Below, piece by piece: positions 1 to 64,000 of a DNA stretch of 64,000 bases; the stretch's first letter is position 1, and every line of letters starts with the position of its first letter. The stretch is from Fibrobacter sp. (GTDB lineage: Bacteria > Fibrobacterota > Fibrobacteria > Fibrobacterales > Fibrobacteraceae), in assembly GCA_017412605.1 (NCBI GenBank), contig JAFPWY010000007.1, positions 62,001 to 126,000 on the forward strand, in the 5' to 3' direction. The notes under the pieces were generated by a model. That model saw only the letters and a list, made by a program, of their open reading frames with translations, ran no database searches and was not told the origin of the DNA. The position numbers and the translations under genes were made by a program.

Positions 1-1
1 G

Positions 2-715
2 GCCCAGCTGAGACTCACCGAGAAATTCCCCGTTGCAGGAGGTTCCCTGGACATTGCCGCAGCAGTTGTCCGCACCATCGGCGAAAACCAGCCGTACAAC
101 ACGACTTCCGCCTCAGAAACCGGTACCGATGCAGACATTCCCACATTCCAGGGACGCATCGGCATTGCAGTTCCCCTGTGGGTAAAAGACAAGAAGTTCG
201 GCCTCGGCGTTTCGGGCCATTACGGCAAGGAAGAAATCGACCTGGATGACACTGGCGAAGCCAAGGACATTCCCACATGGTCTGCCAACGTAGATTTGAA
301 CCTTCCCATCACTGGCACGATCGCCGTTCTTGGCGAAGGATTCATCGGCGAAAACCTGGATACATACGCCGCAGGCATCGGACGCGGTTTTACAGCCAAT
401 GCCAACGATCCTGAAAGCGTAAAAAGCATCGAGGCCTACGGCGGATGGATTGCCTTGCAGGCCAAGTTGATTCAGAAATTGGCCGTTAATGCAGGTGCAG
501 GCATTGACAAACTGGACCGAGACGACATCGAAACCGTTGGCGGCCGCGAACAGAACATTTCCGTTTTCGCAAACGCGACCTACAACTTAACCGACGCCTT
601 CTCGCTCGGGTTTGAATACCTTCACATCCAAACGGATTACCTGACTGCCGGCACCCAGAAAGTAAAGGAAGCCGACCTGAACCGTTATCAACTTTCCGCA
701 ACCTACGGATTCTAA
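2..715 (+). CDS. Outer-membrane beta-barrel protein, C-terminal part
   Basis: The frame is open from the window edge, so the start lies outside. The visible 237 residues alternate short hydrophobic/aromatic strands with polar turns, as in porin-type beta barrels, and end in SATYGF, with the terminal Phe typical of barrel proteins recognised by the BAM machinery. No enzyme motif is seen. It ends 16 bp before an ABC-importer binding protein with its own GGGAG ribosome site, so barrel and importer are probably cotranscribed and the barrel may carry the same substrate across the outer membrane (inference). The substrate is unknown. Family assignment below 'barrel' is not possible from this fragment. 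Confidence 0.7.
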   Translation, partial: AQLRLTEKFPVAGGSLDIAAAVVRTIGENQPYNTTSASETGTDADIPTFQGRIGIAVPLWVKDKKFGLGVSGHYGKEEIDLDDTGEAKDIPTWSANVDLNLPITGTIAVLGEGFIGENLDTYAAGIGRGFTANANDPESVKSIEAYGGWIALQAKLIQKLAVNAGAGIDKLDRDDIETVGGREQNISVFANATYNLTDAFSLGFEYLHIQTDYLTAGTQKVKEADLNRYQLSATYGF

Positions 716-731
716 CAAAGGGAGATTTACA

Positions 732-1766
732 ATGAACCAGACAACAAATAAAAAACATAGCCGGATTGCTTTGGCATTCCTTTTCACTCTCGTCTGTGCC
801 GCATCTGCTTTTGCCGCAGACAAGATTTCCATCGGTTACCTCTCTTCTACGGGTCAGGGAAAATTCTTCATCGCTAAAGATGCCGGCATCTTCGAGAAGA
901 ACGGACTTGACGTGACCCTAGTGGAATTCTCGAATTCCGGTGACGGCATCGCCGCGGTCCGCGCGGGCAAACTCGACGCCGGTGCATTCGGTTCTCTCGC
1001 TCCGCTCATCCACATTGCACAAGGCGCAGACATCCGCGTCATTGGCGGTATCATGGGTGGCGACCAGGCTGTCATTACGCGCAAGGAAAACGCTGGCTCC
1101 GTCAAGAAGTTGAGCGATCTCAAGGGCAAGAAAATCGCGACGATTCGCTTGGGTACTGCCGATGCAATCGTTCGTGGCGGCCTCAAGAAAGAAGGCATCG
1201 ACTGGCACAAAGACGTGGCCATCGTGGAACTCAAGAATCCGCCTGCAGTAATCGAAGCTGTAAAGAACGGCAGCGTGTACGCAGGCGTCACTTGGGGTCC
1301 GCACGACCTCCGCGCCGAAGAAGCGGGCCTTTCCGTGGTGCTTCGCAGTAAGGACATCAATCCGGGCCACATCTGCTGCCGCCTGATTGCCTCGCTCCGC
1401 AAGATTGACGGTCGCGAAGATGTTTATAAGCGCTTGGTCAAGTCGCTAATCGAAGCCGAAGAACTGGTGCAAAATGACCACAAGAAGAGCGTGGAAATTA
1501 TTGCCAAGTGGATCAAGCTCGACACAGCCCTTGTCAACAAGGCGTTCTACAGCGGTCATGTCACGCAAGATACCGATCCGAACGTGAAGGGCGTCGAATT
1601 CTTCTGGGATTTCTTGAAGGATGCTGAATTCATCAAGTCCGACAAGAAGGTCGCTGAATATGTGCGTACCGACTTCTACCAGAAAGCCATCGCAGAACTC
1701 CGCAAGCAAAAGCCGAATTCCGAGTTCTACGCGAACGCTGAAAAAATATTCAAGTCCAGAAACTAG
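732..1766 (+). CDS. ABC importer substrate-binding protein, NitT/TauT (SsuA/NMT1-like) family
   Basis: The 344-residue protein has a cleavable signal peptide (KKHSR charged start, hydrophobic core, ASAFAAD cleavage region), followed by an SsuA/TauA/NMT1-type fold: the KISIGYL opening strand, a GIFEKNGLDVTLVEF segment, and the LKGKKIATIRLGT block typical of the family. Periplasmic ligand capture for the two downstream ABC genes is expected. The ligand is not readable: relatives bind sulfonates, nitrate, or thiamine and riboflavin precursors. A GHICCRL segment with two adjacent Cys is unusual and could be a metal or thiol site. Start ATG is preceded by GGGAG. Confidence 0.85.
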   Translation: MNQTTNKKHSRIALAFLFTLVCAASAFAADKISIGYLSSTGQGKFFIAKDAGIFEKNGLDVTLVEFSNSGDGIAAVRAGKLDAGAFGSLAPLIHIAQGADIRVIGGIMGGDQAVITRKENAGSVKKLSDLKGKKIATIRLGTADAIVRGGLKKEGIDWHKDVAIVELKNPPAVIEAVKNGSVYAGVTWGPHDLRAEEAGLSVVLRSKDINPGHICCRLIASLRKIDGREDVYKRLVKSLIEAEELVQNDHKKSVEIIAKWIKLDTALVNKAFYSGHVTQDTDPNVKGVEFFWDFLKDAEFIKSDKKVAEYVRTDFYQKAIAELRKQKPNSEFYANAEKIFKSRN

Positions 1767-1778
1767 AGGTGAGACAAC

Positions 1779-2594
1779 ATGAGTCAAACGCAAAGTGGTT
1801 TTGAAGCGACGAATCTCGGTTTTTCTTACGATGGCAAGGCCATCCTGAAAGACATCAACTTGAAAATAAATCAAGGTGAATTCGTGTGCCTGCTGGGCGA
1901 AAGTGGCAGCGGCAAAACCACCTTGCTGAATCTTTTCGCAGGCCTCACCAAACCAAATGAAGGGCGAATCTCCTGGAACGGAAAGGAAATCGAAAAGCCT
2001 TCCGCCGAAAGGAGCGTCGTCTTTCAAGATTACAGCCTTTTCCCTTGGCTTACGCTTCTCCAGAATGTCACGCTTGCCATCAAGAAGACTAAAAAAGTCA
2101 AGAGCGGCGATGCGAAACATTTGGCTGAAGAATACCTGAACTTGGTGGGACTTTCGAGAAGCCTCAACAAATATCCCTTTGAACTATCGGGCGGAATGCG
2201 CCAGCGCGGGGCAATAGCAAGAGCCCTGAGCGTTGGTGCCGATGCCCTTTTATTAGATGAACCTTTTGGGGCGCTTGACCCCGTAAACCGTGCAAGCCTT
2301 CAGGACTTGGTCTTGGAACTTTGCCGAGGCGTAAAAGATCGACCGATAACTACTTTATTTGTTACGCACGATATTCGCGAAGCCGTTTATTTGGGAAGCC
2401 GAATTATTGTACTGGGATCGACACCGGGTCGCATTATTGCAGACATTCCTCTGAATTTCCCGGTAAGGAAAAATCGCAGCGATTGGTTCCGCAACGAAAA
2501 AGTTCAACAGACTATTGTTGCCATTGAAGAAGCCTACCATAAAGATGTCCTTGAAAAACTCGGGCATATCGTACAGGGAGGCGCAAGCATATGA
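1779..2594 (+). CDS. ABC importer ATP-binding protein, NitT/TauT family
   Basis: 271 residues with all nucleotide-binding motifs: Walker A GESGSGKTT (about residues 40-48), Q-loop VFQDYSLFPW, signature LSGGMRQR and Walker B ALLLDEPFGALD, then the switch His in FVTHDIREA. The FPW pattern after the Q-loop is typical of SsuB/TauB-type ATPases. It energises import by the neighbouring permease. It starts 12 bp after the binding-protein gene with a strong GAGGTGAG ribosome site, and its stop overlaps the permease start, so these genes form one operon. Confidence 0.92.
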   Translation: MSQTQSGFEATNLGFSYDGKAILKDINLKINQGEFVCLLGESGSGKTTLLNLFAGLTKPNEGRISWNGKEIEKPSAERSVVFQDYSLFPWLTLLQNVTLAIKKTKKVKSGDAKHLAEEYLNLVGLSRSLNKYPFELSGGMRQRGAIARALSVGADALLLDEPFGALDPVNRASLQDLVLELCRGVKDRPITTLFVTHDIREAVYLGSRIIVLGSTPGRIIADIPLNFPVRKNRSDWFRNEKVQQTIVAIEEAYHKDVLEKLGHIVQGGASI

Positions 2595-3355
2595 GAACTT
2601 TTAAAAAATATCTATCCAAATTTTCGGGAATTCTTTTCCTCCTGTTTTTGCTTGGAATCTGGACTTTTATTAGCTGTGGCCCGGAATGGAGCAGCCAATA
2701 CCTGTTTCCATCGCCCAAGGCGATAGCGAATGCCCTCTTTGATTCTCGTGAAGAACTCTTGCGAAGTGCAGGAGCGTCGCTCTTGAAACTTGTCCCCGCT
2801 TACCTAGTGGCGGCCATTGTCGGCATTTCCATCGGAATTCTTTCCGGGTCTGTTTCTTGGATAAGCAACATGCTGAAACCGATTTCCCGATTTGCAGCGC
2901 CGATTCCGCCCAACGTTTATATTCCCTACGCTATTGCGATTCTGCCGACTTTTTACCTGTCATCTACATTTATCATTTTTATTGCTGCATTCTGGCCTAT
3001 TTACTTGAATACGGCAGCCGGTGCCGCCGATATTCCCGAAAAATACAAACGCAACGCCGCTATTATTGGAATAGGTCGCTTTGAATACTTGTGGCGAATT
3101 GCCCTTGTGGCAAGCCTTCCGTCCATATTCTCCGGGCTTTCCGTAGGCATGGGGCTTTCATTTATCATGCTCACGGTCGCAGAACTTTTCGGTGAAAATA
3201 CGGGGCTTGGGCACTTTGTGCAATTTTATGCGGACTATTCCGATTATCCCAACATGGTTGCAGGAATTCTTTGGACAGGCATCGTAGTGCTTGCGATTAT
3301 GGAACTTTTTGAATTTGTAAAACGCAAACTCCTGTTCTGGACAAAGGCGAACTAG
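2591..3355 (+). CDS. ABC importer permease, NitT/TauT family
   Basis: 254 residues, strongly hydrophobic, with about six predicted membrane segments and the BPD_transp_1 coupling region (the YKRNAAIIGIG stretch, equivalent to the EAA loop). The N-terminal YLFPSPKAIANAL block is characteristic of SsuC/TauC-type permeases. The start codon lies inside the ATPase stop (ATGA overlap), with GGGAGG upstream, indicating translational coupling. It forms the inner-membrane channel for the importer encoded just upstream. Confidence 0.9.
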   Translation: MRTFKKYLSKFSGILFLLFLLGIWTFISCGPEWSSQYLFPSPKAIANALFDSREELLRSAGASLLKLVPAYLVAAIVGISIGILSGSVSWISNMLKPISRFAAPIPPNVYIPYAIAILPTFYLSSTFIIFIAAFWPIYLNTAAGAADIPEKYKRNAAIIGIGRFEYLWRIALVASLPSIFSGLSVGMGLSFIMLTVAELFGENTGLGHFVQFYADYSDYPNMVAGILWTGIVVLAIMELFEFVKRKLLFWTKAN

Positions 3356-3357
3356 AC

Positions 3358-4227
3358 ATGATTAGCAAAACTGCGCTTTTGTGCGCTCTTGCCCGTGCCG
3401 TACACACCCACAGTAAATGCGAAAAGATTTTTGAAGACGAATTTGCGCTGGATTTTGTCGGTTTAAAGGAATACCGCCACGCCCGCAACCTCGCAAGGAC
3501 ATTTCTCCCTGCGAAAAAGCCTGGCGTTAAAGATTATCTAACCAAGGATTTACTGGATCAGTATTTCCTCCCGATTGTTCTTCCGCGTAACCGTTTTGCC
3601 GAAGATATTGTCGATACCAAGCAGAAAACAGGAGACGTGCAATACGTGCTCTTGGGCGCAGGCTTAGATTCTTTTGCGCTTAGGAATAAAAGTCAGAATG
3701 TAGATGTCTTTGAATTGGACCTTTACGAAACTCAGGTTTTCAAGATTGAACGGATGCGGGAACTTTTCACCAAAAGGCGACCTAAAGTTCACTTTGTAGA
3801 AATTGATTTCAACAAAGACAGCATCATTGACAGATTGTTAAACGCAGGATTTAATCCGAAAAAGCGCTCCGTCTTTTCGATTCTCGGCGTGTCGTACTAC
3901 ATTCCGATTGAAATTTTCTTCAAAACCATTTCGCAGATTTCTCAGATAGCGGCTTCCAACAGTGTGGTGGTATTTGACTATTACGAAAAAGAGCGGAACA
4001 GCGCGGACAGCACCACTAAAATCAGCCGCCTAAAGCAAATTGCCGCCGCATGTGGCGAACGAATGGCTGATGGTTACGACCCCGCACAAGTTGTCGAACT
4101 GGCCAAAAAATCGGGCATCAAATATTGCCACGACCTAACCCCAAAAGATCTCGACGAAGCTTTTTTCAAAGATTCAACGGAACTTTCCGCATTCGAAGGC
4201 GTTCACCTGATTTACTGCGGCTTATAG
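3358..4227 (+). CDS. Class I SAM-dependent methyltransferase, LCM/PPM1-like family
   Basis: 289 residues. The AdoMet site VLLGAGLDSFALR (about residue 98) followed by DVFELDLYETQ is the hallmark of the leucine carboxyl methyltransferase-like family widespread in bacteria. A SILGVSYYIP block follows. It starts 2 bp after the permease stop, so it is probably the last gene of the importer operon, and the importer substrate or a derivative could be methylated (inference). Its end overlaps by 6 bp the end of the convergent pdxR. The acceptor substrate cannot be read from the sequence. Confidence 0.8.
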   Translation: MISKTALLCALARAVHTHSKCEKIFEDEFALDFVGLKEYRHARNLARTFLPAKKPGVKDYLTKDLLDQYFLPIVLPRNRFAEDIVDTKQKTGDVQYVLLGAGLDSFALRNKSQNVDVFELDLYETQVFKIERMRELFTKRRPKVHFVEIDFNKDSIIDRLLNAGFNPKKRSVFSILGVSYYIPIEIFFKTISQISQIAASNSVVVFDYYEKERNSADSTTKISRLKQIAAACGERMADGYDPAQVVELAKKSGIKYCHDLTPKDLDEAFFKDSTELSAFEGVHLIYCGL

Positions 4228-5652
4228 GCAAAGCAGCGACTCCTCAATCGCTCGAATAGCTTTTTGCATGTTTTTCTTCTCTACGGAAGAGTAGTTGATA
4301 ACAAATTTATGCGCAGAGGGTTGAGCTTCAAAATAATACTCCGAAAGGGCACGGATATTTACCCCGCGAATTCGGGCGCGATTGCAAAATTCTTCGTCAG
4401 AAAGTTTCGTCTGCACTTGTAAAATAAAATGAAGTCCGGCATTTTCTTCCAATACAGAGGCATTTTTCGATAACGGACTCTTTGCAATTACATTAAGTAA
4501 AAAATCACGCTTACCTCGGTACAGATTGCGCATACGATTGATATGCGTCTCATAGTAACCAAGGTCAATGTATTTCGCCATCACATACTGATCTAGATTC
4601 GACACCGTACACGAATAGAACGAAAGTTCGTTTTGAAATTTTTCAGCGAGGTGCAACGGAAGTACCATGTAACCGAGTCTAATGGCCGAAGTCATCGTCT
4701 TGGAAAATGTATTCAGATAAATAACCTTTTCAGTGACGTCAATATTTTGGAGCGCAGGAATCGGTTTTCCGGTCATGCGGAATTCGCTGTCGTAATCGTC
4801 TTCTACAATGTAGTGCTTGGGCGATTCCGCCGCCCAGCTAAGCAAACGGTAGCGTTCGCCAACAGGCATCACCTTACCTGTCGGAAAATGGTGTGCGGGC
4901 GAAATGTGAACAATATCGGCATTAGATTTTGTCAACGCATTGACAAATTTTTCGCCATCAATAGGGATATGGCAAACTTCAACACCGTATTGGCCATATA
5001 TTTTTGAAATCTTTCCATAGCCGGGATCTTCAACGCCGTAGCATTTATCAAAGCCCAGTAACTGCACAAGTAATCCGTACAAATAATCGGTTCCTGCGCC
5101 GATGACAATCTGTTCGGGAGTCGCGTGGATATTTCTGAATTCACGAAGCATGCGTGCAATGGAGCGCCGGAGTTCCAAAGTACCAATTCCAGGAGAAACT
5201 TGCAACAAATCCTTTTGTCTTTCGCAAAGGACTTCGCGAGTGATTTTCGCCCAAGTGGTAAAGGGAAAAGCCTCGATATCGGCTCCGTTGCTTGCAAAGT
5301 CGGCGATATATTTCGGATTAGTGTGTTCCGATTCTTCGGGGAGTTCTGTGCGCAGCCTGCGAGTACGTAATTTCTTGTGATTATGCGGCATTTGTGCGTT
5401 AATCGTGGCTTTAATGTCCGCAACGAAGAAGCCCTTCTTGGGGAGCGAATAAATAAAGCCCTCGGCCAAGAGCTGTGCATAGGCATTTTCGACCGTCACG
5501 ACGCTCACGCCTAGATTTTGTGCAAGATTGCGCTTGGAAGGGAGTTGTTCTTCGGCAAGGATGTTTCCGCTTACGATATCCCCTTTGATGCACTGGTAAA
5601 GGTAATGGTAGAGGCTGTTCGCACCCGCCTTCGACATATCGTAAGTAAACAT
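4222..5652 (-). CDS. pdxR: MocR/PdxR-type transcriptional regulator (GntR HTH + aminotransferase fold)
   Basis: 476 residues. A GntR winged helix occupies about 1-80 (LPSKRNLAQNLGVSVVTVENAY) and a type I aminotransferase-like domain about 115-470, with the PLP lysine in NTFSKTM (K318) and GAGTDYLYGLL and VEDPGYGK blocks. This is the MocR architecture. It is divergent from pdxST, the usual partner of PdxR, and so probably senses PLP and controls PLP synthesis. Its ATG is 4 bp from a direct-repeat element that also covers its ribosome site, which suggests autoregulation. The symbol rests on context; another MocR subtype is possible but less likely. Confidence 0.88.
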   Translation of the reverse strand: MFTYDMSKAGANSLYHYLYQCIKGDIVSGNILAEEQLPSKRNLAQNLGVSVVTVENAYAQLLAEGFIYSLPKKGFFVADIKATINAQMPHNHKKLRTRRLRTELPEESEHTNPKYIADFASNGADIEAFPFTTWAKITREVLCERQKDLLQVSPGIGTLELRRSIARMLREFRNIHATPEQIVIGAGTDYLYGLLVQLLGFDKCYGVEDPGYGKISKIYGQYGVEVCHIPIDGEKFVNALTKSNADIVHISPAHHFPTGKVMPVGERYRLLSWAAESPKHYIVEDDYDSEFRMTGKPIPALQNIDVTEKVIYLNTFSKTMTSAIRLGYMVLPLHLAEKFQNELSFYSCTVSNLDQYVMAKYIDLGYYETHINRMRNLYRGKRDFLLNVIAKSPLSKNASVLEENAGLHFILQVQTKLSDEEFCNRARIRGVNIRALSEYYFEAQPSAHKFVINYSSVEKKNMQKAIRAIEESLLCL

Positions 5653-5656
5653 AAAT

Positions 5657-5700
5657 CTGACCTTATTGAATAATCAAATCTGGTATTTAACTGACCTTAT
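5657..5700. promoter_or_regulatory. Putative PdxR operator: direct repeat CTGACCTTAT x2
   Basis: CTGACCTTAT occurs at 5657-5666 and again at 5691-5700, a start-to-start distance of 34 bp (about three helical turns), with a partial copy CTGGTATTT at 5680-5688. Direct repeats are the expected target shape for dimeric MocR regulators. The first copy covers the pdxR ribosome site and the second touches a TATAAA at 5698-5703 on the pdxS side, so one bound protein could control both genes. No experimental support; inferred from position and repetition. Confidence 0.55.
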
Positions 5701-5791
5701 AAAAATAACAAAAAACTGAATATTGCGCAAGCAGGCCGAATGTTTTAAATTAAGCGCCGTAAACAAAACAACCACTTTCAAGGAGATTTAC

Positions 5792-6670
5792 ATGTCTGAT
5801 CAGAACCGTTACGAACTCAACAAGAATCTTGCCCAGATGCTCAAGGGCGGCGTCATTATGGACGTAACCACGCCGGAACAGGCGAAAATCGCAGAGGCCG
5901 CTGGTGCCGCTGCCGTAATGGCATTGGAGCGTATTCCGGCCGACATCCGCGCCGCGGGCGGCGTTTCGCGCATGAGTGATCCCAAGATGATCAAGGGGAT
6001 TCAAGACGCCGTTTCTATCCCTGTGATGGCCAAGTGCCGCATCGGTCATTTTGCCGAAGCCCAGATTTTGCAGGCGATTGAAATCGACTACATCGACGAA
6101 AGCGAGGTGCTCTCCCCAGCCGATGATATTTTCCACATCAACAAGCGAGAATTTGACGTTCCGTTCGTGTGCGGAGCGAAGGACTTGGGCGAAGCGCTCC
6201 GCCGTATCGAAGAAGGCGCATCGATGATCCGTACCAAGGGGGAACCGGGTACGGGCGACATCGTCCAGGCCGTACGACACATGCGCCTGATGAACCAGGA
6301 AATCGCCCGCATTTCAAGCTTGCGCGAAGACGAACTCTTTAACCGCGCTAAAGAACTTCAGGTGTCGTACGACCTGGTGCGCTTCGTTCACGACCACAAG
6401 AAACTCCCCGTGGTGAACTTCGCTGCCGGTGGTGTTGCCACCCCCGCCGATGCCGCCCTCATGATGCAGCTCGGTGCCGAAGGTGTTTTCGTAGGTTCCG
6501 GAATCTTCAAGTCGGGAAACCCCGCCAAGCGTGCCGCCGCCATTGTGCAGGCCGTGACGAATTACACCGATGCAAAACTCATTGCCAAACTTTCTGAAGA
6601 CTTGGGCGAAGCCATGGTCGGTATCAACGAACAAGAAATCGCGCTGCTGATGGCCGAAAGGGGAAAGTAA
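5792..6670 (+). CDS. pdxS: Pyridoxal 5'-phosphate synthase subunit PdxS (Pdx1)
   Basis: 292 residues, the normal family length. It is a TIM-barrel synthase that makes PLP from ribose 5-phosphate, glyceraldehyde 3-phosphate and ammonia. Family blocks are complete: [64 protein letters not shown] and [15 protein letters not shown]. The ATG at 5792 is chosen over an upstream in-frame TTG at 5723 because AGGAG lies 6 bp ahead of it and homologues begin here. Its stop overlaps the pdxT start (TAATG), and PdxT delivers the ammonia. Confidence 0.97.
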
Positions 6671-7272
6671 TGGGAATTAACAAACCGCAAATCGGCGTGC
6701 TCGCGGTGCAGGGGGCGTTTATTGAACACGAACGCATCCTCAAATCGCTCGGCGCCGAAGTTTTTGAAATCAGGCAGTTACGAGATCTTGACCGCCACTT
6801 AGACGGTCTCGTGCTCCCCGGCGGTGAAAGCACCGTGCAAGGGAAGCTCCTGCGCGACTTGGGACTTTTCGAACCTCTGCGTAAAAAGATTGCTGAAGGT
6901 TTGCCGGTGCTTGCAACATGTGCCGGCGCAATTCTCCTTGCGGAGCACATTGCTGGCGAAAACAAGGCGCACTTTGCCACACTCCCCGCAATTATCCGCA
7001 GGAATGCCTACGGAAGGCAACTCGGCAGCTTTTTCACCGAAAACGAAGTTACGCACGTTGGAAAAGTGCCGCAGACATTCATTCGTGCGCCCTTCTTTGA
7101 ATCAGTCGGCAACGGAGTCGAAGTCCTTTCGCGCACGGCAAGTTCGAACACTACAGACGCTCCCGAGCGGATTGTTGCCGTTCGTTACAGAAACCAGATT
7201 GCGCTTTCGTTCCATCCGGAACTCAATAGCGACACAAGTATTCACCAGTATTTTTTAAAGCTAGTGGGATGA
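6670..7272 (+). CDS. pdxT: PLP synthase glutaminase subunit PdxT (Pdx2)
   Basis: 200 residues. Class I glutamine amidotransferase that hydrolyses glutamine and channels ammonia to PdxS. The family start IGVLAVQGAFIEHE, oxyanion loop LPGGEST, nucleophile block LATCAGAILL and C-terminal His-Glu pair in SFHPEL are all present. It is translationally coupled to pdxS by a TAATG overlap. Its 3' end overlaps the convergent bioB by 12 bp, so the two messages are antisense at their ends. Confidence 0.96.
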   Translation: MGINKPQIGVLAVQGAFIEHERILKSLGAEVFEIRQLRDLDRHLDGLVLPGGESTVQGKLLRDLGLFEPLRKKIAEGLPVLATCAGAILLAEHIAGENKAHFATLPAIIRRNAYGRQLGSFFTENEVTHVGKVPQTFIRAPFFESVGNGVEVLSRTASSNTTDAPERIVAVRYRNQIALSFHPELNSDTSIHQYFLKLVG

Positions 7273-8205
7273 TTCGCTTTCTACTTGCCAGGTGAAGCCT
7301 GCCGCCTCGATGGTGCGGAATGTTTCTTCGAGGCTCTGGCCGCCTTCGGTGAGGTAACCCGACGCGAATATGGAATCGGCGATTTTGAAGAGTGTCTTTT
7401 CGTGACCCTTGAAATACACCTCGCGGCCGGCAGCGCAACGGATATCCGACTTGGGGAGCATTAGGCGCGCAAGGCAAAGCACCTTGATGCAGTATTCGGG
7501 CGTCAACGCCGAAATATCGCGAGTCGCAAGGCGTGTTCCTTCTACCGGAAGCAAGAAGTTGATGGGAACTGAATCTGGATTGATTTCCAGCAATTCAAAA
7601 AGCATGTCCACCACGTCTTCGGGCGTTTCGCCCATGCCGATGATGCCGCCGGAGCAAATCTCAAAACCGAGACCCTTGAGCATTTTCAGGTTGTCGATGC
7701 GTTCCTGGTAAGTGTGCGTGGTGCAGATGTTCGGATAAAAACGGCGGCTGCTGTTCAGGTTGTGATTGATGCGGTTGAGGCCGGCTTCTTTAAGAATCAG
7801 CGCCTGCTTTTCGGTCAGGAACCCGATGGAACAACAGATTTGCGTGTCGTTCTTTTTCATCTTGCGGATGCGTTCGGCCAATTTTTCGATATCGTCGTCC
7901 GCAAAACGAATGCCGCTGAGCCCGATGCAGTGCCTCGCCAAATGCATTTCGTCAACGAGATCGTTGTCGCCGTACAGCTTCTTGTCTTCTACATAACGGT
8001 ACTTTTCAATCGGCGCTTCGGAATCCCGCGACTGGGCGCAATAGGCGCAGTTCTGCGTGCAGTTTCCGCTGCGGACATTGGTGAGCAACTGGATGCTGAC
8101 GCGGTTTCCCTTGTACTTGGTGCGCAACTGATATGCCTGTTCAATCAAGTTCGGTAACGAATCTGCGTTCGCATTCAAAATATCAAGAGCGGTTTGTCGA
8201 TACAT
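7261..8205 (-). CDS. bioB: Biotin synthase
   Basis: 314 residues, normal length. Radical-SAM enzyme that inserts sulfur into dethiobiotin. The iron-sulfur motif CTQNCAYC (C49, C53, C56) and family blocks SSGGIIGMGE-like ICSGGIIGMGE, PINFLLPVEGT and AAGREVYFKG are present. No other biotin genes are nearby, so it stands alone. Each turnover consumes cluster sulfur, which makes the adjacent sulfur island a plausible functional neighbour. A TATATT -10-like box lies on the minus strand at 8230-8235, in the divergent region shared with the next gene. Confidence 0.97.
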   Translation of the reverse strand: MYRQTALDILNANADSLPNLIEQAYQLRTKYKGNRVSIQLLTNVRSGNCTQNCAYCAQSRDSEAPIEKYRYVEDKKLYGDNDLVDEMHLARHCIGLSGIRFADDDIEKLAERIRKMKKNDTQICCSIGFLTEKQALILKEAGLNRINHNLNSSRRFYPNICTTHTYQERIDNLKMLKGLGFEICSGGIIGMGETPEDVVDMLFELLEINPDSVPINFLLPVEGTRLATRDISALTPEYCIKVLCLARLMLPKSDIRCAAGREVYFKGHEKTLFKIADSIFASGYLTEGGQSLEETFRTIEAAGFTWQVESESSH

Positions 8206-8268
8206 GGTAAAAAATCCCTATAGAAAAATAATATAAGCCAAAGTATGGTCTAAAAAGTCGCCGTTTGC

Positions 8269-8297
8269 TATTTTCCTATCGAAAATATAGGAAAATA
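8269..8297. promoter_or_regulatory. Perfect 11-bp inverted repeat, putative operator
   Basis: TATTTTCCTAT (8269-8279) and ATAGGAAAATA (8287-8297) are perfect complements around a 7-bp spacer, between divergent bioB and the membrane-protein gene at 8314. The core TCCTAT-N7-ATAGGA recurs with the same spacing upstream of the encapsulin gene (14175-14193). This geometry suits a dimeric repressor, for example a metal- or iron-sulfur-responsive type; the family is a guess. It could also fold in RNA 16 nt ahead of the start codon. Confidence 0.55.
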
Positions 8298-8313
8298 AAC
8301 CAAGGAACACCTT

Positions 8314-8895
8314 ATGTCTTCTACCCATTATATGGATTTGTTGATGCAGAACTCGCCGTGGAACCTAATTCTGTTCATGGCGATTCCTGTCGTCTTGGCA
8401 GAAACCATCGCGATTACGGAACTGTTGATTCCGCTCCTTTCAGAAAGGGCCGAGTTGACAAAAAAGGTGAACCGCGTGTGCGGCGTTCTCGCAGGCATTG
8501 CGTTTATCGGCATCATCCTTTACCTCGTCCCTGCTGTAGTCCTGCCGCTCGCGTCCAACGGAGAATTCAGGACATGGGTCGATGGGGTCGCCATCTTCTC
8601 GTACCTGCTGGCGGGCATCCCGATGATTCTGCTGGCGCTGCTCAACTTGAAGTTGCTCTTTAAGCGTTCGGAGCCGAAGAAAAAACACATCATCCGCATT
8701 TCTTTGCTGGCCGCATTCCTGGTCCTTTCTCACATCGCCATGATTTTTGGTATGGTGGATCCGTCCATAGCAGGCTACCAGCCGGAAAAGCAATCCGTCG
8801 AGATGAATCATTCTCACCATCATTCACACGGCGATGTTCAGCAGGATTTTTTGCAGCAAGACCATTCCGTGCATGACCATTCGCATCATCACTGA
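8314..8895 (+). CDS. Small integral membrane protein with His-rich C-terminus (DUF6803-like)
   Basis: 193 residues. Hydrophobic segments occur at about 16-40, 52-76, 88-112 and 126-148, followed by a soluble tail with three His-rich clusters (NHSHHHSHG, DHSVHDHSHHH) that should bind transition metals. The opening HYMDLLMQNSPWNLILFMAIP resembles a family I recall as DUF6803, but that is from memory. A role in metal handling is inferred from the tail. The start ATG has AAGGAA upstream, directly after the inverted repeat at 8269-8297, which may make expression metal-responsive. Function is otherwise unknown. Confidence 0.72.
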   Translation: MSSTHYMDLLMQNSPWNLILFMAIPVVLAETIAITELLIPLLSERAELTKKVNRVCGVLAGIAFIGIILYLVPAVVLPLASNGEFRTWVDGVAIFSYLLAGIPMILLALLNLKLLFKRSEPKKKHIIRISLLAAFLVLSHIAMIFGMVDPSIAGYQPEKQSVEMNHSHHHSHGDVQQDFLQQDHSVHDHSHHH

Positions 8896-8906
8896 TGCGT
8901 AAAAAA

Positions 8907-10085
8907 TCACGCTTGTAGTAACGCTGCAATTCCCTGTTTAAGCCGATTCAGCCCTTCTAGGCATACACTCTTAGGGCAGGCGACATTCATTCGCAAGAAA
9001 TGTTCACCGCCGGCACCGTAAGCATCGCCGCCTATAAGAAACAGTCCCGTTTTACGCCTTAAATAGGCGGCAACATTTCGCCCAGTTTCAGGCAACGCCG
9101 AAATGTCAAGCCACACAAGGTAAGTGGCGTCGCCCTTGACAGCCTTGATTTCCGGAAGTTCCTTCGCCAAAAAGTCTTCAACCAGTTTCCGGTTTTCCCA
9201 GAGGTATTCACGCAGACTTTCAAGCCATGACTCGCCCTGTTCAAACGCGGCGATCGCGGCCACCGTCGCAAAGGAATTGGGCGCGGCGATTTTATCCGTA
9301 TAGAGCGCATGCCTCTCTTTTCGTCGTAGAACAGGATTTGCCACATACACCGCCGAAGTATGGAGACCCGCCAAGTTGAAAGTCTTTGTCGGCGCAATAC
9401 AGGTGACGCTTACTTCGCGACAAGTTTCGGAAGCCGCTGCAAACGGCACATAGCCTTTCCCAGGCTCCGTAATGTCGCAGTGGATTTCATCAGAAATGAC
9501 GGTGACATTGTACTTCTTGGCAAGTTCGCCGATTTTTGCCAAATCTTCTGCACTCCAAATTTTTCCAATCGGGTTGTGGGGATTGCAGAGAATCATCACG
9601 TTTGTCTGCGGGTTCGACAGCTTTTGCTCCAGATCCGTAAAATCGATGGCGTAAGCCCCATCCTTATACAAAAGCGGGTTTTCAACAACGTTGCAACCGC
9701 TATTTTCGATGCAGTTGTAGAAGTTATTGTAGACCGGAGATTGAATGACGATGTTTTCGCCCGGGGCGGCAAACCGCTTGATTATGGAGAAAATCGAAGG
9801 CATCACGCCCGCAGAAAACGTCAGATTTTCCTTTTCCATTTTCAGGCCATGACGTTTTTCCCACCAGTTGATATAGGCATTGTACCAGGCGTCGGGAACA
9901 TCCGTATACCCGAAAATGCCATGATTCAGGCGGCTTTTGAGCGCATCTAAAATTTCGGGGGCAGTCGGGAAATCCATATCCGCCACCCACATGGGGAGCT
10001 CGTTCTCGGCGACATTCCATTTTACGGAATCCGTATTCCACCGGTCGATTGTAGTGTCGAAGTCATATTTAGGTTGCCGCGTCAC
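8907..10085 (-). CDS. PLP-dependent C-S lyase / aminotransferase, MalY-PatB family
   Basis: 392 residues, type I PLP fold. MWVADMDFPTAP near the N-terminus, ILCNPHNPIGK, ISDEIHCD and the PLP lysine in APTKTFNLAG (K234) are the signature of PatB/MalY cystathionine beta-lyases. It should cleave cystathionine or cysteine-type thioethers to a thiol or sulfide plus pyruvate and ammonia. It is divergent from the TusA-like gene that opens the sulfur island, sharing a 154-bp control region, which supports a sulfur amino acid role over general transamination. Substrate preference cannot be read from the sequence. Confidence 0.88.
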   Translation of the reverse strand: MTRQPKYDFDTTIDRWNTDSVKWNVAENELPMWVADMDFPTAPEILDALKSRLNHGIFGYTDVPDAWYNAYINWWEKRHGLKMEKENLTFSAGVMPSIFSIIKRFAAPGENIVIQSPVYNNFYNCIENSGCNVVENPLLYKDGAYAIDFTDLEQKLSNPQTNVMILCNPHNPIGKIWSAEDLAKIGELAKKYNVTVISDEIHCDITEPGKGYVPFAAASETCREVSVTCIAPTKTFNLAGLHTSAVYVANPVLRRKERHALYTDKIAAPNSFATVAAIAAFEQGESWLESLREYLWENRKLVEDFLAKELPEIKAVKGDATYLVWLDISALPETGRNVAAYLRRKTGLFLIGGDAYGAGGEHFLRMNVACPKSVCLEGLNRLKQGIAALLQA

Positions 10086-10173
10086 TTTCGGTCCCTCACA
10101 ATGACATTATAAAGTAGTAAAAACAAGTCCAAAACCACTTATAGAAAAATCCTATTAAAAGCCATACTTATTT

Positions 10174-10234
10174 AGTATTGGACGCTACAAATGCCACGTT
10201 TTATATTTGGCAACAAACAAAATATGTACGGAGG
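10174..10234 (+). promoter_or_regulatory. Promoter and leader of the TusA-like gene
   Basis: AGTATTGGAC at 10174-10183 holds a -35-like TTGGAC (10178-10183); 18 bp later lies the -10-like TATATT (10202-10207). The leader then carries TGTACGGAGG (10225-10234), which contains the ribosome site. The same three elements with the same 18-bp spacing precede the MoaD-E1-rhodanese gene at 12685. An imperfect palindrome, CCATACT-N5-AGTATTGG (10162-10181), overlaps the -35 box and could be an operator. Confidence 0.6.
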
Positions 10235-10239
10235 CAAAA

Positions 10240-10491
10240 ATGGCAGAACCTGAATTTAAGATAGACGATTTCGTTGACATCACAGACGTAAAATGCCCAA
10301 CCACTTTCGTAAAGGCGAAGGTCGCACTCGAAGAACTCGAGGACGGGCAGATTCTCTCGGTACGCCTGAACGACGGCGAGCCGGTGCAGAACGTGCCGCG
10401 CAGCATCAAGGAAGAAGGTCACGAAATTCTACGACTCACCGACAATCAGGACGGAACGTTTACGCTGATTGTGAAAAAAGTCGGGGACTAA
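10240..10491 (+). CDS. TusA/SirA-like sulfur carrier protein
   Basis: 83 residues. The opening DITDVKCPTTFVKAKVALEE matches the TusA fold, with the persulfide-bearing Cys at 19 in CPTT (CPxP in classical TusA). The ILSVRLNDGEPVQNVPRS block and the final TLIVKK strand complete the small two-layer fold. It should relay persulfide sulfur from a desulfurase to acceptor proteins. The ATG at 10240 follows GGAGG and is preferred to an upstream in-frame TTG at 10207, which lies inside the -10 box. First gene of the sulfur island. Confidence 0.9.
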   Translation: MAEPEFKIDDFVDITDVKCPTTFVKAKVALEELEDGQILSVRLNDGEPVQNVPRSIKEEGHEILRLTDNQDGTFTLIVKKVGD

Positions 10492-10506
10492 CCGAAAAAA
10501 GCAATT

Positions 10507-10537
10507 CCGGAATAAATCCGGGATGACAGCGAAAACA
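10507..10537. repeat. Short hairpin element with GGATGACAG tail
   Basis: CCGGA and TCCGG face each other around ATAAA at about 10508-10522, followed by GGGATGACAG. A second intergenic hairpin at 14228-14238 has a related tail (AGGATGACGG). Such elements look like small dispersed intergenic repeats. It lies between the TusA-like and ThiS-like genes and could modulate read-through or message stability; no T-run follows, so it is not a classical terminator. Confidence 0.4.
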
Positions 10538-10560
10538 TTTAACTAAAAGGAATTTCAAAC

Positions 10561-10767
10561 ATGTTTATTACTGTTGCAGGAAACAAGAAAGAATACAAGG
10601 ACGGCCTGACCGTCGCAGAACTTATTGAAGCCGAAAAGATTGACAACCCGCTCTACGTCACGGTTTCCGTGAACGAGGAATTTGTCGAAAACGGCACGTT
10701 CGAATCCACCACCCTCAAGGACGGCGATACCGTCGAGTTCCTCTACTTCATGGGAGGTGGCTGCTAA
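10561..10767 (+). CDS. ThiS/MoaD-like ubiquitin-fold sulfur carrier, ending GGGC
   Basis: 68 residues with a beta-grasp pattern: FITVAGNKKEY strand-turn, VAELIEAEKI helix, YVTVSVNEEFV strand, and LKDGDTVEFLYFMGGGC at the end. Carriers of this family normally end in Gly-Gly, which an E1 enzyme adenylates before thiocarboxylation. Here an additional Cys is encoded after the glycines, so the protein cannot be activated until that residue is removed. Two JAMM protease genes lie 0.9 and 1.4 kb downstream. It overlaps the E1 gene start (TAATG). Whether it serves cysteine, thiamine or another product is inferred; the neighbours favour cysteine. Confidence 0.88.
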   Translation: MFITVAGNKKEYKDGLTVAELIEAEKIDNPLYVTVSVNEEFVENGTFESTTLKDGDTVEFLYFMGGGC

Positions 10768-11576
10768 TGGCTTTTACTAACGAGCAACTCGAGCGCTATT
10801 CCCGCCACATCATCTTGAAAGAGGTGGGTGCGAAGGGCCAGAAGAAGCTGTTGAACGCGAAGGTGCTGATTATCGGTGCAGGAGGCCTGGGCGCCCCTGC
10901 CGCCATGTACCTTGCCGCGGCGGGCGTTGGCACGATCGGCATTGCCGATGCCGACGTCGTGGATCTCTCGAATTTGCAGCGCCAAATTATCCACGCCACC
11001 AAGGACGTGGGCAAGCTGAAGGTGCAGTCCGCAAAAGAGACGATGGAAGCGATGAACCCCGACGTGAAGGTGATTACGTACCACACGTTCGTCACGAGCG
11101 AGAACATCCTTGACCTCATCAAGGATTACGATTTCGTGATTGACGGGACAGACAATTTCCCGGCGAAGTTCCTCATCAACGATGCGTGCGTGATGGCGAA
11201 GAAGCCCTTCTCCCATGCGGGCATCATCCGCTTTCAGGGCCAGCTCATGACATACGTTCCGGGCCAGGGCCCCTGCTACCGCTGCGTGTTCAAGGAACCC
11301 CCTCCGAAAGACGCCGTGCCTACCTGCAAGCAGGCGGGCGTCATCGGCGCGATGGGCGGTGTCATCGGAAGTTTGCAGGCGATGGAAGCGGTCAAGTACA
11401 TCCTCGGCGTGGGCAACCTGCTCACGGGTTACCTGCTCACGTACAATGCGCTTACCATGGAATTCCGCAAGGTCAAACTCCCGACCAAGACGGACGACTG
11501 CGCGGTTTGCGGTACGCACCCGACTATCACGCAGCTGATTGACTACGAACAGGCGGTTTGCGACTTGAAGCACTAA
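10767..11576 (+). CDS. E1-like adenylyltransferase (MoeB/ThiF family)
   Basis: 269 residues. The Rossmann motif GAGGLGAPAAMYLAAAGVG (from residue 38), DADVVDLSNLQRQ, and ATP/Mg residues in DGTDNFPAKFLINDAC are intact. A zinc site is formed by C170 and C173 (PCYRC) with CAVCG near the end; the active-site Cys corresponds to C187 (PTCKQAG). It should adenylate the C-terminal glycine of the ubiquitin-like carrier encoded immediately upstream, to which it is translationally coupled. Unlike the paralogue at 12685, it has neither a carrier domain nor a rhodanese domain. Confidence 0.94.
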   Translation: MAFTNEQLERYSRHIILKEVGAKGQKKLLNAKVLIIGAGGLGAPAAMYLAAAGVGTIGIADADVVDLSNLQRQIIHATKDVGKLKVQSAKETMEAMNPDVKVITYHTFVTSENILDLIKDYDFVIDGTDNFPAKFLINDACVMAKKPFSHAGIIRFQGQLMTYVPGQGPCYRCVFKEPPPKDAVPTCKQAGVIGAMGGVIGSLQAMEAVKYILGVGNLLTGYLLTYNALTMEFRKVKLPTKTDDCAVCGTHPTITQLIDYEQAVCDLKH

Positions 11577-11578
11577 AT

Positions 11579-11632
11579 TAGACGAAAGAACGGGCTTCGC
11601 CCTATAGACGAAAGACGATAGATGGTCATAGG
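11579..11632. repeat. Heptad repeat with TTCG hairpin
   Basis: The sequence steps in 7-bp units: TAGACGA at 11579, and TAGACGA, AAGACGA, TAGATGG and TCATAGG from 11605 to 11632. A GGGC-TTC-GCCC hairpin (11592-11602) lies between. It sits in the gap between the E1 and JAMM genes and belongs to the same 7-bp-period family as the repeats at 16986, 20334, 40370 and 58821. Confidence 0.6.
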
Positions 11633-11643
11633 AATTATTTCAA

Positions 11644-12054
11644 ATGATTACATTACCGAAATCTGAATACGAAAAAATCCTCGCGCATGCGGAGAAGAAC
11701 CTCCCGGAAGAAGCCTGCGGGCTGATTGCGGGGCGTATCGAAGGAGCCGACAAGCATATCGAAAAGGTTTACCTGCTCACGAATATCGACCATTCGAACG
11801 AACATTTTTCGCTTGATCCCAAGGAACAGCTCGCAGCCATCAAGGACATGCGCCAAAACGGCCTTGCCCCGCTTGGCAACTGGCATTCCCATCCGGAATC
11901 GCCGTCGCGCCCCTCCGACGAAGACAAGCGTCTCGCTTATGATAGCAAGGCGAGCTACTTGATTCTTTCTCTACAGGACCGCGTAAAACCGGTGCTTAAT
12001 TCCTTCCACATCGAAGGTGTGGATGCCACCAACGAAGGCTTGGTGATAGAATAA
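11644..12054 (+). CDS. JAMM (Mpn+) metalloprotease, Mec+/RadC-like, copy 1
   Basis: 136 residues, single JAB/JAMM domain. The zinc-protease signature is complete: the catalytic Glu in PEEACGL (about E23), then H81-x-H83 in WHSHP, seven residues, and S91-x-x-D94 in SDED. Related bacterial proteases (Mec+) release cysteine from the C-terminus of the carrier CysO or trim extra residues beyond the Gly-Gly. It probably acts on the GGGC-ending carrier encoded at 10561. A 67-bp gap with a heptad repeat separates it from the E1 gene. Confidence 0.92.
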   Translation: MITLPKSEYEKILAHAEKNLPEEACGLIAGRIEGADKHIEKVYLLTNIDHSNEHFSLDPKEQLAAIKDMRQNGLAPLGNWHSHPESPSRPSDEDKRLAYDSKASYLILSLQDRVKPVLNSFHIEGVDATNEGLVIE

Positions 12055-12070
12055 AGGTCTCCGTACAACG

Positions 12071-12118
12071 GTGCCCCCGGGGTCCTTGTGAAATTCCGGC
12101 TCTGGGGGCACTTCTTTT
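12071..12118 (+). terminator. Possible terminator or attenuator between the JAMM genes
   Basis: GTGCCCCC (12071-12078) pairs with GGGGGCAC (12104-12111), extended by CCGG/CCGG inside, and is followed by TTCTTTT. This is terminator-like, although the T-run is interrupted. The second JAMM gene starts only 12 bp later, so its expression may be reduced or conditional relative to the first. Confidence 0.45.
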
Positions 12119-12129
12119 CGGAATTCTTT

Positions 12130-12525
12130 ATGGAAATCAACCTGAGCAAAAATTCGTCTTGTCAAATGGAGGTCGCCGCAAAAGCCGCCTATCCGGGCGA
12201 ATGCTGCGGTATTTTGCTCGGGAAAACCGGCGAAAACGGTGAAATTGAAGTTTTGGAAACCCGCGAAGCCCCCAACTTGATTCAGGGAACGCAGAAATCC
12301 GCCCATTTCAGGATAGATCCGCTGTTCCTTTACCAGGTGGAGCGCGAAATCGAAGGTAACGGAATCGAGGTAATCGGCTTTTACCATTCGCACCCTGATT
12401 GTGCGGCAGTCCCCTCGGATGAGGATTACGAGAACATGGTGCCAGGACTCGTCTATGTTATTTTATCCGTGACAAAAGACGGTGTCAAGGACATCAGAAA
12501 TTACAAAAAAGATACTAATTACTGA
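12130..12525 (+). CDS. JAMM (Mpn+) metalloprotease, copy 2
   Basis: 131 residues, intact JAMM domain: Glu in PGECCGILLG, H-x-H in YHSHP, seven-residue spacing, then SDED. It differs strongly from copy 1 and so is not a recent duplicate. Having two proteases beside two carrier domains (a free one ending GGGC and one fused ahead of an E1 domain) suggests one protease for each substrate, which is inference. The ATG at 12130 is chosen because homologues begin with a short strand and the upstream in-frame codons lie in the hairpin at 12071-12111; the ribosome site is weak (GGAA). Confidence 0.9.
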   Translation: MEINLSKNSSCQMEVAAKAAYPGECCGILLGKTGENGEIEVLETREAPNLIQGTQKSAHFRIDPLFLYQVEREIEGNGIEVIGFYHSHPDCAAVPSDEDYENMVPGLVYVILSVTKDGVKDIRNYKKDTNY

Positions 12526-12582
12526 TTTACGCTTTCATTTATAAGCGTTATAAAAAAAATCAATAGTTCCGCATAAAAATTA

Positions 12583-12679
12583 AGTATTGGACAGGGGTAA
12601 AAACCAGTTCTATATTTCGGCTTGAAAAAAGTTCCAAGCATCTAATTTGTACGGAATAACACTTTTTTTTGTACGGAGG
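12583..12679 (+). promoter_or_regulatory. Promoter and leader of the MoaD-E1-rhodanese gene
   Basis: AGTATTGGAC (12583-12592) contains -35-like TTGGAC at 12587, then an 18-bp spacer, then -10-like TATATT at 12611-12616. The leader has TGTACGGA twice, at 12648-12655 and 12670-12677, 22 bp apart; the second is the ribosome site GTACGGAGG just before the GTG start. Promoter elements, spacing and leader motif match those of the TusA-like gene. TGTACGGA also occurs inverted at 12060-12067. Confidence 0.6.
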
Positions 12680-12684
12680 AAAAA

Positions 12685-14157
12685 GTGAAAATATACATAT
12701 CTGCTACTCTCAGGAATTTCTTTGGGAAAAATGCCCAGGTCGAGATACCCGCAAGTTCGGTGAGAAAGGCTCTCGCCATCCTTCTCGACATGTACCCGGA
12801 TGCCAAAAACGTCCTTTACGACGACAACAACAAGCTCCGGAACTTCATACAAATTTATATCAATGGCAAAAACCTGACGGTGGAGGCCCTTTGGGAAACG
12901 CCCCTGCCCGAAGATACCGAAATCCTGTTGCTGCCCGCCATCGCAGGCGGAGCACCGATTGTCGACAATACGACGGTAGACAGCCTCATTTCGGACGAAA
13001 GAAGAAAGGCGGTCTCGTTCGATGATTCCGAAGTGGAACGCTTCGGCAAACACCTGATGCTGCGTGAAATCGGTGTCAAGGGCCAAAAGCGCATCAAGGC
13101 TGCCAAAGTCGTTGTTGCGGGTGCAGGCGCGCTCGGTTCCCCGGTTATCCAGTACCTTGCCGCTGCGGGCGTGGGCACCATCAAGGTCATCGATTTTGAC
13201 GATGTCTCGCTCGAAAACCTGCAGAGTCAAGTACTTCACGGCACACGCGACATCAAGCGTCCGAAAGTCGCATCGGCCAAGGACAAGGTCAAGAACATCA
13301 ACAAGAACATCGAACTCGTCGCCGAAAAGGTAAAACTCGATTCCTCGAACATCCTGGAAGAAATCGACGGTTACGATTTGGTGGTCGACTGTTCCGACAA
13401 TTACAAGGCCCGCTACCTGATTAACGATGCGTGCGCATTGCACGGCATTCCCGTGGTATTCGGAGCCATCTACCAGTTCGAAGGCCAGGTAAGCGTCTTC
13501 AATCTGGATGGCGGCCCGTGCTACCGTTGCCAATTCCCTTCTCCCCCCTCGGCAGGGCTCATTCCGTCTTGCTCCGAGGGCGGAGCGATTAGCCCGCTTC
13601 CCGGCATTGTCGGAAGCATCCAGGCGAACGAAGCGCTCAAGCTCATCTTGGGTATCGGCGAGCATCTGAACGGAAAGCTCCTGCATATCGACAGCCTGAA
13701 CTTGACTTCGAGAATCCTCAAGGTGGAACGCAACAGGGCGTGCCCCATTTGCGGGAGCAACCCGACCATCACCGACGTGGAAGAAATCGACTATGAGGAA
13801 CTTTGCGGGCTCAAGACCGAAAATGAAATTCCGGTGGAAGGCTTTACGCCCGAAGAACTCGCGAAGAAAATCGAAAACGGCGACCCGATGACCATCGTGG
13901 ATGTACGCGAACCGCACGAACGCGCGATTCTGCGCTTCCCGAACGCCGTCGTGATTCCCATTGGACAGCTCGCCCGCAGGCAAAAAGAACTCGATCCGAA
14001 CAAGGATACCGTCTTTATCTGCAAGCAGGGCAAGCGCAGCATCCTCGCGATAAACACACTGCGCGAAGCCGGTTACACAGGCCCGCTTTACAACCTGAAG
14101 GGCGGTGTCGACGCCATGAAGGACATCATGTTCTCGCATGAAGGCGCATGGCTGTAA
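12685..14157 (+). CDS. Three-domain fusion: MoaD/ubiquitin-like + E1 (MoeB) + rhodanese
   Basis: 490 residues. Domain 1 (about 1-91) is a MoaD-like beta-grasp carrier reaching LLLPAIAGGAP, with Gly-Gly at 88-89 followed by more protein. Domain 2 (about 112-375) is an E1: GAGALGSPVIQYLAAAGVG, zinc pairs C279/C282 and C353/C356, probable catalytic C296. Domain 3 (about 385-485) is a rhodanese with active-site C446 in CKQGKRS. Carrier, activator and sulfur donor for thiocarboxylation are thus in one chain. To act as a thiocarboxylate the carrier would have to be cut after Gly89, a job suited to a JAMM protease. GTG start with GGAGG 5 bp upstream. Confidence 0.93.
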   Translation: MKIYISATLRNFFGKNAQVEIPASSVRKALAILLDMYPDAKNVLYDDNNKLRNFIQIYINGKNLTVEALWETPLPEDTEILLLPAIAGGAPIVDNTTVDSLISDERRKAVSFDDSEVERFGKHLMLREIGVKGQKRIKAAKVVVAGAGALGSPVIQYLAAAGVGTIKVIDFDDVSLENLQSQVLHGTRDIKRPKVASAKDKVKNINKNIELVAEKVKLDSSNILEEIDGYDLVVDCSDNYKARYLINDACALHGIPVVFGAIYQFEGQVSVFNLDGGPCYRCQFPSPPSAGLIPSCSEGGAISPLPGIVGSIQANEALKLILGIGEHLNGKLLHIDSLNLTSRILKVERNRACPICGSNPTITDVEEIDYEELCGLKTENEIPVEGFTPEELAKKIENGDPMTIVDVREPHERAILRFPNAVVIPIGQLARRQKELDPNKDTVFICKQGKRSILAINTLREAGYTGPLYNLKGGVDAMKDIMFSHEGAWL

Positions 14158-14174
14158 AATTTTTTCTTGCAAAA

Positions 14175-14193
14175 TCCTATAAAATTGATAGGA
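14175..14193. promoter_or_regulatory. Inverted repeat TCCTAT-N7-ATAGGA upstream of encapsulin
   Basis: TCCTAT (14175-14180) and ATAGGA (14188-14193) are spaced by 7 bp, as in the longer palindrome at 8269-8297. It lies 97 bp before the encapsulin start, directly after the fusion gene stop, where a new promoter would be expected. A further TCCTAT half-site is at 14221-14226. Proposed as an operator of the compartment operon; the regulator is not in the window or is not recognised. Confidence 0.45.
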
Positions 14194-14218
14194 AACGAAA
14201 CTTTATAGAACTGCACTG

Positions 14219-14255
14219 GATCCTATCGGCCTTCGGCCTCCAGGATGACGGGGTG
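14219..14255. repeat. Intergenic hairpin GGCC-TTC-GGCC with GGATGACGG tail
   Basis: GGCC (14228-14231) and GGCC (14235-14238) flank TTC, followed by CCAGGATGACGG. It resembles other hairpins in this window and has no T-run, so it may stabilise the 5' leader of the encapsulin message rather than terminate the upstream one. Confidence 0.4.
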
Positions 14256-14289
14256 CAACACTTAACACAAACCCAAGAGGTAAACCACT

Positions 14290-15255
14290 ATGGCAAATGA
14301 AGCTACAGAAAAGAAAACCGGCATCAATGCGCTTGGCGCAAAGGCTGCCTACAACCTGGCGAACGTCACCAAGACCAAGCCGCAATTTGGTGCGCTGACT
14401 CCCAAGTGGCTCACCAAGTTCCTTGAATTCAAGGGCCTTGAAACCGGTCTGTTCCGCGTGAACAAGGTCGTAGAAGGCGAAACTCCGCTGGACGTGCTCT
14501 GCAGCCAGACCAAGAAATCCGACATCATCCCGGAAGGCTACGTCGAATACGAAACCGAACCGCGCGAATACAAGCTCAATTCCATCTCCACGATCATCAA
14601 CGTCAACACCGCGATCGAAGATGTTTACAGCTCCCCGTATGACCAGGTCCAAGAACAGCTCGGCCTCGCCATCGAATCACTCCGCGAACGTCAGGAAAGC
14701 CAGCTCATCAACAATGACGATTACGGTCTGTTGAAGAACGTAGCCGACTCCCAGCGCATCCAGCCGATCCGCGCCGATGGCCGCCCGACTCCGGACGACC
14801 TCGACGAACTCATCACGAAGGTTTGGAAGGAACCGTCCTTCTTCCTCGCCCACCCGCGTGCCATTGCCGCCTTCGAGCGCGAATGCACCCGCCGTGGCGT
14901 GCCGCCTGTTGTCGTGGACATCGCCGGTGGCAAGTTCCTCACCTGGCGCGGCATTCCGCTGATTCCGACGAACAAGCTTCTCGTCGACGGCGTGAAGGAT
15001 CCGAAGTCCCAGGGCGGCAAGACGAACATCCTGCTCGTGCGTACCGGCGAAGCCAAGCGCGGCGTGATTGGCCTGTTCCAGGCCGGTCTCAAGAACGAAC
15101 ACTCTCGTGGCCTCTCCGTGCGTTTCCGCGGTATCGACAACAAGGGTGTCGCTTCTTACCTGCTTTCCCTGTACTGCTCTGCGGCTATCCTTGCCGACGA
15201 CGCCATTGCAGTCCTTGAAGATGTAGAGGTTGGCGAATACTATGACTACGAATAA
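14290..15255 (+). CDS. Family 2A encapsulin shell protein (SrpI-like)
   Basis: 321 residues with the HK97-type fold of SrpI-like encapsulins. Blocks I recognise from this family include ESLRERQESQLINN, RPTPDDLDELI, FFLAHPRAIAAFERECTRRG, FLTWRGIPLIPTNK, VGLFQAG, LSVRFRGIDNKG and the closing AILADDAIAVLEDVEVG. There is no cyclic-nucleotide domain, so it is type 2A rather than 2B. Many copies should assemble into a closed protein compartment. The next gene, overlapping by 14 bp, is a cysteine desulfurase with a long disordered N-terminus, the known cargo arrangement. Ribosome site AAGAGG is 9 bp upstream. No phage genes are nearby. Confidence 0.95.
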   Translation: MANEATEKKTGINALGAKAAYNLANVTKTKPQFGALTPKWLTKFLEFKGLETGLFRVNKVVEGETPLDVLCSQTKKSDIIPEGYVEYETEPREYKLNSISTIINVNTAIEDVYSSPYDQVQEQLGLAIESLRERQESQLINNDDYGLLKNVADSQRIQPIRADGRPTPDDLDELITKVWKEPSFFLAHPRAIAAFERECTRRGVPPVVVDIAGGKFLTWRGIPLIPTNKLLVDGVKDPKSQGGKTNILLVRTGEAKRGVIGLFQAGLKNEHSRGLSVRFRGIDNKGVASYLLSLYCSAAILADDAIAVLEDVEVGEYYDYE

Positions 15256-16984
15256 TCCAGATACCAGATCGCTGGAAGAACTCGCCGGAGTTCCCAATGC
15301 GGCTGAACTGGAGCAGTTGGCAAACGAGTACTTTCCGGATTTGACGGACAGTGCTTATGCAGCAACCCCCGCCGCCCCCGAAGTGCAGAACGCATCTGCA
15401 TCGCAGGGTGTAAGTGCCGCGCAGGGTGCCGCAGCCATCAGCCAGACTCCAGCCTTCGACTGGGAACACCCTTTTGCGACCTATGGCGACCAGCCGACCT
15501 CTTCGGCTCCGTTCGCATACGGCGGCAATTCTAGCGATACCTGGCTCAATACGGTTGAAGCCCCTGCGGTTCCTGAATCGCAGTTTGCATCACAGCTGAG
15601 CGATGTTCCGGCTGCGCCCGCACCTGCACAAGGCTACTCCCCGAAGGTTGTGTCCAAGACGCAGGCTGCCGAAGCGAACCGCCAGATCGACGCTCCGACA
15701 TCTCTCGGTGGCGACTCCGTGAAGACGGGTTCTGCAAACAGCGGCGCCAATTCCCGCAACGAATCTATCCGCATCGGTTCCAAGACGCTTGCGCAGATCC
15801 ATTCTGACTTCCCGATTCTTTCGAAGCAGGTCAACGGCCATCCGCTTGTCTGGCTCGATAACGGCGCTACGACGCAGCGTCCGCAGGTGGTGATTGATCG
15901 CCTCAAGTACTACTACGAAAACGAGAACTCCAACGTGCACCGTGGCGCCCATACGCTCGCGGCTGCATCGACGGATGCCTACGAAAACGCCCGTAACATC
16001 GTGCGTGACTTTATTGGGGCCCCGTCTTCGCAGGAAATCGTATTCGTGCGCGGTACCACTGAAGCAATCAACCTGGTGGCTAACGCCTACGTGAAGCCGA
16101 CACTCCAGCCGGGTGACGAAATCATCGTCTCCATCCTGGAACACCACGCGAACATCGTGCCGTGGCAGCTTGTCGCCGAAGAAACAGGCGCCATCATCAA
16201 GGTGATTCCCTGCGATTCTACCGGCCAGCTCAAGCTCCACGATTACGAGGCATTGTTCACCAAGCGCACCAAGTTCGTTTCCGTGACTCATGTCTCGAAC
16301 GTGCTCGGCACTGTGACTCCGATTGAAGAGCTCATCGCCATTGCCCACAGGCACGGTGTGAGAATCCTCATTGACGGCGCTCAGTCTATCGCTCACATTC
16401 CGGTGAACGTCGCCGCCCTCGACGCAGATTTCTTCGTGTTCTCCGGACATAAGGTGTTTGCCCCGACCGGTATCGGCGTTGTCTATGGCAAGAAGGAATT
16501 GCTGGAAGCGGCAAGACCTTACCATGGCGGCGGTAACATGATTGCCGACGTGACGTTCGAACGTACGATTTACAACGGAATTCCGAACAAATTCGAAGCG
16601 GGAACGGGAAGCATCGCCGACGCTGTTGGCTTGGGTGCTGCCCTCCAGTACCTCTCCGAAATCGGGATGCCGTGTGTATTCCGCTGGGAACATGAACTGT
16701 TGCAGTACGGCCTCAAGGAACTGAAGACTGTCAAGGGTCTGCATCTTGTAGGTACGGCACTCAACAAGGCTTCTGCGCTTGCCTTCAAGCTCGACGGTTA
16801 TTCCGACGAAGAAGTGGGCAAGAGGCTCGACGCATACGGCGTTGCCGTACGTACCGGGCATCACTGCGCTCAGCCAGTTCTCCGCCATTTCGGCTACGAA
16901 AGTACCGTGCGCCCGACCCTCGCACTGTACAACTCACCGGATGACATCGACGCACTCGTGAGGGCGTTGAAGACATTCGCATAA
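15242..16984 (+). CDS. Encapsulin cargo: SufS-type cysteine desulfurase with disordered N-terminal targeting region
   Basis: 580 residues. About 1-180 is rich in Ala, Pro, Ser and Gln and lacks predicted structure, apart from short conserved-looking blocks such as LEQLANEYFPDL (about 24-34) and FDWEHPF. About 184-580 is a class V PLP enzyme: HHANIVPW (about 301), the PLP lysine K404 in SGHKVFAP and the persulfide Cys C542 in RTGHHCAQPV. It turns cysteine into alanine plus persulfide sulfur. The extension should anchor it inside the encapsulin. The ATG at 15242 overlaps the shell gene end; an in-frame TTG at 15230 lacks a suitable ribosome site. Confidence 0.95.
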   Translation: MTTNNPDTRSLEELAGVPNAAELEQLANEYFPDLTDSAYAATPAAPEVQNASASQGVSAAQGAAAISQTPAFDWEHPFATYGDQPTSSAPFAYGGNSSDTWLNTVEAPAVPESQFASQLSDVPAAPAPAQGYSPKVVSKTQAAEANRQIDAPTSLGGDSVKTGSANSGANSRNESIRIGSKTLAQIHSDFPILSKQVNGHPLVWLDNGATTQRPQVVIDRLKYYYENENSNVHRGAHTLAAASTDAYENARNIVRDFIGAPSSQEIVFVRGTTEAINLVANAYVKPTLQPGDEIIVSILEHHANIVPWQLVAEETGAIIKVIPCDSTGQLKLHDYEALFTKRTKFVSVTHVSNVLGTVTPIEELIAIAHRHGVRILIDGAQSIAHIPVNVAALDADFFVFSGHKVFAPTGIGVVYGKKELLEAARPYHGGGNMIADVTFERTIYNGIPNKFEAGTGSIADAVGLGAALQYLSEIGMPCVFRWEHELLQYGLKELKTVKGLHLVGTALNKASALAFKLDGYSDEEVGKRLDAYGVAVRTGHHCAQPVLRHFGYESTVRPTLALYNSPDDIDALVRALKTFA

Positions 16985-16985
16985 C

Positions 16986-17071
16986 AGGTCGCGTCTTCGG
17001 ACGCTTTGAGTGATGAGGTCGCGCCTGCGGTGCTTTGAGCCGCAGGCGAACGACCTCGTACCTCATACCTA
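16986..17071. repeat. Hairpin array and heptad repeat between desulfurase and acetyltransferase genes
   Basis: Two related units beginning AGGTCGCG and ending GCTTTGAG lie in tandem (16986-17010 and 17016-17039). GCGTC-TTCG-GACGC (16991-17004) forms one hairpin. GAGGTCG (17015-17021) pairs with CGACCTC (17051-17057), enclosing GCCTGCGG/CCGCAGGC. Then the 7-bp units CGACCTC, GTACCTC and ATACCTA run from 17051 to 17071. The strong structure could uncouple SAT expression from the desulfurase. Confidence 0.6.
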
Positions 17072-17082
17072 TTGGAGCTTTC

Positions 17083-18042
17083 ATGCACGAACTTATCCAA
17101 GAATCTGAAGTTGAAAAAGCGGTACAGACTATTTTTGCCGATTACAATCGCGGCAAGCATATCGACAATATCGACATCTACAATCGACCCGACCAGGCCG
17201 AAATCCAGACGATTTTGCAAAACCTGATTCGTGTGGTTTATCCCGGCCACTTCAGAGACCGCACACACAAGATTTACAACCCGAAAAACAGCTTCGCGGT
17301 CATTATCGAAGACACCTTTTACCACCTCCACAAGCAGGTGGCCATCGCGCTGGATTACTGCAAGCTCCGCGGCACCATGACATCCGACGAGCGCAAGATC
17401 GAAAGCTACCGCATCTGCAAGGAATTCTTCGCAAAGATACCGCAAGTCCGCGAATTCCTCGAAACCGACTTGCATGCCGCCTACGATGGCGACCCTGCCG
17501 CCGGCTGCCTTGACGAAATCATCCTCGCGTATCCAGGCCTTATGACGACAACGATTTTCCGCATCGCCCATGAACTTTACCTGTTGCATGTGCCGGTACT
17601 GCCGCGCCTCATGACCGAATACGCGCATTCCAAAACGGGAATCGACATTCACCCCGGAGCATCCATCGGCAAGTACTTCTTTATCGACCACGGCACCGGA
17701 ATCGTGATTGGCGAAACCGCAGTCATCGGCAAGAACGTGAAGATTTACCAGGGCGTCACGCTAGGTGCACTTTCGACAAGGGGCGGCCAGCGACTTTCCG
17801 GCAAAAAACGTCACCCGACCATACGGGACAACGTAACGATTTATGCGGGTGCATCTATCCTTGGCGGTGAAACCGTCATCGGTGAAAACGCGGTCATCGG
17901 CGGCAACGCCTTTATCACGAGTTCCGTAGCCGCAAACACTCGCGTGAGCATGAAAAACCTTGAAATGGACTACGTCTCTACCGACAATAAACACAAGACG
18001 GAAGAGATTACCCAAAGCGAGGAATGGTATTACATTATTTAA
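17083..18042 (+). CDS. Serine O-acetyltransferase (EpsC/SrpH type)
   Basis: 319 residues. An N-terminal helical region (about 1-185) precedes a left-handed beta-helix of hexapeptide repeats: IDIHPGASIGKYFFIDHGTG, VVIGETAVIG-type turns and VTLGALSTRGG. The catalytic His lies in FIDHGTGIVIGE. It makes O-acetylserine, the acceptor for sulfide or a carrier thiocarboxylate in cysteine synthesis. The chain ends in YYII, and a C-terminal Ile is what CysE uses to dock into cysteine synthase. SAT genes commonly accompany family 2A encapsulins. The ATG at 17083 is chosen for its TTGGAG ribosome site; homologues begin here. Confidence 0.93.
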   Translation: MHELIQESEVEKAVQTIFADYNRGKHIDNIDIYNRPDQAEIQTILQNLIRVVYPGHFRDRTHKIYNPKNSFAVIIEDTFYHLHKQVAIALDYCKLRGTMTSDERKIESYRICKEFFAKIPQVREFLETDLHAAYDGDPAAGCLDEIILAYPGLMTTTIFRIAHELYLLHVPVLPRLMTEYAHSKTGIDIHPGASIGKYFFIDHGTGIVIGETAVIGKNVKIYQGVTLGALSTRGGQRLSGKKRHPTIRDNVTIYAGASILGGETVIGENAVIGGNAFITSSVAANTRVSMKNLEMDYVSTDNKHKTEEITQSEEWYYII

Positions 18043-18051
18043 GTATGATTG

Positions 18052-18849
18052 TTACTTGCAGGTAAAGCCCTGCAGTTCAAGCCCAGCACGCATCTCGCCG
18101 TAAGTCGAGGTGCGTTTCATGTCCATGGCCTTCATGAATCGGCAGTCGTTGTCGATATGCATGCGGAATCCCGTCATTGTCGGCGTGACTTCGCCCTTGC
18201 CGCTGGCCTGCATCCTGGCGAGAATCTGTTCGCGCTGGGGTTCCATTTCGGGCGGGATGAACCCGTCGGTAACGATATCCACGTTCTCGATTTCGTTCTC
18301 GCCGAACACGAACGAGATGGTCACGAGATTCTTGATGCCGTTGAACTGGCCGTTCACCTTGCACACTAGGTTCTTCGGAGAATTCTTCGACTTCTTGGCA
18401 GGCTTCGCGGCAGTCTTTTTGGGAGTGTACTGCAGAGCCGAAAGGAGCTGTTCTTCCTTGACGACCCCCACAAGGCGGTCGAGAATCTGCCCATTCTTTA
18501 TCAGGAAGAATGTCGGGAAAGCTTGGATCGGAAGGGACGCCTTGATTTTGTCGATGCCCGGCTCGTCAATGCCGACTGTCGCCACCTTGATGTCGGGATA
18601 ATTCTTTGCGATGCCGATGAGTGTCGGAATCATGATGAGGCAGGGAGGGCAGCTCGTCGAGGTGACATCCAGAATCACCGGCTTCTTGGACTTGAGCACC
18701 TCGCTTTCAAAATTGCTGTCGTTGACCTTTACGATTCGGATATCTTCGTCGGATGCCGCATTGACATAATTAAAGCCACCTGCAACAAGAACCACGGCCA
18801 CGGCAAACGCGGCAAAATTCTTTACAAAATGACCTTCGAAAAATTTCAT
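18052..18849 (-). CDS. Exported thioredoxin-fold protein with CPPC motif
   Basis: 265 residues. A signal peptide (NFAAFAVAVVLVAGGFNYVNAA) precedes a thioredoxin domain at about 35-150, with the redox pair C67-C70 in STSCPPCL and the cis-proline in QAFPTFFL. A Lys-rich linker (PAKKSKNSPKN) leads to a C-terminal region of about 100 residues that I do not recognise. It should work as a periplasmic or membrane-anchored thiol-disulfide enzyme. The ATG at 18849 is chosen for GGGAG upstream; upstream in-frame codons lack a leader or ribosome site. Convergent with the SAT gene, 9 bp apart. Confidence 0.85.
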   Translation of the reverse strand: MKFFEGHFVKNFAAFAVAVVLVAGGFNYVNAASDEDIRIVKVNDSNFESEVLKSKKPVILDVTSTSCPPCLIMIPTLIGIAKNYPDIKVATVGIDEPGIDKIKASLPIQAFPTFFLIKNGQILDRLVGVVKEEQLLSALQYTPKKTAAKPAKKSKNSPKNLVCKVNGQFNGIKNLVTISFVFGENEIENVDIVTDGFIPPEMEPQREQILARMQASGKGEVTPTMTGFRMHIDNDCRFMKAMDMKRTSTYGEMRAGLELQGFTCK

Positions 18850-18888
18850 TATATCTCCCTTGTTTTCTAGTGACAAAATAGCAACTTC

Positions 18889-18918
18889 TTGCGGATAGGA
18901 TTCCAAAAAAGCTATCTT
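18889..18918 (+). promoter_or_regulatory. Putative promoter of the TrkH-like gene, nearly leaderless
   Basis: TTGCGG (18889-18894), an 18-bp spacer and TATCTT (18913-18918). The start codon is at 18926, 7 bp after the -10 box, and no ribosome site is visible, so transcription may begin at or just before the ATG. Confidence 0.4.
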
Positions 18919-18925
18919 TCCACCC

Positions 18926-20329
18926 ATGCTACGTTCAAAGTACCAGGCTTTCACGGACACGACTTCCGAGAACGTCTTCAAGGCCAAGAAACAGGCGAAC
19001 CCCCTCACGCTAGTCGTGCTGGGCTACCTGCTCCTCATAACGGTCGGAGCCGTACTTCTCTGGATTCCCGTTTCCACGCGCGAGCCCATCGACTTTCTGC
19101 AAGCGCTGTTCACGGCGACATCGGCCGTGTGCGTCACCGGACTTTCCGTTATCGACATCAGCACCACGTTCACAGGGTTCGGCTACTGGGTTCTCGTTGT
19201 CTTGATGCAACTCGGCGGCTTGGGAATCATGACAGTTTCTACGGTGCTTATCCTACTTGCCGGCATGCACCCGGGATTCAATCACCAGTCCGTACTGCTC
19301 TCGAGCTTCACGCAGGAAGGTAACGTCGATGCGAAGCGCATCCTCATGGCGGTACTCCCCTTCACGTTCATCCTGGAAGCTATCGGTGGCGTCGTCTACT
19401 TTACGCAGTTCAGCGGCATGGAACCGTACGACCGCATTTTCTGCTCCGTCTTCCAGGCGGTCAGTTCTTTCTGTAACGTCGGATTCACGCTGTTCCCCGA
19501 CTCGCTCATGCAATTCCAGCTCAACCCCGTCATGAACATCACGACATGCGTGCTTGCGCTCGCAGGCGGGTTCGGCTTCCTCGCTATCACGGAACTGCAG
19601 TACGCCTTCGACTTCAAGCGCCGCCGGTTCCGCAAGATTTCTCTGCACACACGCATCGCGACCTTCTGCACGCTCGTCATCGTTGCAGCAAGCATCGTCG
19701 CCTTCATGCTCACCGAATGGGGCAACACCCTCAACGGGCTAAGCTTCTTCGACAAGCTCCAGACCACGTTCTTCATGGCCTTCACGAGCCGTACCGCCGG
19801 TCTCAATACGGTGGACACTCCGGCCCTCTGCGCTAGCTCCCTGTTCTTCTTTATCATCATCATGTTCATCGGGGCAAACCCCGGTAGCTGCGGCGGTGGC
19901 ATCAAGGTCACCACGGCAGCGGTCATCGGCCTCCTCGGATTTAACCGCCTGCTCGGCCGCGAAAAGACCCAGGTCATGGGCCGCACCATTCCCGAAACCA
20001 CGGTCGACAAGGCCATTCGAATCTTCGTCGTGGCCATCGTAGTCATAGCACTTGCGACAATGGTCCTGCTCTGCACAGAAATCCCCTCCGGAGTCGGGTT
20101 CAACGAGAACGGGACACCTTTCCTCAAGGTTCTGTTCGAAGTGGTAAGCGCCTACAGTACGTGCGGACTTTCCATGGGACTCACGGGCGAACTCAGCACG
20201 GTCGGCAGAATCGTAATCTGCTGCGTGATGTTCATTGGACGTATGGGACCATTGTTCCTCATCTCGGCGGTCGCCGGACGAGTCAAGAACACCACCTGGT
20301 TCGCTGAAGAAGATATAATGGTGGGTTAG
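18926..20329 (+). CDS. Potassium uptake membrane subunit, TrkH/KtrB family
   Basis: 467 residues, very hydrophobic, with the fourfold membrane-pore-membrane pattern of TrkH/KtrB. Selectivity-filter loops include ATSAVCVTGLS, ISSFCNVGFT-like SSFCNVGFTLF, SRTAGLNTVD and STCGLSMGLT; GANPGSCGGGIK follows the third. It is the ion-conducting subunit for K+ uptake and is paired with the RCK-type regulator at 20558. The length fits KtrB. The start lacks a ribosome site (see promoter at 18889). Confidence 0.93.
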   Translation: MLRSKYQAFTDTTSENVFKAKKQANPLTLVVLGYLLLITVGAVLLWIPVSTREPIDFLQALFTATSAVCVTGLSVIDISTTFTGFGYWVLVVLMQLGGLGIMTVSTVLILLAGMHPGFNHQSVLLSSFTQEGNVDAKRILMAVLPFTFILEAIGGVVYFTQFSGMEPYDRIFCSVFQAVSSFCNVGFTLFPDSLMQFQLNPVMNITTCVLALAGGFGFLAITELQYAFDFKRRRFRKISLHTRIATFCTLVIVAASIVAFMLTEWGNTLNGLSFFDKLQTTFFMAFTSRTAGLNTVDTPALCASSLFFFIIIMFIGANPGSCGGGIKVTTAAVIGLLGFNRLLGREKTQVMGRTIPETTVDKAIRIFVVAIVVIALATMVLLCTEIPSGVGFNENGTPFLKVLFEVVSAYSTCGLSMGLTGELSTVGRIVICCVMFIGRMGPLFLISAVAGRVKNTTWFAEEDIMVG

Positions 20330-20333
20330 GGAT

Positions 20334-20552
20334 TAGAGACTAGGATCTAGGATCTAGGGGGCGGCTTCGCCGTGACTATTTACTCTAATCTCTAGTCTCT
20401 AGTTTCTAGCCCCTAAATTCTAGAGGGCGGCTTCGCCGCGACTATTTACTCTAATCTCTAGTCTCTAGTTTCTAGCCCCTAAATTCTAGGGGCGGCTTCG
20501 CCGCCATTATTTACTCTAGCCCCTAGCCTCTAGCCTCTATTTACTAAATTTC
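20334..20552. repeat. Tandem 65-66 bp repeat built of TAGNNYC-like heptads and GGCGGCTTCGCCG hairpins
   Basis: Three units, the third diverged, fill the gap between the TrkH and TrkA genes. Each has a GC hairpin (GGCGG-CTT-CGCCG; starts 20360, 20426, 20491) followed by ACTATTTACTC and a run of heptads such as TAATCTC, TAGTCTC, TAGTTTC, TAGCCCC and TAAATTC. Four more heptads (TAGAGAC, TAGGATC twice, TAGGGGG) precede the first hairpin. Spacing rules out CRISPR: there are no unique spacers. Function unknown. Confidence 0.9.
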
Positions 20553-20557
20553 ATCCC

Positions 20558-21214
20558 ATGGCATCGAAGCAATACATCATTATCGGTCTTGGCAACTCTG
20601 CCATCTTCCTCGCCCGTCACCTGACGAGCCTCGGGCACGACGTGCTCGTGGTGGACAACCATCCCGAAAAGGTGCAAGACATTTCGAGCACCGTGTCACA
20701 GGCCATGGTCGCCGACTCCACCCGCAAAAAACAGCTCGCGAGCATCCCGCTCCAGAAGGCTGACTCCGTCATCGTCTGTATTGGCGAGAACCTAGAGGCA
20801 AGTCTCCTCACCGTGCTGAACTTGAAGGAACTCGGCGTCAAGCACATCATCGCGAAGTCCAGTAGCGCCGCCCACTCGAGCATCCTCGAGAAGCTCGGCG
20901 TTTCGGACATTTTCCACCCGGAACGCGACTCGGCCATCGCACTCGCCGAACGCCTGAACCGCCCGAACATGCTCGACTTCCTGCCGTTCATGGAAGGCTT
21001 CAGCATCGTCGAAGTCGTGTGCCCCAAGGACTTCATCGGCAAGACCCTGAAGGACTTGAACATCACCCACAAGTACGGGGTGCAGGTCATCGCCATCCGC
21101 GACCCGCAGGAACCGACCCCCAAGATCGGTAACCTCGCCGACATCGTGCTGCAAGAAGACGACGTGCTCTTCCTCATCGGCCCGAACGACGCACTCGACA
21201 AGTTCAAGAGCTAG
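20558..21214 (+). CDS. Potassium channel regulatory subunit, TrkA/KtrA family
   Basis: 218 residues: RCK_N Rossmann domain (IIGLGNSAIFLARHL, DNHPEKVQ, ADSTRKKQL) then an RCK_C domain (about 135-216, ending LFLIGPNDALDKFKS). It should form the cytosolic nucleotide-gated ring that controls the TrkH-like channel encoded upstream. The two genes are separated by a 228-bp repeat-filled gap and end at a strong terminator. No clear ribosome site precedes the ATG. Confidence 0.93.
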   Translation: MASKQYIIIGLGNSAIFLARHLTSLGHDVLVVDNHPEKVQDISSTVSQAMVADSTRKKQLASIPLQKADSVIVCIGENLEASLLTVLNLKELGVKHIIAKSSSAAHSSILEKLGVSDIFHPERDSAIALAERLNRPNMLDFLPFMEGFSIVEVVCPKDFIGKTLKDLNITHKYGVQVIAIRDPQEPTPKIGNLADIVLQEDDVLFLIGPNDALDKFKS

Positions 21215-21239
21215 CCGCAAAAACGAATTTCAAAAGCGA

Positions 21240-21276
21240 ACGGGCGCCCCTTTAGTTCTAATGGGCGCCCGTTTTT
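21240..21276 (+). terminator. Rho-independent terminator after the TrkA gene
   Basis: ACGGGCGCCC (21240-21249) pairs perfectly with GGGCGCCCGT (21263-21272) and is followed by TTTTT. A second hairpin, CCTCCC-GAAC-GGGAGG (21296-21311), followed by CCTTTTT, lies just downstream and gives tandem termination before the convergent gene ending at 21317. Confidence 0.92.
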
Positions 21277-21316
21277 ATATCCGGTCTTTCACGAACCTCC
21301 CGAACGGGAGGCCTTT

Positions 21317-23197
21317 TTATGCGAATCGCTTGTGCAGAACCTTGATTTCCTGAATGAACGAGAGGTCCAGCATGCTGATGGACTCTTCCTTGCTCTTCTG
21401 GATTTCCACGATGAAGGGAGCCTTTGCCAAGTGCAGGGAGTGTACCGAGAACACGATTTCTTCCTGCTGGGCCATGCGCTTGTTCGGGTCCTTGATCTGG
21501 GCGGCAAGAAGCGTACCCACCGTCTTCGCGTAGCGCAGCACTTTCACGAGGTCAAACGTGTTCAGTTTCTGGTAGAGGCTGCCATACTTCGTGGAGTTCA
21601 TCGTCGTCTGCAGGGAGTCGCTATCGGCGGATTCCTTCAGGTCGTAATCGGGTTTGCCGGCCTTGGGCCAGGCCACCGCAAATTCCTTGCGCCATTCCTC
21701 GTCGGAAACGGGCTTGCGGTTGTCCGTAGAACGGTTCACAAACGGGCAGTAACCGAAATTCTCGAGGATATCGAAGGCGTAGCCTTCCTTCTCGGGATTC
21801 AGTATAAAACCGTAATTCGGGATAAACTCCTCGACACATTCCATGAACTGTGCGAAGTTCGAAAGTTCCGAAAGGATCTGCTTGTTGTCGATCTTCATCA
21901 GACGCACCGAGCGAACACGCACGCCATAGAACGAAGAGTTCCATTCCTCGAGGGTCGAAAGCACGTTTGCAGGCGGTTTGATCCAGCTGCAGAAATGCTC
22001 CACCTCGGATTCAGGCATTCCGCTCTTGAGGCCTTCCAGATAAACTTCCTTGGCGAGCGTGAAGCAGAGCATGGTCTCGTCGTTCTTGACATTGGCGAGG
22101 CAGGCGAGCGTAAACAGCACGCGCGGAGAAGTCTCGACAGAAACAACCACATCGAAGTTCGGGAGAGCCGAGATGTTCGGCTGCGGCAACTGCACCGACG
22201 AAGGAGAAATCCATTCCTTGCCGTTCGTGCCCAGCAACACGGCGGACACCTTGCCCTGCACCATGCGGAAGTCGACAAGGCCCAGGAGCCACAGTTCACG
22301 AAGCGGGCGCGGCAGGTATTCCCACGGGAGCACCTTGTTGCGTTCGAGAATGCGGTACGACGGATCCATCACCCAGAAAAGGAATGCCGCTTCCGAAATG
22401 CTACGGCCGTCGTTCAAGGATTTCAAAAGTTGTTCAAGATGTCCACGGTCACCGTGGAAGCGACGGTTGAGCCACCAGTTCAAGATGTCCTGGTGCAAGC
22501 GGAAACCATTCTTGCGCAAGAACTCAAGGGCATGCTCCGACGGAACAACAAAGGCGTCGTCCTGTTCGAGCCAACCGTTCTGCGTGAGGAACGAGAATAT
22601 GAGCATGAGCTCGTTCTCGGCGGCCTTCTCGCTCATGCGGCGGGACATGGAGAAGGCCTCGACGCAAAGCATGCGCCCGCGACGGTGCAGCGAGCCATTC
22701 GTGTTCACGCGCAATTCCCTGCGCTGGGCAAGGGAGAGGACAAAGCACACGTGCCAGTCCAACATGCGACCAAACGAAACCACCGGCGACGTCGTATCGA
22801 ACTCGACGGCCTCGTCTATCTCGAAGCAGCCGATAAAGTTGGAAAAGCCCTGATATACGGGAGTCGTGGAAGCGGAACGCCACAGCACGAACTCGCGGCA
22901 CATGGAGAGCAAAAAAGTCTGAAGATCACGGCTCTTGTTTACCGGGATAGTCAGGCGCAGTTCGTTGAAAGTGAGACCACGCGCACCACTATGATAAAGC
23001 AGGTTCAAGCAGCGACGCTGCCAAGGTTCCATTTTCGAGAACAGCGTTGCGATGCGTTCCTTGTCGCAAAAGAAATCCAAAGTCTCGCGCTGAATCAGCG
23101 CATTATTCAACAAGCCTTTCTTACCAAAAGCCTTGGCATGTGCAGCACGGAGAAGCGGCTTGGACATGCCATCAAAAAAAGCGTTCAAGTCAAGCAT
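21317..23197 (-). CDS. Helicase-associated domain protein without a helicase motor (Helicase_C_3/XPB-like region)
   Basis: 626 residues. The segment ISALPNFDVVVSVETSPRVL through the following LAKEVYLEGLKSGM and WIKPPANVLSTLEEW resembles the helicase-associated domain (Pfam Helicase_C_3) found beside XPB/Ssl2-type helicases. The N-terminal half is winged-helix-like (YHSGARGLTFNELRLTI). No Walker A, DEAH or other motor motif is present. It lies 53 bp downstream of dinG in the same direction, so it may assist DNA repair (inference). ATG 23197 is preferred to a GTG two codons earlier because AAGGTG precedes it. Confidence 0.65.
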   Translation of the reverse strand: MLDLNAFFDGMSKPLLRAAHAKAFGKKGLLNNALIQRETLDFFCDKERIATLFSKMEPWQRRCLNLLYHSGARGLTFNELRLTIPVNKSRDLQTFLLSMCREFVLWRSASTTPVYQGFSNFIGCFEIDEAVEFDTTSPVVSFGRMLDWHVCFVLSLAQRRELRVNTNGSLHRRGRMLCVEAFSMSRRMSEKAAENELMLIFSFLTQNGWLEQDDAFVVPSEHALEFLRKNGFRLHQDILNWWLNRRFHGDRGHLEQLLKSLNDGRSISEAAFLFWVMDPSYRILERNKVLPWEYLPRPLRELWLLGLVDFRMVQGKVSAVLLGTNGKEWISPSSVQLPQPNISALPNFDVVVSVETSPRVLFTLACLANVKNDETMLCFTLAKEVYLEGLKSGMPESEVEHFCSWIKPPANVLSTLEEWNSSFYGVRVRSVRLMKIDNKQILSELSNFAQFMECVEEFIPNYGFILNPEKEGYAFDILENFGYCPFVNRSTDNRKPVSDEEWRKEFAVAWPKAGKPDYDLKESADSDSLQTTMNSTKYGSLYQKLNTFDLVKVLRYAKTVGTLLAAQIKDPNKRMAQQEEIVFSVHSLHLAKAPFIVEIQKSKEESISMLDLSFIQEIKVLHKRFA

Positions 23198-23250
23198 AAG
23201 CACCTTACAATAGGGATGCCAAATTTAGAAATTTTTTCTGGTGCACGTGG

Positions 23251-25962
23251 CTAGATGTACTTCTTCACGTCGTCTACAGAGAACAGGAACTTCTGCTTGA
23301 AATTCCATATCTTCTGGAAGGTCTTGCCGTAGTGCTCGGTAACGACGCGATTGTCGAGAATAAGCACCTTGCCGGAGTCACCCTCGGTACGCAGGAGCCT
23401 TCCGAGACCCTGGCGCATTTCCATGTACGCCTCGGGCACATAGTAGCTCTTGAACGGGTTCTCGCCGCGCTCCTTGTATTCGTTGCTGAGACCCGCGACC
23501 ACAGGGTCAGAGGGGTTCGGGAACGGGAGCTTGGTGATCACGAGAAGCTTGAGCGCATCGCCCGGGAAATCAACACCTTCCCACAGGCTCTGGCAACCGA
23601 GCAGGCAGGCGCCACGTTCCTTGCGGAACATCGTCACGAGACTGTCGAGCGAACCGTCTACATTCTGGCAGAGCAGCAACTTGTTCTTCGCGGCAAAGGC
23701 CGGAGCAAGCGCCGTCTGGGCCTTGAGCATTGCGGCAACACTTGTGAACAGCACCATCGTATTGTCTTCGACATCCGGAAGGACCTTCACCAGCGTATCG
23801 TTCATCGCATCGACAAATTCCGGAGCGGAAGGCTTCGGCAGATACTTGGTGACAAAGACGGAACGGCGGCTGGAAGAAACCTGCTGTTCACTGTAGACAC
23901 GGTAGAACGGCTTCTTCGTAGAGGCGAGGCGGTCCATGCCCATGCGGTGCATAAAGTAGTCCACGGAATTCTGTACGGCAAGCGTCGCCGAAGTGAACGT
24001 CGCGGACTTGATCCACGGGTAGAACTTTTCCGCCCACACAGATTCGAAGTGGAGCGGGTAGGCGAACATCTTGAGCGTGTGCGGGTTGTAGGGTTCCTCG
24101 AGGCTGAAGACCCAATCCTTGCGCCCGGCCTTGACGATAAACTCGAAGTCCGTCATGTAGCGGTCCATCTCGGCCATGCGGCCATCGGCATCGTTCAACA
24201 ACCCTTCGATTTCCTTTTTGCCACGGATTTCAGCGAAGGCGGCCTCGCAAGCGGCCTTGACCGCGGCATACGCCTCGGAGAACGAAGTGGTGTCGACATC
24301 GTAATCCGCCTGGATGCCTTTCGCAAACACAAGACCGCTACGATTGAGTTTGAGCTTGCCAATCTTCTTGCCGAGCTTCATGAACAAACGATGCAGCGAT
24401 TTTTCCATTTCGTTGAGGGCAAGCGTGAACTGGTCAAGTTTTTCGACAGTGGCCGAAGAACTTTCCGAAAGGCGGGCCTTGATGGACTCGATAAGTCCGC
24501 CACGTCCGTTACGCGCCGGCACAAGCGTCTTGATGATATTGCGGAATGTGAAGAACGATATAGTCCTGCTGAACGCCTGGTTGCTTGCGGCAGGCAGGCG
24601 ATGCGCTTCGTCGAAAACGATATGTTCGTACGCAGGCAGAAGCGCAAAATCAAGAGAAAGATCCGCAAGGAACAGGGAGTGGTTCACCAGGAGCAAGTTC
24701 GCCCCAGAAGCGCGGCGCTTGGCCGAGAGAGAGGGGCACTTCGCGTAGTGCGGGCATTTTTCGCCAAGGCACGATGCGGCATTACTCGCCAGCTTGGACC
24801 AGAGGACCCTATTGCGGCCAACACTGAAGGAAGCGCACTCGTTGATGTCTCCGGTCTCCGTCGAAAGCACCCACGGAATGAGCGCCATGAAGGAATCCAG
24901 TTCCTCGCCCAGCAGGAGCGAAGAGGACGCCGCCAGTTCCTCGAACTTGCGGAGGCAAAGGTAGTTGTCGCGGCCCTTGAGAATGGCCGGAACCAGTTTG
25001 CCGTTGTAAATTCCCATAATCTGCGGGAGGTCGTTTTTCCAGAGCTGCTCCTGCAAGGCACGAGTTGCCGTGCTGATAACCACACGTTCGCCGCTCACGG
25101 CCTTGTTCGCAGCGCTCACCAGGTACGCAAGCGTCTTGCCCGAACCGGTCGGGGCCTCGATAACGCAGATGCCGCCCTTGTACATGTTGCGTTCCACGAT
25201 GGAGGCGTAATCCTGCTGCGTCTCACGCGGCACGAAGCCTTCGACAAACATCGAAAGGAATCCGTTTTCCTTGAAGAATTCACTTACACGCGGAGCCTTT
25301 TCCTGCGGGAGCGCAGCGGGAGCGGGCACCTCGGGCAACTTGTACTGGGGCGGCGTCCACTTGCCCTTGGACTTGCCGAATACAGATTCCCAGTCAGAAC
25401 CTTCGCCGATGCGCTTGATGGCATCGACAAGCCACGGATCCATAGAAGCAATCTTCTCGTAGGCCATTACGAACAACCTACCGCAAGCATCAGCATCGGG
25501 CAAGGCGCGATGGGCACGGCTCCGCTCGATGTCCAGCATCTGCACGAGCGTATCGAGACGATGGTTCGGCGCATCCTGGTAGGCAATGCGCGAGAACGTG
25601 AGGGAATCCCAGAACGGATGGCTCTCGTAGTCGATTCCCACCTTCTTGAGGGAATTCCTGAGGAAGCGGGAGTCGAACGCGGCGTTATGCGCCACCAGCG
25701 GAAGGTCACCGACAAATTCGCAGATCTTGCCGGCAATGTCGGCGAAGCCCTGGGCAGCGTCCAAGTCGGCCTTGCTGATACCCGTCAGGCATTCGATGAA
25801 CGGACGAAGTTCCGCCTGGTCCGGCTTCACCAGGAAGTCAAGATTGTCCCCCGGCTTGCCGTTGACAAAGCGGACGAGTGCGACTTCGATTATCTCGTCG
25901 CTCTCGAACTCGAGCCCGGTCGTTTCCAAATCCACAGCAACAAAATCAGGAATCTTCTTCAT
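23251..25962 (-). CDS. dinG: DinG-type helicase fused to a DEDDh exonuclease domain
   Basis: 903 residues. The N-terminal exonuclease (about 5-170) has DLETTGLEF, HNAAFDSRFLR and a final HRALPDADA block. The helicase part (XPD/DinG superfamily 2) has Walker A APTGSGKT, motif II VFDEAH, and a C-terminal QGLGRLLRT motif VI. A possible iron-sulfur cluster is formed by Cys in SCLGEKCPHYAKCPS. This fusion is the arrangement seen in several bacterial DinG proteins. It probably resolves damaged or structured DNA. Part of a long leftward gene run. Confidence 0.92.
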   Translation of the reverse strand: MKKIPDFVAVDLETTGLEFESDEIIEVALVRFVNGKPGDNLDFLVKPDQAELRPFIECLTGISKADLDAAQGFADIAGKICEFVGDLPLVAHNAAFDSRFLRNSLKKVGIDYESHPFWDSLTFSRIAYQDAPNHRLDTLVQMLDIERSRAHRALPDADACGRLFVMAYEKIASMDPWLVDAIKRIGEGSDWESVFGKSKGKWTPPQYKLPEVPAPAALPQEKAPRVSEFFKENGFLSMFVEGFVPRETQQDYASIVERNMYKGGICVIEAPTGSGKTLAYLVSAANKAVSGERVVISTATRALQEQLWKNDLPQIMGIYNGKLVPAILKGRDNYLCLRKFEELAASSSLLLGEELDSFMALIPWVLSTETGDINECASFSVGRNRVLWSKLASNAASCLGEKCPHYAKCPSLSAKRRASGANLLLVNHSLFLADLSLDFALLPAYEHIVFDEAHRLPAASNQAFSRTISFFTFRNIIKTLVPARNGRGGLIESIKARLSESSSATVEKLDQFTLALNEMEKSLHRLFMKLGKKIGKLKLNRSGLVFAKGIQADYDVDTTSFSEAYAAVKAACEAAFAEIRGKKEIEGLLNDADGRMAEMDRYMTDFEFIVKAGRKDWVFSLEEPYNPHTLKMFAYPLHFESVWAEKFYPWIKSATFTSATLAVQNSVDYFMHRMGMDRLASTKKPFYRVYSEQQVSSSRRSVFVTKYLPKPSAPEFVDAMNDTLVKVLPDVEDNTMVLFTSVAAMLKAQTALAPAFAAKNKLLLCQNVDGSLDSLVTMFRKERGACLLGCQSLWEGVDFPGDALKLLVITKLPFPNPSDPVVAGLSNEYKERGENPFKSYYVPEAYMEMRQGLGRLLRTEGDSGKVLILDNRVVTEHYGKTFQKIWNFKQKFLFSVDDVKKYI

Positions 25963-25973
25963 TTTTCCATCCT

Positions 25974-27752
25974 TTATGGCAACGCCGGCAATGGCGACGC
26001 CACCAAATCATTTAAAACATTTTCGCCGTTCTTCACCTTAATCGTGTCGTTAGGCGCCCTCCAGGGCTTCCCGTAACGGAACGGGAAAAGCGAGCCCCCA
26101 TCAGGCGTGAGCTTGCCTTCTTCGGCGTAATAGTAGTCGATAAAATAGTTTCCCTCGACAATGTCGTTGAAGGCGAAGCTTCCATCGGTGCCACAAACCG
26201 CATAAGAATACGTTTTGGCATCAATGGAGTAAAGGCGGACTTTCGCACCACCCTTTGCACCAGGAATTTTTCCGCGCAGCATCGCCAGCTTGAGTTTCGA
26301 AACCGTCTCGAAGCGCAGCAGGCGGCGATACTTCAACTCGATTACCGTATCACGGACGCCGTTGCTGTCAGCCGCAGCAAGGGTCGTGTCCTGGTAGCCC
26401 TGCAAGAAGTCCACATTCACATCGGTCGGCCAGGGTTTCTCATTAAGTACAAGATAACGAATCGGATCAAGGCGCTTGACTTGGACCTGGGTCGTATCCT
26501 TGTTTATCGAGACATAGTACGTTTCTTTCAGGGAATCCAGAATCGGCTTGTCATATGCGAAAACTAGCGAATCGTCCGGGAAAGCGGCCTTCGCCTTGCC
26601 AAGCATAGCCGTCTTGGAAATCGAGGGGGGCATAGTGTCACCCTTCATTTCCTGCCATTCCCAATCCAATTCGTTACGCAGCGTATCAAGAGGGCGGAAC
26701 AGGGAATCCTTCGCATTCGCACAAATGAACTTGTACGAAGTTTCCGGCTTGGGCTTCTGGCTAAAGTAGAACCTGGGTTTGTTCGTGGTCGCACCGAGGT
26801 AAACGTACGAAGGATAAAATTCCGACTTGTCGGGAGCAACCAATTTGCAGTTCGACGTATCGGCAAAAGTCGAATCAAAATAGACAGGTCGCGTGAACGT
26901 CGCTTCGAGCACCGAGGCCCCCGGCTGGCTCAAAGTCGACAGCTCAAGCCTCGTAGTGTCTTGGTCGGCAAGGGGAACCCACAACGTGTCAGCCGTCGCG
27001 GAATCCAGCGACAGGTCTCCCGTCCATATGCCCACCAGTTCAGAGCTCGCCTCGATTTTCTGGTTGCCGTTCGCATCCAGGAACGCGACGACGCGGTAGC
27101 GTCCCGGGCGCAGCCCGGACAGCACGAAGTTACCCACGCTGTCCGTACGGGTAAGGAACAGTGGAGGCTCCTTGGCCAGCATCGGCAGGGAATCCAGCAC
27201 ATGAGTCGCTGTGTCGCGGTACTTGTCCAGGTAATGGCGGGACTCGCGTTCGCTTCCCATCAAGAAAAGCCCAATACTCGGGTAGACCTTCTTGCGCACC
27301 AGGGAATCGTGCACCAGTACGCGTCCAACAAGCTTGAGCGAGTCAATCTTCGCACCCGTCGAAAAAACAATCTGGAAAGGCGTTGCGAGCATGTTGCCGT
27401 GCAGGTCCTTGATCCCGCCCGCAAAAGTCACTGTGTAGGTCGTGCCCGTATCGAGTTCGGCGCGCGACGTGAGCACAAGCGTCTTGCCGCTCACCTCGAA
27501 CTTCATTTTCTTGTCGATCGGCGGCGAAATGGAGACGGCGCTACGCGGCACCGACGCATTGATCCATTCGTCGAATTCCAACTTCACATACAGCTCATTC
27601 GGATGATTCGTCGTATTCGGAGCCGGATATACGGCAGCCACACGCGGCGGCAGCTTGTCTTCGGGACCACCGCCGGGAGCCACCTGCGTCGCGCAGGAGA
27701 GCAGCATCGCCATTATGGCAAAAGCGTATACAAGCGGCAGGAACTTCATCAT
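25974..27752 (-). CDS. Lipoprotein with bacterial Ig-like (SbsA/Big_5) N-terminal domain
   Basis: 592 residues. Signal peptide with lipobox MLLSC, then GGGPEDKLPPRVAAVYPAPNT, LYVKLEFDEWI and TVTFAGGIKDLHGN, characteristic of the Big_5 Ig-like domain (about 35-140). The centre contains a GLRPGRYRVVAFLDANGNQK motif typical of carboxypeptidase-regulatory-like beta domains, and a similar fold recurs near the C-terminus. Likely an outer-membrane-anchored surface protein; no enzyme motif seen. The start overlaps the lepB stop (TGATG). Such proteins are common in Bacteroidota and Fibrobacterota; function unknown. Confidence 0.82.
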   Translation of the reverse strand: MMKFLPLVYAFAIMAMLLSCATQVAPGGGPEDKLPPRVAAVYPAPNTTNHPNELYVKLEFDEWINASVPRSAVSISPPIDKKMKFEVSGKTLVLTSRAELDTGTTYTVTFAGGIKDLHGNMLATPFQIVFSTGAKIDSLKLVGRVLVHDSLVRKKVYPSIGLFLMGSERESRHYLDKYRDTATHVLDSLPMLAKEPPLFLTRTDSVGNFVLSGLRPGRYRVVAFLDANGNQKIEASSELVGIWTGDLSLDSATADTLWVPLADQDTTRLELSTLSQPGASVLEATFTRPVYFDSTFADTSNCKLVAPDKSEFYPSYVYLGATTNKPRFYFSQKPKPETSYKFICANAKDSLFRPLDTLRNELDWEWQEMKGDTMPPSISKTAMLGKAKAAFPDDSLVFAYDKPILDSLKETYYVSINKDTTQVQVKRLDPIRYLVLNEKPWPTDVNVDFLQGYQDTTLAAADSNGVRDTVIELKYRRLLRFETVSKLKLAMLRGKIPGAKGGAKVRLYSIDAKTYSYAVCGTDGSFAFNDIVEGNYFIDYYYAEEGKLTPDGGSLFPFRYGKPWRAPNDTIKVKNGENVLNDLVASPLPALP

Positions 27753-29125
27753 CAATCTATCAGGTCAATAATCTTACCAATGCGTGTCCAACGGATCCTG
27801 AAGGGCAGGCGCCACCAGGTGAACGGATTCCCAAGCGCGAATGCCTGATCGTCATTTTCAAACGAGAAATAAAGGACGAAGGCCTTGGCGCGGATATTGC
27901 GAAGCGTAACAAAACCCCAGTAGCGGCTGTCGGCAGAGTTGTCGCGGTTGTCCCCCATCATGAAGAACAGCGGAGTTTTAATCACATAGTGGTCAATCGG
28001 ATTGCCATCCACGATAAGCCGTCTGCGAATTTCGAAATGCGGCTTCGCAGCAGAGGAATCGGCCGCAACAGCGGAGCTTGCCGTCGCGGAATCAGCCACT
28101 GCAGCGGTATCGGCAACAGGCTGAGCGTTCAAGCGTTCCACGGCACCCTCGAGGTCCTGCAACTGTGCGCCCTCGAAAGCGATGTAGCTGACACGGCGGG
28201 TAAACGTTCCCTGCATTTCCTCGGGAATCACGACCGGCAGGAACGCCATCTTCGCATAGTCCCTATAGAACGCAAACGGCATCTTGCCACGGACCGTGTC
28301 GCCCTGAGTCACGCGCTGCAACACGAGCTGGTTCCTCTGGAGCAGAGCGTTCAGCGTAAACCCGCGTTCGCTCTCGACAGGAATGGCAAAGTCCTCGAAC
28401 TCGTAATTGTTCGCTTCAACGCCATCTTTCCACAGCGAGATATCGTATTCCACGCGGGAGTCCGGATTTTCCTGAACCACCACGGAGCGCAGCCACCAAA
28501 GCTGCTCAAGGGAAAGCGAATCCACATACAGAGTATCGCCGACGGAAGGAATCACAATCGGCCCCCGTTCATCACGCGGAGAAGACGTGCGATACGATGC
28601 CGTCCACTTGCCCTTCGCGGGAAGCGTACGCTGCCACTTGCCATTCACGGCAAGCACGCCATTGTGGACCTGCAACGTGTCCCCGCTAACAGCGACACAA
28701 CGTTTGATGTAGTCCTTCGGGCCATCGGCGTAATGTACCAGATGCGGCTGGCCATCAGCAGGTTCATGGTCCCAGTAAACATTGCCGAACATGAGCGCAT
28801 TGAACATATGCGTGTAACGCGCTGGGTTGTTGTCCGGATATTCGGGTTCACCTGGATAGCGGAAAATCACGACATCGCCCTCCTTGGGAAGGGCATAGCC
28901 AGGGAACTTCTGATTCGAAAAAGGAATCGGCGAACCGTAGGTAAACTTGAGTCCGAGAAGGAAGTCACCCGTCAATAGAGAATTCTCCATCGAACCGCTC
29001 GGAATCTGGAATGCCTGAACCACGTACTGGATAACGATAAGGGCAAGCGCAACCGGAACAATCACTTCCCTGGCCAGGGATTTCAAAAACTTGGGTAACG
29101 AAAACTTTTTCTTGTCACTGTCCAT
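27752..29125 (-). CDS. lepB: Signal peptidase I, long form
   Basis: 457 residues, much longer than the usual 180-330. The first membrane segment (about 17-35) is followed by the catalytic Ser in IPSGSMENSLL and the catalytic Lys in YIKRCVAVSGD. The conserved box MGDNRDNSADSRYWG lies near the C-terminus. Between them are large insertions, including a low-complexity ADTAAVADSATASSAVAADS tract (about 340-365). It cleaves signal peptides at the periplasmic face. The ATG at 29125 has GGAG upstream and is preferred to a TTG four codons earlier. Confidence 0.93.
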   Translation of the reverse strand: MDSDKKKFSLPKFLKSLAREVIVPVALALIVIQYVVQAFQIPSGSMENSLLTGDFLLGLKFTYGSPIPFSNQKFPGYALPKEGDVVIFRYPGEPEYPDNNPARYTHMFNALMFGNVYWDHEPADGQPHLVHYADGPKDYIKRCVAVSGDTLQVHNGVLAVNGKWQRTLPAKGKWTASYRTSSPRDERGPIVIPSVGDTLYVDSLSLEQLWWLRSVVVQENPDSRVEYDISLWKDGVEANNYEFEDFAIPVESERGFTLNALLQRNQLVLQRVTQGDTVRGKMPFAFYRDYAKMAFLPVVIPEEMQGTFTRRVSYIAFEGAQLQDLEGAVERLNAQPVADTAAVADSATASSAVAADSSAAKPHFEIRRRLIVDGNPIDHYVIKTPLFFMMGDNRDNSADSRYWGFVTLRNIRAKAFVLYFSFENDDQAFALGNPFTWWRLPFRIRWTRIGKIIDLID

Positions 29126-29138
29126 CAGGAACTCCAAA

Positions 29139-29912
29139 TTAAAGGTTCTTCACCTTCTTCACAAAATTGCGGCTAACCATCAACTGCGTGTGGTCCTTGT
29201 CCCGCAGCACGACATTCAAACGGCTTGCATCCGTCTTGCGCATCTCGGCGATGTAGTCGATAGCCACCAGGTGGGCACGATGAATACGCACGAACGCCCG
29301 CGGGTCAAGCCTCTTTTCCAAGTCAACGAGAGGCGTGTCGATAATGTAGCGGTTGTTCGTCGTGTAGATTGTCGTGTACTTCTCCTCGCTCTGGAAACGG
29401 ATGATTTCGTCCACGTTCACAAGAAGGATGCGGTCGCCAATCTTCACCTGGATGCGCTGCATATACTGATCGCCGCCCTTCACCATGGAACGGAATTTGT
29501 CCCACGAGAAATCTCCCGGCATCTGCTGATCCGACACCATGGACGTGAAGCGCTTGCGCAATTTCGCAATCGTCGCTTCGAGGCGGGCGGGCTCAATCGG
29601 TTTGAGCAAGTAGTCCACGGTATTTTCCTCATAAGCACGGAGCGCAAAATTCTCGAACGCTGTCGTAAAGACAATCAATGGCATGTCATCGTCCATATCC
29701 AGGCCATGCAGCACATCGAAAGCGTTCATGTCCGCCATCTGGATATCCAGGAACACCACATCCGGAGCCAGCTCCTGAATTTTCTCTATCGCGGTCGCCC
29801 CGGAAAAGGCCTCACCCACGATTTCCAGTTCCTGCGCATAAGGTTCCAGCAAGGAACGCATGCGTATGCGGGCGAGCGGTTCGTCGTCGACAATAAGGAC
29901 CCTACACAGCAT
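29139..29912 (-). CDS. LytTR-family response regulator
   Basis: 257 residues. Receiver domain (about 4-122) with acidic pocket VDDEP, phospho-acceptor D56 in VVFLDIQM, and K in YLLKPI. The LytTR DNA-binding domain (about 155-255) contains VDEIIRFQSEEKYTTIY and FVRIHRAHLVAIDYI. No sensor kinase adjoins it, so it is an orphan in this window. It lies 14 bp from lepB and 4 bp from the NlpE-like gene, implying cotranscription with envelope genes and a possible role in envelope control. Confidence 0.93.
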   Translation of the reverse strand: MLCRVLIVDDEPLARIRMRSLLEPYAQELEIVGEAFSGATAIEKIQELAPDVVFLDIQMADMNAFDVLHGLDMDDDMPLIVFTTAFENFALRAYEENTVDYLLKPIEPARLEATIAKLRKRFTSMVSDQQMPGDFSWDKFRSMVKGGDQYMQRIQVKIGDRILLVNVDEIIRFQSEEKYTTIYTTNNRYIIDTPLVDLEKRLDPRAFVRIHRAHLVAIDYIAEMRKTDASRLNVVLRDKDHTQLMVSRNFVKKVKNL

Positions 29913-29915
29913 AAA

Positions 29916-30389
29916 CTACTCCACGACCTTCTGGGAATCGCCCGAGTCCGAAACCACCTTCATCTTGGGCATAGTAAAGATGCGTACAAGTTCACACTTT
30001 ACTTCGTCTTCGTTCAAATAAACTTGGCCATCATTGGTCAGCAGTTCAAGATTCCCCAAGGAATTGCGTTTAAAATTCCAGTTACGCCACTTGGGCAAAG
30101 CGAAGGTGATAACGCTGTCGGCCCCCATCTCGTACTTTCCCTGGAGAGTATCGACCGACATCGAATCCATAACGGTAGTGCGGATTATCGTCACGCCGCT
30201 ATCGGCAGCCAAAACGACACGGACAATCAGCGCCTTGCAATTGTCACAGGGAAGCTGACCAGAATACTGTCCCGCCAATTCCGCAGGAACTTCTACGCGC
30301 GGCAATTCTGGCAGGGGTTCAGACTTTTCCTCGGAGCAAGCAAACAACCCCAAGCAGAAAGCAAGCACAACCAATCTATACTTCATCAT
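29916..30389 (-). CDS. NlpE-like lipoprotein
   Basis: 157 residues. Lipobox GLFACSE after a short signal peptide. Then AGQYSGQLPCDNCKALIVRVVL, where a CxxC pair in a G-x-LPCxxC context matches the N-terminal domain of NlpE, an outer-membrane lipoprotein that reports copper and surface stress in enterics. The final region ends with KCELVRI. It adjoins the LytTR regulator by 3 bp, so a stress-signalling role is conceivable, but that is inference. Confidence 0.75.
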   Translation of the reverse strand: MMKYRLVVLAFCLGLFACSEEKSEPLPELPRVEVPAELAGQYSGQLPCDNCKALIVRVVLAADSGVTIIRTTVMDSMSVDTLQGKYEMGADSVITFALPKWRNWNFKRNSLGNLELLTNDGQVYLNEDEVKCELVRIFTMPKMKVVSDSGDSQKVVE

Positions 30390-30414
30390 AAAGGGAAATG
30401 TAGCAAAAATCGAA

Positions 30415-31395
30415 CTAAAAACCCTTTGTATAGACTATCCTGAAGCCCAAGGTGACACCACTATACAGGGGGTCTTTCTTGTCGCGTTCCTTCGGGGCAA
30501 TTTTCGACACCTTATCGGCCCATCCGCCGCCGCGAACGCACTTGGTTTTCCCTGTTTCCGGGCCGACGGGATTAATCTCATCGTCCGTTGAATAACTCGC
30601 ATACCAGTCGTTCACCCATTCGGCTACGTTACCGGCCATATCGTAAAGTCCAAAATCATTGGGAATGAACTGAGCCACTTTCGACGGCCCTTTAGTTTGT
30701 CCGTAATACGCATATTTGGAAGCTGGCTCGGAGCCCCAATAGTTAGCCGTTTCGTAAACTCCCCCGTGCGCAGCCACTTCCCATTCCATTTCCGTAGGCA
30801 AGCGGATTCCCTCGACAGAATAGTCAACCTGGAGGCCATCCAGGAAGTTCTCGTCTCCTATCGACTTGTAGGAGTATACCGTATCTAGGCCAGCAATCTT
30901 GGAAAGCGCATTGCAGAACAGAACCGCATCGTACCAGGAGACGTTCACGACAGGCAAGCTATCGTCCTTCTCATCCTGGTCAGGAAGCGTACCCAGCACC
31001 TCCTTGTACAGGGCCTGCGTCACTTCCGTCGTGGTGATAAAAAACGAAGTGATGGTGTATTGTATCGAACCGCGATTGAATACCGCAGTTGGAATGTAGA
31101 CGAAACCTAGGCCGTCTTCGCCATCACCAAAAAGGGAGACATATTCCACTCCCGAGGAATCCTTCCCGAGGGAATCAGCGGCCGTAGAATCTTTTTTATT
31201 GCCGGAACCCTTATTGCCCGAGTCCTTCGAGCCCCCGTTCCCGGAATCATCACTATCGGCCGAGCCATAGTGAATATCCGTACTAGGTGCAATTTCCTCT
31301 GCGTCGCTACTTGCACCGCAAGCAACGAGACCACCCAGCAACACTGCAAAAGCCGCAATGGCACAAAAGATACAAGACCTTTTCGCAAGAGACAT
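30415..31395 (-). CDS. Lipoprotein with formylglycine-generating-enzyme-like (SUMF1) domain
   Basis: 326 residues. Lipobox LVACGAS; a Ser/Gly/Asp/Lys-rich linker (about 45-75) exposes the domain. The FGE-sulfatase fold follows: FFITTTEVTQALYKEV, VVNVSWYDAVLFCNALSK, RLPTEMEWEVAAHGG, YDMAGNVAEWVNDWY, VRGGGWADKV and TLGFRIV. Catalytic Cys residues of true sulfatase-activating enzymes are not evident at the end, so this is more likely a binding or structural paralogue, common in Fibrobacter. The ATG at 31395 follows GGGGG. Confidence 0.85.
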   Translation of the reverse strand: MSLAKRSCIFCAIAAFAVLLGGLVACGASSDAEEIAPSTDIHYGSADSDDSGNGGSKDSGNKGSGNKKDSTAADSLGKDSSGVEYVSLFGDGEDGLGFVYIPTAVFNRGSIQYTITSFFITTTEVTQALYKEVLGTLPDQDEKDDSLPVVNVSWYDAVLFCNALSKIAGLDTVYSYKSIGDENFLDGLQVDYSVEGIRLPTEMEWEVAAHGGVYETANYWGSEPASKYAYYGQTKGPSKVAQFIPNDFGLYDMAGNVAEWVNDWYASYSTDDEINPVGPETGKTKCVRGGGWADKVSKIAPKERDKKDPLYSGVTLGFRIVYTKGF

Positions 31396-31404
31396 ATGCA
31401 CCCC

Positions 31405-34400
31405 CTAATGGACAATTCCAACGCGGAAGACCTTCTGTTTTGTATTCCCGCCCTCGAAATCCACTTTCAGACGGGCCGTATAAACGTCGCTGCCGAGCGA
31501 TTTCAGGTCGAGGTTTTCAAACTGGTTACGGCCAGCATTCAAGTCGCTCATCTTTTTCTTGTAGACGCACAGGCCGGTAATATCGTAAAGTTCGAACGTC
31601 GCCGTCTTGGCGGGAGCCCCAATTTCAAAGCGCGCTTTGGCCTTGCCACCCTTCACCGGGTTCGGGTACACGAAGAATTCCGAGATTTCCTTCTTGGCTT
31701 CCTTCTTCTTCACGTCGCCCAGGCGGTCCGCGTCAAAGTAGCCCGTGCGTTCGTTGCCACCAGCCGGAAGCGTCCATGCGGCAGCAGAAGAAGCCGCATC
31801 GGCCGATGCCTTGCGCAGACGGAATGCAGACAAGCTATTGCGATGCAGTGCGTAGAGTTCGGGACCCGCAGACTTCTTGCCCGGAATCGCATCAGCAACG
31901 AAAATACTCATCGGCTGAATAATCATCGTCGAATCCAGGTATTCGTAGCTTCCCGCAGCAATCGGGAACTGGTCCCCGACAGCCTTGCCCTTGCCGGTGT
32001 ACGCATAGACAAGTCCATCGCTGCTCGGCACAAGAATTTCAGGAGAGTCATCCTTGTTCACGTCAACAATCAGCGGATCGCTGAAGAAACCAAAAATGGG
32101 AGATCCGCGGGTAATCTTCACAGGGAATCCGCCTACGGGGAGGCCCGAGTAATCAAGCGCATAAACGAGATTGTCCCCCAGGAATACAATTTCGGGATAG
32201 CCGTCCTCGTTGATATCACCCAGCGCAATGCCGGAAGTCTCGTCCTTGAGACCTGTCGTACCCGCAGCGCCGCGCTTGTAAGTCTTGGTCCAGCTCAAGC
32301 CCTTCTTGGATTCCACCGTGCTCGAAGCCGTCACCGTCCCGCGGCTTCCCACGGCAACAATATCGACAACACCGTCACGATCCAGATCGGTACATGCCAG
32401 GCGGAACGTTTCCTTGCTCTTGCCATTCAGCTTTATTTCGCGGTCTTGCACGTAGGCAATGCCCTGATCCGTCACATAGGCGAACAAATCCTTCTTGTTG
32501 GACGTTCCGCAATAAACCAGGTCTTCAATGCCTTCGCGTTCTTCCTCCCGCTTGATTTTCCCGTCGGTCTTCTTGAACACATACACGCCCTGCTTCGTCG
32601 CGAACCGAATCTCGTCGCCGACAATCACCGGCCCTGCCGTAGCGGTCTCAATGTCATAATCTTCCTGCATCGGGATGCCGCTTCCGAAGGACGTCTTCAC
32701 GAATTTCTTCCTGTGCAGACTGTAGACATCCTTGCCATCGCTTGCCATGCCGACCAGCGCACCGAAGCTAGCCCCCACGCGGTACAGCGGAACCTTCATT
32801 ACGGTATCTTTTTTAGAGACCCGCGGAAGCTTCACCACCGTGTCCGCTGCAAACAAGGTGTCGCCAAGCGCATTGAACACCTGGAGTGTTCCGTCCATCG
32901 CGCCCACGACCAAAAGTTTCTCGCCATCGTTTTCGGGATCGTCGACAAATACGGCACCTCTTATGGCTCCAGCAAGTCCCACGTTGCGCGGGAACTTGGA
33001 ATTGTCGATGCTGCCGTCATCAATGCTGATTGTCACGCTGATAATCGGCGCTACATAGTTGATGACGCTGTCACCCATAAAGGCGTTAGCAGTCTTTTCC
33101 TTGCGGGCATTTTTCGGTTCGTTCACCGTAATCTTGATACCCGTATAACCACCTTGCGTCGTCTTCGTATTCGCATAGCCCGTCGGCATTATCGACTTCA
33201 CCATTTCGAACTTCTCGCCCGACTTGGAACCATAACGTTTGTGCGGCAAAAGGTCCGTTCCGGCACCGTAATCGTAGGCATCGCGGCCGAGCGCATTCTT
33301 GAACGTCTTTCCGACACTCAAGATACCGTCAGCCTCCACGAGAGAAATACCGAACTGGTGGTCGCGCAAGGTATCGCCGTTCCAGGCATTCGCATATCCG
33401 TACTGCAATCTTTCACGCAGGTACCACTCGTTCACCTTCCACACGGCAATGCCGCTTGCAGGGAGGCCCGCATCATAGGAACTCATCGACAGGATAATCC
33501 CGCTCGCCTTCTTGGTATTCTTTTTGCATTTGTCCTTCTTACAGATAGAATCCAGGAACACGTTGCCAATGCTGTCTACCTTGATGGAATCCTTCCAGGA
33601 TTCGTCGTCCGCAGAAGCGTCGCCGAGTTCAATATAGATGTCGCCGTTCTTTTCCAGGGAACGCTGGCGGTTCTCGATAAGCAGGTACTCATTCGCGCTC
33701 AGCGGGACCTTCACGATTTCCGTTCCAAGCCCGCTACCGGCGGCGGCGACATCGACCGTCACGCTCTTGCCTGCAACCGGGCGGACTTCCTTGACCTTGC
33801 TCCAGCCCATGTAGGCGCGGTGCCAGGCGTTCGGCAAGGAGGGCATGAACCCGTTGCCCGAACTGTAGCCGGCAAAGTCCATCAGGTCAAAGTAACCTAG
33901 GCGAGAAATTCCCTTTTCCACGTCGTAGGTATCCGGCATTCCCAACTCGCGGGCGAGCTGGTTCACCAAAATGCCGTTGATACCCCAGTTCAGGCCATCC
34001 TGCGAGGCGGTCTCACTCACGACCATGATCGACCTGAGCGTATCGATGGCAGCATCCTTGAGCACGAGCCCCGTCACCACAGTGGAATCCTTCTTACGTG
34101 ATTTCTCCGATTTGATCTTCTTTACGGAAACATAGTTGGAATCCGGGGAGAGGTATCCCCAATATTCAGGCGATATGTAGAAGTCCATGAAGTCGCCCGG
34201 TGTATCGGCACCGTCGGTGCCCATGGAACCTCCGTCCACAAGGCGGCTTGCGCCCGCATGGATAATCATGTAAGCACGCTTCGTGTTCGGGCTCTTGGGC
34301 AGCGGATCCTTAAACGGGGAATCCTTCGAACCATGCGCCGCCATCACTGCATCGTAAACAAAGGAAAGGTAGTCCTGCGCACGGGCCAGGCCATATGCGG

Positions 34401-34785
34401 CCGTCTTCTCGCCCTTCATCTTCTTCGTGCGGTTATAGTCAATAATCGGCTTCTTCAATTCATAAACGGTCTGTCCCGAAGACGCCCTGGGGAAAATCTC
34501 CGCCTTGACGACTAGCTTGCCCCCGCTCGCCGCCTGGAAATAGGAGTTCGCAAATTCAAAATGCTTCTGCCAGTACGAAACGGAATTGCGCATCTTCACG
34601 GGATCGAGGCTGTAGACCTCCTTGTTCTTCAAGTCGGAACCGAACGTGCCGTCACCTGTCGTAAGGGAGTTGTCCGGCGATTCCTTCTTGAACTGGACCA
34701 GGAAGGCATAGACTTCAAGCGTGTCTACCGCGAAGGCGGCAGAAGAGAACATGCAAAGCAAAAGGGCTAGAACTAATTTCATCAT
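31405..34785 (-). CDS. Secreted M6-metalloprotease-like protein lacking the HExxH motif, with FG-GAP region and C-terminal sorting domain
   Basis: 1,126 residues. Signal peptide ends AAFAVD. The N-terminal half follows the immune-inhibitor-A (M6) pattern: the MDFYISPEYWGY region, LGMPDTYD, LGYFDLMDFAG and PNAWHRAYMGWSKV. Where the zinc site should be, residues 275-279 read NQLAR instead of HExxH, so proteolysis is not expected. The middle has repeated D-x-D-x-D calcium-type loops (DLDRDGVVD, DINEDGYPE, DVNKDDSPE) of FG-GAP beta-propeller repeats. The last 80 residues (FFVYPNPVKGG to KVFRVGIVH) resemble type IX secretion sorting domains. Probably displayed on the cell surface. Confidence 0.82.
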   Translation of the reverse strand: MMKLVLALLLCMFSSAAFAVDTLEVYAFLVQFKKESPDNSLTTGDGTFGSDLKNKEVYSLDPVKMRNSVSYWQKHFEFANSYFQAASGGKLVVKAEIFPRASSGQTVYELKKPIIDYNRTKKMKGEKTAAYGLARAQDYLSFVYDAVMAAHGSKDSPFKDPLPKSPNTKRAYMIIHAGASRLVDGGSMGTDGADTPGDFMDFYISPEYWGYLSPDSNYVSVKKIKSEKSRKKDSTVVTGLVLKDAAIDTLRSIMVVSETASQDGLNWGINGILVNQLARELGMPDTYDVEKGISRLGYFDLMDFAGYSSGNGFMPSLPNAWHRAYMGWSKVKEVRPVAGKSVTVDVAAAGSGLGTEIVKVPLSANEYLLIENRQRSLEKNGDIYIELGDASADDESWKDSIKVDSIGNVFLDSICKKDKCKKNTKKASGIILSMSSYDAGLPASGIAVWKVNEWYLRERLQYGYANAWNGDTLRDHQFGISLVEADGILSVGKTFKNALGRDAYDYGAGTDLLPHKRYGSKSGEKFEMVKSIMPTGYANTKTTQGGYTGIKITVNEPKNARKEKTANAFMGDSVINYVAPIISVTISIDDGSIDNSKFPRNVGLAGAIRGAVFVDDPENDGEKLLVVGAMDGTLQVFNALGDTLFAADTVVKLPRVSKKDTVMKVPLYRVGASFGALVGMASDGKDVYSLHRKKFVKTSFGSGIPMQEDYDIETATAGPVIVGDEIRFATKQGVYVFKKTDGKIKREEEREGIEDLVYCGTSNKKDLFAYVTDQGIAYVQDREIKLNGKSKETFRLACTDLDRDGVVDIVAVGSRGTVTASSTVESKKGLSWTKTYKRGAAGTTGLKDETSGIALGDINEDGYPEIVFLGDNLVYALDYSGLPVGGFPVKITRGSPIFGFFSDPLIVDVNKDDSPEILVPSSDGLVYAYTGKGKAVGDQFPIAAGSYEYLDSTMIIQPMSIFVADAIPGKKSAGPELYALHRNSLSAFRLRKASADAASSAAAWTLPAGGNERTGYFDADRLGDVKKKEAKKEISEFFVYPNPVKGGKAKARFEIGAPAKTATFELYDITGLCVYKKKMSDLNAGRNQFENLDLKSLGSDVYTARLKVDFEGGNTKQKVFRVGIVH

Positions 34786-34810
34786 ACTTTATCCAATCTA
34801 CAAAAAATCA

Positions 34811-35566
34811 TCACTCGATACGCTGGTAACTTTTGGGAATATTGAGGCGCCAGACGCCCAGACTGAAGGCTTGCCCGTGTTTAACGGTCTTCACCTGGAT
34901 TTCTAGATACTTTTTCCCGTTCCGCTCAAAGACAACATGCGCCGGGACCCTCGTTCCCTCGAATTCCTTGAATCCGTCAAACCGTACCGTTTCGGGCTTA
35001 CCGTCGCGACCTGTGCGGCGAATCCAGGCAACGTCATTGCCTTCCTTGCCGTAGCTAAACTCGCGCCCGTTCGGCTCCACGGCCTTGCCGTCACCCATAT
35101 CCTTGTACCCCTCGGGCAAAAGCTTTCCCTCGAAAACGGAAGCCACCTGGTGGATATGCACCATGGGAATCGCGCTGTCGCTGAAAATGCCCACCATGTA
35201 GCCCGCACCCTTCACGTACATTTTCTCCGTCGGAAACACGACCTGCCAGCCTTCTTCTTGCCAGAGGATGCTCGCAACACCGATGCCCATCGCCCCGGTG
35301 AGTTCCATACGATAACGCTTGCCAGGCACAGAGAACAGCACCGCATCAAATTCCTGTTCCTTGCCACCCTTGTCCAAAAGCGTGAGCTTGAATTTCGCCC
35401 TCAGACTGTCGGGAACAGCAACCACGGCAACGGCGGCATCTGTGTTGTGCGAAGCTTTCGAGCCAGCACAACCGCAAAGTGCCGCGACAAACAGCGCCAT
35501 AAGCGCCAGCACGGCAAAAGGAACAAACCGACATGCCGGAAAAATCTTTCTTGCAGCCCCGAACAT
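34811..35566 (-). CDS. Lipoprotein of LolA/LolB or DUF4292-like type
   Basis: 251 residues. Signal peptide with lipobox ALCGCAG. The mature part has a continuous beta-sheet pattern: FKLTLLDKGGKEQEFDAVLFS, KRYRMELTGAMGIGVASILW, GWQVVFPTEKMYVKG and ending VKTVKHGQAFSLGVWRLNIPKSYQRIE. This half-barrel pattern resembles lipid-binding LolA/LolB/DUF4292 proteins, but the match is by pattern only. It sits between TPR and M6-like genes in one leftward run and may act in outer-membrane assembly. Confidence 0.62.
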   Translation of the reverse strand: MFGAARKIFPACRFVPFAVLALMALFVAALCGCAGSKASHNTDAAVAVVAVPDSLRAKFKLTLLDKGGKEQEFDAVLFSVPGKRYRMELTGAMGIGVASILWQEEGWQVVFPTEKMYVKGAGYMVGIFSDSAIPMVHIHQVASVFEGKLLPEGYKDMGDGKAVEPNGREFSYGKEGNDVAWIRRTGRDGKPETVRFDGFKEFEGTRVPAHVVFERNGKKYLEIQVKTVKHGQAFSLGVWRLNIPKSYQRIE

Positions 35567-35572
35567 AGGCGC

Positions 35573-37486
35573 CTACTTTTTATTGCCCGAGAAGAAGGCC
35601 TTGGCGTCGACGTGGTTCGGGTTCAGCTTGAGCAGGGTCTTGTACGACTTGGTGGCTTCCGCCTTCATTCCGAGAGCCGCCTGGATAGCACCGATATGTT
35701 CCCAGTACACAGCGTCCTCGTGCATGTTCTTCACATCGATAAGCAACATCACGTCGTAGGCCTGCTTGTAGAGCCCCTTGCGGTAAAGCCCCCAGGCCTT
35801 GGAATCCAGATACGCTTCGCGAGCAGGACCCTTGCCAATCTTGTCAAGCGCTTTCTGCACAAGGGCCAAGCCGCGGTCGACATCGGCAGCGGAGCGATTC
35901 ATGTCGATAAGCGAATAGCCGTAATAGTTCATGATTTCTGCGAAATCAAGTCCTGAAGATTCCGGTTGCTTCAGCAACAGTTCGAACATCGCAAACGACT
36001 CGTCGTAGCGTCCCATGCGCTCCAAGTTCATCGCCATATACACGCGCGTCCCCATGTCCGAGGAATCCGCAAGCAGCAGGCTTTCCCAGAAAAGTTCGGC
36101 GCGTTCGCGTGCCTCCTTCGCATAGGTCTTCATCGAATCGTTGGCGTTCACGTTCTTCTCGATGTCGCTCGCCTCGAACGTGTATATGCGCGCATAGGCG
36201 TTGCGGAACTGCCTGTGCATGCGGCTGGCCTGCTTTCTCAACTCGTTCGCCGACGCAGAATCCACTCCGACAGGCGGGTTCCACTTGCTCCACACGGCAA
36301 GCAAGGAATCGAGCATTGCATAGGCTTTCTTGTATTCGCCCACATAGCCGTACGTCATCGCAAGCATCGGCTTCTCGCCGCCCATCGATACAGAATCGGC
36401 CTTCTCGGCATAAAGCACGGCATTCTTCTTGTCGTTTTCGCTCAGCGCGATACTCGCCAGCGAACGGTAGGCATTCGCCACGTAAACAGGTTGCGACTCC
36501 AACTCCTCGGCAGCCTGCTTCAGGTGTACCTTCGCGCTGTCGAGTTCCATCGCTATATATTCATGATGCCCCAAGAAATTCGTGAGAATCGGAGTGCGGA
36601 CGGAATCCACATAATACTTATGTTTCAGGAACTGGAATGCACTATCCCTGTTCTTTTCGGTCATCGCCGTCATCACACCGACAACGATCTTCTCGGCGAC
36701 CGCATCGGAAGACATCACCGTATCGGCAATCGCGCGGGCCTCGGCAAGGCGTTTCTGCAACAGCAGGATCTGCACCATCTGCTGCAGCATGGCCCTGTCA
36801 CCGTTCGCATTGTAGGCGGCCTCCAGCAAGTCCACTAGGGCGGAATCCTTGTTCATCTCGGCGAGCAGCGCGAACTGGCGCTGGAACAGCGAAGGCATGT
36901 AGTTCACCTGGGGCAGCAACAGCCCGTACACGCGCACAAGTTCCTTCTTGTCCTTGATGATTTCCAGGAACAGGCTGTAGTCATAAAGCAGAGCCATATC
37001 CTGATAGTGCGAAGAATCCAGACCCAGGTTGAAATACTTCCGTGCGGAATCAGCCGAGCCGTCCTTCACATACAGGTGGGCAAGCAGCGCATAGTGGCGA
37101 GCAAGTTTCTTACCCTTCAGACGGTTTGCCTGCTGTGCGTACACCAGCGCAAGGGAATCCTCGCCACGGTCGGCAAGCCTGTCAGCAACTTCGAAGCCCA
37201 GATAGCGGCTACCGGGGTCAGCCTCGTAGGCCTGGCGCAGCAGCGCCTCGGACACGGCATGTTCACCACGCATTTCAAGATTGACGGCCTGCAAATATGC
37301 CGCATGCGCAACATCCAGATTCCGGGGGTACACAACCGTGTCGTGCTCGGCTTCCTGCTCCTGTTCTACCGCAGGAGCGGATGCAGCAGCTGTCTTGTCG
37401 GCCTTCTTCGCGGGCGCAGAACTGCACGCGCCCAGCAGGAACGCGCACATTGCGAACGCAACAAAAGTACCGAACAAGCCCTTCAT
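35573..37486 (-). CDS. TPR-repeat lipoprotein
   Basis: 637 residues. Lipobox LLGACSS, then an Ala/Glu-rich spacer. Many helical pairs with the TPR pattern follow: AVSEALLRQAYEADPGSRYLGFEVAD, LARHYALLAHLYVKDGS, FEMGRYDESFAMFELLLKQ-type units, and a final DAVYWEHIGAIQAALGMKAEATKSYKTLLKLNPN. TPR proteins scaffold complexes; outer-membrane attachment is expected here. It has no enzymatic motif. It lies 8 bp after the PASTA gene and 7 bp before the LolB-like gene. Confidence 0.85.
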   Translation of the reverse strand: MKGLFGTFVAFAMCAFLLGACSSAPAKKADKTAAASAPAVEQEQEAEHDTVVYPRNLDVAHAAYLQAVNLEMRGEHAVSEALLRQAYEADPGSRYLGFEVADRLADRGEDSLALVYAQQANRLKGKKLARHYALLAHLYVKDGSADSARKYFNLGLDSSHYQDMALLYDYSLFLEIIKDKKELVRVYGLLLPQVNYMPSLFQRQFALLAEMNKDSALVDLLEAAYNANGDRAMLQQMVQILLLQKRLAEARAIADTVMSSDAVAEKIVVGVMTAMTEKNRDSAFQFLKHKYYVDSVRTPILTNFLGHHEYIAMELDSAKVHLKQAAEELESQPVYVANAYRSLASIALSENDKKNAVLYAEKADSVSMGGEKPMLAMTYGYVGEYKKAYAMLDSLLAVWSKWNPPVGVDSASANELRKQASRMHRQFRNAYARIYTFEASDIEKNVNANDSMKTYAKEARERAELFWESLLLADSSDMGTRVYMAMNLERMGRYDESFAMFELLLKQPESSGLDFAEIMNYYGYSLIDMNRSAADVDRGLALVQKALDKIGKGPAREAYLDSKAWGLYRKGLYKQAYDVMLLIDVKNMHEDAVYWEHIGAIQAALGMKAEATKSYKTLLKLNPNHVDAKAFFSGNKK

Positions 37487-37494
37487 AAACTTCC

Positions 37495-38262
37495 CTAGTC
37501 AACTATGACGAAATTGATCTTGGTGTCGGGCGGGAGATAGTCCCCATACTTCGGGGACGTCTCAAGGACCGTACCGGGAGCGTAGCCCCTATCTTCGGGA
37601 TCCTTTATACGCTTAATCTTGCCGACGACAAATCCAAGAGTCTCAAGTTTCGCATAAACGTCGTCTAAGGGGGTCCCTTCAAAATTCGGGAGCAAAATTT
37701 TGCCCTTGGTAGCACCGGCCGAAATCACGACCTTCACGGTATCGCCGATGCGGACCTTATCACCCGCAGCCGGGATCGTGCGAATCACGACGCCACGCGG
37801 AATGCTCGCATGCGCGCCCTTCACAATTTCGCCCTGCACAAGCCCCGCACGCGAAAGCGAGATGGAGGCCTGCTTCTGGCTCGTTCCACGGAGATCCGGG
37901 ATCACGACTTCACGCAACCCAAGGCTCGGCGTAAGTTTCACCGTGCGGCCCACTTTCGCTTCGCGACCCGCCTTCGGCATCTGCACGAGCACCTTGCCCG
38001 CGGGCACCTGGGCGCTGTAGCGGCCCTCTTCCAGCCATTCTGCCTTGAACCCGGCTTCGGTCAGGGCGGCTTCGGCAGCGGCCTGGTCCATGCCCTCGAG
38101 GTCAGGAACAATTTCCGTGCTAGTGAGCTTGCCGGCAAAAACCGGCATGACAATCTTATCTACAAAAAAAGCCAGGATAACAAGCGCCACGGCCCAAATC
38201 AGAAGAGCCTTGACGACAGGGCGCCGCGTCAGCTTCGCCCAGATAGCCTTTAGTTTATCCAT
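37495..38262 (-). CDS. Membrane-anchored protein with three PASTA domains
   Basis: 255 residues. A cytoplasmic N-terminus and one membrane segment (about 18-38, VKALLIWAVALVILAFF) lead to three PASTA repeats of 65-70 residues, each opening with a valine/isoleucine-P-x-L/F motif: EIVPDLEGMDQAAAEAAL, VVIPDLRGTSQKQASISL and ILLPNFEGTPLDDVYAKL. PASTA domains usually bind peptidoglycan and occur on Ser/Thr kinases or penicillin-binding proteins, but no kinase or transpeptidase domain is attached here. Possibly a cell-wall sensor or scaffold. Confidence 0.92.
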   Translation of the reverse strand: MDKLKAIWAKLTRRPVVKALLIWAVALVILAFFVDKIVMPVFAGKLTSTEIVPDLEGMDQAAAEAALTEAGFKAEWLEEGRYSAQVPAGKVLVQMPKAGREAKVGRTVKLTPSLGLREVVIPDLRGTSQKQASISLSRAGLVQGEIVKGAHASIPRGVVIRTIPAAGDKVRIGDTVKVVISAGATKGKILLPNFEGTPLDDVYAKLETLGFVVGKIKRIKDPEDRGYAPGTVLETSPKYGDYLPPDTKINFVIVD

Positions 38263-38264
38263 AA

Positions 38265-38975
38265 TTAGCCCTTGGTTGCCCTTTCCTGGAGCATGTCTTC
38301 GTCGAAGATCACGATGTCCTTTCCGGTCATCGCGATTGCGCTCGTCTTCACGAGCAGCGAGCAGATGCGGCTCACGGTCTCGCGTGTCGTACCGGACATG
38401 TCGGCCAGCTGCTGCTGCGTGGGACGGTTGTGGATGACCGTGACCATCTTGCCGTTGTCCGTGTGGATGCGCACACCGCGTTCCTGCATCAGGTTGAGTA
38501 GCGTTCCCGCCACGCGCCCGCTCACGGACATCGTGGAGAGCGACCCGATCTGGCGGTTCGCCTTGCGCAGGCGCTTGCTCATCTCGCTCAACAGGCCCAT
38601 CGCGATTTCGGGCGACTGGCGGATGAGCGTGAGGAAGGATTCGCGGTGGATGATAAGCAACTGGGCGTCCGTGACCGTGCGGACCGAGGCGGACCTGGGT
38701 TCGCCGTCAATCAGGGACATTTCACCGAAGAAGTCTCCACGTTCCAGGAATGAAAGGATGGTCTCGCGTCCGTCGACGCCGGTCATATAAACCTGCACGG
38801 AACCCGAGGCGATCAGGTACAGCGCCTGCACCGAATCATCCCCTTCCAGAACCACCGTTTCGTCGCGAACGAAGTTCTGGGCGACAACCAAATTCGCGAG
38901 CATCTTGAGCTGCTCCTCATTCAGTTCCGAGAAGAGTTCCACACCTTTCAACAAGCCAAGAATAGATTCGTTCAT
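38265..38975 (-). CDS. Crp/Fnr-family transcriptional regulator
   Basis: 236 residues. A cyclic-nucleotide-binding-type beta roll (about 10-125: LYLIASGSVQVYM, GDFFGEMSLIDGEPRSASV) is followed by a long dimer helix and a winged helix with recognition region TQQQLADMSGTTRETVSRIC. The GEPRSASV phosphate-binding cassette is kept, which favours a nucleotide effector; there are no Fnr-type Cys for an iron-sulfur cluster. It lies 26 bp after purA and directly before the PASTA gene. Targets unknown. Confidence 0.93.
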   Translation of the reverse strand: MNESILGLLKGVELFSELNEEQLKMLANLVVAQNFVRDETVVLEGDDSVQALYLIASGSVQVYMTGVDGRETILSFLERGDFFGEMSLIDGEPRSASVRTVTDAQLLIIHRESFLTLIRQSPEIAMGLLSEMSKRLRKANRQIGSLSTMSVSGRVAGTLLNLMQERGVRIHTDNGKMVTVIHNRPTQQQLADMSGTTRETVSRICSLLVKTSAIAMTGKDIVIFDEDMLQERATKG

Positions 38976-39001
38976 ATAAATCTCCTTCGGTTTTCAGGTT
39001 A

Positions 39002-40285
39002 CTAATCTAAATCCACAATAATGCTCTGGTCGCGCTTTGCGCCAATAGACACCATGCCAATCTTCACGCCCACGAGTTCCGCCATGCGGTACAGGTACTT
39101 CTTGGCGTTTTCCGGAAGTTCGTCGAACTTGCGGCACTTGCTCGTGTCGACCTTCCAGCCCGGCATGTCCTCGTAGACAGGCGTGCAGCGTCCGACCTTG
39201 GACAGCTGGTTCGGGATGAAGTCGAGCTTTTCGCCGTCGCACATGTAGTGGGTGCAAATCTTGATTGTGTCGAACGTGTCGAGCACGTCGAGCTTCGTGA
39301 TGGCGAGGTGGGTCAGGCCGTTCACCACGGCAGCCTTGCGGACCACCGGGGCGTCGAACCAACCGCAGCGGCGGTTGCGGCCCGTCGTTGCGCCAAACTC
39401 GTTACCGATGTTGCGCAGCGTGTCGCCAGTCTCGTCCAAGAGTTCTGTGGGGAACGGGCCGTTGCCTACACGCGTCGTGTAGGCCTTTACGACGCCCACC
39501 ACCTGATCCAGCACCGTAGGACCGATGCCGGCGCCGCAGCTTGCGTAGCCCGCGACGGTGTTGCTGGACGTGACGAACGGGTACGTACCCTGGTCCACGT
39601 CAAGAATGGTGCCCTGAGCACCTTCGAACACGAGACGCTTGCCTTCCTTGACGGCCTTGTAGAGCATCTCGCTCACGTCGCGCACGTACGGCTTGATTTT
39701 CTGGCCGAGATCGAGGTAGTCCTTGATGACCTGTTCGGGGTCAATCTCGGGCACATCGTACATCACCTTGAATTCTTCGTTGTGGACTTTCGCCATGGCC
39801 TCGACACGGGGACGCAGTTCGCGTTCGTCCATAAGGTCACCGACGCGCACGCCGATACGGTTCACCTTGTCGCTATAGCAAGGACCAATACCGCGGCCGG
39901 TCGTACCGATAGCAGCCTTGCCGGCCTTCTTTTCCTTGGCCTTATCAAGAGCAGAATGGTACGGGAGCACAACGTGGGCGTTGTTGGCAATAAACAGGCG
40001 GCCTTCCGGGTTGATGCCCTTGGTATGGAGGTCCGCAATTTCGGCGAGGGTCTGCACCGGGTCAAGAACGACACCGTTGCCAATGACGCAAATCTTGTCC
40101 GGATGCATAATGCCGGACGGAATCAGATGGAACACGAACTTCTTGTCACCGACCTCGACAGTATGGCCGGCATTGGCACCACCCTGGAAGCGCACGATGA
40201 TATCAGCATCGAGCGTCAAAAAATCAACAATCTTGGCTTTTCCTTCATCGCCCCACTGGGAGCCGATCACAACACGATTTGCCAT
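39002..40285 (-). CDS. purA: Adenylosuccinate synthetase
   Basis: 427 residues, normal length. It converts IMP, aspartate and GTP to adenylosuccinate in AMP synthesis. Family blocks: GSQWGDEGKAKIVD (P-loop, with Ala where Gly is usual), NAGHTVEVGDKKFVFHLIPSGI, GTTGRGIGPCYSDK, LVFEGAQGTILDVDQGTYPFVTSSN and TGRNRRCGWFD. Starts at ATG 40285 with AAGGA upstream. No other purine genes adjoin; it appears to lead the leftward gene run that continues with the Crp/Fnr regulator. Confidence 0.97.
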   Translation of the reverse strand: MANRVVIGSQWGDEGKAKIVDFLTLDADIIVRFQGGANAGHTVEVGDKKFVFHLIPSGIMHPDKICVIGNGVVLDPVQTLAEIADLHTKGINPEGRLFIANNAHVVLPYHSALDKAKEKKAGKAAIGTTGRGIGPCYSDKVNRIGVRVGDLMDERELRPRVEAMAKVHNEEFKVMYDVPEIDPEQVIKDYLDLGQKIKPYVRDVSEMLYKAVKEGKRLVFEGAQGTILDVDQGTYPFVTSSNTVAGYASCGAGIGPTVLDQVVGVVKAYTTRVGNGPFPTELLDETGDTLRNIGNEFGATTGRNRRCGWFDAPVVRKAAVVNGLTHLAITKLDVLDTFDTIKICTHYMCDGEKLDFIPNQLSKVGRCTPVYEDMPGWKVDTSKCRKFDELPENAKKYLYRMAELVGVKIGMVSIGAKRDQSIIVDLD

Positions 40286-40369
40286 AATTCCTTCGTTTTA
40301 ATCCTCATATTAAAAAGGGAAACTCCAAGGCACCTCCCAGGAGCCCTTTTTCGCCATAAAGATAGCAAT

Positions 40370-40404
40370 TAGTAACTAGTAGTTAGTAATTGGTAGTTAG
40401 GATA
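40370..40404. repeat. Heptad repeat TAGTAAC-like, five units
   Basis: Consecutive 7-bp units TAGTAAC, TAGTAGT, TAGTAAT, TGGTAGT and TAGGATA. It shares the 7-bp period and leading TAG with the large repeat at 20334-20552. Confidence 0.7.
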
Positions 40405-40528
40405 AAATCCCCAAAAACACGAAAAAAGGCGCGATTAAAGGGGCGTTAGCTTGGACATAAACCGATTTTGGGTCAAAAAACAGCTTTGGGGCGTATAAAC
40501 GACACCAACATAAGCCACAGATCCAAGT

Positions 40529-40553
40529 AAAAAAACGCCCCTTATCAGGGGCG
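40529..40553 (-). terminator. Rho-independent terminator for the MoxR gene
   Basis: On the minus strand CGCCCC-TGATAA-GGGGCG is followed by T7 (A-run at 40529-40535 on the plus strand). It lies about 110 bp past the MoxR stop codon at 40661. Confidence 0.88.
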
Positions 40554-40660
40554 CGTTTCTTCTTATAAGAGATTACCTCCACCACGCGTTGCTCGAGACA
40601 GACTCTCTTCAGCCTCTCAATGACAACGGGGTCGCGGCACTCGTGACCAGAGTTCGAACC

Positions 40661-41644
40661 TTACGGCACTTCGACAGAATCGAGAATCTTCTGCACGACG
40701 GTTTCGGCGGAGACTTCTTCCGCTTCGGCCTCGTAGCTGAGGATAATGCGGTGGCGGAGCACTTCCATCGCGACAGCCTTCACGTCTTCCGGCGTCACGT
40801 AGGCACGGCCCTGAATAAACGCATGGGCCTTCGAGGCCTGCGCAAGGCCGATAGAAGCACGCGGAGATGCACCCACTTCCACAAAGCCCACCAAGTCGCT
40901 GCGCTTGATGCTGCCCGGATCGCGGGTCGCAAGCACCAGGTTCACGATGTATTCGCGGACGCGTTCGTCCACGTACACCTGCTTCACCATCTGGCGTGCG
41001 GCGAGGATGTCTTCCTTCGTGGCAACAGCCTGCGGTTGACGGAGTCCCGCACCGGCAACGGCATCGAGAATCTTCATTTCGTCGGCCTTGTTCGGGTAGC
41101 TGACCTTCACCTTCAAGAGGAAACGGTCCACCTGAGCTTCTGGCAGCGGATACGTACCTTCCTGTTCGATGGGGTTCTGCGTGGCGAGCACCAGGAACGG
41201 TTCGTCCAGTTTGAACGTCTCGTCGCCAATGGTGATGTGGCGTTCCTGCATCGCTTCGAGGAGGGCGCTCTGCACCTTAGAAGGCGCACGGTTGATTTCG
41301 TCGGCGAGCACAAGGTTAGTGAAAAGCGGTCCCTTGCGCGTCTCGAACTTGGATTCCTTCGCGTTGTAGATCGTGGTACCCAGCAAGTCCGCCGGCAACA
41401 AATCGGGAGTAAACTGAATGCGCTTGAAGTCGAGCGACACGGCATCGGCAAAAGCCTTCACCGCAGTCGTCTTGGCAAGGCCCGGCAGGCCTTCCAGCAG
41501 CACGTGACCGTCCGCCAAAATACCCGTCAAGATGCTTTCGACCAGAGCCTTCTGGCCAATCACCGTTCCTTCCACTTCACGCAGCAAATTCATGCAGAAC
41601 GCACTCTGCTGTTTAACCTTTTCCGAAAGTTCCTGAATATCCAT
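40661..41644 (-). CDS. MoxR-family AAA+ ATPase
   Basis: 327 residues. Walker A GLPGLAKTT, Walker B NLVLADEINRAP, sensor 1 VLATQNPIEQEGTYPLPEAQ and an arginine in the VDRFLLKV block define the MoxR subgroup. The C-terminal lid follows. MoxR ATPases normally work with an adjacent DUF58/VWA protein as a chaperone for protein or metal-cofactor assembly. Here the likely partner lies about 13 kb away (54513), so the pair is split. Upstream region 41645-41791 shows no clear further feature. Confidence 0.94.
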   Translation of the reverse strand: MDIQELSEKVKQQSAFCMNLLREVEGTVIGQKALVESILTGILADGHVLLEGLPGLAKTTAVKAFADAVSLDFKRIQFTPDLLPADLLGTTIYNAKESKFETRKGPLFTNLVLADEINRAPSKVQSALLEAMQERHITIGDETFKLDEPFLVLATQNPIEQEGTYPLPEAQVDRFLLKVKVSYPNKADEMKILDAVAGAGLRQPQAVATKEDILAARQMVKQVYVDERVREYIVNLVLATRDPGSIKRSDLVGFVEVGASPRASIGLAQASKAHAFIQGRAYVTPEDVKAVAMEVLRHRIILSYEAEAEEVSAETVVQKILDSVEVP

Positions 41645-41791
41645 GCGATTTTACCTCTGTATGTTTTTTAACATGCGTTAAGATACAAAAATCGTAGAAA
41701 AAAAGCAAATCGGCATGACTACGAGCGAATATAGGGCGACTTTCATAAGCTCACCCCGGCCCTTCGACAAGCCTAGAGACCTTAGAGGTTC

Positions 41792-42859
41792 CTATTTTTG
41801 CAAGTTCAGGCTGGCATTCGCAGCACCGTACAGGCTGATGCTGTAATCCTTGATGATGTACACCGGGATCTTATTCAAGAGCGGGCGGATGTTCGGGTTG
41901 TAGTTCTTTTCGAACCACTTCATGAACAAACTATCGCGTTCCAGCCAGCGCAAATCCTTCTGCACAGTACCGCCAGCGAGGTAGAGGCCACCCAGCGGCA
42001 AGAACAGCGTAGAGGCATCGCTTGCAAAGCGGGCGAGCATCTTCACGAACAGGCGCATCATCTCGGCAGCCACAGGATCGGTGTCGCTTGCACGGCTGAT
42101 GTACTTCGGGCGATCGTTCGGTTCGGTTTCTTCAATCTTCTTGAACGCCTCGTTGTCGGGCACGCCGCGAGTTTCCTTCCACCATTCGTACATGTTGCGC
42201 AGCCCCATGCCAGAGACGAGCGGTTCCACGCCCGGCACGGTGCCAATCTTCTTTTCCATGTAGTCGTGAAATTCCTGGGAATCCTTGTCGAACGGGGCGA
42301 AGGTGGAATGTCCGCCTTCGGAGCATGCCGGGATGTACTTCTCGCCGTCAAAAGCGAGGAAGCCCACACCCATGCCGGTACCCGGGCCAATCACGGCCTT
42401 GGTCGCCTTCTGCGGGGCAGGTGTGCTGCCGTCGGTATGGACAAGCTTGAAAATCTGCTTGGGGTCGTCCACGTCGAGCGTGGGAATGCCGTAGCTGATT
42501 GCCATAAAGTCATTGATGACAAGCGTCGGGATGCCGGTCGCCGCGGTAAGGGCTTCGCCGTCCACGCTCCAGGGCAAGTTCGTCATCACGCACTTGTTGT
42601 TGGCCACCGGGCCTGCGGCGCTGATGCACACGTGGCTGGGCTTCAATTCGGCGCGGGATTCGGCCGCAACCTTGAGTGTCTCGCGGATGGGCTCATCGAG
42701 GCCGCAAATATCCTTGGAGGGGCACACTGTTTCAAGAATCAGGGTAAACTTGCCATCCTTGTAGCCGACAAGGCCAAGGTTCGTGTTGGTACCGCCAATG
42801 TCGCCAGCGAGGACGAGTCGGTCAAATTTCGCATCGGGATTAAGCCATTTGATTTCCAT
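41792..42859 (-). CDS. glk: Glucokinase (Glk family)
   Basis: 355 residues. The ATP-binding opening LVLAGDIGGTNTNLGLV, the substrate region LVINDFMAISYGI, GPGTGMGVGFLA, and the EGGHSTFAP block containing the catalytic/ligand residues match the bacterial glucokinase family (Glk, not ROK: no CXCGXXGC zinc motif). It phosphorylates glucose using ATP, fitting an organism that lives on cellulose-derived sugars. The ATG at 42859 follows GGAG; upstream in-frame codons have no homology or ribosome site. Confidence 0.93.
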   Translation of the reverse strand: MEIKWLNPDAKFDRLVLAGDIGGTNTNLGLVGYKDGKFTLILETVCPSKDICGLDEPIRETLKVAAESRAELKPSHVCISAAGPVANNKCVMTNLPWSVDGEALTAATGIPTLVINDFMAISYGIPTLDVDDPKQIFKLVHTDGSTPAPQKATKAVIGPGTGMGVGFLAFDGEKYIPACSEGGHSTFAPFDKDSQEFHDYMEKKIGTVPGVEPLVSGMGLRNMYEWWKETRGVPDNEAFKKIEETEPNDRPKYISRASDTDPVAAEMMRLFVKMLARFASDASTLFLPLGGLYLAGGTVQKDLRWLERDSLFMKWFEKNYNPNIRPLLNKIPVYIIKDYSISLYGAANASLNLQK

Positions 42860-43011
42860 AGTAAAGCTCCGTTTTACAACTTGAATATAGGAAATAAAAT
42901 TCCGACAGGCCCCAAAAATTACGTTTGTTTGTCCGTTCCGGCACACATCCGGATTCCATTTAGATTATTTTATTATAGCCGTAGGTGAAAAAGAAGGCAG
43001 AGGAATCGAAA

Positions 43012-44937
43012 ATGACGACATCCGAAGACATACTCAACAGGAACGAAAGCGAGGCGAACCTGCTTGCAGGAAACCTCATGCTCATCATCTGCGTTATATC
43101 AGTCGTCCTGATCTTACTGCTCCTGATTCTCGGCTCGTTCATCCCCTTCGATCTTCTCCTGCCGCTCCTGATTTCTGGGAACATCATCCGTATCTTGCTT
43201 TTCCTCCTTATCCGGCAGCGCAAAGGACGCGGGCCCCACCTGAAATGGGTCATTACCCTGTACATCCTCGCCCTAGCCACCATTGTCTCGACGTTGTTCG
43301 GCCAAATGGAATGGGTGTTTTTTGCAGGCCCAATCTTCATCGCCACCCGCTATTACGACGTCCGGTATACCCTCAAGATAGGCGCAATCACCATTCTCTG
43401 GGCTATCGCCTTCAGTTTCTGCCTTATTCCCATCAGCATATACTCCGGGCTAATCGACCTCAACCTCGCAGAATTCGGTGAAGAAGTCATCCTCAACGTC
43501 CCCGCAGGGTTCCTCGGACTGAACAAGGCAGTCAATGGCGCCGCTGCGAACCTTGACCTCACATCCATTTTCGGAACGGTGGCCATGTTCGACCTCAAAG
43601 CCACGCTCATCCTAAGCGTGCAGGTGATTCTCGCCGCCCTCATCGCCAAGAACGGGCGCCAAATCATCAAGAACGAGATTACGGCCGTTAGCGCAATCGC
43701 CCAACAGAAGAGCAACGACCTCGACATCCTCGACGCCCTTGCCGACAACATCAACGAGCTCTATTTTATCAACCCCTTCACTTCGACATTCACACACGTC
43801 ATCCGCAACAGGAACAAATACTTGGAAGCCCTCGGAAAGTACTTCGTCTTCTCGGAAGACTTTTTCGAGAGCGTTGCAAAGAACATCGAGCCACATGTTC
43901 ATGAACTAGACCGAAACGCATGCCGGCGCTTCTTCTCCAAGGAAAACTTCATGCACATCTTTGTCACAGGCGAACCTGAAATTATCGAAGCCCGGTGGCT
44001 CTTCTCGGGCGAAGTTTTCTGGGTACGGAGCAAGGCTATCCGCGGATACGACAAGAACGGAGAAAAGAGCGTCGTTCTCAGCGTGGAAGAAATCTCACCG
44101 GAAAAAGAAACGCAAAAGATGACATCCGTGCTAGCAAGCCTTGCCGGCGATTTCGACTACATCAGCCATATCAACATCGAGAACAACGAAGTCACCCGCA
44201 TCCACACCTCAGCAAGGTTCCTGCAAGAAATCATTTCCATCGACCACAAAACCCCGCCCAGCACATTCTCGGTAGACAACTTCAACATTTTCATGTCCAA
44301 GATTATCCATCCGGACGATCTCCCGGATTTCCTCAAAGACGGCATGAACATGACCTTCCTCCAACTGTTGCGCAAAGAAAAAATCATACAGTTCCGCTGT
44401 CGCGTAAGGATGGACGGTGGTTTCTCCTGGCACAACGCTAAGCTTATCATTGATGAGAACAATCCTTCCAGCTACGTTGTCGGCCTGATGGACATTAACG
44501 AAATTGTCAAGTCCGAAAAAGAACAAGTCAATCGCGCCGTTTACGAAAACGCAAGGACTTTTGCCAAGGCATTCACCCAGCGCTACGCCGTTGCCTACTA
44601 CGCCGACCTAGCCAACAAATCGGTTACAACATTCCAAGGAGAAAAAGTCACAGACCGGTACTACGATGGAAGCCTCACCTATATGGAATCGGCAGAAAAC
44701 TTCATCATGGAGAACATTCACGAAGACGACAGGGCAAGGATAATCCAATACATCCAGCCCGACTACATCCGTCCGCGTCTCGAAAAGGAAGGGTCCTACT
44801 CCACGACATTCCGCGATATCTCCACGACACCATGCAAGCTCTTCCGCATTGAAATTTTCTGGGGACTCGACAAGGACCACGCCGTATTTGCGATAAGCGA
44901 CATCACGGACAAATCTTCCGAAGAAGCGCAAGGCTAA
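43012..44937 (+). CDS. Membrane sensor protein with PAS-like domains, no output domain
   Basis: 641 residues. Several hydrophobic segments fall between about 20 and 230 (LMLIICVISVVLILLLLILGS, FDLLLPLLISGNIIRILLFLL, and so on), with PAS-like folds after them: LDALADNINELYFINPFTSTF (about 240-360), then DYISHINIENNEVTRI (about 375-505) and a third from about 515 to the end. No GGDEF, EAL, HisKA or HATPase motif is present, so the chain ends after sensing modules. It may signal by protein contact. ATG 43012 has AGAGGA upstream and replaces a GTG nine codons earlier. Confidence 0.75.
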   Translation: MTTSEDILNRNESEANLLAGNLMLIICVISVVLILLLLILGSFIPFDLLLPLLISGNIIRILLFLLIRQRKGRGPHLKWVITLYILALATIVSTLFGQMEWVFFAGPIFIATRYYDVRYTLKIGAITILWAIAFSFCLIPISIYSGLIDLNLAEFGEEVILNVPAGFLGLNKAVNGAAANLDLTSIFGTVAMFDLKATLILSVQVILAALIAKNGRQIIKNEITAVSAIAQQKSNDLDILDALADNINELYFINPFTSTFTHVIRNRNKYLEALGKYFVFSEDFFESVAKNIEPHVHELDRNACRRFFSKENFMHIFVTGEPEIIEARWLFSGEVFWVRSKAIRGYDKNGEKSVVLSVEEISPEKETQKMTSVLASLAGDFDYISHINIENNEVTRIHTSARFLQEIISIDHKTPPSTFSVDNFNIFMSKIIHPDDLPDFLKDGMNMTFLQLLRKEKIIQFRCRVRMDGGFSWHNAKLIIDENNPSSYVVGLMDINEIVKSEKEQVNRAVYENARTFAKAFTQRYAVAYYADLANKSVTTFQGEKVTDRYYDGSLTYMESAENFIMENIHEDDRARIIQYIQPDYIRPRLEKEGSYSTTFRDISTTPCKLFRIEIFWGLDKDHAVFAISDITDKSSEEAQG

Positions 44938-44973
44938 TCGTTTCCGCCGCCCCGATTTAAATATATTGTCGGT

Positions 44974-47900
44974 ATGCTGCACCTAAAATTCTCCCTGAAC
45001 CTCGAAGACCTTGCCGACGAACTGATCAAGGCCGTCAAGGATTCTTGGGGAAACCCGTTCCAGGCCCCCGTGATAATTTTCCCGGACCCGAAACTGGAGC
45101 AGTGGTTCAGGCTGCACTGGGTAAAAAAGTGCGGGACGCTAGCGAACTTGAACTCCATGATGATAGACAAGTTCCTGCTCAAGATTCTCCACGAAGACGA
45201 TAACACCAAGAAGAAATTGAACGCAGACCTGCTGCGAAACGTCATCTGGGCATACCTCTACGGAAAAGAGGATGTCGAGACAGAAAAAACGTCGGCAGAA
45301 GGCACCGAGATGCGCAACTACCACCTGTTCGGTGACGAGGTTGTGCGCTATCTGGAAACGGATGGCAAGCTTGACGAGCAGCACCTCTTTGACCTTTGCG
45401 GAAAGATAGCCGCACTCTTTTTGGAATACGAGACTTCGCGACCGGCCGGGTTCATCCGCAAGGGCGGTTCCGGCGACCTCGCCGAAGGCATTCTCGACCG
45501 CTGGCAACAGGGTGCCCTGCAAGATTTTTTCGACGGTGGCGACCGAGAAAAATGGCAACGGACGCTCTACTCCAAGATATTTCATCAACACGGAGACAGG
45601 CCATCCTTGTTGACCCGTGCATTTGATGCGATGAACAGGCGCAAGAACGAGAACCATTCACAAAAATTCGACACCATCTACCTGACCATACCCTTCCTGT
45701 TCAAGGACTGCATGGATAACCACGACGGGAATTTCCATTGCGAGCAGTTCATGGGCGAAAACGGGCCGCTGCCGGTATTTATCTTCGGGCTTACGGGCAT
45801 GGGACAGTTCTACCGCGTCATCTTGCAAAAGTTTGCCGAAAAGCACGAGGTATATGCCTACATACAGAACCCCTGCATGGAATTCTGGGAAGATGCAGGC
45901 ACGCCGATCGGAGACATCCACCGCAAATGGAATTCGCGCAAGGGCAAATGGCAAGGCGAATCGGGACCCATCCCGGACAACATCCGCGACAGGCTCTGCA
46001 CCCAGCTTGACGAAACAGCCGATCCCGATGACGACGACTCCGAACAGGGCATAGACTCTACCTCCGAAAATGCGTTGTTATGCTACTGGGGAAAATCCGG
46101 TCGGGACAACATAAAGCTCTGGTGCCAGGCGGCCGACTACGATTTTGAATTTGCGGGCGACATAGATTCCGGCGAAGACGGCGCCATTTCCACCGATACG
46201 CTTCTGCACAAGGTGCAGTACATGGTCGCAAGCCGCAAGAACGAGCTGCCCGGCCTGGCATCCAGCAAACCGGACGAAAGCTTCACGCTGACCGCCGCCC
46301 CCACGAAAGAACGCGAGATGGAAGCGCTCCACACGCAAATCTGCAAACTGCTCGCCGAAAAGGACGCTGAAGGCAATCCCGTAAACCGTATCAGCGACAT
46401 CCTTGTTTTCTCGCCCTGTCTAGACGATTATCGCACCGCCATCTACCAGGCATTCGACCAGAATTCAGGAACGCCGCAAGGCAAAGACGCCGAGGGAACG
46501 GCCATGCACATTCCGTTCTCGATTGTCGATTCTCCCGCGAAGGCATCGCTCACGACCGAGGCTCTAGAAGCACTTTTCTTCGTGCAAAAAAAATGTAGCC
46601 TGAACCGCCCCGCATTCTTCAGCCTCATCCGCAATCCCGTCGTGCAGAACACGCGCCATATCACCGACGACGACGTGGGCGCCTGGGAAACATGGGTCAA
46701 GAGCACCAACACATTTCGCAAGCGTACACAAGACGACGACTGGAAAAAGAACCTACGTAGAATCCTCGCGTCACGATTCGGCACGCACACCATTGACATG
46801 GACGATGGCGAATGCCTTCCCTACGCCGACATGAAGAGTGCAAACAGCGCTTCCTTGAACCGATTTGCGGACAGCATCGAGGAACTCGAGGAATGGATTG
46901 GACTCGCTCAGAAAGAGCCTGCTGTAACGCAGCCCCTGCTAGATCAGATTGCGACATTCCTCAACAGTTGGATTGCCATGCCGAACCCGCCGGAAGGATT
47001 CGCCGGGGAAACCATCATTTTCCAGAACGTGACTGCAGCGCTCGAAAACCTTCGCATCCAATTCGATGCCGGAGCACAAAGCATTTCGTGGGAATGTATT
47101 TCGCAGACACTGTGCTCTGCTGCGCAAAGTTCCGAATACAGCTGCGGCAACCTTTTCGTCAACGGGATTACCTTCTCCAAGTTCATCCCCAACAGGATTA
47201 TCCCCGTAAAGCACCTGTTCTTTATCGGGGCGGATTCCACAAGTTTCCCAGGCACCAAGACGCAGAACACGCTGGACCTGCGCAAGGCCGTGGCCCCGTG
47301 GCCCGGCGACGACTCGCCCATCGCCAAACGCCGCTACGCATTCCTGTGCCAGTTGATGTGTACAAAAGAAAGTTTCCACATCAGCTACGTGAACAAGAAC
47401 ATCGTCAAGGACGAGGATCTGTACCCCTCTTCCGTCGTCAATGACATCAGGAATTTCCTTAAAAACGCCATCAAGAAAAGCGCCAAGGCCGAAGGCACCA
47501 CCCTCACTGCGGCCGAGGCAAAAAAGCAGGCCGAAGAGTTGTGGAAGCAAAAGGAAATCCCGCTCGACGAAACTCGCCCCTACAGCGACTTGTTCACCTC
47601 GAAGGAATTCCGGAACAAGGCCGTGTACCAGGAAATGGTTTCCCAAGGAGAATCGGCCCCCTCGCAAAGCAAATTGCCCGAAGCCGAGACCAAGTGCCCG
47701 GAACGGGTCAGCATTTACCAGCTCAAGAGTTTCCTGAACGATCCGCTCGAATTCCGTGTTTCCCAGATGATGCAATCCGACGAGGACGAATCCGCCCCCG
47801 AAGAAGATGCCTATGAGCCTATCGACTTTGACCGTCTTGAACAGAGTTCACTCATGAAGACCATGATCGCCACGGCGATTGATGAAAGCGTAAACGACCT

Positions 47901-48657
47901 CGAAAAACTGCGCAAGACATACACGCTCGAGGGAAAAATTCCAGACGGTGCATATGGCGACAAATTGTGGGAAGTCGCCGAAATCCGCAAGGAATTTCTT
48001 CTTGAACAGATGCAAAAATTCGAAGATTCCCCGATATGTCAAAAGGGACAGTGGACTTTCAAGGACAAGATAGAAGTGCCCATTACAAATCGCGATGGCA
48101 AACGCTGGACACTGACAGGTTCGCTGGACTGGTGCAACAAGGAACAAAGCCATATCACCAGCATAACGACTTCCAGCATGTCGGGAAAGGCAGGCAACAA
48201 GACCTTCCCCAACAGCAAATACACAAGCCAGTACATGGCTGCCCTCGCCCTCATCGCGCAAAAAAATTCCTGCGGCACCGAGAGCGTGGACATTTCGATA
48301 TACAGTACCAATGGGAAAGAACCCAGCAGGGCAAATGTGCGCATGACACCTGAAGAAGCACGAGAAACGCTCTCCGCGCTTTACGATAAGGCCTTCCAAC
48401 AGAAATATTCCAAGGCCGTCCCCATCGACATGGTCGACATGGAAATCAACAACTTTGCCGACTATAGTAAGGGTCTTGCCGACGCCTGGAAATACTTCGA
48501 CAAACGCCACCTACTCGACAAACGCAAGGACACAGGATTTGACCCGCAGAAAGATTTCGGCGGAGAAGGCAGCGTGTGGCAGGACGAAGCGAAAAAGCAA
48601 AAGAAGCTCTTCCGCATCAGTATCGGTTCAACGGACAATCAGGAGGTCGAAGGATGA
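44974..48657 (+). CDS. recC: Exodeoxyribonuclease V subunit gamma
   Basis: 1,227 residues, usual RecC size. The N-terminal LADELIKAVKDSWGNPFQAPVIIF and PDPKLEQWFRLHW blocks are characteristic of RecC, with inactive helicase-like domains and a nuclease-like C-terminus. RecC scans for Chi and splits the DNA for RecBCD in double-strand break repair. It overlaps recB at ATGA. A TATATT box sits at 44962-44967, only 7 bp before the ATG, and no ribosome site is seen, so the message may be leaderless. Confidence 0.94.
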   Translation: MLHLKFSLNLEDLADELIKAVKDSWGNPFQAPVIIFPDPKLEQWFRLHWVKKCGTLANLNSMMIDKFLLKILHEDDNTKKKLNADLLRNVIWAYLYGKEDVETEKTSAEGTEMRNYHLFGDEVVRYLETDGKLDEQHLFDLCGKIAALFLEYETSRPAGFIRKGGSGDLAEGILDRWQQGALQDFFDGGDREKWQRTLYSKIFHQHGDRPSLLTRAFDAMNRRKNENHSQKFDTIYLTIPFLFKDCMDNHDGNFHCEQFMGENGPLPVFIFGLTGMGQFYRVILQKFAEKHEVYAYIQNPCMEFWEDAGTPIGDIHRKWNSRKGKWQGESGPIPDNIRDRLCTQLDETADPDDDDSEQGIDSTSENALLCYWGKSGRDNIKLWCQAADYDFEFAGDIDSGEDGAISTDTLLHKVQYMVASRKNELPGLASSKPDESFTLTAAPTKEREMEALHTQICKLLAEKDAEGNPVNRISDILVFSPCLDDYRTAIYQAFDQNSGTPQGKDAEGTAMHIPFSIVDSPAKASLTTEALEALFFVQKKCSLNRPAFFSLIRNPVVQNTRHITDDDVGAWETWVKSTNTFRKRTQDDDWKKNLRRILASRFGTHTIDMDDGECLPYADMKSANSASLNRFADSIEELEEWIGLAQKEPAVTQPLLDQIATFLNSWIAMPNPPEGFAGETIIFQNVTAALENLRIQFDAGAQSISWECISQTLCSAAQSSEYSCGNLFVNGITFSKFIPNRIIPVKHLFFIGADSTSFPGTKTQNTLDLRKAVAPWPGDDSPIAKRRYAFLCQLMCTKESFHISYVNKNIVKDEDLYPSSVVNDIRNFLKNAIKKSAKAEGTTLTAAEAKKQAEELWKQKEIPLDETRPYSDLFTSKEFRNKAVYQEMVSQGESAPSQSKLPEAETKCPERVSIYQLKSFLNDPLEFRVSQMMQSDEDESAPEEDAYEPIDFDRLEQSSLMKTMIATAIDESVNDLEKLRKTYTLEGKIPDGAYGDKLWEVAEIRKEFLLEQMQKFEDSPICQKGQWTFKDKIEVPITNRDGKRWTLTGSLDWCNKEQSHITSITTSSMSGKAGNKTFPNSKYTSQYMAALALIAQKNSCGTESVDISIYSTNGKEPSRANVRMTPEEARETLSALYDKAFQQKYSKAVPIDMVDMEINNFADYSKGLADAWKYFDKRHLLDKRKDTGFDPQKDFGGEGSVWQDEAKKQKKLFRISIGSTDNQEVEG

Positions 48658-51600
48658 GCATCGAGCAATTCATCGATCCCCGCCAAAACCTCTTCATCGA
48701 GGCTTCCGCCGGAACAGGCAAAACGTACACGATCCAGCAAATCGTGGCCCAACTCGTAAACGAAGGCTGCCCGCTCAAGAAAATCCTTATCGTCACCTAC
48801 ACCGAAAAGGCTGCCGGCGAGCTGAGGGACCGTATCCGCAAGAAAATGGAAGAAGTTTTGGACACCGGAGACACGGACCGAGCCACCGCCGAAAAATTTG
48901 AAATAGCCCTACGCAATGTCGACAACGCAGCGATCTTCACGATCCATTCTTTCTGCCAGAAGGCGCTGAAGGAATTCGCCTACGAAGCAGGCCGACCGTT
49001 CGACCTTGCGATGATCGATGACAAATATGTAGGCGACAAGATAGACTCCTGGGCCCGCGACAAGTGGCCAAACAATGAACTCTACAAAAAAATCCTTGAA
49101 AAAGCATCGGCGACAGACGTACTTACAGATACGCTCAAAAAGCGCCTCGTCGAAGCAATCAACTTGTACAAGGGAACCGACAGCAACGGGCGTGAGACAA
49201 TAATTCTTGACAAAGCGATTCCGTGCACATTTGAAGAATCTCCGGAATCATTTGACGACCTGCTTCAAGACGAAGCGGTAAAGAAAAACTTCGAAATTCT
49301 CAGCCAAAACGCCAATCTGAGTTTCACGAAAAAAGGAGACAAGACAGTCCAAAATTTCATCGATGCGCTCAGGGAATGGACCCCCGAGAAAGCATTGTTC
49401 AACGGAAAGACTTTCTCGGCCACGAAAACGATTGATTCATGGCCAGCAGAAGCGCTTGCGGCATACCAGTTCTTCAAGGATTTCAAGGAAAAACTGAATG
49501 ATCTCCCCAATCAGATTTTCAACAACCAGATAGATAAATTCCTGTACAGCCAAATCAAGCCGCTTTTCGAAGAATGGCAAAAGTACAAGACTGAAAACAA
49601 AGCGCAATCATTCAACGACATGATCCTCTCCGTCCACAGTGCAATCCTCAAGAGGGGCGCCAATGGCGAAGCAAGCGAACTCTGCAAGCGGTTGCGCGAA
49701 CAATACCGCTACGCCATCATCGACGAGTTCCAGGACACGAACCAATTGCAGTGGGACATCTTCAAGAAAATCTTCCTCGAGGCAAAAGACCATTCCATAT
49801 TCGTGGTGGGCGACCCAAAGCAGTCCATCTACAGTTTCCAAGGAGCCGACGTTACCGTATACCACAAGGCAACTGCCGAAATACGCAACCGCAAGGACCT
49901 GGAACACAATTACCGTTCCACGAATTCTGTCATCGAGGCATGCAACAAGCTCTTCGCATGCAAGGAATTCTTCAACGGCAGTCTAGAATTCAAGCCATCG
50001 TATGCACCGGGAAGCAAGCCTGGCGACAATCCGGATCTAAAAAAATTACAGAAACCGGATGCAAAATTCTACCATTCCACCACGAATTCCTGGGAAAAAT
50101 GTCCTCCCTTCTGGATTTCAGCAAACGGAATCAGCAGCAATGATTTTGCACAAACTTGTGTAGAAAAAATCATTGAATGCTGCACCTATGTCGATTCAAA
50201 AGAAGGCAAGCGGACCAAACTGCAAGTTTTCAACAAGAATCCCAAAAACAGCGAAGACACCTACCGCAACGTGACATTCAGGGATTTCGCCATACTTGCA
50301 CGCACAAGGAGCGAGATGGAAGACATCGAGGAATCCATGAAACGCGCCGGGGTACCCTACACCCGCTACAAGGACGACAAGCTTTTCTACGGGCGGGAAT
50401 GCGCCGAATGGATTTCACTGTTCAAGGCCATCGATGCAAACGACTTTTCTGCGCAGAACAGGCGCATCTTGAATGAAGCGCTGATTACCGACTTCTTTGC
50501 AATTAACCTGCGCGATGTGGAAAGCGACCTGTTTGACGCCCCGTTCTGCACGCAGCGGAAGATGATATGCCACTGGAAAGAGCTCGCGAACAAGCGCCGT
50601 TTTGCCGAACTGCAAGAAAGTATTTATAGCGAAAGCAAAGTGGAGAAGCGTCTTTCTGATTTAAGTAAGCTGCAAGAATTCACGAAACTCCGCCAAATTG
50701 GCAACTACGCCATCAATTACCTGTACAACCACAGCTGTACCCTAGACGACCTTATCCGGCATTTGCAAAACTTGGCAAACTTCACCGGCGATGTCGATGA
50801 CCAGGACGGAAACCTCGTTGCGAAAGGAACAGACTTCGACGCAGTCCAGGTGATGACCATCCACGCATCCAAGGGGTTGGAATTCCCTGTTGTCATTTCT
50901 GTAGGTGGATTCAAGCAACACAATAATAAAACATGCGGTCCGTACCTATACCACGAAAACAGCTCCATCCGCTTGGGCTACGGAACGGCTGCGAAAGAAG
51001 CGCGTCAGGCAGAAGAACTCCAGGAATGGGCAAGGCTCTTCTATGTCAGCTTCACGCGAGCTTCTTCCGTGATGATGCTCCCCCGTTATGGCAGATGGTA
51101 TGACAAACACAACAACCTCATAGCGGATTTCCGTTTTTTGGCGCTTTCCATGCAGGAATTCTGCGCCGACAGCGAAAATGCAAAATTCATCAATTTTATG
51201 CCAACCGCCGACGAATGGAGCATTCGCACAGAACGTGAACTGAAAGGCAGAGTGCAAGCAGACATCCTTGCACCGGCCAAACTGCTGCAAGGCAAGCAGG
51301 ACGAAGTAGACCCCGTAAAGGCGGCGTCTGACCAAAACGAACACATCCAAGCATTGCAAAAGAGTGTAGGCAAGCTCGCCATCATGCAGCATTCCTACAG
51401 CACGCTTGCCGGCAAGAAGGAATCCTCGCTCAGCATCGACGAAGAGGCGAACCTGGATAAGGAAGGGAGCGCCGAAACGAACCACTATGCAGGTGAAGAC
51501 ATCGAGCCCGACGCTTCGCAAATTGAAGTCGAAATCAAATACCCGCGCGGTTCAAAAATCGGTAACGCGCTCCATGAAATTTTTGAACTCAGCAAGTTCA

Positions 51601-52331
51601 AGAACATCGGCTTGAATCATGAAAATGCCGAATCCATGTACGACTCCACAGAGCTTTCAATGGTCGTAGAGGATACGTTCAAGAAGCAATCCCTGCCCAT
51701 CTGGAACCACAAGGACGAATGGACGCGTCACACACTCGATATTCTGTGGAACACGCTGAACGCAAGCCTGCCCGCCATCGAGGCCGGACGCAGAAGCGGC
51801 GAAAGTTTCAAGTTGACAAGCCTCGACGACAATAGCCGAAAAGCCGAAGTCCAGTTCAACCTGAACGCCTCCACCGATGACAACGGCGAAGCAAGCGAAT
51901 ACCTGCAAAGCATCTGCAAGGGATTCATCGACCTCGTATTCATGCGACACGACACGCAAGGGCAACTACGCTTCTCCATTGTTGACTGGAAATCCGACGT
52001 GATGGCGGACGGCGATTATAGTCCCGCAAGCGTACAGAAAAAAGTGGACGAAGACTATTCCGTGCAGCGGGTGCTTTACTGCTATTGCCTTATCAAGTGG
52101 CTCAAGCAATTCTACGGAGCAGGCGATGGGAACACCCCGCTCAACGAATCCGAGATTTTCGACAAGTTCTTCGGCGGCATGTACTACATATTCGTGCGCG
52201 GCTGCAAGGCAGGCACCGAAAGCGGAATCTATGCGCATACCTGGGAAAACTTCGCCGCCCTCGAAAAATCCTATAGCAACATCCGAAAGCTTATGCGCCA
52301 GCGCAAAGAAGCCGGGGAGGACGGACAATGA
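48654..52331 (+). CDS. recB: Exodeoxyribonuclease V subunit beta (helicase-nuclease)
   Basis: 1,225 residues. UvrD-type motor: Walker A EASAGTGKTYTI, Ia VTYTEKAAGELRDR, motif II IIDEFQDTN, motif III FVVGDPKQSIYSF, IV to VI including TIHASKGLEFPVV and FYVSFTRASS. C-terminal RecB nuclease: GNALHEIFE and FSIVDWKSD, with catalytic D and K, then YSVQRVLYCYCL. It unwinds 3' to 5' and cuts DNA ends. The ATG at 48654 overlaps the recC stop (ATGA) with AGGAGG upstream. Confidence 0.96.
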   Translation: MSIEQFIDPRQNLFIEASAGTGKTYTIQQIVAQLVNEGCPLKKILIVTYTEKAAGELRDRIRKKMEEVLDTGDTDRATAEKFEIALRNVDNAAIFTIHSFCQKALKEFAYEAGRPFDLAMIDDKYVGDKIDSWARDKWPNNELYKKILEKASATDVLTDTLKKRLVEAINLYKGTDSNGRETIILDKAIPCTFEESPESFDDLLQDEAVKKNFEILSQNANLSFTKKGDKTVQNFIDALREWTPEKALFNGKTFSATKTIDSWPAEALAAYQFFKDFKEKLNDLPNQIFNNQIDKFLYSQIKPLFEEWQKYKTENKAQSFNDMILSVHSAILKRGANGEASELCKRLREQYRYAIIDEFQDTNQLQWDIFKKIFLEAKDHSIFVVGDPKQSIYSFQGADVTVYHKATAEIRNRKDLEHNYRSTNSVIEACNKLFACKEFFNGSLEFKPSYAPGSKPGDNPDLKKLQKPDAKFYHSTTNSWEKCPPFWISANGISSNDFAQTCVEKIIECCTYVDSKEGKRTKLQVFNKNPKNSEDTYRNVTFRDFAILARTRSEMEDIEESMKRAGVPYTRYKDDKLFYGRECAEWISLFKAIDANDFSAQNRRILNEALITDFFAINLRDVESDLFDAPFCTQRKMICHWKELANKRRFAELQESIYSESKVEKRLSDLSKLQEFTKLRQIGNYAINYLYNHSCTLDDLIRHLQNLANFTGDVDDQDGNLVAKGTDFDAVQVMTIHASKGLEFPVVISVGGFKQHNNKTCGPYLYHENSSIRLGYGTAAKEARQAEELQEWARLFYVSFTRASSVMMLPRYGRWYDKHNNLIADFRFLALSMQEFCADSENAKFINFMPTADEWSIRTERELKGRVQADILAPAKLLQGKQDEVDPVKAASDQNEHIQALQKSVGKLAIMQHSYSTLAGKKESSLSIDEEANLDKEGSAETNHYAGEDIEPDASQIEVEIKYPRGSKIGNALHEIFELSKFKNIGLNHENAESMYDSTELSMVVEDTFKKQSLPIWNHKDEWTRHTLDILWNTLNASLPAIEAGRRSGESFKLTSLDDNSRKAEVQFNLNASTDDNGEASEYLQSICKGFIDLVFMRHDTQGQLRFSIVDWKSDVMADGDYSPASVQKKVDEDYSVQRVLYCYCLIKWLKQFYGAGDGNTPLNESEIFDKFFGGMYYIFVRGCKAGTESGIYAHTWENFAALEKSYSNIRKLMRQRKEAGEDGQ

Positions 52332-54238
52332 GTCAAGTCAGCGCCCCCATCAACAAGCATCTGCACAAGCTGATCATGCAAGTGGAGCCGAACCTCCCGG
52401 ATTGCGTGCAGCAGTTCCTCCACCTCGTCCTTTCGTTGCAGGACGATGGCAATACGCAGTTCGCACTGGACGCAGAACTGTTTTACTCGAAATGGTCACA
52501 GAAATGGAACGGGCTGCTCAAGCTCTACGATACCGATTCCATCAATTTTATGGACAGGGATTTCGGGGACGCAAGCGAATTCAGGCCGATTATCAAAAGC
52601 GCCATTGACGCCATTCTGGAGCAGAAGTTCGAAAGGATCATCAGCTGGGAAAAAGCCAACTGCGAAGTCTCGGACGAAAAGAATTCCAAGCTTTTTGTCG
52701 CATGTCCCTCCGGTGGCATCACCTATCTATATATCGCAAAGTACTTCGAGGCCAAGCGCATCATCGAAAGCACCACGTCAACGTTATTTGCTGACGGAAC
52801 GACGCCGACGGAATCGGCCATCGCGGACTGCATCGAAAAGATTTCCAGGATCCACACCAAGAATCCCAAGTTCGCAAACAAGAACAACCCCGAAGGCAAA
52901 TTCCTCGTAAACCGCGAACAGGCTGAAGCGATTATCCGCGGACAGGGAGAGAACCTTATCATCACAGGCGGGCCGGGCACCGGAAAGACGACGGTCGTGC
53001 TGTACATCCTCTGGTGCATGCTGGAATCCCATCCGGAATACCTCGATTACGATATCCACCTCGCCGCCCCGAGCGGCAAGGCCGCCGACCGCATGCGCGA
53101 AAGCCTCGTCGGGAGCCTCAACGAAATCGAAGCCAGCGAAAAAGACGCTCACCCCGATATTTTCAACAAGCTCAGCAACCTCGAGAGCAGCACAATTCAC
53201 AGGATGCTCAAGTACACTCCCGACGACGGAGGATTCCGCTACAACAAAAAGAACCCGTTTAGCAGGAATTCCATCTTCGTCATCGACGAAGCAAGCATGA
53301 TTGATATTTCGCTATTCGCCGCCTTCTTGCAAGCCATCCAGGAAGGCTCCAGGGTATTTGTGCTGGGCGACCCGTACCAGCTGCCCTCCGTCGAAGCGGG
53401 GGCCGTTCTCGGCGAAATCCTCAAGCCCGAAAACACGACACGGAACTTCGTCGTCAAGCTCACGAAATCGAACCGTTTCACCGACGATTCTGAAATCGGC
53501 AAACTCGCCAAGGCAATCCAGGGACGCACAGAAGTCCAGATGGAATCCGGCGACACGGTGGAGTTCATCGACTCCCCCACCGGAGGCAAGAAAGCCGAAG
53601 AGGCCGCCATCGCAGCGCTCGTAAACAAATGGGTCGAGGACTTTGCCAAAATGCCCGCCCTTGCAGAAAAAGCAGCCCAGGAGATGGACCTCGAAGACAA
53701 GCCCATCTGTAACCGGCTTTGGGAGATGTCGTTGCAAAAGCGAATCCTCTCGGCGGAACGCCGCGGACCTCGCGGAGTGGAAAAACTGAACCAGGCTGCT
53801 TGCAAAAAGATCCGGCAGTACAGTTCCAAGGCGGGCAATCCCGCGAACCCGTATTTCCCGGGCGAGATTCTCATCTTGACACGCAACCAGTCGATGTACA
53901 AGCTCTACAACGGCGACACGGGAATCGTCATTTTCAGAGATGGCCGGGCGTACCTGATGATAAAGAGGGAACGTTTCGAATTCTACCCGCTCTCGCTGTT
54001 GCCGGCGGACGCCATAGAACCCGCATTCGCCATCACGATTCACAAATCGCAGGGGTCCGAATACAACCAGGTGATGATGCTCCTCCCGACTCGCGAAGGG
54101 CACCCCCTCCTGACAAACCAAATCCTGTACACCGGAATCACCCGCGCCAAGAAAACCGTGACCATCGTCGCGGAAGAAAAAGCCTTCCGTGCGGCCTGCT
54201 TGACTGTAACCCAGCGCGACACCGGCATCCGCTTGTAA
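52328..54238 (+). CDS. recD: Exodeoxyribonuclease V subunit alpha (5'-3' helicase)
   Basis: 636 residues. An N-terminal RecD domain is followed by a superfamily 1B motor: Walker A ITGGPGTGKTTVV, motif Ia AAPSGKAADRMRES, motif II VIDEASMID, motif III VLGDPYQLPSVEAG and C-terminal AITIHKSQGSEYNQV and YTGITRAKKTV. It completes RecBCD and overlaps the recB stop (ATGA), so recC-recB-recD form one translationally coupled operon in C-B-D order. Confidence 0.96.
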   Translation: MSQVSAPINKHLHKLIMQVEPNLPDCVQQFLHLVLSLQDDGNTQFALDAELFYSKWSQKWNGLLKLYDTDSINFMDRDFGDASEFRPIIKSAIDAILEQKFERIISWEKANCEVSDEKNSKLFVACPSGGITYLYIAKYFEAKRIIESTTSTLFADGTTPTESAIADCIEKISRIHTKNPKFANKNNPEGKFLVNREQAEAIIRGQGENLIITGGPGTGKTTVVLYILWCMLESHPEYLDYDIHLAAPSGKAADRMRESLVGSLNEIEASEKDAHPDIFNKLSNLESSTIHRMLKYTPDDGGFRYNKKNPFSRNSIFVIDEASMIDISLFAAFLQAIQEGSRVFVLGDPYQLPSVEAGAVLGEILKPENTTRNFVVKLTKSNRFTDDSEIGKLAKAIQGRTEVQMESGDTVEFIDSPTGGKKAEEAAIAALVNKWVEDFAKMPALAEKAAQEMDLEDKPICNRLWEMSLQKRILSAERRGPRGVEKLNQAACKKIRQYSSKAGNPANPYFPGEILILTRNQSMYKLYNGDTGIVIFRDGRAYLMIKRERFEFYPLSLLPADAIEPAFAITIHKSQGSEYNQVMMLLPTREGHPLLTNQILYTGITRAKKTVTIVAEEKAFRAACLTVTQRDTGIRL

Positions 54239-54281
54239 AAAGGCGAAAATAGAAGCGTCGGCTAAGGAAGGGGAGGGTGCA

Positions 54282-54406
54282 GGGAGGGGACCGGGCGGCC
54301 TTCGCTAAAGTGAGCAAGTGAGTGTCGCAGCGGCAAGCTTGCTTGCCGATATGACCGAACGTAGCCACGGACGCCTTGGCGTCCACTCTGAGCGTGGTCC
54401 CCTCCC
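54282..54406. other. Structured 125-nt element closed by an 11-bp stem (candidate RNA)
   Basis: GGGAGGGGACC (54282-54292) is perfectly complementary to GGTCCCCTCCC (54396-54406). Inside are at least two strong hairpins: CGGCAAG/CTTGCCG (54331-54348) and GGACGC/GCGTCC (54369-54384). The result is a closed multi-branch shape with no coding frame and a GC content well above its flanks. It lies between recD and the DUF58 promoter. It could be a small RNA, a repeat element or a processed 3' end; I cannot tell which. Confidence 0.5.
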
Positions 54407-54461
54407 GCATACTCTTAATTCAAAAAACTGTAAAACCATAGAATTCAACCCTAAAAAACAA

Positions 54462-54490
54462 TTGTTCTAGCATATTGTTTTTTGTATATT
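54462..54490 (+). promoter_or_regulatory. Promoter of the DUF58 gene
   Basis: TTGTTC (54462-54467), 17-bp spacer, TATATT (54485-54490); the start codon is 23 bp further on. It uses the same TATATT -10 form as the sulfur-island promoters. Confidence 0.6.
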
Positions 54491-54512
54491 CCCTCTCGAA
54501 AGAGACTAAAAA

Positions 54513-55403
54513 ATGCTTGATAAAGAAGTTTTAAAGACCGTCAGCCGCATCGAACTTTCCGTTCGCGGCACGCTCGACACCGTGATGACCGGCGCTTACC
54601 ACAGTTCCTTCAAGGGGAACGGCATGGAGTTCAGCGAGGTCCGCGAGTACATGCCGGGCGACGACGTGCGTACCATCGACTGGAACGTGACCGCGCGTAC
54701 GGGCACGCCTTATGTGAAAAAGTTCATCGAAGAGCGCGAAATGACCATGCTTTTGATGGTCGACGCCTCCAGCTCTTCGGAATTCGGTTCCGGCAAGCAA
54801 ATGAAGGGCGAAGTCATGGCGACCCTCACCGCACTCCTCGCCTTTGCCGCCATCAAGAACAACGACAAGGTCGGCCTGCTCATCTACACCGACCAGGTCG
54901 AACTGTTCATCCCACCGGAGAAAGGCCGCAAGCACGTATTGCGCCTCATCCGAGAAATCCTTTATTTCAAGCCGCAGCATCACGGCACCAACACGCAGGT
55001 GGCGCTGGAGTATGCCGGCAAGATTCTGAACCGCCGTGCCGTGGTCGTGGTAATGAGCGACTTCCTGGACGAAGGTTTCGAGAACGCCTTCAAGATTCTG
55101 CGCAAGCGCCACGACGTGCTTGCGGTCTCCGTGGTGGACCCGCGCGAAATGGAACTCCCGCCCGCAGGCCTCGTAGAACTCGAAGACCCCGAAACCGGTG
55201 AGACCCTCCTGATCGACACCGGTGACGCCTCCTTCCGCGAAGCATTCGCCCGCGAGGCCAAGCGCCAGGGAAAAGCCGTCAAGGAACTGTTCCAGCGCAT
55301 GTCCATTGACTTCGTGCGCATCGAGACCCACGACGACTTCAAGGAAACGGTGGCCCCGCTTATCGAGCATTTCCGCCGCCGCGCCCGCGCCGCGAGAATG
55401 TAA
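54513..55403 (+). CDS. DUF58 (von Willebrand A-like) protein
   Basis: 296 residues. The YHSSFKGNGMEFSEVREYMPGDDVRTIDWNVTARTG region is the DUF58 signature; a VWA-like fold follows with a metal-site motif LMVDASSSSEFGS. Such proteins partner MoxR ATPases; the MoxR here is at 40661 on the other strand, so the pair is not in one operon. The downstream transmembrane VWA and TPR genes that often follow are also absent. A terminator closes the transcript at 55445. Confidence 0.9.
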   Translation: MLDKEVLKTVSRIELSVRGTLDTVMTGAYHSSFKGNGMEFSEVREYMPGDDVRTIDWNVTARTGTPYVKKFIEEREMTMLLMVDASSSSEFGSGKQMKGEVMATLTALLAFAAIKNNDKVGLLIYTDQVELFIPPEKGRKHVLRLIREILYFKPQHHGTNTQVALEYAGKILNRRAVVVVMSDFLDEGFENAFKILRKRHDVLAVSVVDPREMELPPAGLVELEDPETGETLLIDTGDASFREAFAREAKRQGKAVKELFQRMSIDFVRIETHDDFKETVAPLIEHFRRRARAARM

Positions 55404-55444
55404 ATCAGGCGCAAGACAGCGCAATCCACCCAATTAGTTTCAAC

Positions 55445-55478
55445 ATCCTTCGAGGAAACCCCCGAAGGATCTTTTTTT
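55445..55478 (+). terminator. Rho-independent terminator after the DUF58 gene
   Basis: ATCCTTCG (55445-55452) pairs with CGAAGGAT (55463-55470) and is followed by CTTTTTTT. Confidence 0.9.
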
Positions 55479-55511
55479 ACATCCTAAATAAACTTCACAT
55501 ATCACATAAAA

Positions 55512-55540
55512 TTGACAGACAAGATAAAATTTACTACAAT
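55512..55540 (+). promoter_or_regulatory. Near-consensus sigma-70 promoter of the thioesterase-KAS-ACP genes
   Basis: TTGACA (55512-55517), exactly 17 bp, then TACAAT (55535-55540), in a very AT-rich stretch. This is the best match to the standard consensus seen in the window. Confidence 0.75.
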
Positions 55541-55595
55541 TTACTTGTATTTTTATTACAAACATACAAATGAGTCTGTCTGCAAGGAGTATAAA

Positions 55596-56300
55596 TTGAC
55601 CTTGATCTGCTTCCCCCACGTTGCGGGGTTTTCCATGTTTTACGCATTTTTAGGCAAATTTTCGTATAAAAACGTCAATAAAGTCCTTCTTTTCGACTAT
55701 CCCCGGAAGAATTTTTCCCTTGAGGGGGCAATCGATTTCAAGCAATACACCAACTCCGCCATAGAATTCATCAAGGCAAACGTCGCCCAGGACGAGCCCT
55801 ACATCCTGTTCGGGCATAGCATGGGCGCATTCGTCGCCTGTGAAGCGGGACTGGCGATGCAGAACATCTACGGGAAGGCCCCGGCAGGCGTAATCGTTTC
55901 GGGCCAAAATCCGCCGTATTCCGTGACCCTCGGAATACTCAAAAAAATGCCCACCGACCTCATCGGCTTCGCCGAAAAATTGGGTGGCATTCCCCCAAAA
56001 TTTCACGAAAATCCGACAATGCTCAAAAGAATCTACGACATTGCCGAAATGGACCTGAAGGCGATCTCGACCTACCAGCCGACTCTCCCCGACAACGACA
56101 AGCGCCTCAAACTTGGCATGCTAATGTCCGGCGAAGACGACTTCATCATCGACGCAACGCACCACGCCCACTGGGACAAGACCTTCTGCAGCATACATTC
56201 GGACAACGTGTTCACGGGAGACCACTTTTATTTCAACAACCACCAAGAAGAGGTCGGAGCTCTGGTAGACAAATTCGCCGGAGAGGCCATCAAAGCTTAA
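55596..56300 (+). CDS. Type II thioesterase (GrsT/RifR-like alpha/beta hydrolase)
   Basis: 234 residues. Opening LICFPHVAGFSMFYAF, nucleophile S75 in GHSMGAFVA, Asp in MSGEDDFII and His in TGDHFYF give the full catalytic triad of stand-alone thioesterases that clean carrier proteins in polyketide or peptide assembly lines. The start is TTG at 55596: AAGGAG lies 6 bp upstream and family proteins begin at this point. A longer reading from 55512 would begin inside the -35 box. Followed after 14 bp by a ketosynthase gene. Confidence 0.88.
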   Translation: MTLICFPHVAGFSMFYAFLGKFSYKNVNKVLLFDYPRKNFSLEGAIDFKQYTNSAIEFIKANVAQDEPYILFGHSMGAFVACEAGLAMQNIYGKAPAGVIVSGQNPPYSVTLGILKKMPTDLIGFAEKLGGIPPKFHENPTMLKRIYDIAEMDLKAISTYQPTLPDNDKRLKLGMLMSGEDDFIIDATHHAHWDKTFCSIHSDNVFTGDHFYFNNHQEEVGALVDKFAGEAIKA

Positions 56301-56314
56301 ACACAAGGTCAAAA

Positions 56315-57511
56315 ATGAACAGAGTCGTTATTACAGGAATTGCGCCGATTGTCGCCATGGGACAAGGGCAGTGCTTTTTTGACAATCTCATGGCAATGAA
56401 GCCTGTGATTGAACCCACCTACGAGCCCCCTGATAGAGTCCCAAACACGTCCAAGTGGTTCGTCCCGTATCCAGAAGTGCACACATCCGCATACGAAAGG
56501 CGCCTCCGACCAATGTCCATCCTTGCACCGCAAAATGCGAAAACAGCAGCCACCGCGGCCCTCATGGCAGTAGACGATGCAGGCCTCGAAAAACTCGACC
56601 CGGAAACGGCTGTTTTTTTCGGGGTAAGTTCGATGAATGCCGCAGATATCGTTTGCGCCTTTAACGCCGTACGCACATGCAAGCGGATGCACCCAGCCAC
56701 AAACCCCAAATCCATGGCAAACGCCGTTTCCGCCTGGATATCCATCCTCTTTGGCATCCATGGCCGTTCGCACGTCATTTCAACCGCCTGCGCATCGGGC
56801 ACAGACGCAATCGGCATGGCATTCGAGCACATCTGCCTAGGCAAAAGCAAAATGGCTATTTGTGGCGCAGCGGACTACATGGACTGCGAAGATAATTTAT
56901 TCTTGCGCTCGTTTGACGTGCTCAGCGCACTCACGCGCTCGACCGACGGGCTGCCTCGCCCATTCTCCGAAGAACGCAGCGGATTCCTATTCAGTAAAGG
57001 CGGCGCTTGCGCCCTCATCCTCGAGGAATATGAATCGGCCGTTGCTCGCGGTGCAAATATCTATGCCGAAATCACGGACTATCGCGCCTGCTGCGACGCA
57101 TTCCACATCGTCAAGATGCCAGACAATCCGGAACAAGTCATCACGATGTTCAAGGAAATTGCAAAAGACAAGACCGTCGACTACTACAATGCGCACGGCA
57201 CAGCAACCGCGGTCAACGACCAGATGGAAGCGACCGCGCTGAAAGCGGCTTTCGGAGAACATCTCGGCGACATTCTCATAAACGTGACCAAGAGCATGAC
57301 CGGCCACGCCATCGGCACGTCAGGTGCAGTCGAGGCTGCAGTAACCGCCTATTCAATCAAAAACGGAATCGTGCATGGTAACATTATAGGCACACCCTTC
57401 GAAGGATTAAACATTCCTACACAGACCATTCGAAGCGACATCCGTTGCGGTATCACGGCATCGTTCGGCTTTGGCGGACACAATTCCGCATTGATGCTGG
57501 AAAAAATTTAA
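56315..57511 (+). CDS. Beta-ketoacyl synthase (KAS II/FabF-like)
   Basis: 398 residues. Active-site C159 in STACASGTDAIG, His in YNAHGTATAVND and His in KSMTGHAIGTSGAVEA form the Cys-His-His triad; the chain ends ASFGFGGHNSALML. It condenses acyl units on an acyl carrier protein. Placement between a type II thioesterase and an ACP, away from other fab genes, suggests a special lipid or polyketide product rather than bulk fatty acid synthesis (inference). AAGGTC ribosome site. Confidence 0.93.
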   Translation: MNRVVITGIAPIVAMGQGQCFFDNLMAMKPVIEPTYEPPDRVPNTSKWFVPYPEVHTSAYERRLRPMSILAPQNAKTAATAALMAVDDAGLEKLDPETAVFFGVSSMNAADIVCAFNAVRTCKRMHPATNPKSMANAVSAWISILFGIHGRSHVISTACASGTDAIGMAFEHICLGKSKMAICGAADYMDCEDNLFLRSFDVLSALTRSTDGLPRPFSEERSGFLFSKGGACALILEEYESAVARGANIYAEITDYRACCDAFHIVKMPDNPEQVITMFKEIAKDKTVDYYNAHGTATAVNDQMEATALKAAFGEHLGDILINVTKSMTGHAIGTSGAVEAAVTAYSIKNGIVHGNIIGTPFEGLNIPTQTIRSDIRCGITASFGFGGHNSALMLEKI

Positions 57512-57538
57512 CATCTGAATTTACAGAAGGAGCAAAAA

Positions 57539-57760
57539 ATGAATCTCGCAGAATTCAACGAACTCTTGAAAAACTACAATCTCCATCTTGAAACACCGTT
57601 AACAGAGTCGACTCCCTTCAGCGAACTGGGCCTAGATTCCGTCGACATGCTGATGGTACTCGGCGACCTGGAAGATTCCGCAGGCAAATCCCTTGAAGTG
57701 TCGCTCAATTCCACAGTCGGCGACCTGCTGGAAAAAGTCACAGCGGCGCACTGCTGCTAA
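57539..57760 (+). CDS. Acyl carrier protein
   Basis: 73 residues, four-helix ACP pattern with the phosphopantetheine serine in LGLDSVDMLM (about residue 38). The C-terminus AAHCC is unusual in having two Cys. Strong AAGGAG ribosome site. Presumed carrier for the ketosynthase and thioesterase upstream. No ketoreductase, acyltransferase or phosphopantetheinyl transferase is in the cluster, so those would have to come from elsewhere. Confidence 0.9.
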   Translation: MNLAEFNELLKNYNLHLETPLTESTPFSELGLDSVDMLMVLGDLEDSAGKSLEVSLNSTVGDLLEKVTAAHCC

Positions 57761-57776
57761 CCAAAAAGAGCGCAAT

Positions 57777-57963
57777 TTACGCCTTTTGCCTGAAACCGCT
57801 GAGGCCAAGCAGGGCGAGTGCCGGGACATAGAAGGCCCAAACGAAGTTATGCGCCACAGCGGCAATAACAGCGGAAAAAGGTCATCCAGTCCATCACCAA
57901 GAAAGACGCCGTAAGAATTGCAGCGAAAGCGAAAAGCAACGCGATGACTTTTTTCTTTTTCAT
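57777..57963 (-). pseudogene. Small membrane protein gene with a one-base frameshift
   Basis: From ATG at 57963 the minus strand reads a Lys-rich start then a hydrophobic helix (KKKKVIALLFAFAAILTAS). It runs off frame after DWMTFF and stops early. In the next frame a second hydrophobic stretch continues without a break (AVIAAVAHNFVWAFYVPALA) to a TAA at 57777-57779. Removing one T from the five-T run near the junction joins both into a 61-residue two-helix protein. Either a recent frameshift mutation, a sequencing error in a homopolymer, or programmed slippage. Confidence 0.55.
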
Positions 57964-57981
57964 TCGCTCAAAAAGATAACG

Positions 57982-59943
57982 TTACACTGTCGCAGGTCTA
58001 TACCCGAGCAATTTCATGCTGTAAAGCGCAGTACCTTTGCTGATGCTGCGGACGCCTGTCGCATAACCGAATATTTTGCGGAGCGGGATGTCGGCTTTCA
58101 AAAAGTGCGTCTTGCCGTCGCCGCCAATTTCCTTCACCTTGCCGTCGCGGGCCTGGATGTCGCCAGTCACGAGCCCTGCAAAATTCACCGGACATTCCAG
58201 AGAAAGTTCCATGATAGGTTCGTATAGTTGCACATCGGCTGGCTTAATCAGCTTGGTCACGGCATCGGCACATGCCTTCTTGATCATGGGCGGAAGCGCT
58301 CCATCGGTCCATGTAAATTCATGAACTTCGAAGCAAACACCGACAAGGGCTCCCTTGCCAAGGATTCCCACTTCCGTCGATTCCAGGAGAGCCGAACGGA
58401 CACCCGCCAAAATCTCGCGGGGAGCGGTTTCCAAAAATTCAGCAGAAAGACGGATATCATGCGCATCGCTATCGAGCGGAGTTGCAGAAACTTTAATCGA
58501 AATCTTGTGTGGGCCGAGCTGGAAGGTATTTTCGACAGGCCCGACATCACGACACAAGCGTTCTTGCCAGCGGACTTCTGGGCTACCGGCTCGTACTTCG
58601 CAACCAAATTCACGCTTGAGGCGCGCCAGCAACACATCCAGTTGCACCTCGCCCACAGTATGCAAGTACCAGAACCCACCATCGTCTTTTTGCACGCGGA
58701 AGCTCGGGTCCATGCGGCCGAGCGTATTCAGGCTCTTTTCCACGTGATGGTAGTCTTCGGAGCCGAGGCATTCCACGCGAGTCTGCAGCAGCGGCTGGTA
58801 TTTGTCACGAATAGAGGTGGTAGGCTCGAGGTTCGAGGCTCCAGGCTCGGGGCTCACGCCACTCCCATCTAAATAAATAGTCTGTCCAAGCTCCGTCTCG
58901 AACGGGGTGCGCATGGCGTAAATATCCCCCGAACGGATTTCGTCGACAGGCTGCAACAAGTTCGCCTTGAGCCGCGAAAATTCAAAACCCGCAGGCCACG
59001 CCTTGCGTTCCATGTCGGTATGGCTGCGGAAAAGGGATATTTCGCCCACACCCTTGAAATGCCGCAGACGGATAACCTGGCCAAGTTCCCCTTCGTTAAA
59101 TTCGGGGACATCGGGCAAGAAGAAAGTCAAAGCAGTTACGAGGCTACGAACGCCAAAGCCTTCCATCGCAGAGCCCGCATAGCAAAGCGCGTAATCGTCG
59201 CTGTTGGCCAGCGCCTTGAGGCCCCGCAAGAGCATCTTGGGCGGAACCCGCTTGCCATCCATGGCAAGCTTCAAAACTTCGTCATCGAAACTGCTCGCAA
59301 ATTCCACCGCCTCGGCGTAATGCTGTTTGAGCTCGCGGGATCCGTCCCAACCATCTTCCACATTCCAGCCGTCGTCGACCACTTCCTCGCCCGTGTCGGA
59401 ATGTGTAAGGCGGCTCTGGCTGAGCACATCGAGAACGCCCGTCATGCGGCCGTTCTCGTATTGCGGAAGCGTCATCAGCACCGGGCGCACGCCCAGGATT
59501 TCTTCAATGTTAATCAGTGTGTCATCAAGCGAATAATCGGGATTATCTAGTTTGTTCACAAACAGGATTGTCCGCACTCCCGCCTCGCGCAACTTCTTGA
59601 ACGCAGCAATTGTCTGGGTTTCCACTCCGCTCGCGGCGCTCACCACCAGGACGGCGCCCTCCACAGCCGAGAGTGCCATGTCGACCTCGGCTCCAAAGTC
59701 CACATGGCCTGGCGTATCGATAAAATTGAACCAGGAATCCTTCCATTCGAAATGCGCCACGCCGCTCTCGATGGTAATGCCGCGTTCCTTCTCCTCGGGC
59801 ATGTAGTCCATCGTCGCCAGGCCGTCTTCGACGCGGCCGGGTCGGCGCACCTCCCCCGCCGCAAACAAGATACGCTCGGAAAGGGTCGTCTTCCCGGCAT
59901 CCACGTGGGCCAAAATGGCAATATTCCGTATCGGCTGCGACAT
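57982..59943 (-). CDS. EF-G-like translational GTPase (EF-G2/TetM superfamily)
   Basis: 653 residues. G-domain motifs AHVDAGKTT, DTPGHVDF and NKLD are followed by EF-G domains II to V, ending IFGYATGVRSISKGTALYSM. It is shorter than canonical EF-G (about 700) and similar in size to ribosomal-protection proteins, but domain V looks like EF-G. It probably acts on the ribosome as an accessory factor; drug resistance is not supported. Domain II contains an insertion around residues 363-375 encoded by a 7-bp repeat (58821-58855). Confidence 0.88.
   Translation of the reverse strand: MSQPIRNIAILAHVDAGKTTLSERILFAAGEVRRPGRVEDGLATMDYMPEEKERGITIESGVAHFEWKDSWFNFIDTPGHVDFGAEVDMALSAVEGAVLVVSAASGVETQTIAAFKKLREAGVRTILFVNKLDNPDYSLDDTLINIEEILGVRPVLMTLPQYENGRMTGVLDVLSQSRLTHSDTGEEVVDDGWNVEDGWDGSRELKQHYAEAVEFASSFDDEVLKLAMDGKRVPPKMLLRGLKALANSDDYALCYAGSAMEGFGVRSLVTALTFFLPDVPEFNEGELGQVIRLRHFKGVGEISLFRSHTDMERKAWPAGFEFSRLKANLLQPVDEIRSGDIYAMRTPFETELGQTIYLDGSGVSPEPGASNLEPTTSIRDKYQPLLQTRVECLGSEDYHHVEKSLNTLGRMDPSFRVQKDDGGFWYLHTVGEVQLDVLLARLKREFGCEVRAGSPEVRWQERLCRDVGPVENTFQLGPHKISIKVSATPLDSDAHDIRLSAEFLETAPREILAGVRSALLESTEVGILGKGALVGVCFEVHEFTWTDGALPPMIKKACADAVTKLIKPADVQLYEPIMELSLECPVNFAGLVTGDIQARDGKVKEIGGDGKTHFLKADIPLRKIFGYATGVRSISKGTALYSMKLLGYRPATV
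58821..58855. repeat. Heptad repeat inside the EF-G-like coding sequence
   Basis: Five consecutive 7-bp units: TAGGCTC, GAGGTTC, GAGGCTC, CAGGCTC and GGGGCTC. On the coding strand they read as a Pro/Glu/Gly/Ser-rich loop. The period is the same as that of the intergenic repeats in this window, and three frames are used in turn because 7 is not a multiple of 3. Confidence 0.75.
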
Positions 59944-60310
59944 AATTCAAAAATAAATAACTTCGCAACGCCATCCACTTAAGATTTCTAAAAAAAGCCA
60001 TTTGCCGCATAGATTGGCGTCCATCCCGCCTTTTTCCGACCCCGATTCCAGACATGACGTTTGAATTTGTATGACAATGTTATTCTAAAACATAAACGTC
60101 CCCTTTAAGGCGTCCAAAGTAGATTTAGAACAAACGCAACAAATCCATACGGAAAAAATAATTTGTATACAATTTTTTATTGTGACGTACATTCCATTTT
60201 TTTGACAAAACAGGCGTTTTTGCAAAGTCTTTGTAAAACGTTCTTTACACTGTACATCTCGGGAAAGTGCAGTTTGCTATATTGGAGATGTGTATTAGTT
60301 AGGATTGTTT
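59944..60310. other. 367-bp divergent intergenic region
   Basis: AT-rich control region between the EF-G-like gene and the gene at 60311. Visible: a 10-bp palindrome TTGTATACAA (60163-60172), a consensus-like TTGACA at 60202-60207 without a good -10 partner, and TATATT at 60278-60283, 27 bp before the ATG, which is a plausible -10 box. No coding frame or tRNA seen. Confidence 0.5.
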
Positions 60311-61777
60311 ATGGAATTGAAAAACATACCAACAAAATTGGTAAACAAATTCAAAAAGGCCAATATAAAGACCGTTGAGGATTTGCAAGAGAACTACAAT
60401 CGGTTGATAAACGGCCTTGGTTTCGGCGGGATTTTTGTAGCTGCCCTTTTGGATTATATGCAACGCGAAGGCATCAAACTGCCCGAAGGTACTGCCACAC
60501 ACCGAGAAAACGTCACGGAGACGAAAAGGGAATTCAAATTTTCCCCTCCTCCTTCCAAGTTGCTGACAAAGGCCTTTATAAAAGCAAACATCTACTCCGT
60601 CGAGGATTTGCAGAAAAACTTCAAGGAACTCACCAAAGCGGAATATTTCGGCAACAAGCGCATTGACGAACTCGTCAAATACATGAAGGTTCTCGGAATC
60701 AAGGATATTCCCGAATCACTCAAAGCCAAGCACCTCGCTTCCAGCCAGAGCCAGTTCGCCATCATCAAAAGAGACGTGGACGAACTTGTCGCCCGCAAAA
60801 AAACAAAATTCCTGTTCCCGTGCAACGCAGCCCTAAGCATTGCCTTTGCAAAAGTCCACATCAAAAACATGAAGGACTTACAAAAGAAGATACAGGAACT
60901 TCAAGAAGCCCTGCGCAGCAAGCACGTCGCCATTTCTGAACTCCGCTCCTGGATCAAGGACACCAAGGAATACTACAGGACCCACGAAGGCGAGGGCAAG
61001 CAGAACGTCCTTTCAATATACGTAAACGGCCTCAAGACCTTCGCTCCGGGCGTCAGCGTCTACAAAATCCGCTATACACAAAAAATAGCCGCCTATCTGA
61101 CAGGCAAAAACATCGCCGACATGCCGAGAATTGACGGGCAGGCCATAGTCCAGTTGAACAAAGCCCGGGATCTCATCCAAAAGCACTCGTTCCTCGCCGC
61201 AAACGATATTCTGCGCCAATTCAGCCTCAATATCAAGGACATCACCAACGAAGAACGCTGGATATCTCGCCTGCTCTGCCGCGCCGCCGGCTTTAAAGTC
61301 CGCGACCTCAAGCGCTACGGGCAGCCAAAGGGGTTCGACATATTCGTCACCAAGAACAGCGCCATTGCCCACATCATCAAGGACACCGCCGACTGCGCCT
61401 ACGAAATCCTACAAAACGAGGTTGTCCCCGTCGACATCCCTACAATTTCGAAAGCACTTGCCAAACGCGGACTGAAGAAACTTGACGACGAAAAATTGAC
61501 ACACCTTCTGAGCAACCTGAGCTATATCGAAAAGAGCGGGAAATGCTTCACAGTCCCTATCGAAAAGCTCAAGTCAAAAGCCGATATTGCCCAAAGGATC
61601 CTCTACACGACCGACAAGAAAATTTCTACCGAAGATCTGTGTACTCGGGTAAACAAGGTGCTCAAGCAGAAAAACAAGCCGACGAACATGGAAACCCAGC
61701 GTTCAGCGACCACCTTCATGAAAAACGAGAATATCCTCTTCAATATCAAGACAGGGGAATGGTCGTTCAAGAGGTAG
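60311..61777 (+). CDS. Protein with tandem RNA-polymerase-alpha-CTD-like helix-hairpin-helix repeats
   Basis: 488 residues. Three N-terminal units of about 60-70 residues share an L-x-K-A-x-I-K/Y-S/T-V-E-D-L-Q pattern (KFKKANIKTVEDLQ, AFIKANIYSVEDLQ, AFAKVHIKNMKDLQ) followed by a helix ending in a Gly-Ile turn. This is like the DNA-binding alpha C-terminal domain of RNA polymerase. The C-terminal 150 residues look like winged helices (VDIPTISKALAKRGLKKL). A nucleic-acid-binding regulator is likely; the exact role is unknown. ATG 60311 follows AGGA and replaces a TTG two codons earlier. Confidence 0.6.
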   Translation: MELKNIPTKLVNKFKKANIKTVEDLQENYNRLINGLGFGGIFVAALLDYMQREGIKLPEGTATHRENVTETKREFKFSPPPSKLLTKAFIKANIYSVEDLQKNFKELTKAEYFGNKRIDELVKYMKVLGIKDIPESLKAKHLASSQSQFAIIKRDVDELVARKKTKFLFPCNAALSIAFAKVHIKNMKDLQKKIQELQEALRSKHVAISELRSWIKDTKEYYRTHEGEGKQNVLSIYVNGLKTFAPGVSVYKIRYTQKIAAYLTGKNIADMPRIDGQAIVQLNKARDLIQKHSFLAANDILRQFSLNIKDITNEERWISRLLCRAAGFKVRDLKRYGQPKGFDIFVTKNSAIAHIIKDTADCAYEILQNEVVPVDIPTISKALAKRGLKKLDDEKLTHLLSNLSYIEKSGKCFTVPIEKLKSKADIAQRILYTTDKKISTEDLCTRVNKVLKQKNKPTNMETQRSATTFMKNENILFNIKTGEWSFKR

Positions 61778-61780
61778 CGC

Positions 61781-62404
61781 TTAGCGTACACAACGCACCG
61801 AAAATCCGAAGATCTTGGGCTTGGCTGAATAGCTGAAGCCCATTGTCTTATTGGTCATGAACCACACGCGGGCGTCACTGGAGCCTTCCTCGGCGGTATC
61901 GCTCCAGAAAAAGGCAAACTTGCTCATGTTTCCGTAGGTCTCGTCGTCAAAGCGGTTGCCTGCAGGCATCGCAGAGAACTTGAGCGTATCGTTGCCGTTG
62001 GTCTCGCCCTTCCAGCCGTATGTAGTCTTTAAGAGATAAGCGGCGTTGAAATCGGCGCCAGCGGCCGTCCACAGGCTCTCGAAATCCTCCTGGTTCGGCA
62101 AGCGGAACCCAGCCGGACAAGCCTTTTTCGCAGCATCCCAAGTGTAGAGGCGGCCATAGGCCATGCAGTTGTCGTCACTGTCATCGTAGCAGTAGCTGTT
62201 TTCGGTCTTGAAATTCAAGTTGTCGCCGAACCACTCCCGGCCATCGATCTTTACGAGGCGGTAGCTCTGCTTGTCGCGAGAATCCTTGAACTCATCGGAA
62301 CGGGCAGCCTTACGGGATTGTCCCTTCGCGGCACTCTTGCCCTTCGCCGCGAATGCAGGCATCGCGACACAGAGCGCCATAATAAAAACCAGGATTTTTT
62401 TCAT
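61781..62404 (-). CDS. Secreted protein with Fibrobacter major paralogous domain
   Basis: 207 residues. Signal peptide ends AFAAKG; a basic linker follows; then the domain typical of Fibrobacter (Fib_succ_major): KQSYRLVKIDGREWFGDNLNF, YGRLYTWDAAKKACPAGFRLPNQEDFESLW, FAFFWSDTAEEG and ending FGFSVRCVR. Its fold is related to FGE/C-type-lectin-like proteins. Function unknown; many paralogues are expected in the genome. It is the downstream gene of a pair with the next entry. Confidence 0.9.
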   Translation of the reverse strand: MKKILVFIMALCVAMPAFAAKGKSAAKGQSRKAARSDEFKDSRDKQSYRLVKIDGREWFGDNLNFKTENSYCYDDSDDNCMAYGRLYTWDAAKKACPAGFRLPNQEDFESLWTAAGADFNAAYLLKTTYGWKGETNGNDTLKFSAMPAGNRFDDETYGNMSKFAFFWSDTAEEGSSDARVWFMTNKTMGFSYSAKPKIFGFSVRCVR

Positions 62405-62408
62405 GGGG

Positions 62409-63110
62409 CTACTTGTCCGTCATGCAACGCACGGGATAGCCATTTTTGCGCGGGAGCGGCTGCTGCAGCACGAAGAACCGCTGCACCTTGCCGACTTCAC
62501 CGTCTACCCATTTCCAACGGATATCGGCGGCATAGCCCTGCTTGATGGCGGTGGATTCCTTGACCTTCGAGGAACTCCAAAACGCACCGGTATTCGCCAC
62601 GTTCATGATTCCGCCGTTTCTCGAGATAAAGTCCCATTCGTCGATGCTCGGGAGGCGCCATCCCTTCGGGCAGACCTTCTGTGCATCACCGAAGTCATAG
62701 ATGTGGTAGCCGTCGCACTGTTTGCAGTTGATGCCGAACATCTTCTCGTAATCCAGGTTTTCCTTCATCCAGATTTGCCTGTCGATAAACGCAACCGCAT
62801 ATTTGCGATTGTCGCGGCTATCCACGAAAGTTCCTTCCCAGTCATCGTTCTCACATACCAGCGAGATGTCCTTGACTGTCATTTTTTCTTTCTCGTTCTT
62901 TTTCGTGCACGATTTCTGGAGGGACGCTTCCATCATCGTCGCATCACGCCATGATTGCAAATCCGGGTCGCATACGACATACTTGTTGTTCGTACGCACC
63001 ATTTGACCGAACTTCGCCTCCGTACATTCGTCCTCGGCAAAGGCGACCGACACGACAACGCCAAGCAACGCCAAGGGCAGCGACTTGCAGAGAGATTTCA
63101 GAATGTCCAT
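62409..63110 (-). CDS. Secreted protein with Fibrobacter major paralogous domain
   Basis: 233 residues. Signal peptide LALLGVVVSVAFAED; about 60 residues of Cys- and Lys-containing linker; then the paralogous domain: DNRKYAVAFIDRQIWMKENLDY, DFGDAQKVCPKGWRLPSIDEWDFI, TGAFWSSSKV and ending NGYPVRCM. It is 4 bp upstream of its paralogue, so both are cotranscribed. Start ATG 63110 has GGAG upstream. Role unknown; probably exported. Confidence 0.9.
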   Translation of the reverse strand: MDILKSLCKSLPLALLGVVVSVAFAEDECTEAKFGQMVRTNNKYVVCDPDLQSWRDATMMEASLQKSCTKKNEKEKMTVKDISLVCENDDWEGTFVDSRDNRKYAVAFIDRQIWMKENLDYEKMFGINCKQCDGYHIYDFGDAQKVCPKGWRLPSIDEWDFISRNGGIMNVANTGAFWSSSKVKESTAIKQGYAADIRWKWVDGEVGKVQRFFVLQQPLPRKNGYPVRCMTDK

Positions 63111-63142
63111 TTTCAACTCCAATAAACCAAGATTAAAATGTT

Positions 63143-63490
63143 CTACTTGTTCACCTGCGATTCAAGAGCCGCGACACGGGCGGCCAAGTCAGCGCAAAGT
63201 TCTTCCAGACGGGCCAAGCGGATATCGTGTTCGTTATCCTTCACGCGTTGGCGGCGCAGTTCGGTATCCTGCTCCACGTTCTTCACGTCCACAGAATTCA
63301 GACGGAAGTCATGTTCGGCATCCTTCGCCACCTGAGCCCTGAGCTTGAATTCCTGTTCACGATCCTTGTTGTAAAGGGAATCGATAAGGCTATCGTGCTC
63401 GTCGTCCTTTTCCTTTTGCCGGTCCAGGCGTGCATCATGCTCCTGGTCCTTGAGCTGGAGCTCACGAAAGCGTTCTTCGTCTATACTCAT
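63143..63490 (-). CDS. Small coiled-coil protein with KDxEHDxRL repeats
   Basis: 115 residues, almost wholly charged and helical. A unit like K-D-x-E-H-D-x-R/L-L recurs (KDQEHDARL, KDDEHDSLI, KDREQEFKL, KDAEHDFRL, KDNEHDIRL), giving a continuous coiled coil closed by a Leu/Ala-rich heptad helix (LEELCADLAARVAALES). No signal peptide or catalytic motif. Probably a structural or adaptor protein; not recognised. ATG 63490 preceded by GAGG. Confidence 0.65.
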   Translation of the reverse strand: MSIDEERFRELQLKDQEHDARLDRQKEKDDEHDSLIDSLYNKDREQEFKLRAQVAKDAEHDFRLNSVDVKNVEQDTELRRQRVKDNEHDIRLARLEELCADLAARVAALESQVNK

Positions 63491-63523
63491 GGCCACCTCG
63501 GGGTTAAAGGATTTTATTCCAAT

Positions 63524-63736
63524 TTAGTAATTCTCGTCCAAGGTGAATTCGTTCTCGACAGCATTCTGCTTGCGTTCCGCTGTAGCATCCAGCGCCTCGG
63601 AGTGCCCGCGGAGTGCCGCGAACGGGTGAAAAATCTTCGCACGGTCCGTCACGCTCATGCGCGGGTGCTTCATGAGGAAGTTCCAGTCGTCCCGCGGATA
63701 CGGCAGGTCGATTATGTCCTTGTAGTCGTCACGCAC
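63524..63736 (-). CDS. YolD-like partner of a Y-family polymerase
   Basis: 70 residues from a GTG with GGAGGG 5 bp upstream. YKDIIDLPY and KHPRMSVTDRAKIFHPFAALRGH match small proteins that follow UvrX/DinB-like polymerases in many Firmicutes, where the pattern reads Y-x-D-I-I-x-L-P and PRMSxxDRAAQFxPFAAL. The start codon overlaps the end of the polymerase gene, a tight coupling. Presumed accessory in translesion synthesis. A longer reading from 63778 lacks a ribosome site. Confidence 0.75.
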   Translation of the reverse strand: MRDDYKDIIDLPYPRDDWNFLMKHPRMSVTDRAKIFHPFAALRGHSEALDATAERKQNAVENEFTLDENY

Positions 63737-64000
63737 GATGCCCTCCGATTTGTCCGTTACGTTCCACGGTCGTAGCACCTTCCTGCAAGTCCATGCCCTT
63801 CACGATGGCGTTCTTACCAAAGCGCTTTTTGATCATGAGTTCCGCCTTCAGGCGTTTCTTTTCGCGTTCCTGCTTTTGCGCGTCCGTAAACAGGTCGAAC
63901 CCTTCGTTGCTCTCGTCCACCACGTCAATCGCCACCAGGTTCAAGCGCCGCACAGTCAGTTTCGGGTCCACGATGCGGTCAAAAAGTTTCATCACCACCT
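63729..64000 (-). CDS. Y-family DNA polymerase, C-terminal end (partial)
   Basis: The 3' end of a gene that continues past the window edge; 89-90 codons visible. PKLTVRRLNLVAIDV is the end of the little-finger domain. The last part, LIKKRFGKNAIV-like MIKKRFGKNAIVKG then GATTVERNGQIGGHRA, matches the C-terminus of UvrX/DinB/UmuC-like translesion polymerases. The polymerase active site lies outside the window. Stop overlaps the YolD-like gene start. Confidence 0.82.
   Translation of the reverse strand, partial: VVMKLFDRIVDPKLTVRRLNLVAIDVVDESNEGFDLFTDAQKQEREKKRLKAELMIKKRFGKNAIVKGMDLQEGATTVERNGQIGGHRA

Follow-up and report, generated by a model that had tools for sequence, protein, structure and literature searches.

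We found that a rumen Fibrobacter encodes a single 490-amino-acid protein in which a MoaD/CysO-like carrier domain, an E1 (MoeB/ThiF) domain and a rhodanese domain follow one another, and the comparative evidence suggests that this fusion is probably a pro-carrier cut by a JAMM protease. Cleavage after Gly89 is favoured over a permanent block of the carrier by the caged tails of separately encoded homologues, the linkage of the fusions to JAMM genes and the joint loss of Gly89, the E1 cysteine and JAMM in one lineage, all of which are features read from sequence. Because the carrier is made as the front end of its own loading enzyme, it is probably inactive until a neighbouring protease frees it. 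If so, it would be a clear example, from bacteria, of a ubiquitin-like protein that its own E1 keeps caged through fusion. Positions below refer to the window, the whole 64,000-nucleotide stretch of DNA that was analysed.

Architecture and distribution of the fusion

The fusion is encoded by one uninterrupted open reading frame (positions 12685–14157, plus strand, as for all features below unless stated), which starts with a GTG codon and has a strong Shine–Dalgarno sequence upstream (TACGGAGGAAAAAGTG). The β-grasp carrier domain (residues 1–89; 12685–12951) ends in PAIAGG and matched Pfam ThiS at residues 4–89 (E = 3.5e-4, slightly below the curated cut-off) and NCBIfam SAMP1 at residues 7–89 (E = 6e-12, below cut-off). 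In a search of PDB sequences, residues 1–92 matched the MoaD-related protein 1v8c, archaeal SAMP1 homologues and Mycobacterium tuberculosis CysO (3dwg_C). The codons for Gly88–Gly89 lie at 12946–12951, with the putative cleavage point after Gly89, and are followed by a linker of species-variable length (residues 90–110; 12952–13014). The E1 adenylation domain (residues 112–357; 13018–13755) matched Pfam ThiF at residues 122–354 (E = 3e-75) and contains the active-site Cys296 (13570–13572) and zinc cysteine pairs at 279/282 and 353/356; in a fold search it was 38% identical to MoeB (1jw9), with Uba4 as the top match. The rhodanese domain (residues 388–478; 13846–14118) matched its Pfam family over the same residues (E = 8e-15) and carries Cys446 (14020–14022) within the loop CKQGKRS. 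The protein thus has the domain order, nucleotide-site residues, zinc cysteines, E1 cysteine and rhodanese cysteine of the E1–rhodanese sulfurtransferases MoeZ, MoeBR, Uba4 and MOCS3, and, as its scores fell below the curated NCBIfam equivalog cut-offs, we regard it as a relative of these proteins and not as a listed equivalog.

These domains agree with the original prediction, made from the letters of the DNA, that carrier, E1 and rhodanese share one polypeptide with an internal Gly-Gly, so that substrate, activator and sulfur donor are joined in one chain. The predicted run of AIAGG at residues 88–89 into AP was also borne out, as residues 84–91 read P-A-I-A-G-G-A-P. An AlphaFold2 model built from a 45-sequence alignment had confident domains (mean pLDDT 84, pTM 0.71). 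Carrier residues 1–80 mostly scored about 88–93, and residues 88–98, at the start of the linker, fell below 50 and are predicted to be flexible, which suits an exposed, flexible cleavage site. Inspection by eye revealed no in-frame ATG, GTG or TTG with a Shine–Dalgarno sequence directly past Gly89 from which the E1–rhodanese portion alone could be started. We also observed a 520-codon antisense open frame (12610–14172, minus strand) that spans nearly the whole fusion gene; it has no gene-like signs and is probably an effect of codon usage.

To determine how widespread the architecture is, we scanned 84,980 species genomes and kept the best 80 E1–rhodanese relatives, chosen by E1 patterns. In-frame carrier–E1–rhodanese fusions accounted for 64 of these 80, from many phyla, with hosts that included Fibrobacter, rumen Lachnospiraceae, Succinivibrionaceae, Selenomonas, Lentisphaerae and Acidobacteria, and within the genus the fusion was present in 16 of 37 genomes. 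Most of these genomes are metagenome assemblies and the sequences are mutually related. Conservation of the Gly-Gly in homologues had been named beforehand as a point on which the prediction could fail, and the Gly-Gly was retained in 61 of the 64 fusions. Among 59 non-redundant fusions, Gly88 was conserved in 58, Gly89 in 56 and the E1 Cys296 in 57, and Cys446, the predicted rhodanese active cysteine, was invariant (59/59). Mean conservation across carrier residues 1–83 was 53% in this set, and Gly88–Gly89 ranked with the most conserved carrier positions. All aligned fusions of the genus had PAIAGG followed by Ala-Pro or Ser-Pro, after which the sequences differed in length.

Fusions from rumen Lachnospiraceae were up to about 75% identical to the window protein, and this high identity suggests transfer of the operon between phyla in the gut. 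The entire operon is common to Fibrobacter and rumen Lachnospiraceae at high identity (L067–L106), and a strain in culture, Pseudobutyrivibrio xylanivorans MZ8 (L073), is among its carriers. A quick tree of the E1–rhodanese portion, which has many open forks and from which the ancestral state (fused or split) cannot be read, implied at least three changes between fused and split forms and two losses of the Gly-Gly.

Masked carrier tails and linkage to JAMM proteases

We found that the carrier is separately encoded in 11 relatives from the scan and on one Aliarcobacter plasmid, and that none of these 12 carriers stops at Gly-Gly. Their tails, written up to the stop codon, were GGI (twice), GGVGKAV, GGAS, GGNGE, GGVDE, GGGAGRA and GGRETPRT, plus four longer ones, and thus ranged from one residue past the Gly-Gly to dozens. 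A second carrier encoded next to the fusion operon, a free-standing ThiS-like protein of 68 amino acids (10561–10767), likewise ends in FMGGGC, and all 28 carriers of this kind extend past the Gly-Gly (GGGR, GGGQ, GGGC and others). By contrast, MoaD encoded beside MoaE terminated exactly at GG in all six cases and thiazole-type ThiS did so in 11 of 12. Three plasmid MoaD proteins of YcaO clusters also stopped at GG; these come from a contrast set of RiPP-type plasmid loci (Pantoea, Paraburkholderia and Legionella) with MoaD and E1 as separate genes, YcaO and no annotated JAMM nearby. A Fisher test on the tail counts gave 3e-15, an indicative figure only, as the sequences are related. The one thiazole-type exception, which ends in GGGFHA (L165; G060, C649), comes from a genome with a JAMM gene on another contig. 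Carriers in JAMM operons are thus made with the glycine masked, a general pattern in these sequences of which the fusion is the extreme case. For annotation, JAMM-operon carriers in this data set do not stop at Gly-Gly and carriers elsewhere nearly always do.

HcyS of Wolinella and the siderophore carriers QbsE and PdtH bear short C-terminal caps that are trimmed by JAMM. Like the fusion, these carriers have a Gly-Gly masked by extra residues and a JAMM in the operon, and the 68-amino-acid ThiS-like protein of the window is of the same kind; their caps are short, whereas that of the fusion is the entire 400-residue E1–rhodanese. Operons of short-capped carriers have been described, with operon types 4c and 4e resembling the CysM–JAMM–carrier loci (PMC1779556).

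Two JAMM genes lie upstream of the fusion, and both products carry the full H-x-H-x7-S-x2-D zinc motif of JAMM/MPN+ proteins. JAMM2 (Prok-JAB; 12130–12525; motif HSHPDCAAVPSDED), the candidate cutter of the fusion, was listed as an open reading frame from GTG 12088 (12088–12525), with ATG 12130 the likelier start. JAMM1 (11644–12054; motif HSHPESPSRPSDED) belongs to the second carrier module (10240–12054), in which it follows a TusA-like sulfurtransferase (10240–10491; open reading frame from TTG 10207; PF01206, E = 1.5e-19), the ThiS-like carrier and a MoeB-like E1 that lacks a rhodanese (10767–11576). This module, which resembles type 4e operons, shifts position relative to the fusion operon across the genus, and in L021 and L019 its E1 has no adjoining carrier or JAMM. 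The gene order JAMM2–fusion–encapsulin–cysteine desulfurase–serine acetyltransferase is conserved in the genus. The fixed JAMM2–fusion order and the mobility of the JAMM1 module together assign JAMM2 to the fusion and JAMM1 to the small carrier, apart from the exceptions given below.

Of the 61 Gly-Gly fusions, 55 had within 4 kb a JAMM gene whose zinc motif is intact. Among the other six, three are truncated by contig ends (L064, L086 and L092), and three (L099, L102 and L105) each have one JAMM, of JAMM1 type, elsewhere in the locus or genome. The sole JAMM of a further Gly-Gly fusion, L098, is also of JAMM1 type, and these four cases indicate that the pairing of JAMM2 with the fusion is not strict. 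The original prediction took both JAMM copies as partners of the fusion; both genes are present, but synteny ties JAMM2 alone to it, the four JAMM1-only genomes excepted. All 16 fusion genomes of the genus have at least two JAMMs and an encapsulin, and fusion-less genomes have at most one JAMM. Within the genus, however, this linkage is that of a single co-inherited block, which counts against the pro-carrier case.

Loss of the Gly-Gly and alternative readings

Three fusions lack an intact Gly-Gly. Two rumen planctomycete fusions, L103 and L104, have AGES in place of AGG together with a Cys-rich linker, and they alone have lost the E1 active-site Cys296, which is replaced by Asp. We detected neither a JAMM nor another ThiS/MoaD match in their genomes, which are metagenomic assemblies. 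As sister sequences on a long branch, they represent a single loss event, and the co-loss of Gly89, the E1 cysteine and JAMM is expected if all three serve one function. The third, L116, has lost the whole Gly-Gly and kept the E1 cysteine; the JAMM of its genome lies in the locus of a Gly-Gly-bearing paralogue, L127. All three keep the carrier domain and the rhodanese cysteine, and their persistence indicates that the carrier domain can function without a free tail. Permanent blocking seems, judging from these sequences, to have occurred in L103, L104 and L116. In the fusions L103 (7141–8778) and L104 (3–1562) the linker is long and rich in cysteine, with imperfect 27-bp tandem repeats (CDSCCDAD-like); the product possibly stores sulfur on its many thiols, or is a pseudo-E1 that has been retained because of the rhodanese.

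These cases bear on an alternative in which the carrier domain is permanently blocked throughout and acts as a docking or regulatory module, with the E1–rhodanese working in trans on the adjacent ThiS-like protein or on thiazole ThiS. Retention of the domain and the rhodanese cysteine in the Gly89-less L103 and L104 and the Gly-Gly-less L116 is consistent with this reading, as is the presence of another carrier, adjoined by its own E1, at most Fibrobacter loci. However, the Gly-Gly is nearly fully conserved in the other 61 fusions, the split homologues show that this domain also occurs as a carrier in its own right, and L103 and L104 also lack the E1 cysteine and JAMM, suggesting that those parts serve a free tail. 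We consider a general block unlikely for these reasons.

Somewhat less likely still is modification of proteins in the manner of SAMP or Urm1, in which the freed carrier would be conjugated to proteins and removed again by JAMM. Direct conjugation of such carriers without an E2 is possible. Sub-threshold NCBIfam matches to SAMP1, SAMP-activating E1 and desampylase models point in this direction, as do the top fold match to Uba4 and the activity of HvJAMM1 on SAMP1 conjugates (PMC4443979). The neighbouring genes, by contrast, encode a cysteine desulfurase, a serine acetyltransferase and, in other loci, a cysteine synthase.

A role as the carrier of molybdopterin synthase, suggested only by the family names MoaD and MoeB, was rejected: a search that detected MoaE in 11 of 14 control genomes found it in none of the 37 genomes of the genus, so molybdopterin synthesis is not the task of this carrier, whose nearest structures are of CysO/SAMP1 type. 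We likewise rejected a frameshift or assembly artefact, to which the TAATG overlap of the Aliarcobacter carrier and E1 genes (where a single indel could fuse them) lends some plausibility, as the same frame is open in 16 of 37 genus genomes and in 64 scan loci, which represent many phyla and were assembled independently.

Proposed sulfur source and destination, and relation to known systems

Downstream of the fusion, we identified a family 2A encapsulin shell protein (SrpI-like; 14290–15255; PF19307 and NF041162, the latter with E = 7.6e-144, over cut-off), followed, as in family 2A operons, by a SufS-like cargo cysteine desulfurase with a long N-terminal extension (15230–16984). The desulfurase scored over cut-off for TIGR01979 and below it for NF041166 (E = 4e-228; 759.5 bits against a cut-off of 800). 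Next is a serine O-acetyltransferase (CysE/EpsC-like by NCBIfam; 17083–18042), for which ATG 17083 is a likelier start than the TTG at 17035. The original prediction was right about the one-chain layout and overlooked both this operon and the wide spread of the architecture. Published family 2A encapsulin–cysteine desulfurase operons, described without mention of ThiF, have in common with this one the shell, the cargo desulfurase, a serine acetyltransferase and a rhodanese (PMC8346489, PMC8049743), but here the rhodanese forms the C-terminal part of the carrier–E1–rhodanese protein, with JAMM alongside.

Together, these observations suggest how a JAMM-cut pro-carrier might work. In the newly made chain, the E1–rhodanese would block the C-terminal glycine of the CysO/MoaD-type domain that it is later to load. 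JAMM2, most likely, would hydrolyse the Gly89–Ala90 bond, yielding free carrier-GG and E1–rhodanese in a 1:1 ratio. The E1 would then adenylate the freed Gly89 carboxylate, and sulfane sulfur on the rhodanese Cys446 would pass to the carrier as a thiocarboxylate, by analogy with the chemistry of MoeZ, MOCS3 and Uba4. The operon partners suggest the encapsulin/cysteine desulfurase store as the sulfur source. The acceptor may be O-acetylserine from the serine acetyltransferase, which a CysK/CysM enzyme would convert to cysteine as in the CysO–CysM–Mec pathway, and JAMM2 could also release the product, although this is the weakest step. As a whole, a protease-gated relay, in which JAMM2 frees the carrier from an inactive single chain and later releases cysteine, encapsulin sulfur is tapped and the module has moved between rumen phyla, is a tentative proposal that we think rather doubtful in full. 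If true, proteolysis would switch on sulfur recovery from a protein compartment. Family 2A encapsulins hold cysteine desulfurase, and a carrier, an E1–rhodanese and a JAMM provide a concrete candidate exit route for the sulfur, in a set of genes that is associated with a sulfur-storing shell and has spread among many gut bacteria.

Evidence for the destination of the sulfur comes mainly from relatives. Loci of the order CysM–JAMM–carrier–E1–rhodanese, with or without encapsulin, occur in Acidobacteria, Desulfovibrio, Spirochaetes, Lentisphaerae and others, and relatives outside the rumen clade have CysM and JAMM immediately upstream of the carrier. The Aliarcobacter plasmid carries a full set of cysteine synthase, JAMM, carrier, E1, rhodanese, encapsulin 2A, desulfurase, serine acetyltransferase and CysK. 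Cysteine synthase lies outside the locus in the genus and in most of the rumen clade; we found no dedicated CysM in the Fibrobacter loci or in the genome of the window, which encodes three generic CysK-type enzymes elsewhere. One of these (L049) is 74–76% identical to the CysK in two fusion loci. Given the CysM-linked relatives, the Aliarcobacter set and the genomic CysK, cysteine is the end product that we favour, with the chances about evenly balanced.

Compared with the CysO–MoeZR–CysM–Mec system of M. tuberculosis (PMC3227635), the Fibrobacter locus likewise encodes together a Gly-Gly-bearing CysO-type carrier, an E1–rhodanese and a JAMM, and many fusion relatives have a linked CysM. CysO, however, is a separate protein ending in GG, whereas the Fibrobacter carrier is fused to its activator, and the Fibrobacter operon adds a serine acetyltransferase, an encapsulin and a cysteine desulfurase and lacks CysM. 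Cutting of MoaD fusions after the Gly-Gly is already known: M. tuberculosis MoaX is cleaved after Gly82 and is active only once cleaved (PMC4326299), and the Deinococcus JAMM DR0402 cleaves a MoaD–MoaE fusion (PMC8832034). In MoaX and the Deinococcus protein (DR2607), as here, a MoaD-type domain precedes another domain with a conserved internal Gly-Gly between them, but there the carrier is fused to its user, MoaE, and here to its activator and sulfur donor.

The architecture itself is not new, as MoaD–MoeB–rhodanese fusions have been reported in archaea and Acidobacteria (clusters 356.x; PMC11237513). The domain order on the chain is identical, and Acidobacteria forms were among the relatives that we found (L109–L114 and L131). 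In the passages on those fusions that we consulted, neither a JAMM nor a caged Gly-Gly nor an encapsulin neighbourhood is described, whereas the rumen forms lie in encapsulin operons, mostly without linked CysM. We found no report of a link between encapsulin and MoaD in the non-subscription literature searched, and the association of a caged carrier–activator fusion with an encapsulin sulfur system thus looks unreported.

Two loci depart from the usual arrangement. In a Lentisphaerae locus (L108, 8354–10288) a tandem pair of family 2A encapsulin genes separates the fusion from the desulfurase, and on the Aliarcobacter cibarius plasmid (L055, 9264–11986) an IS5-type element splits E1 from rhodanese, so that the E1–rhodanese gene is interrupted in this strain.
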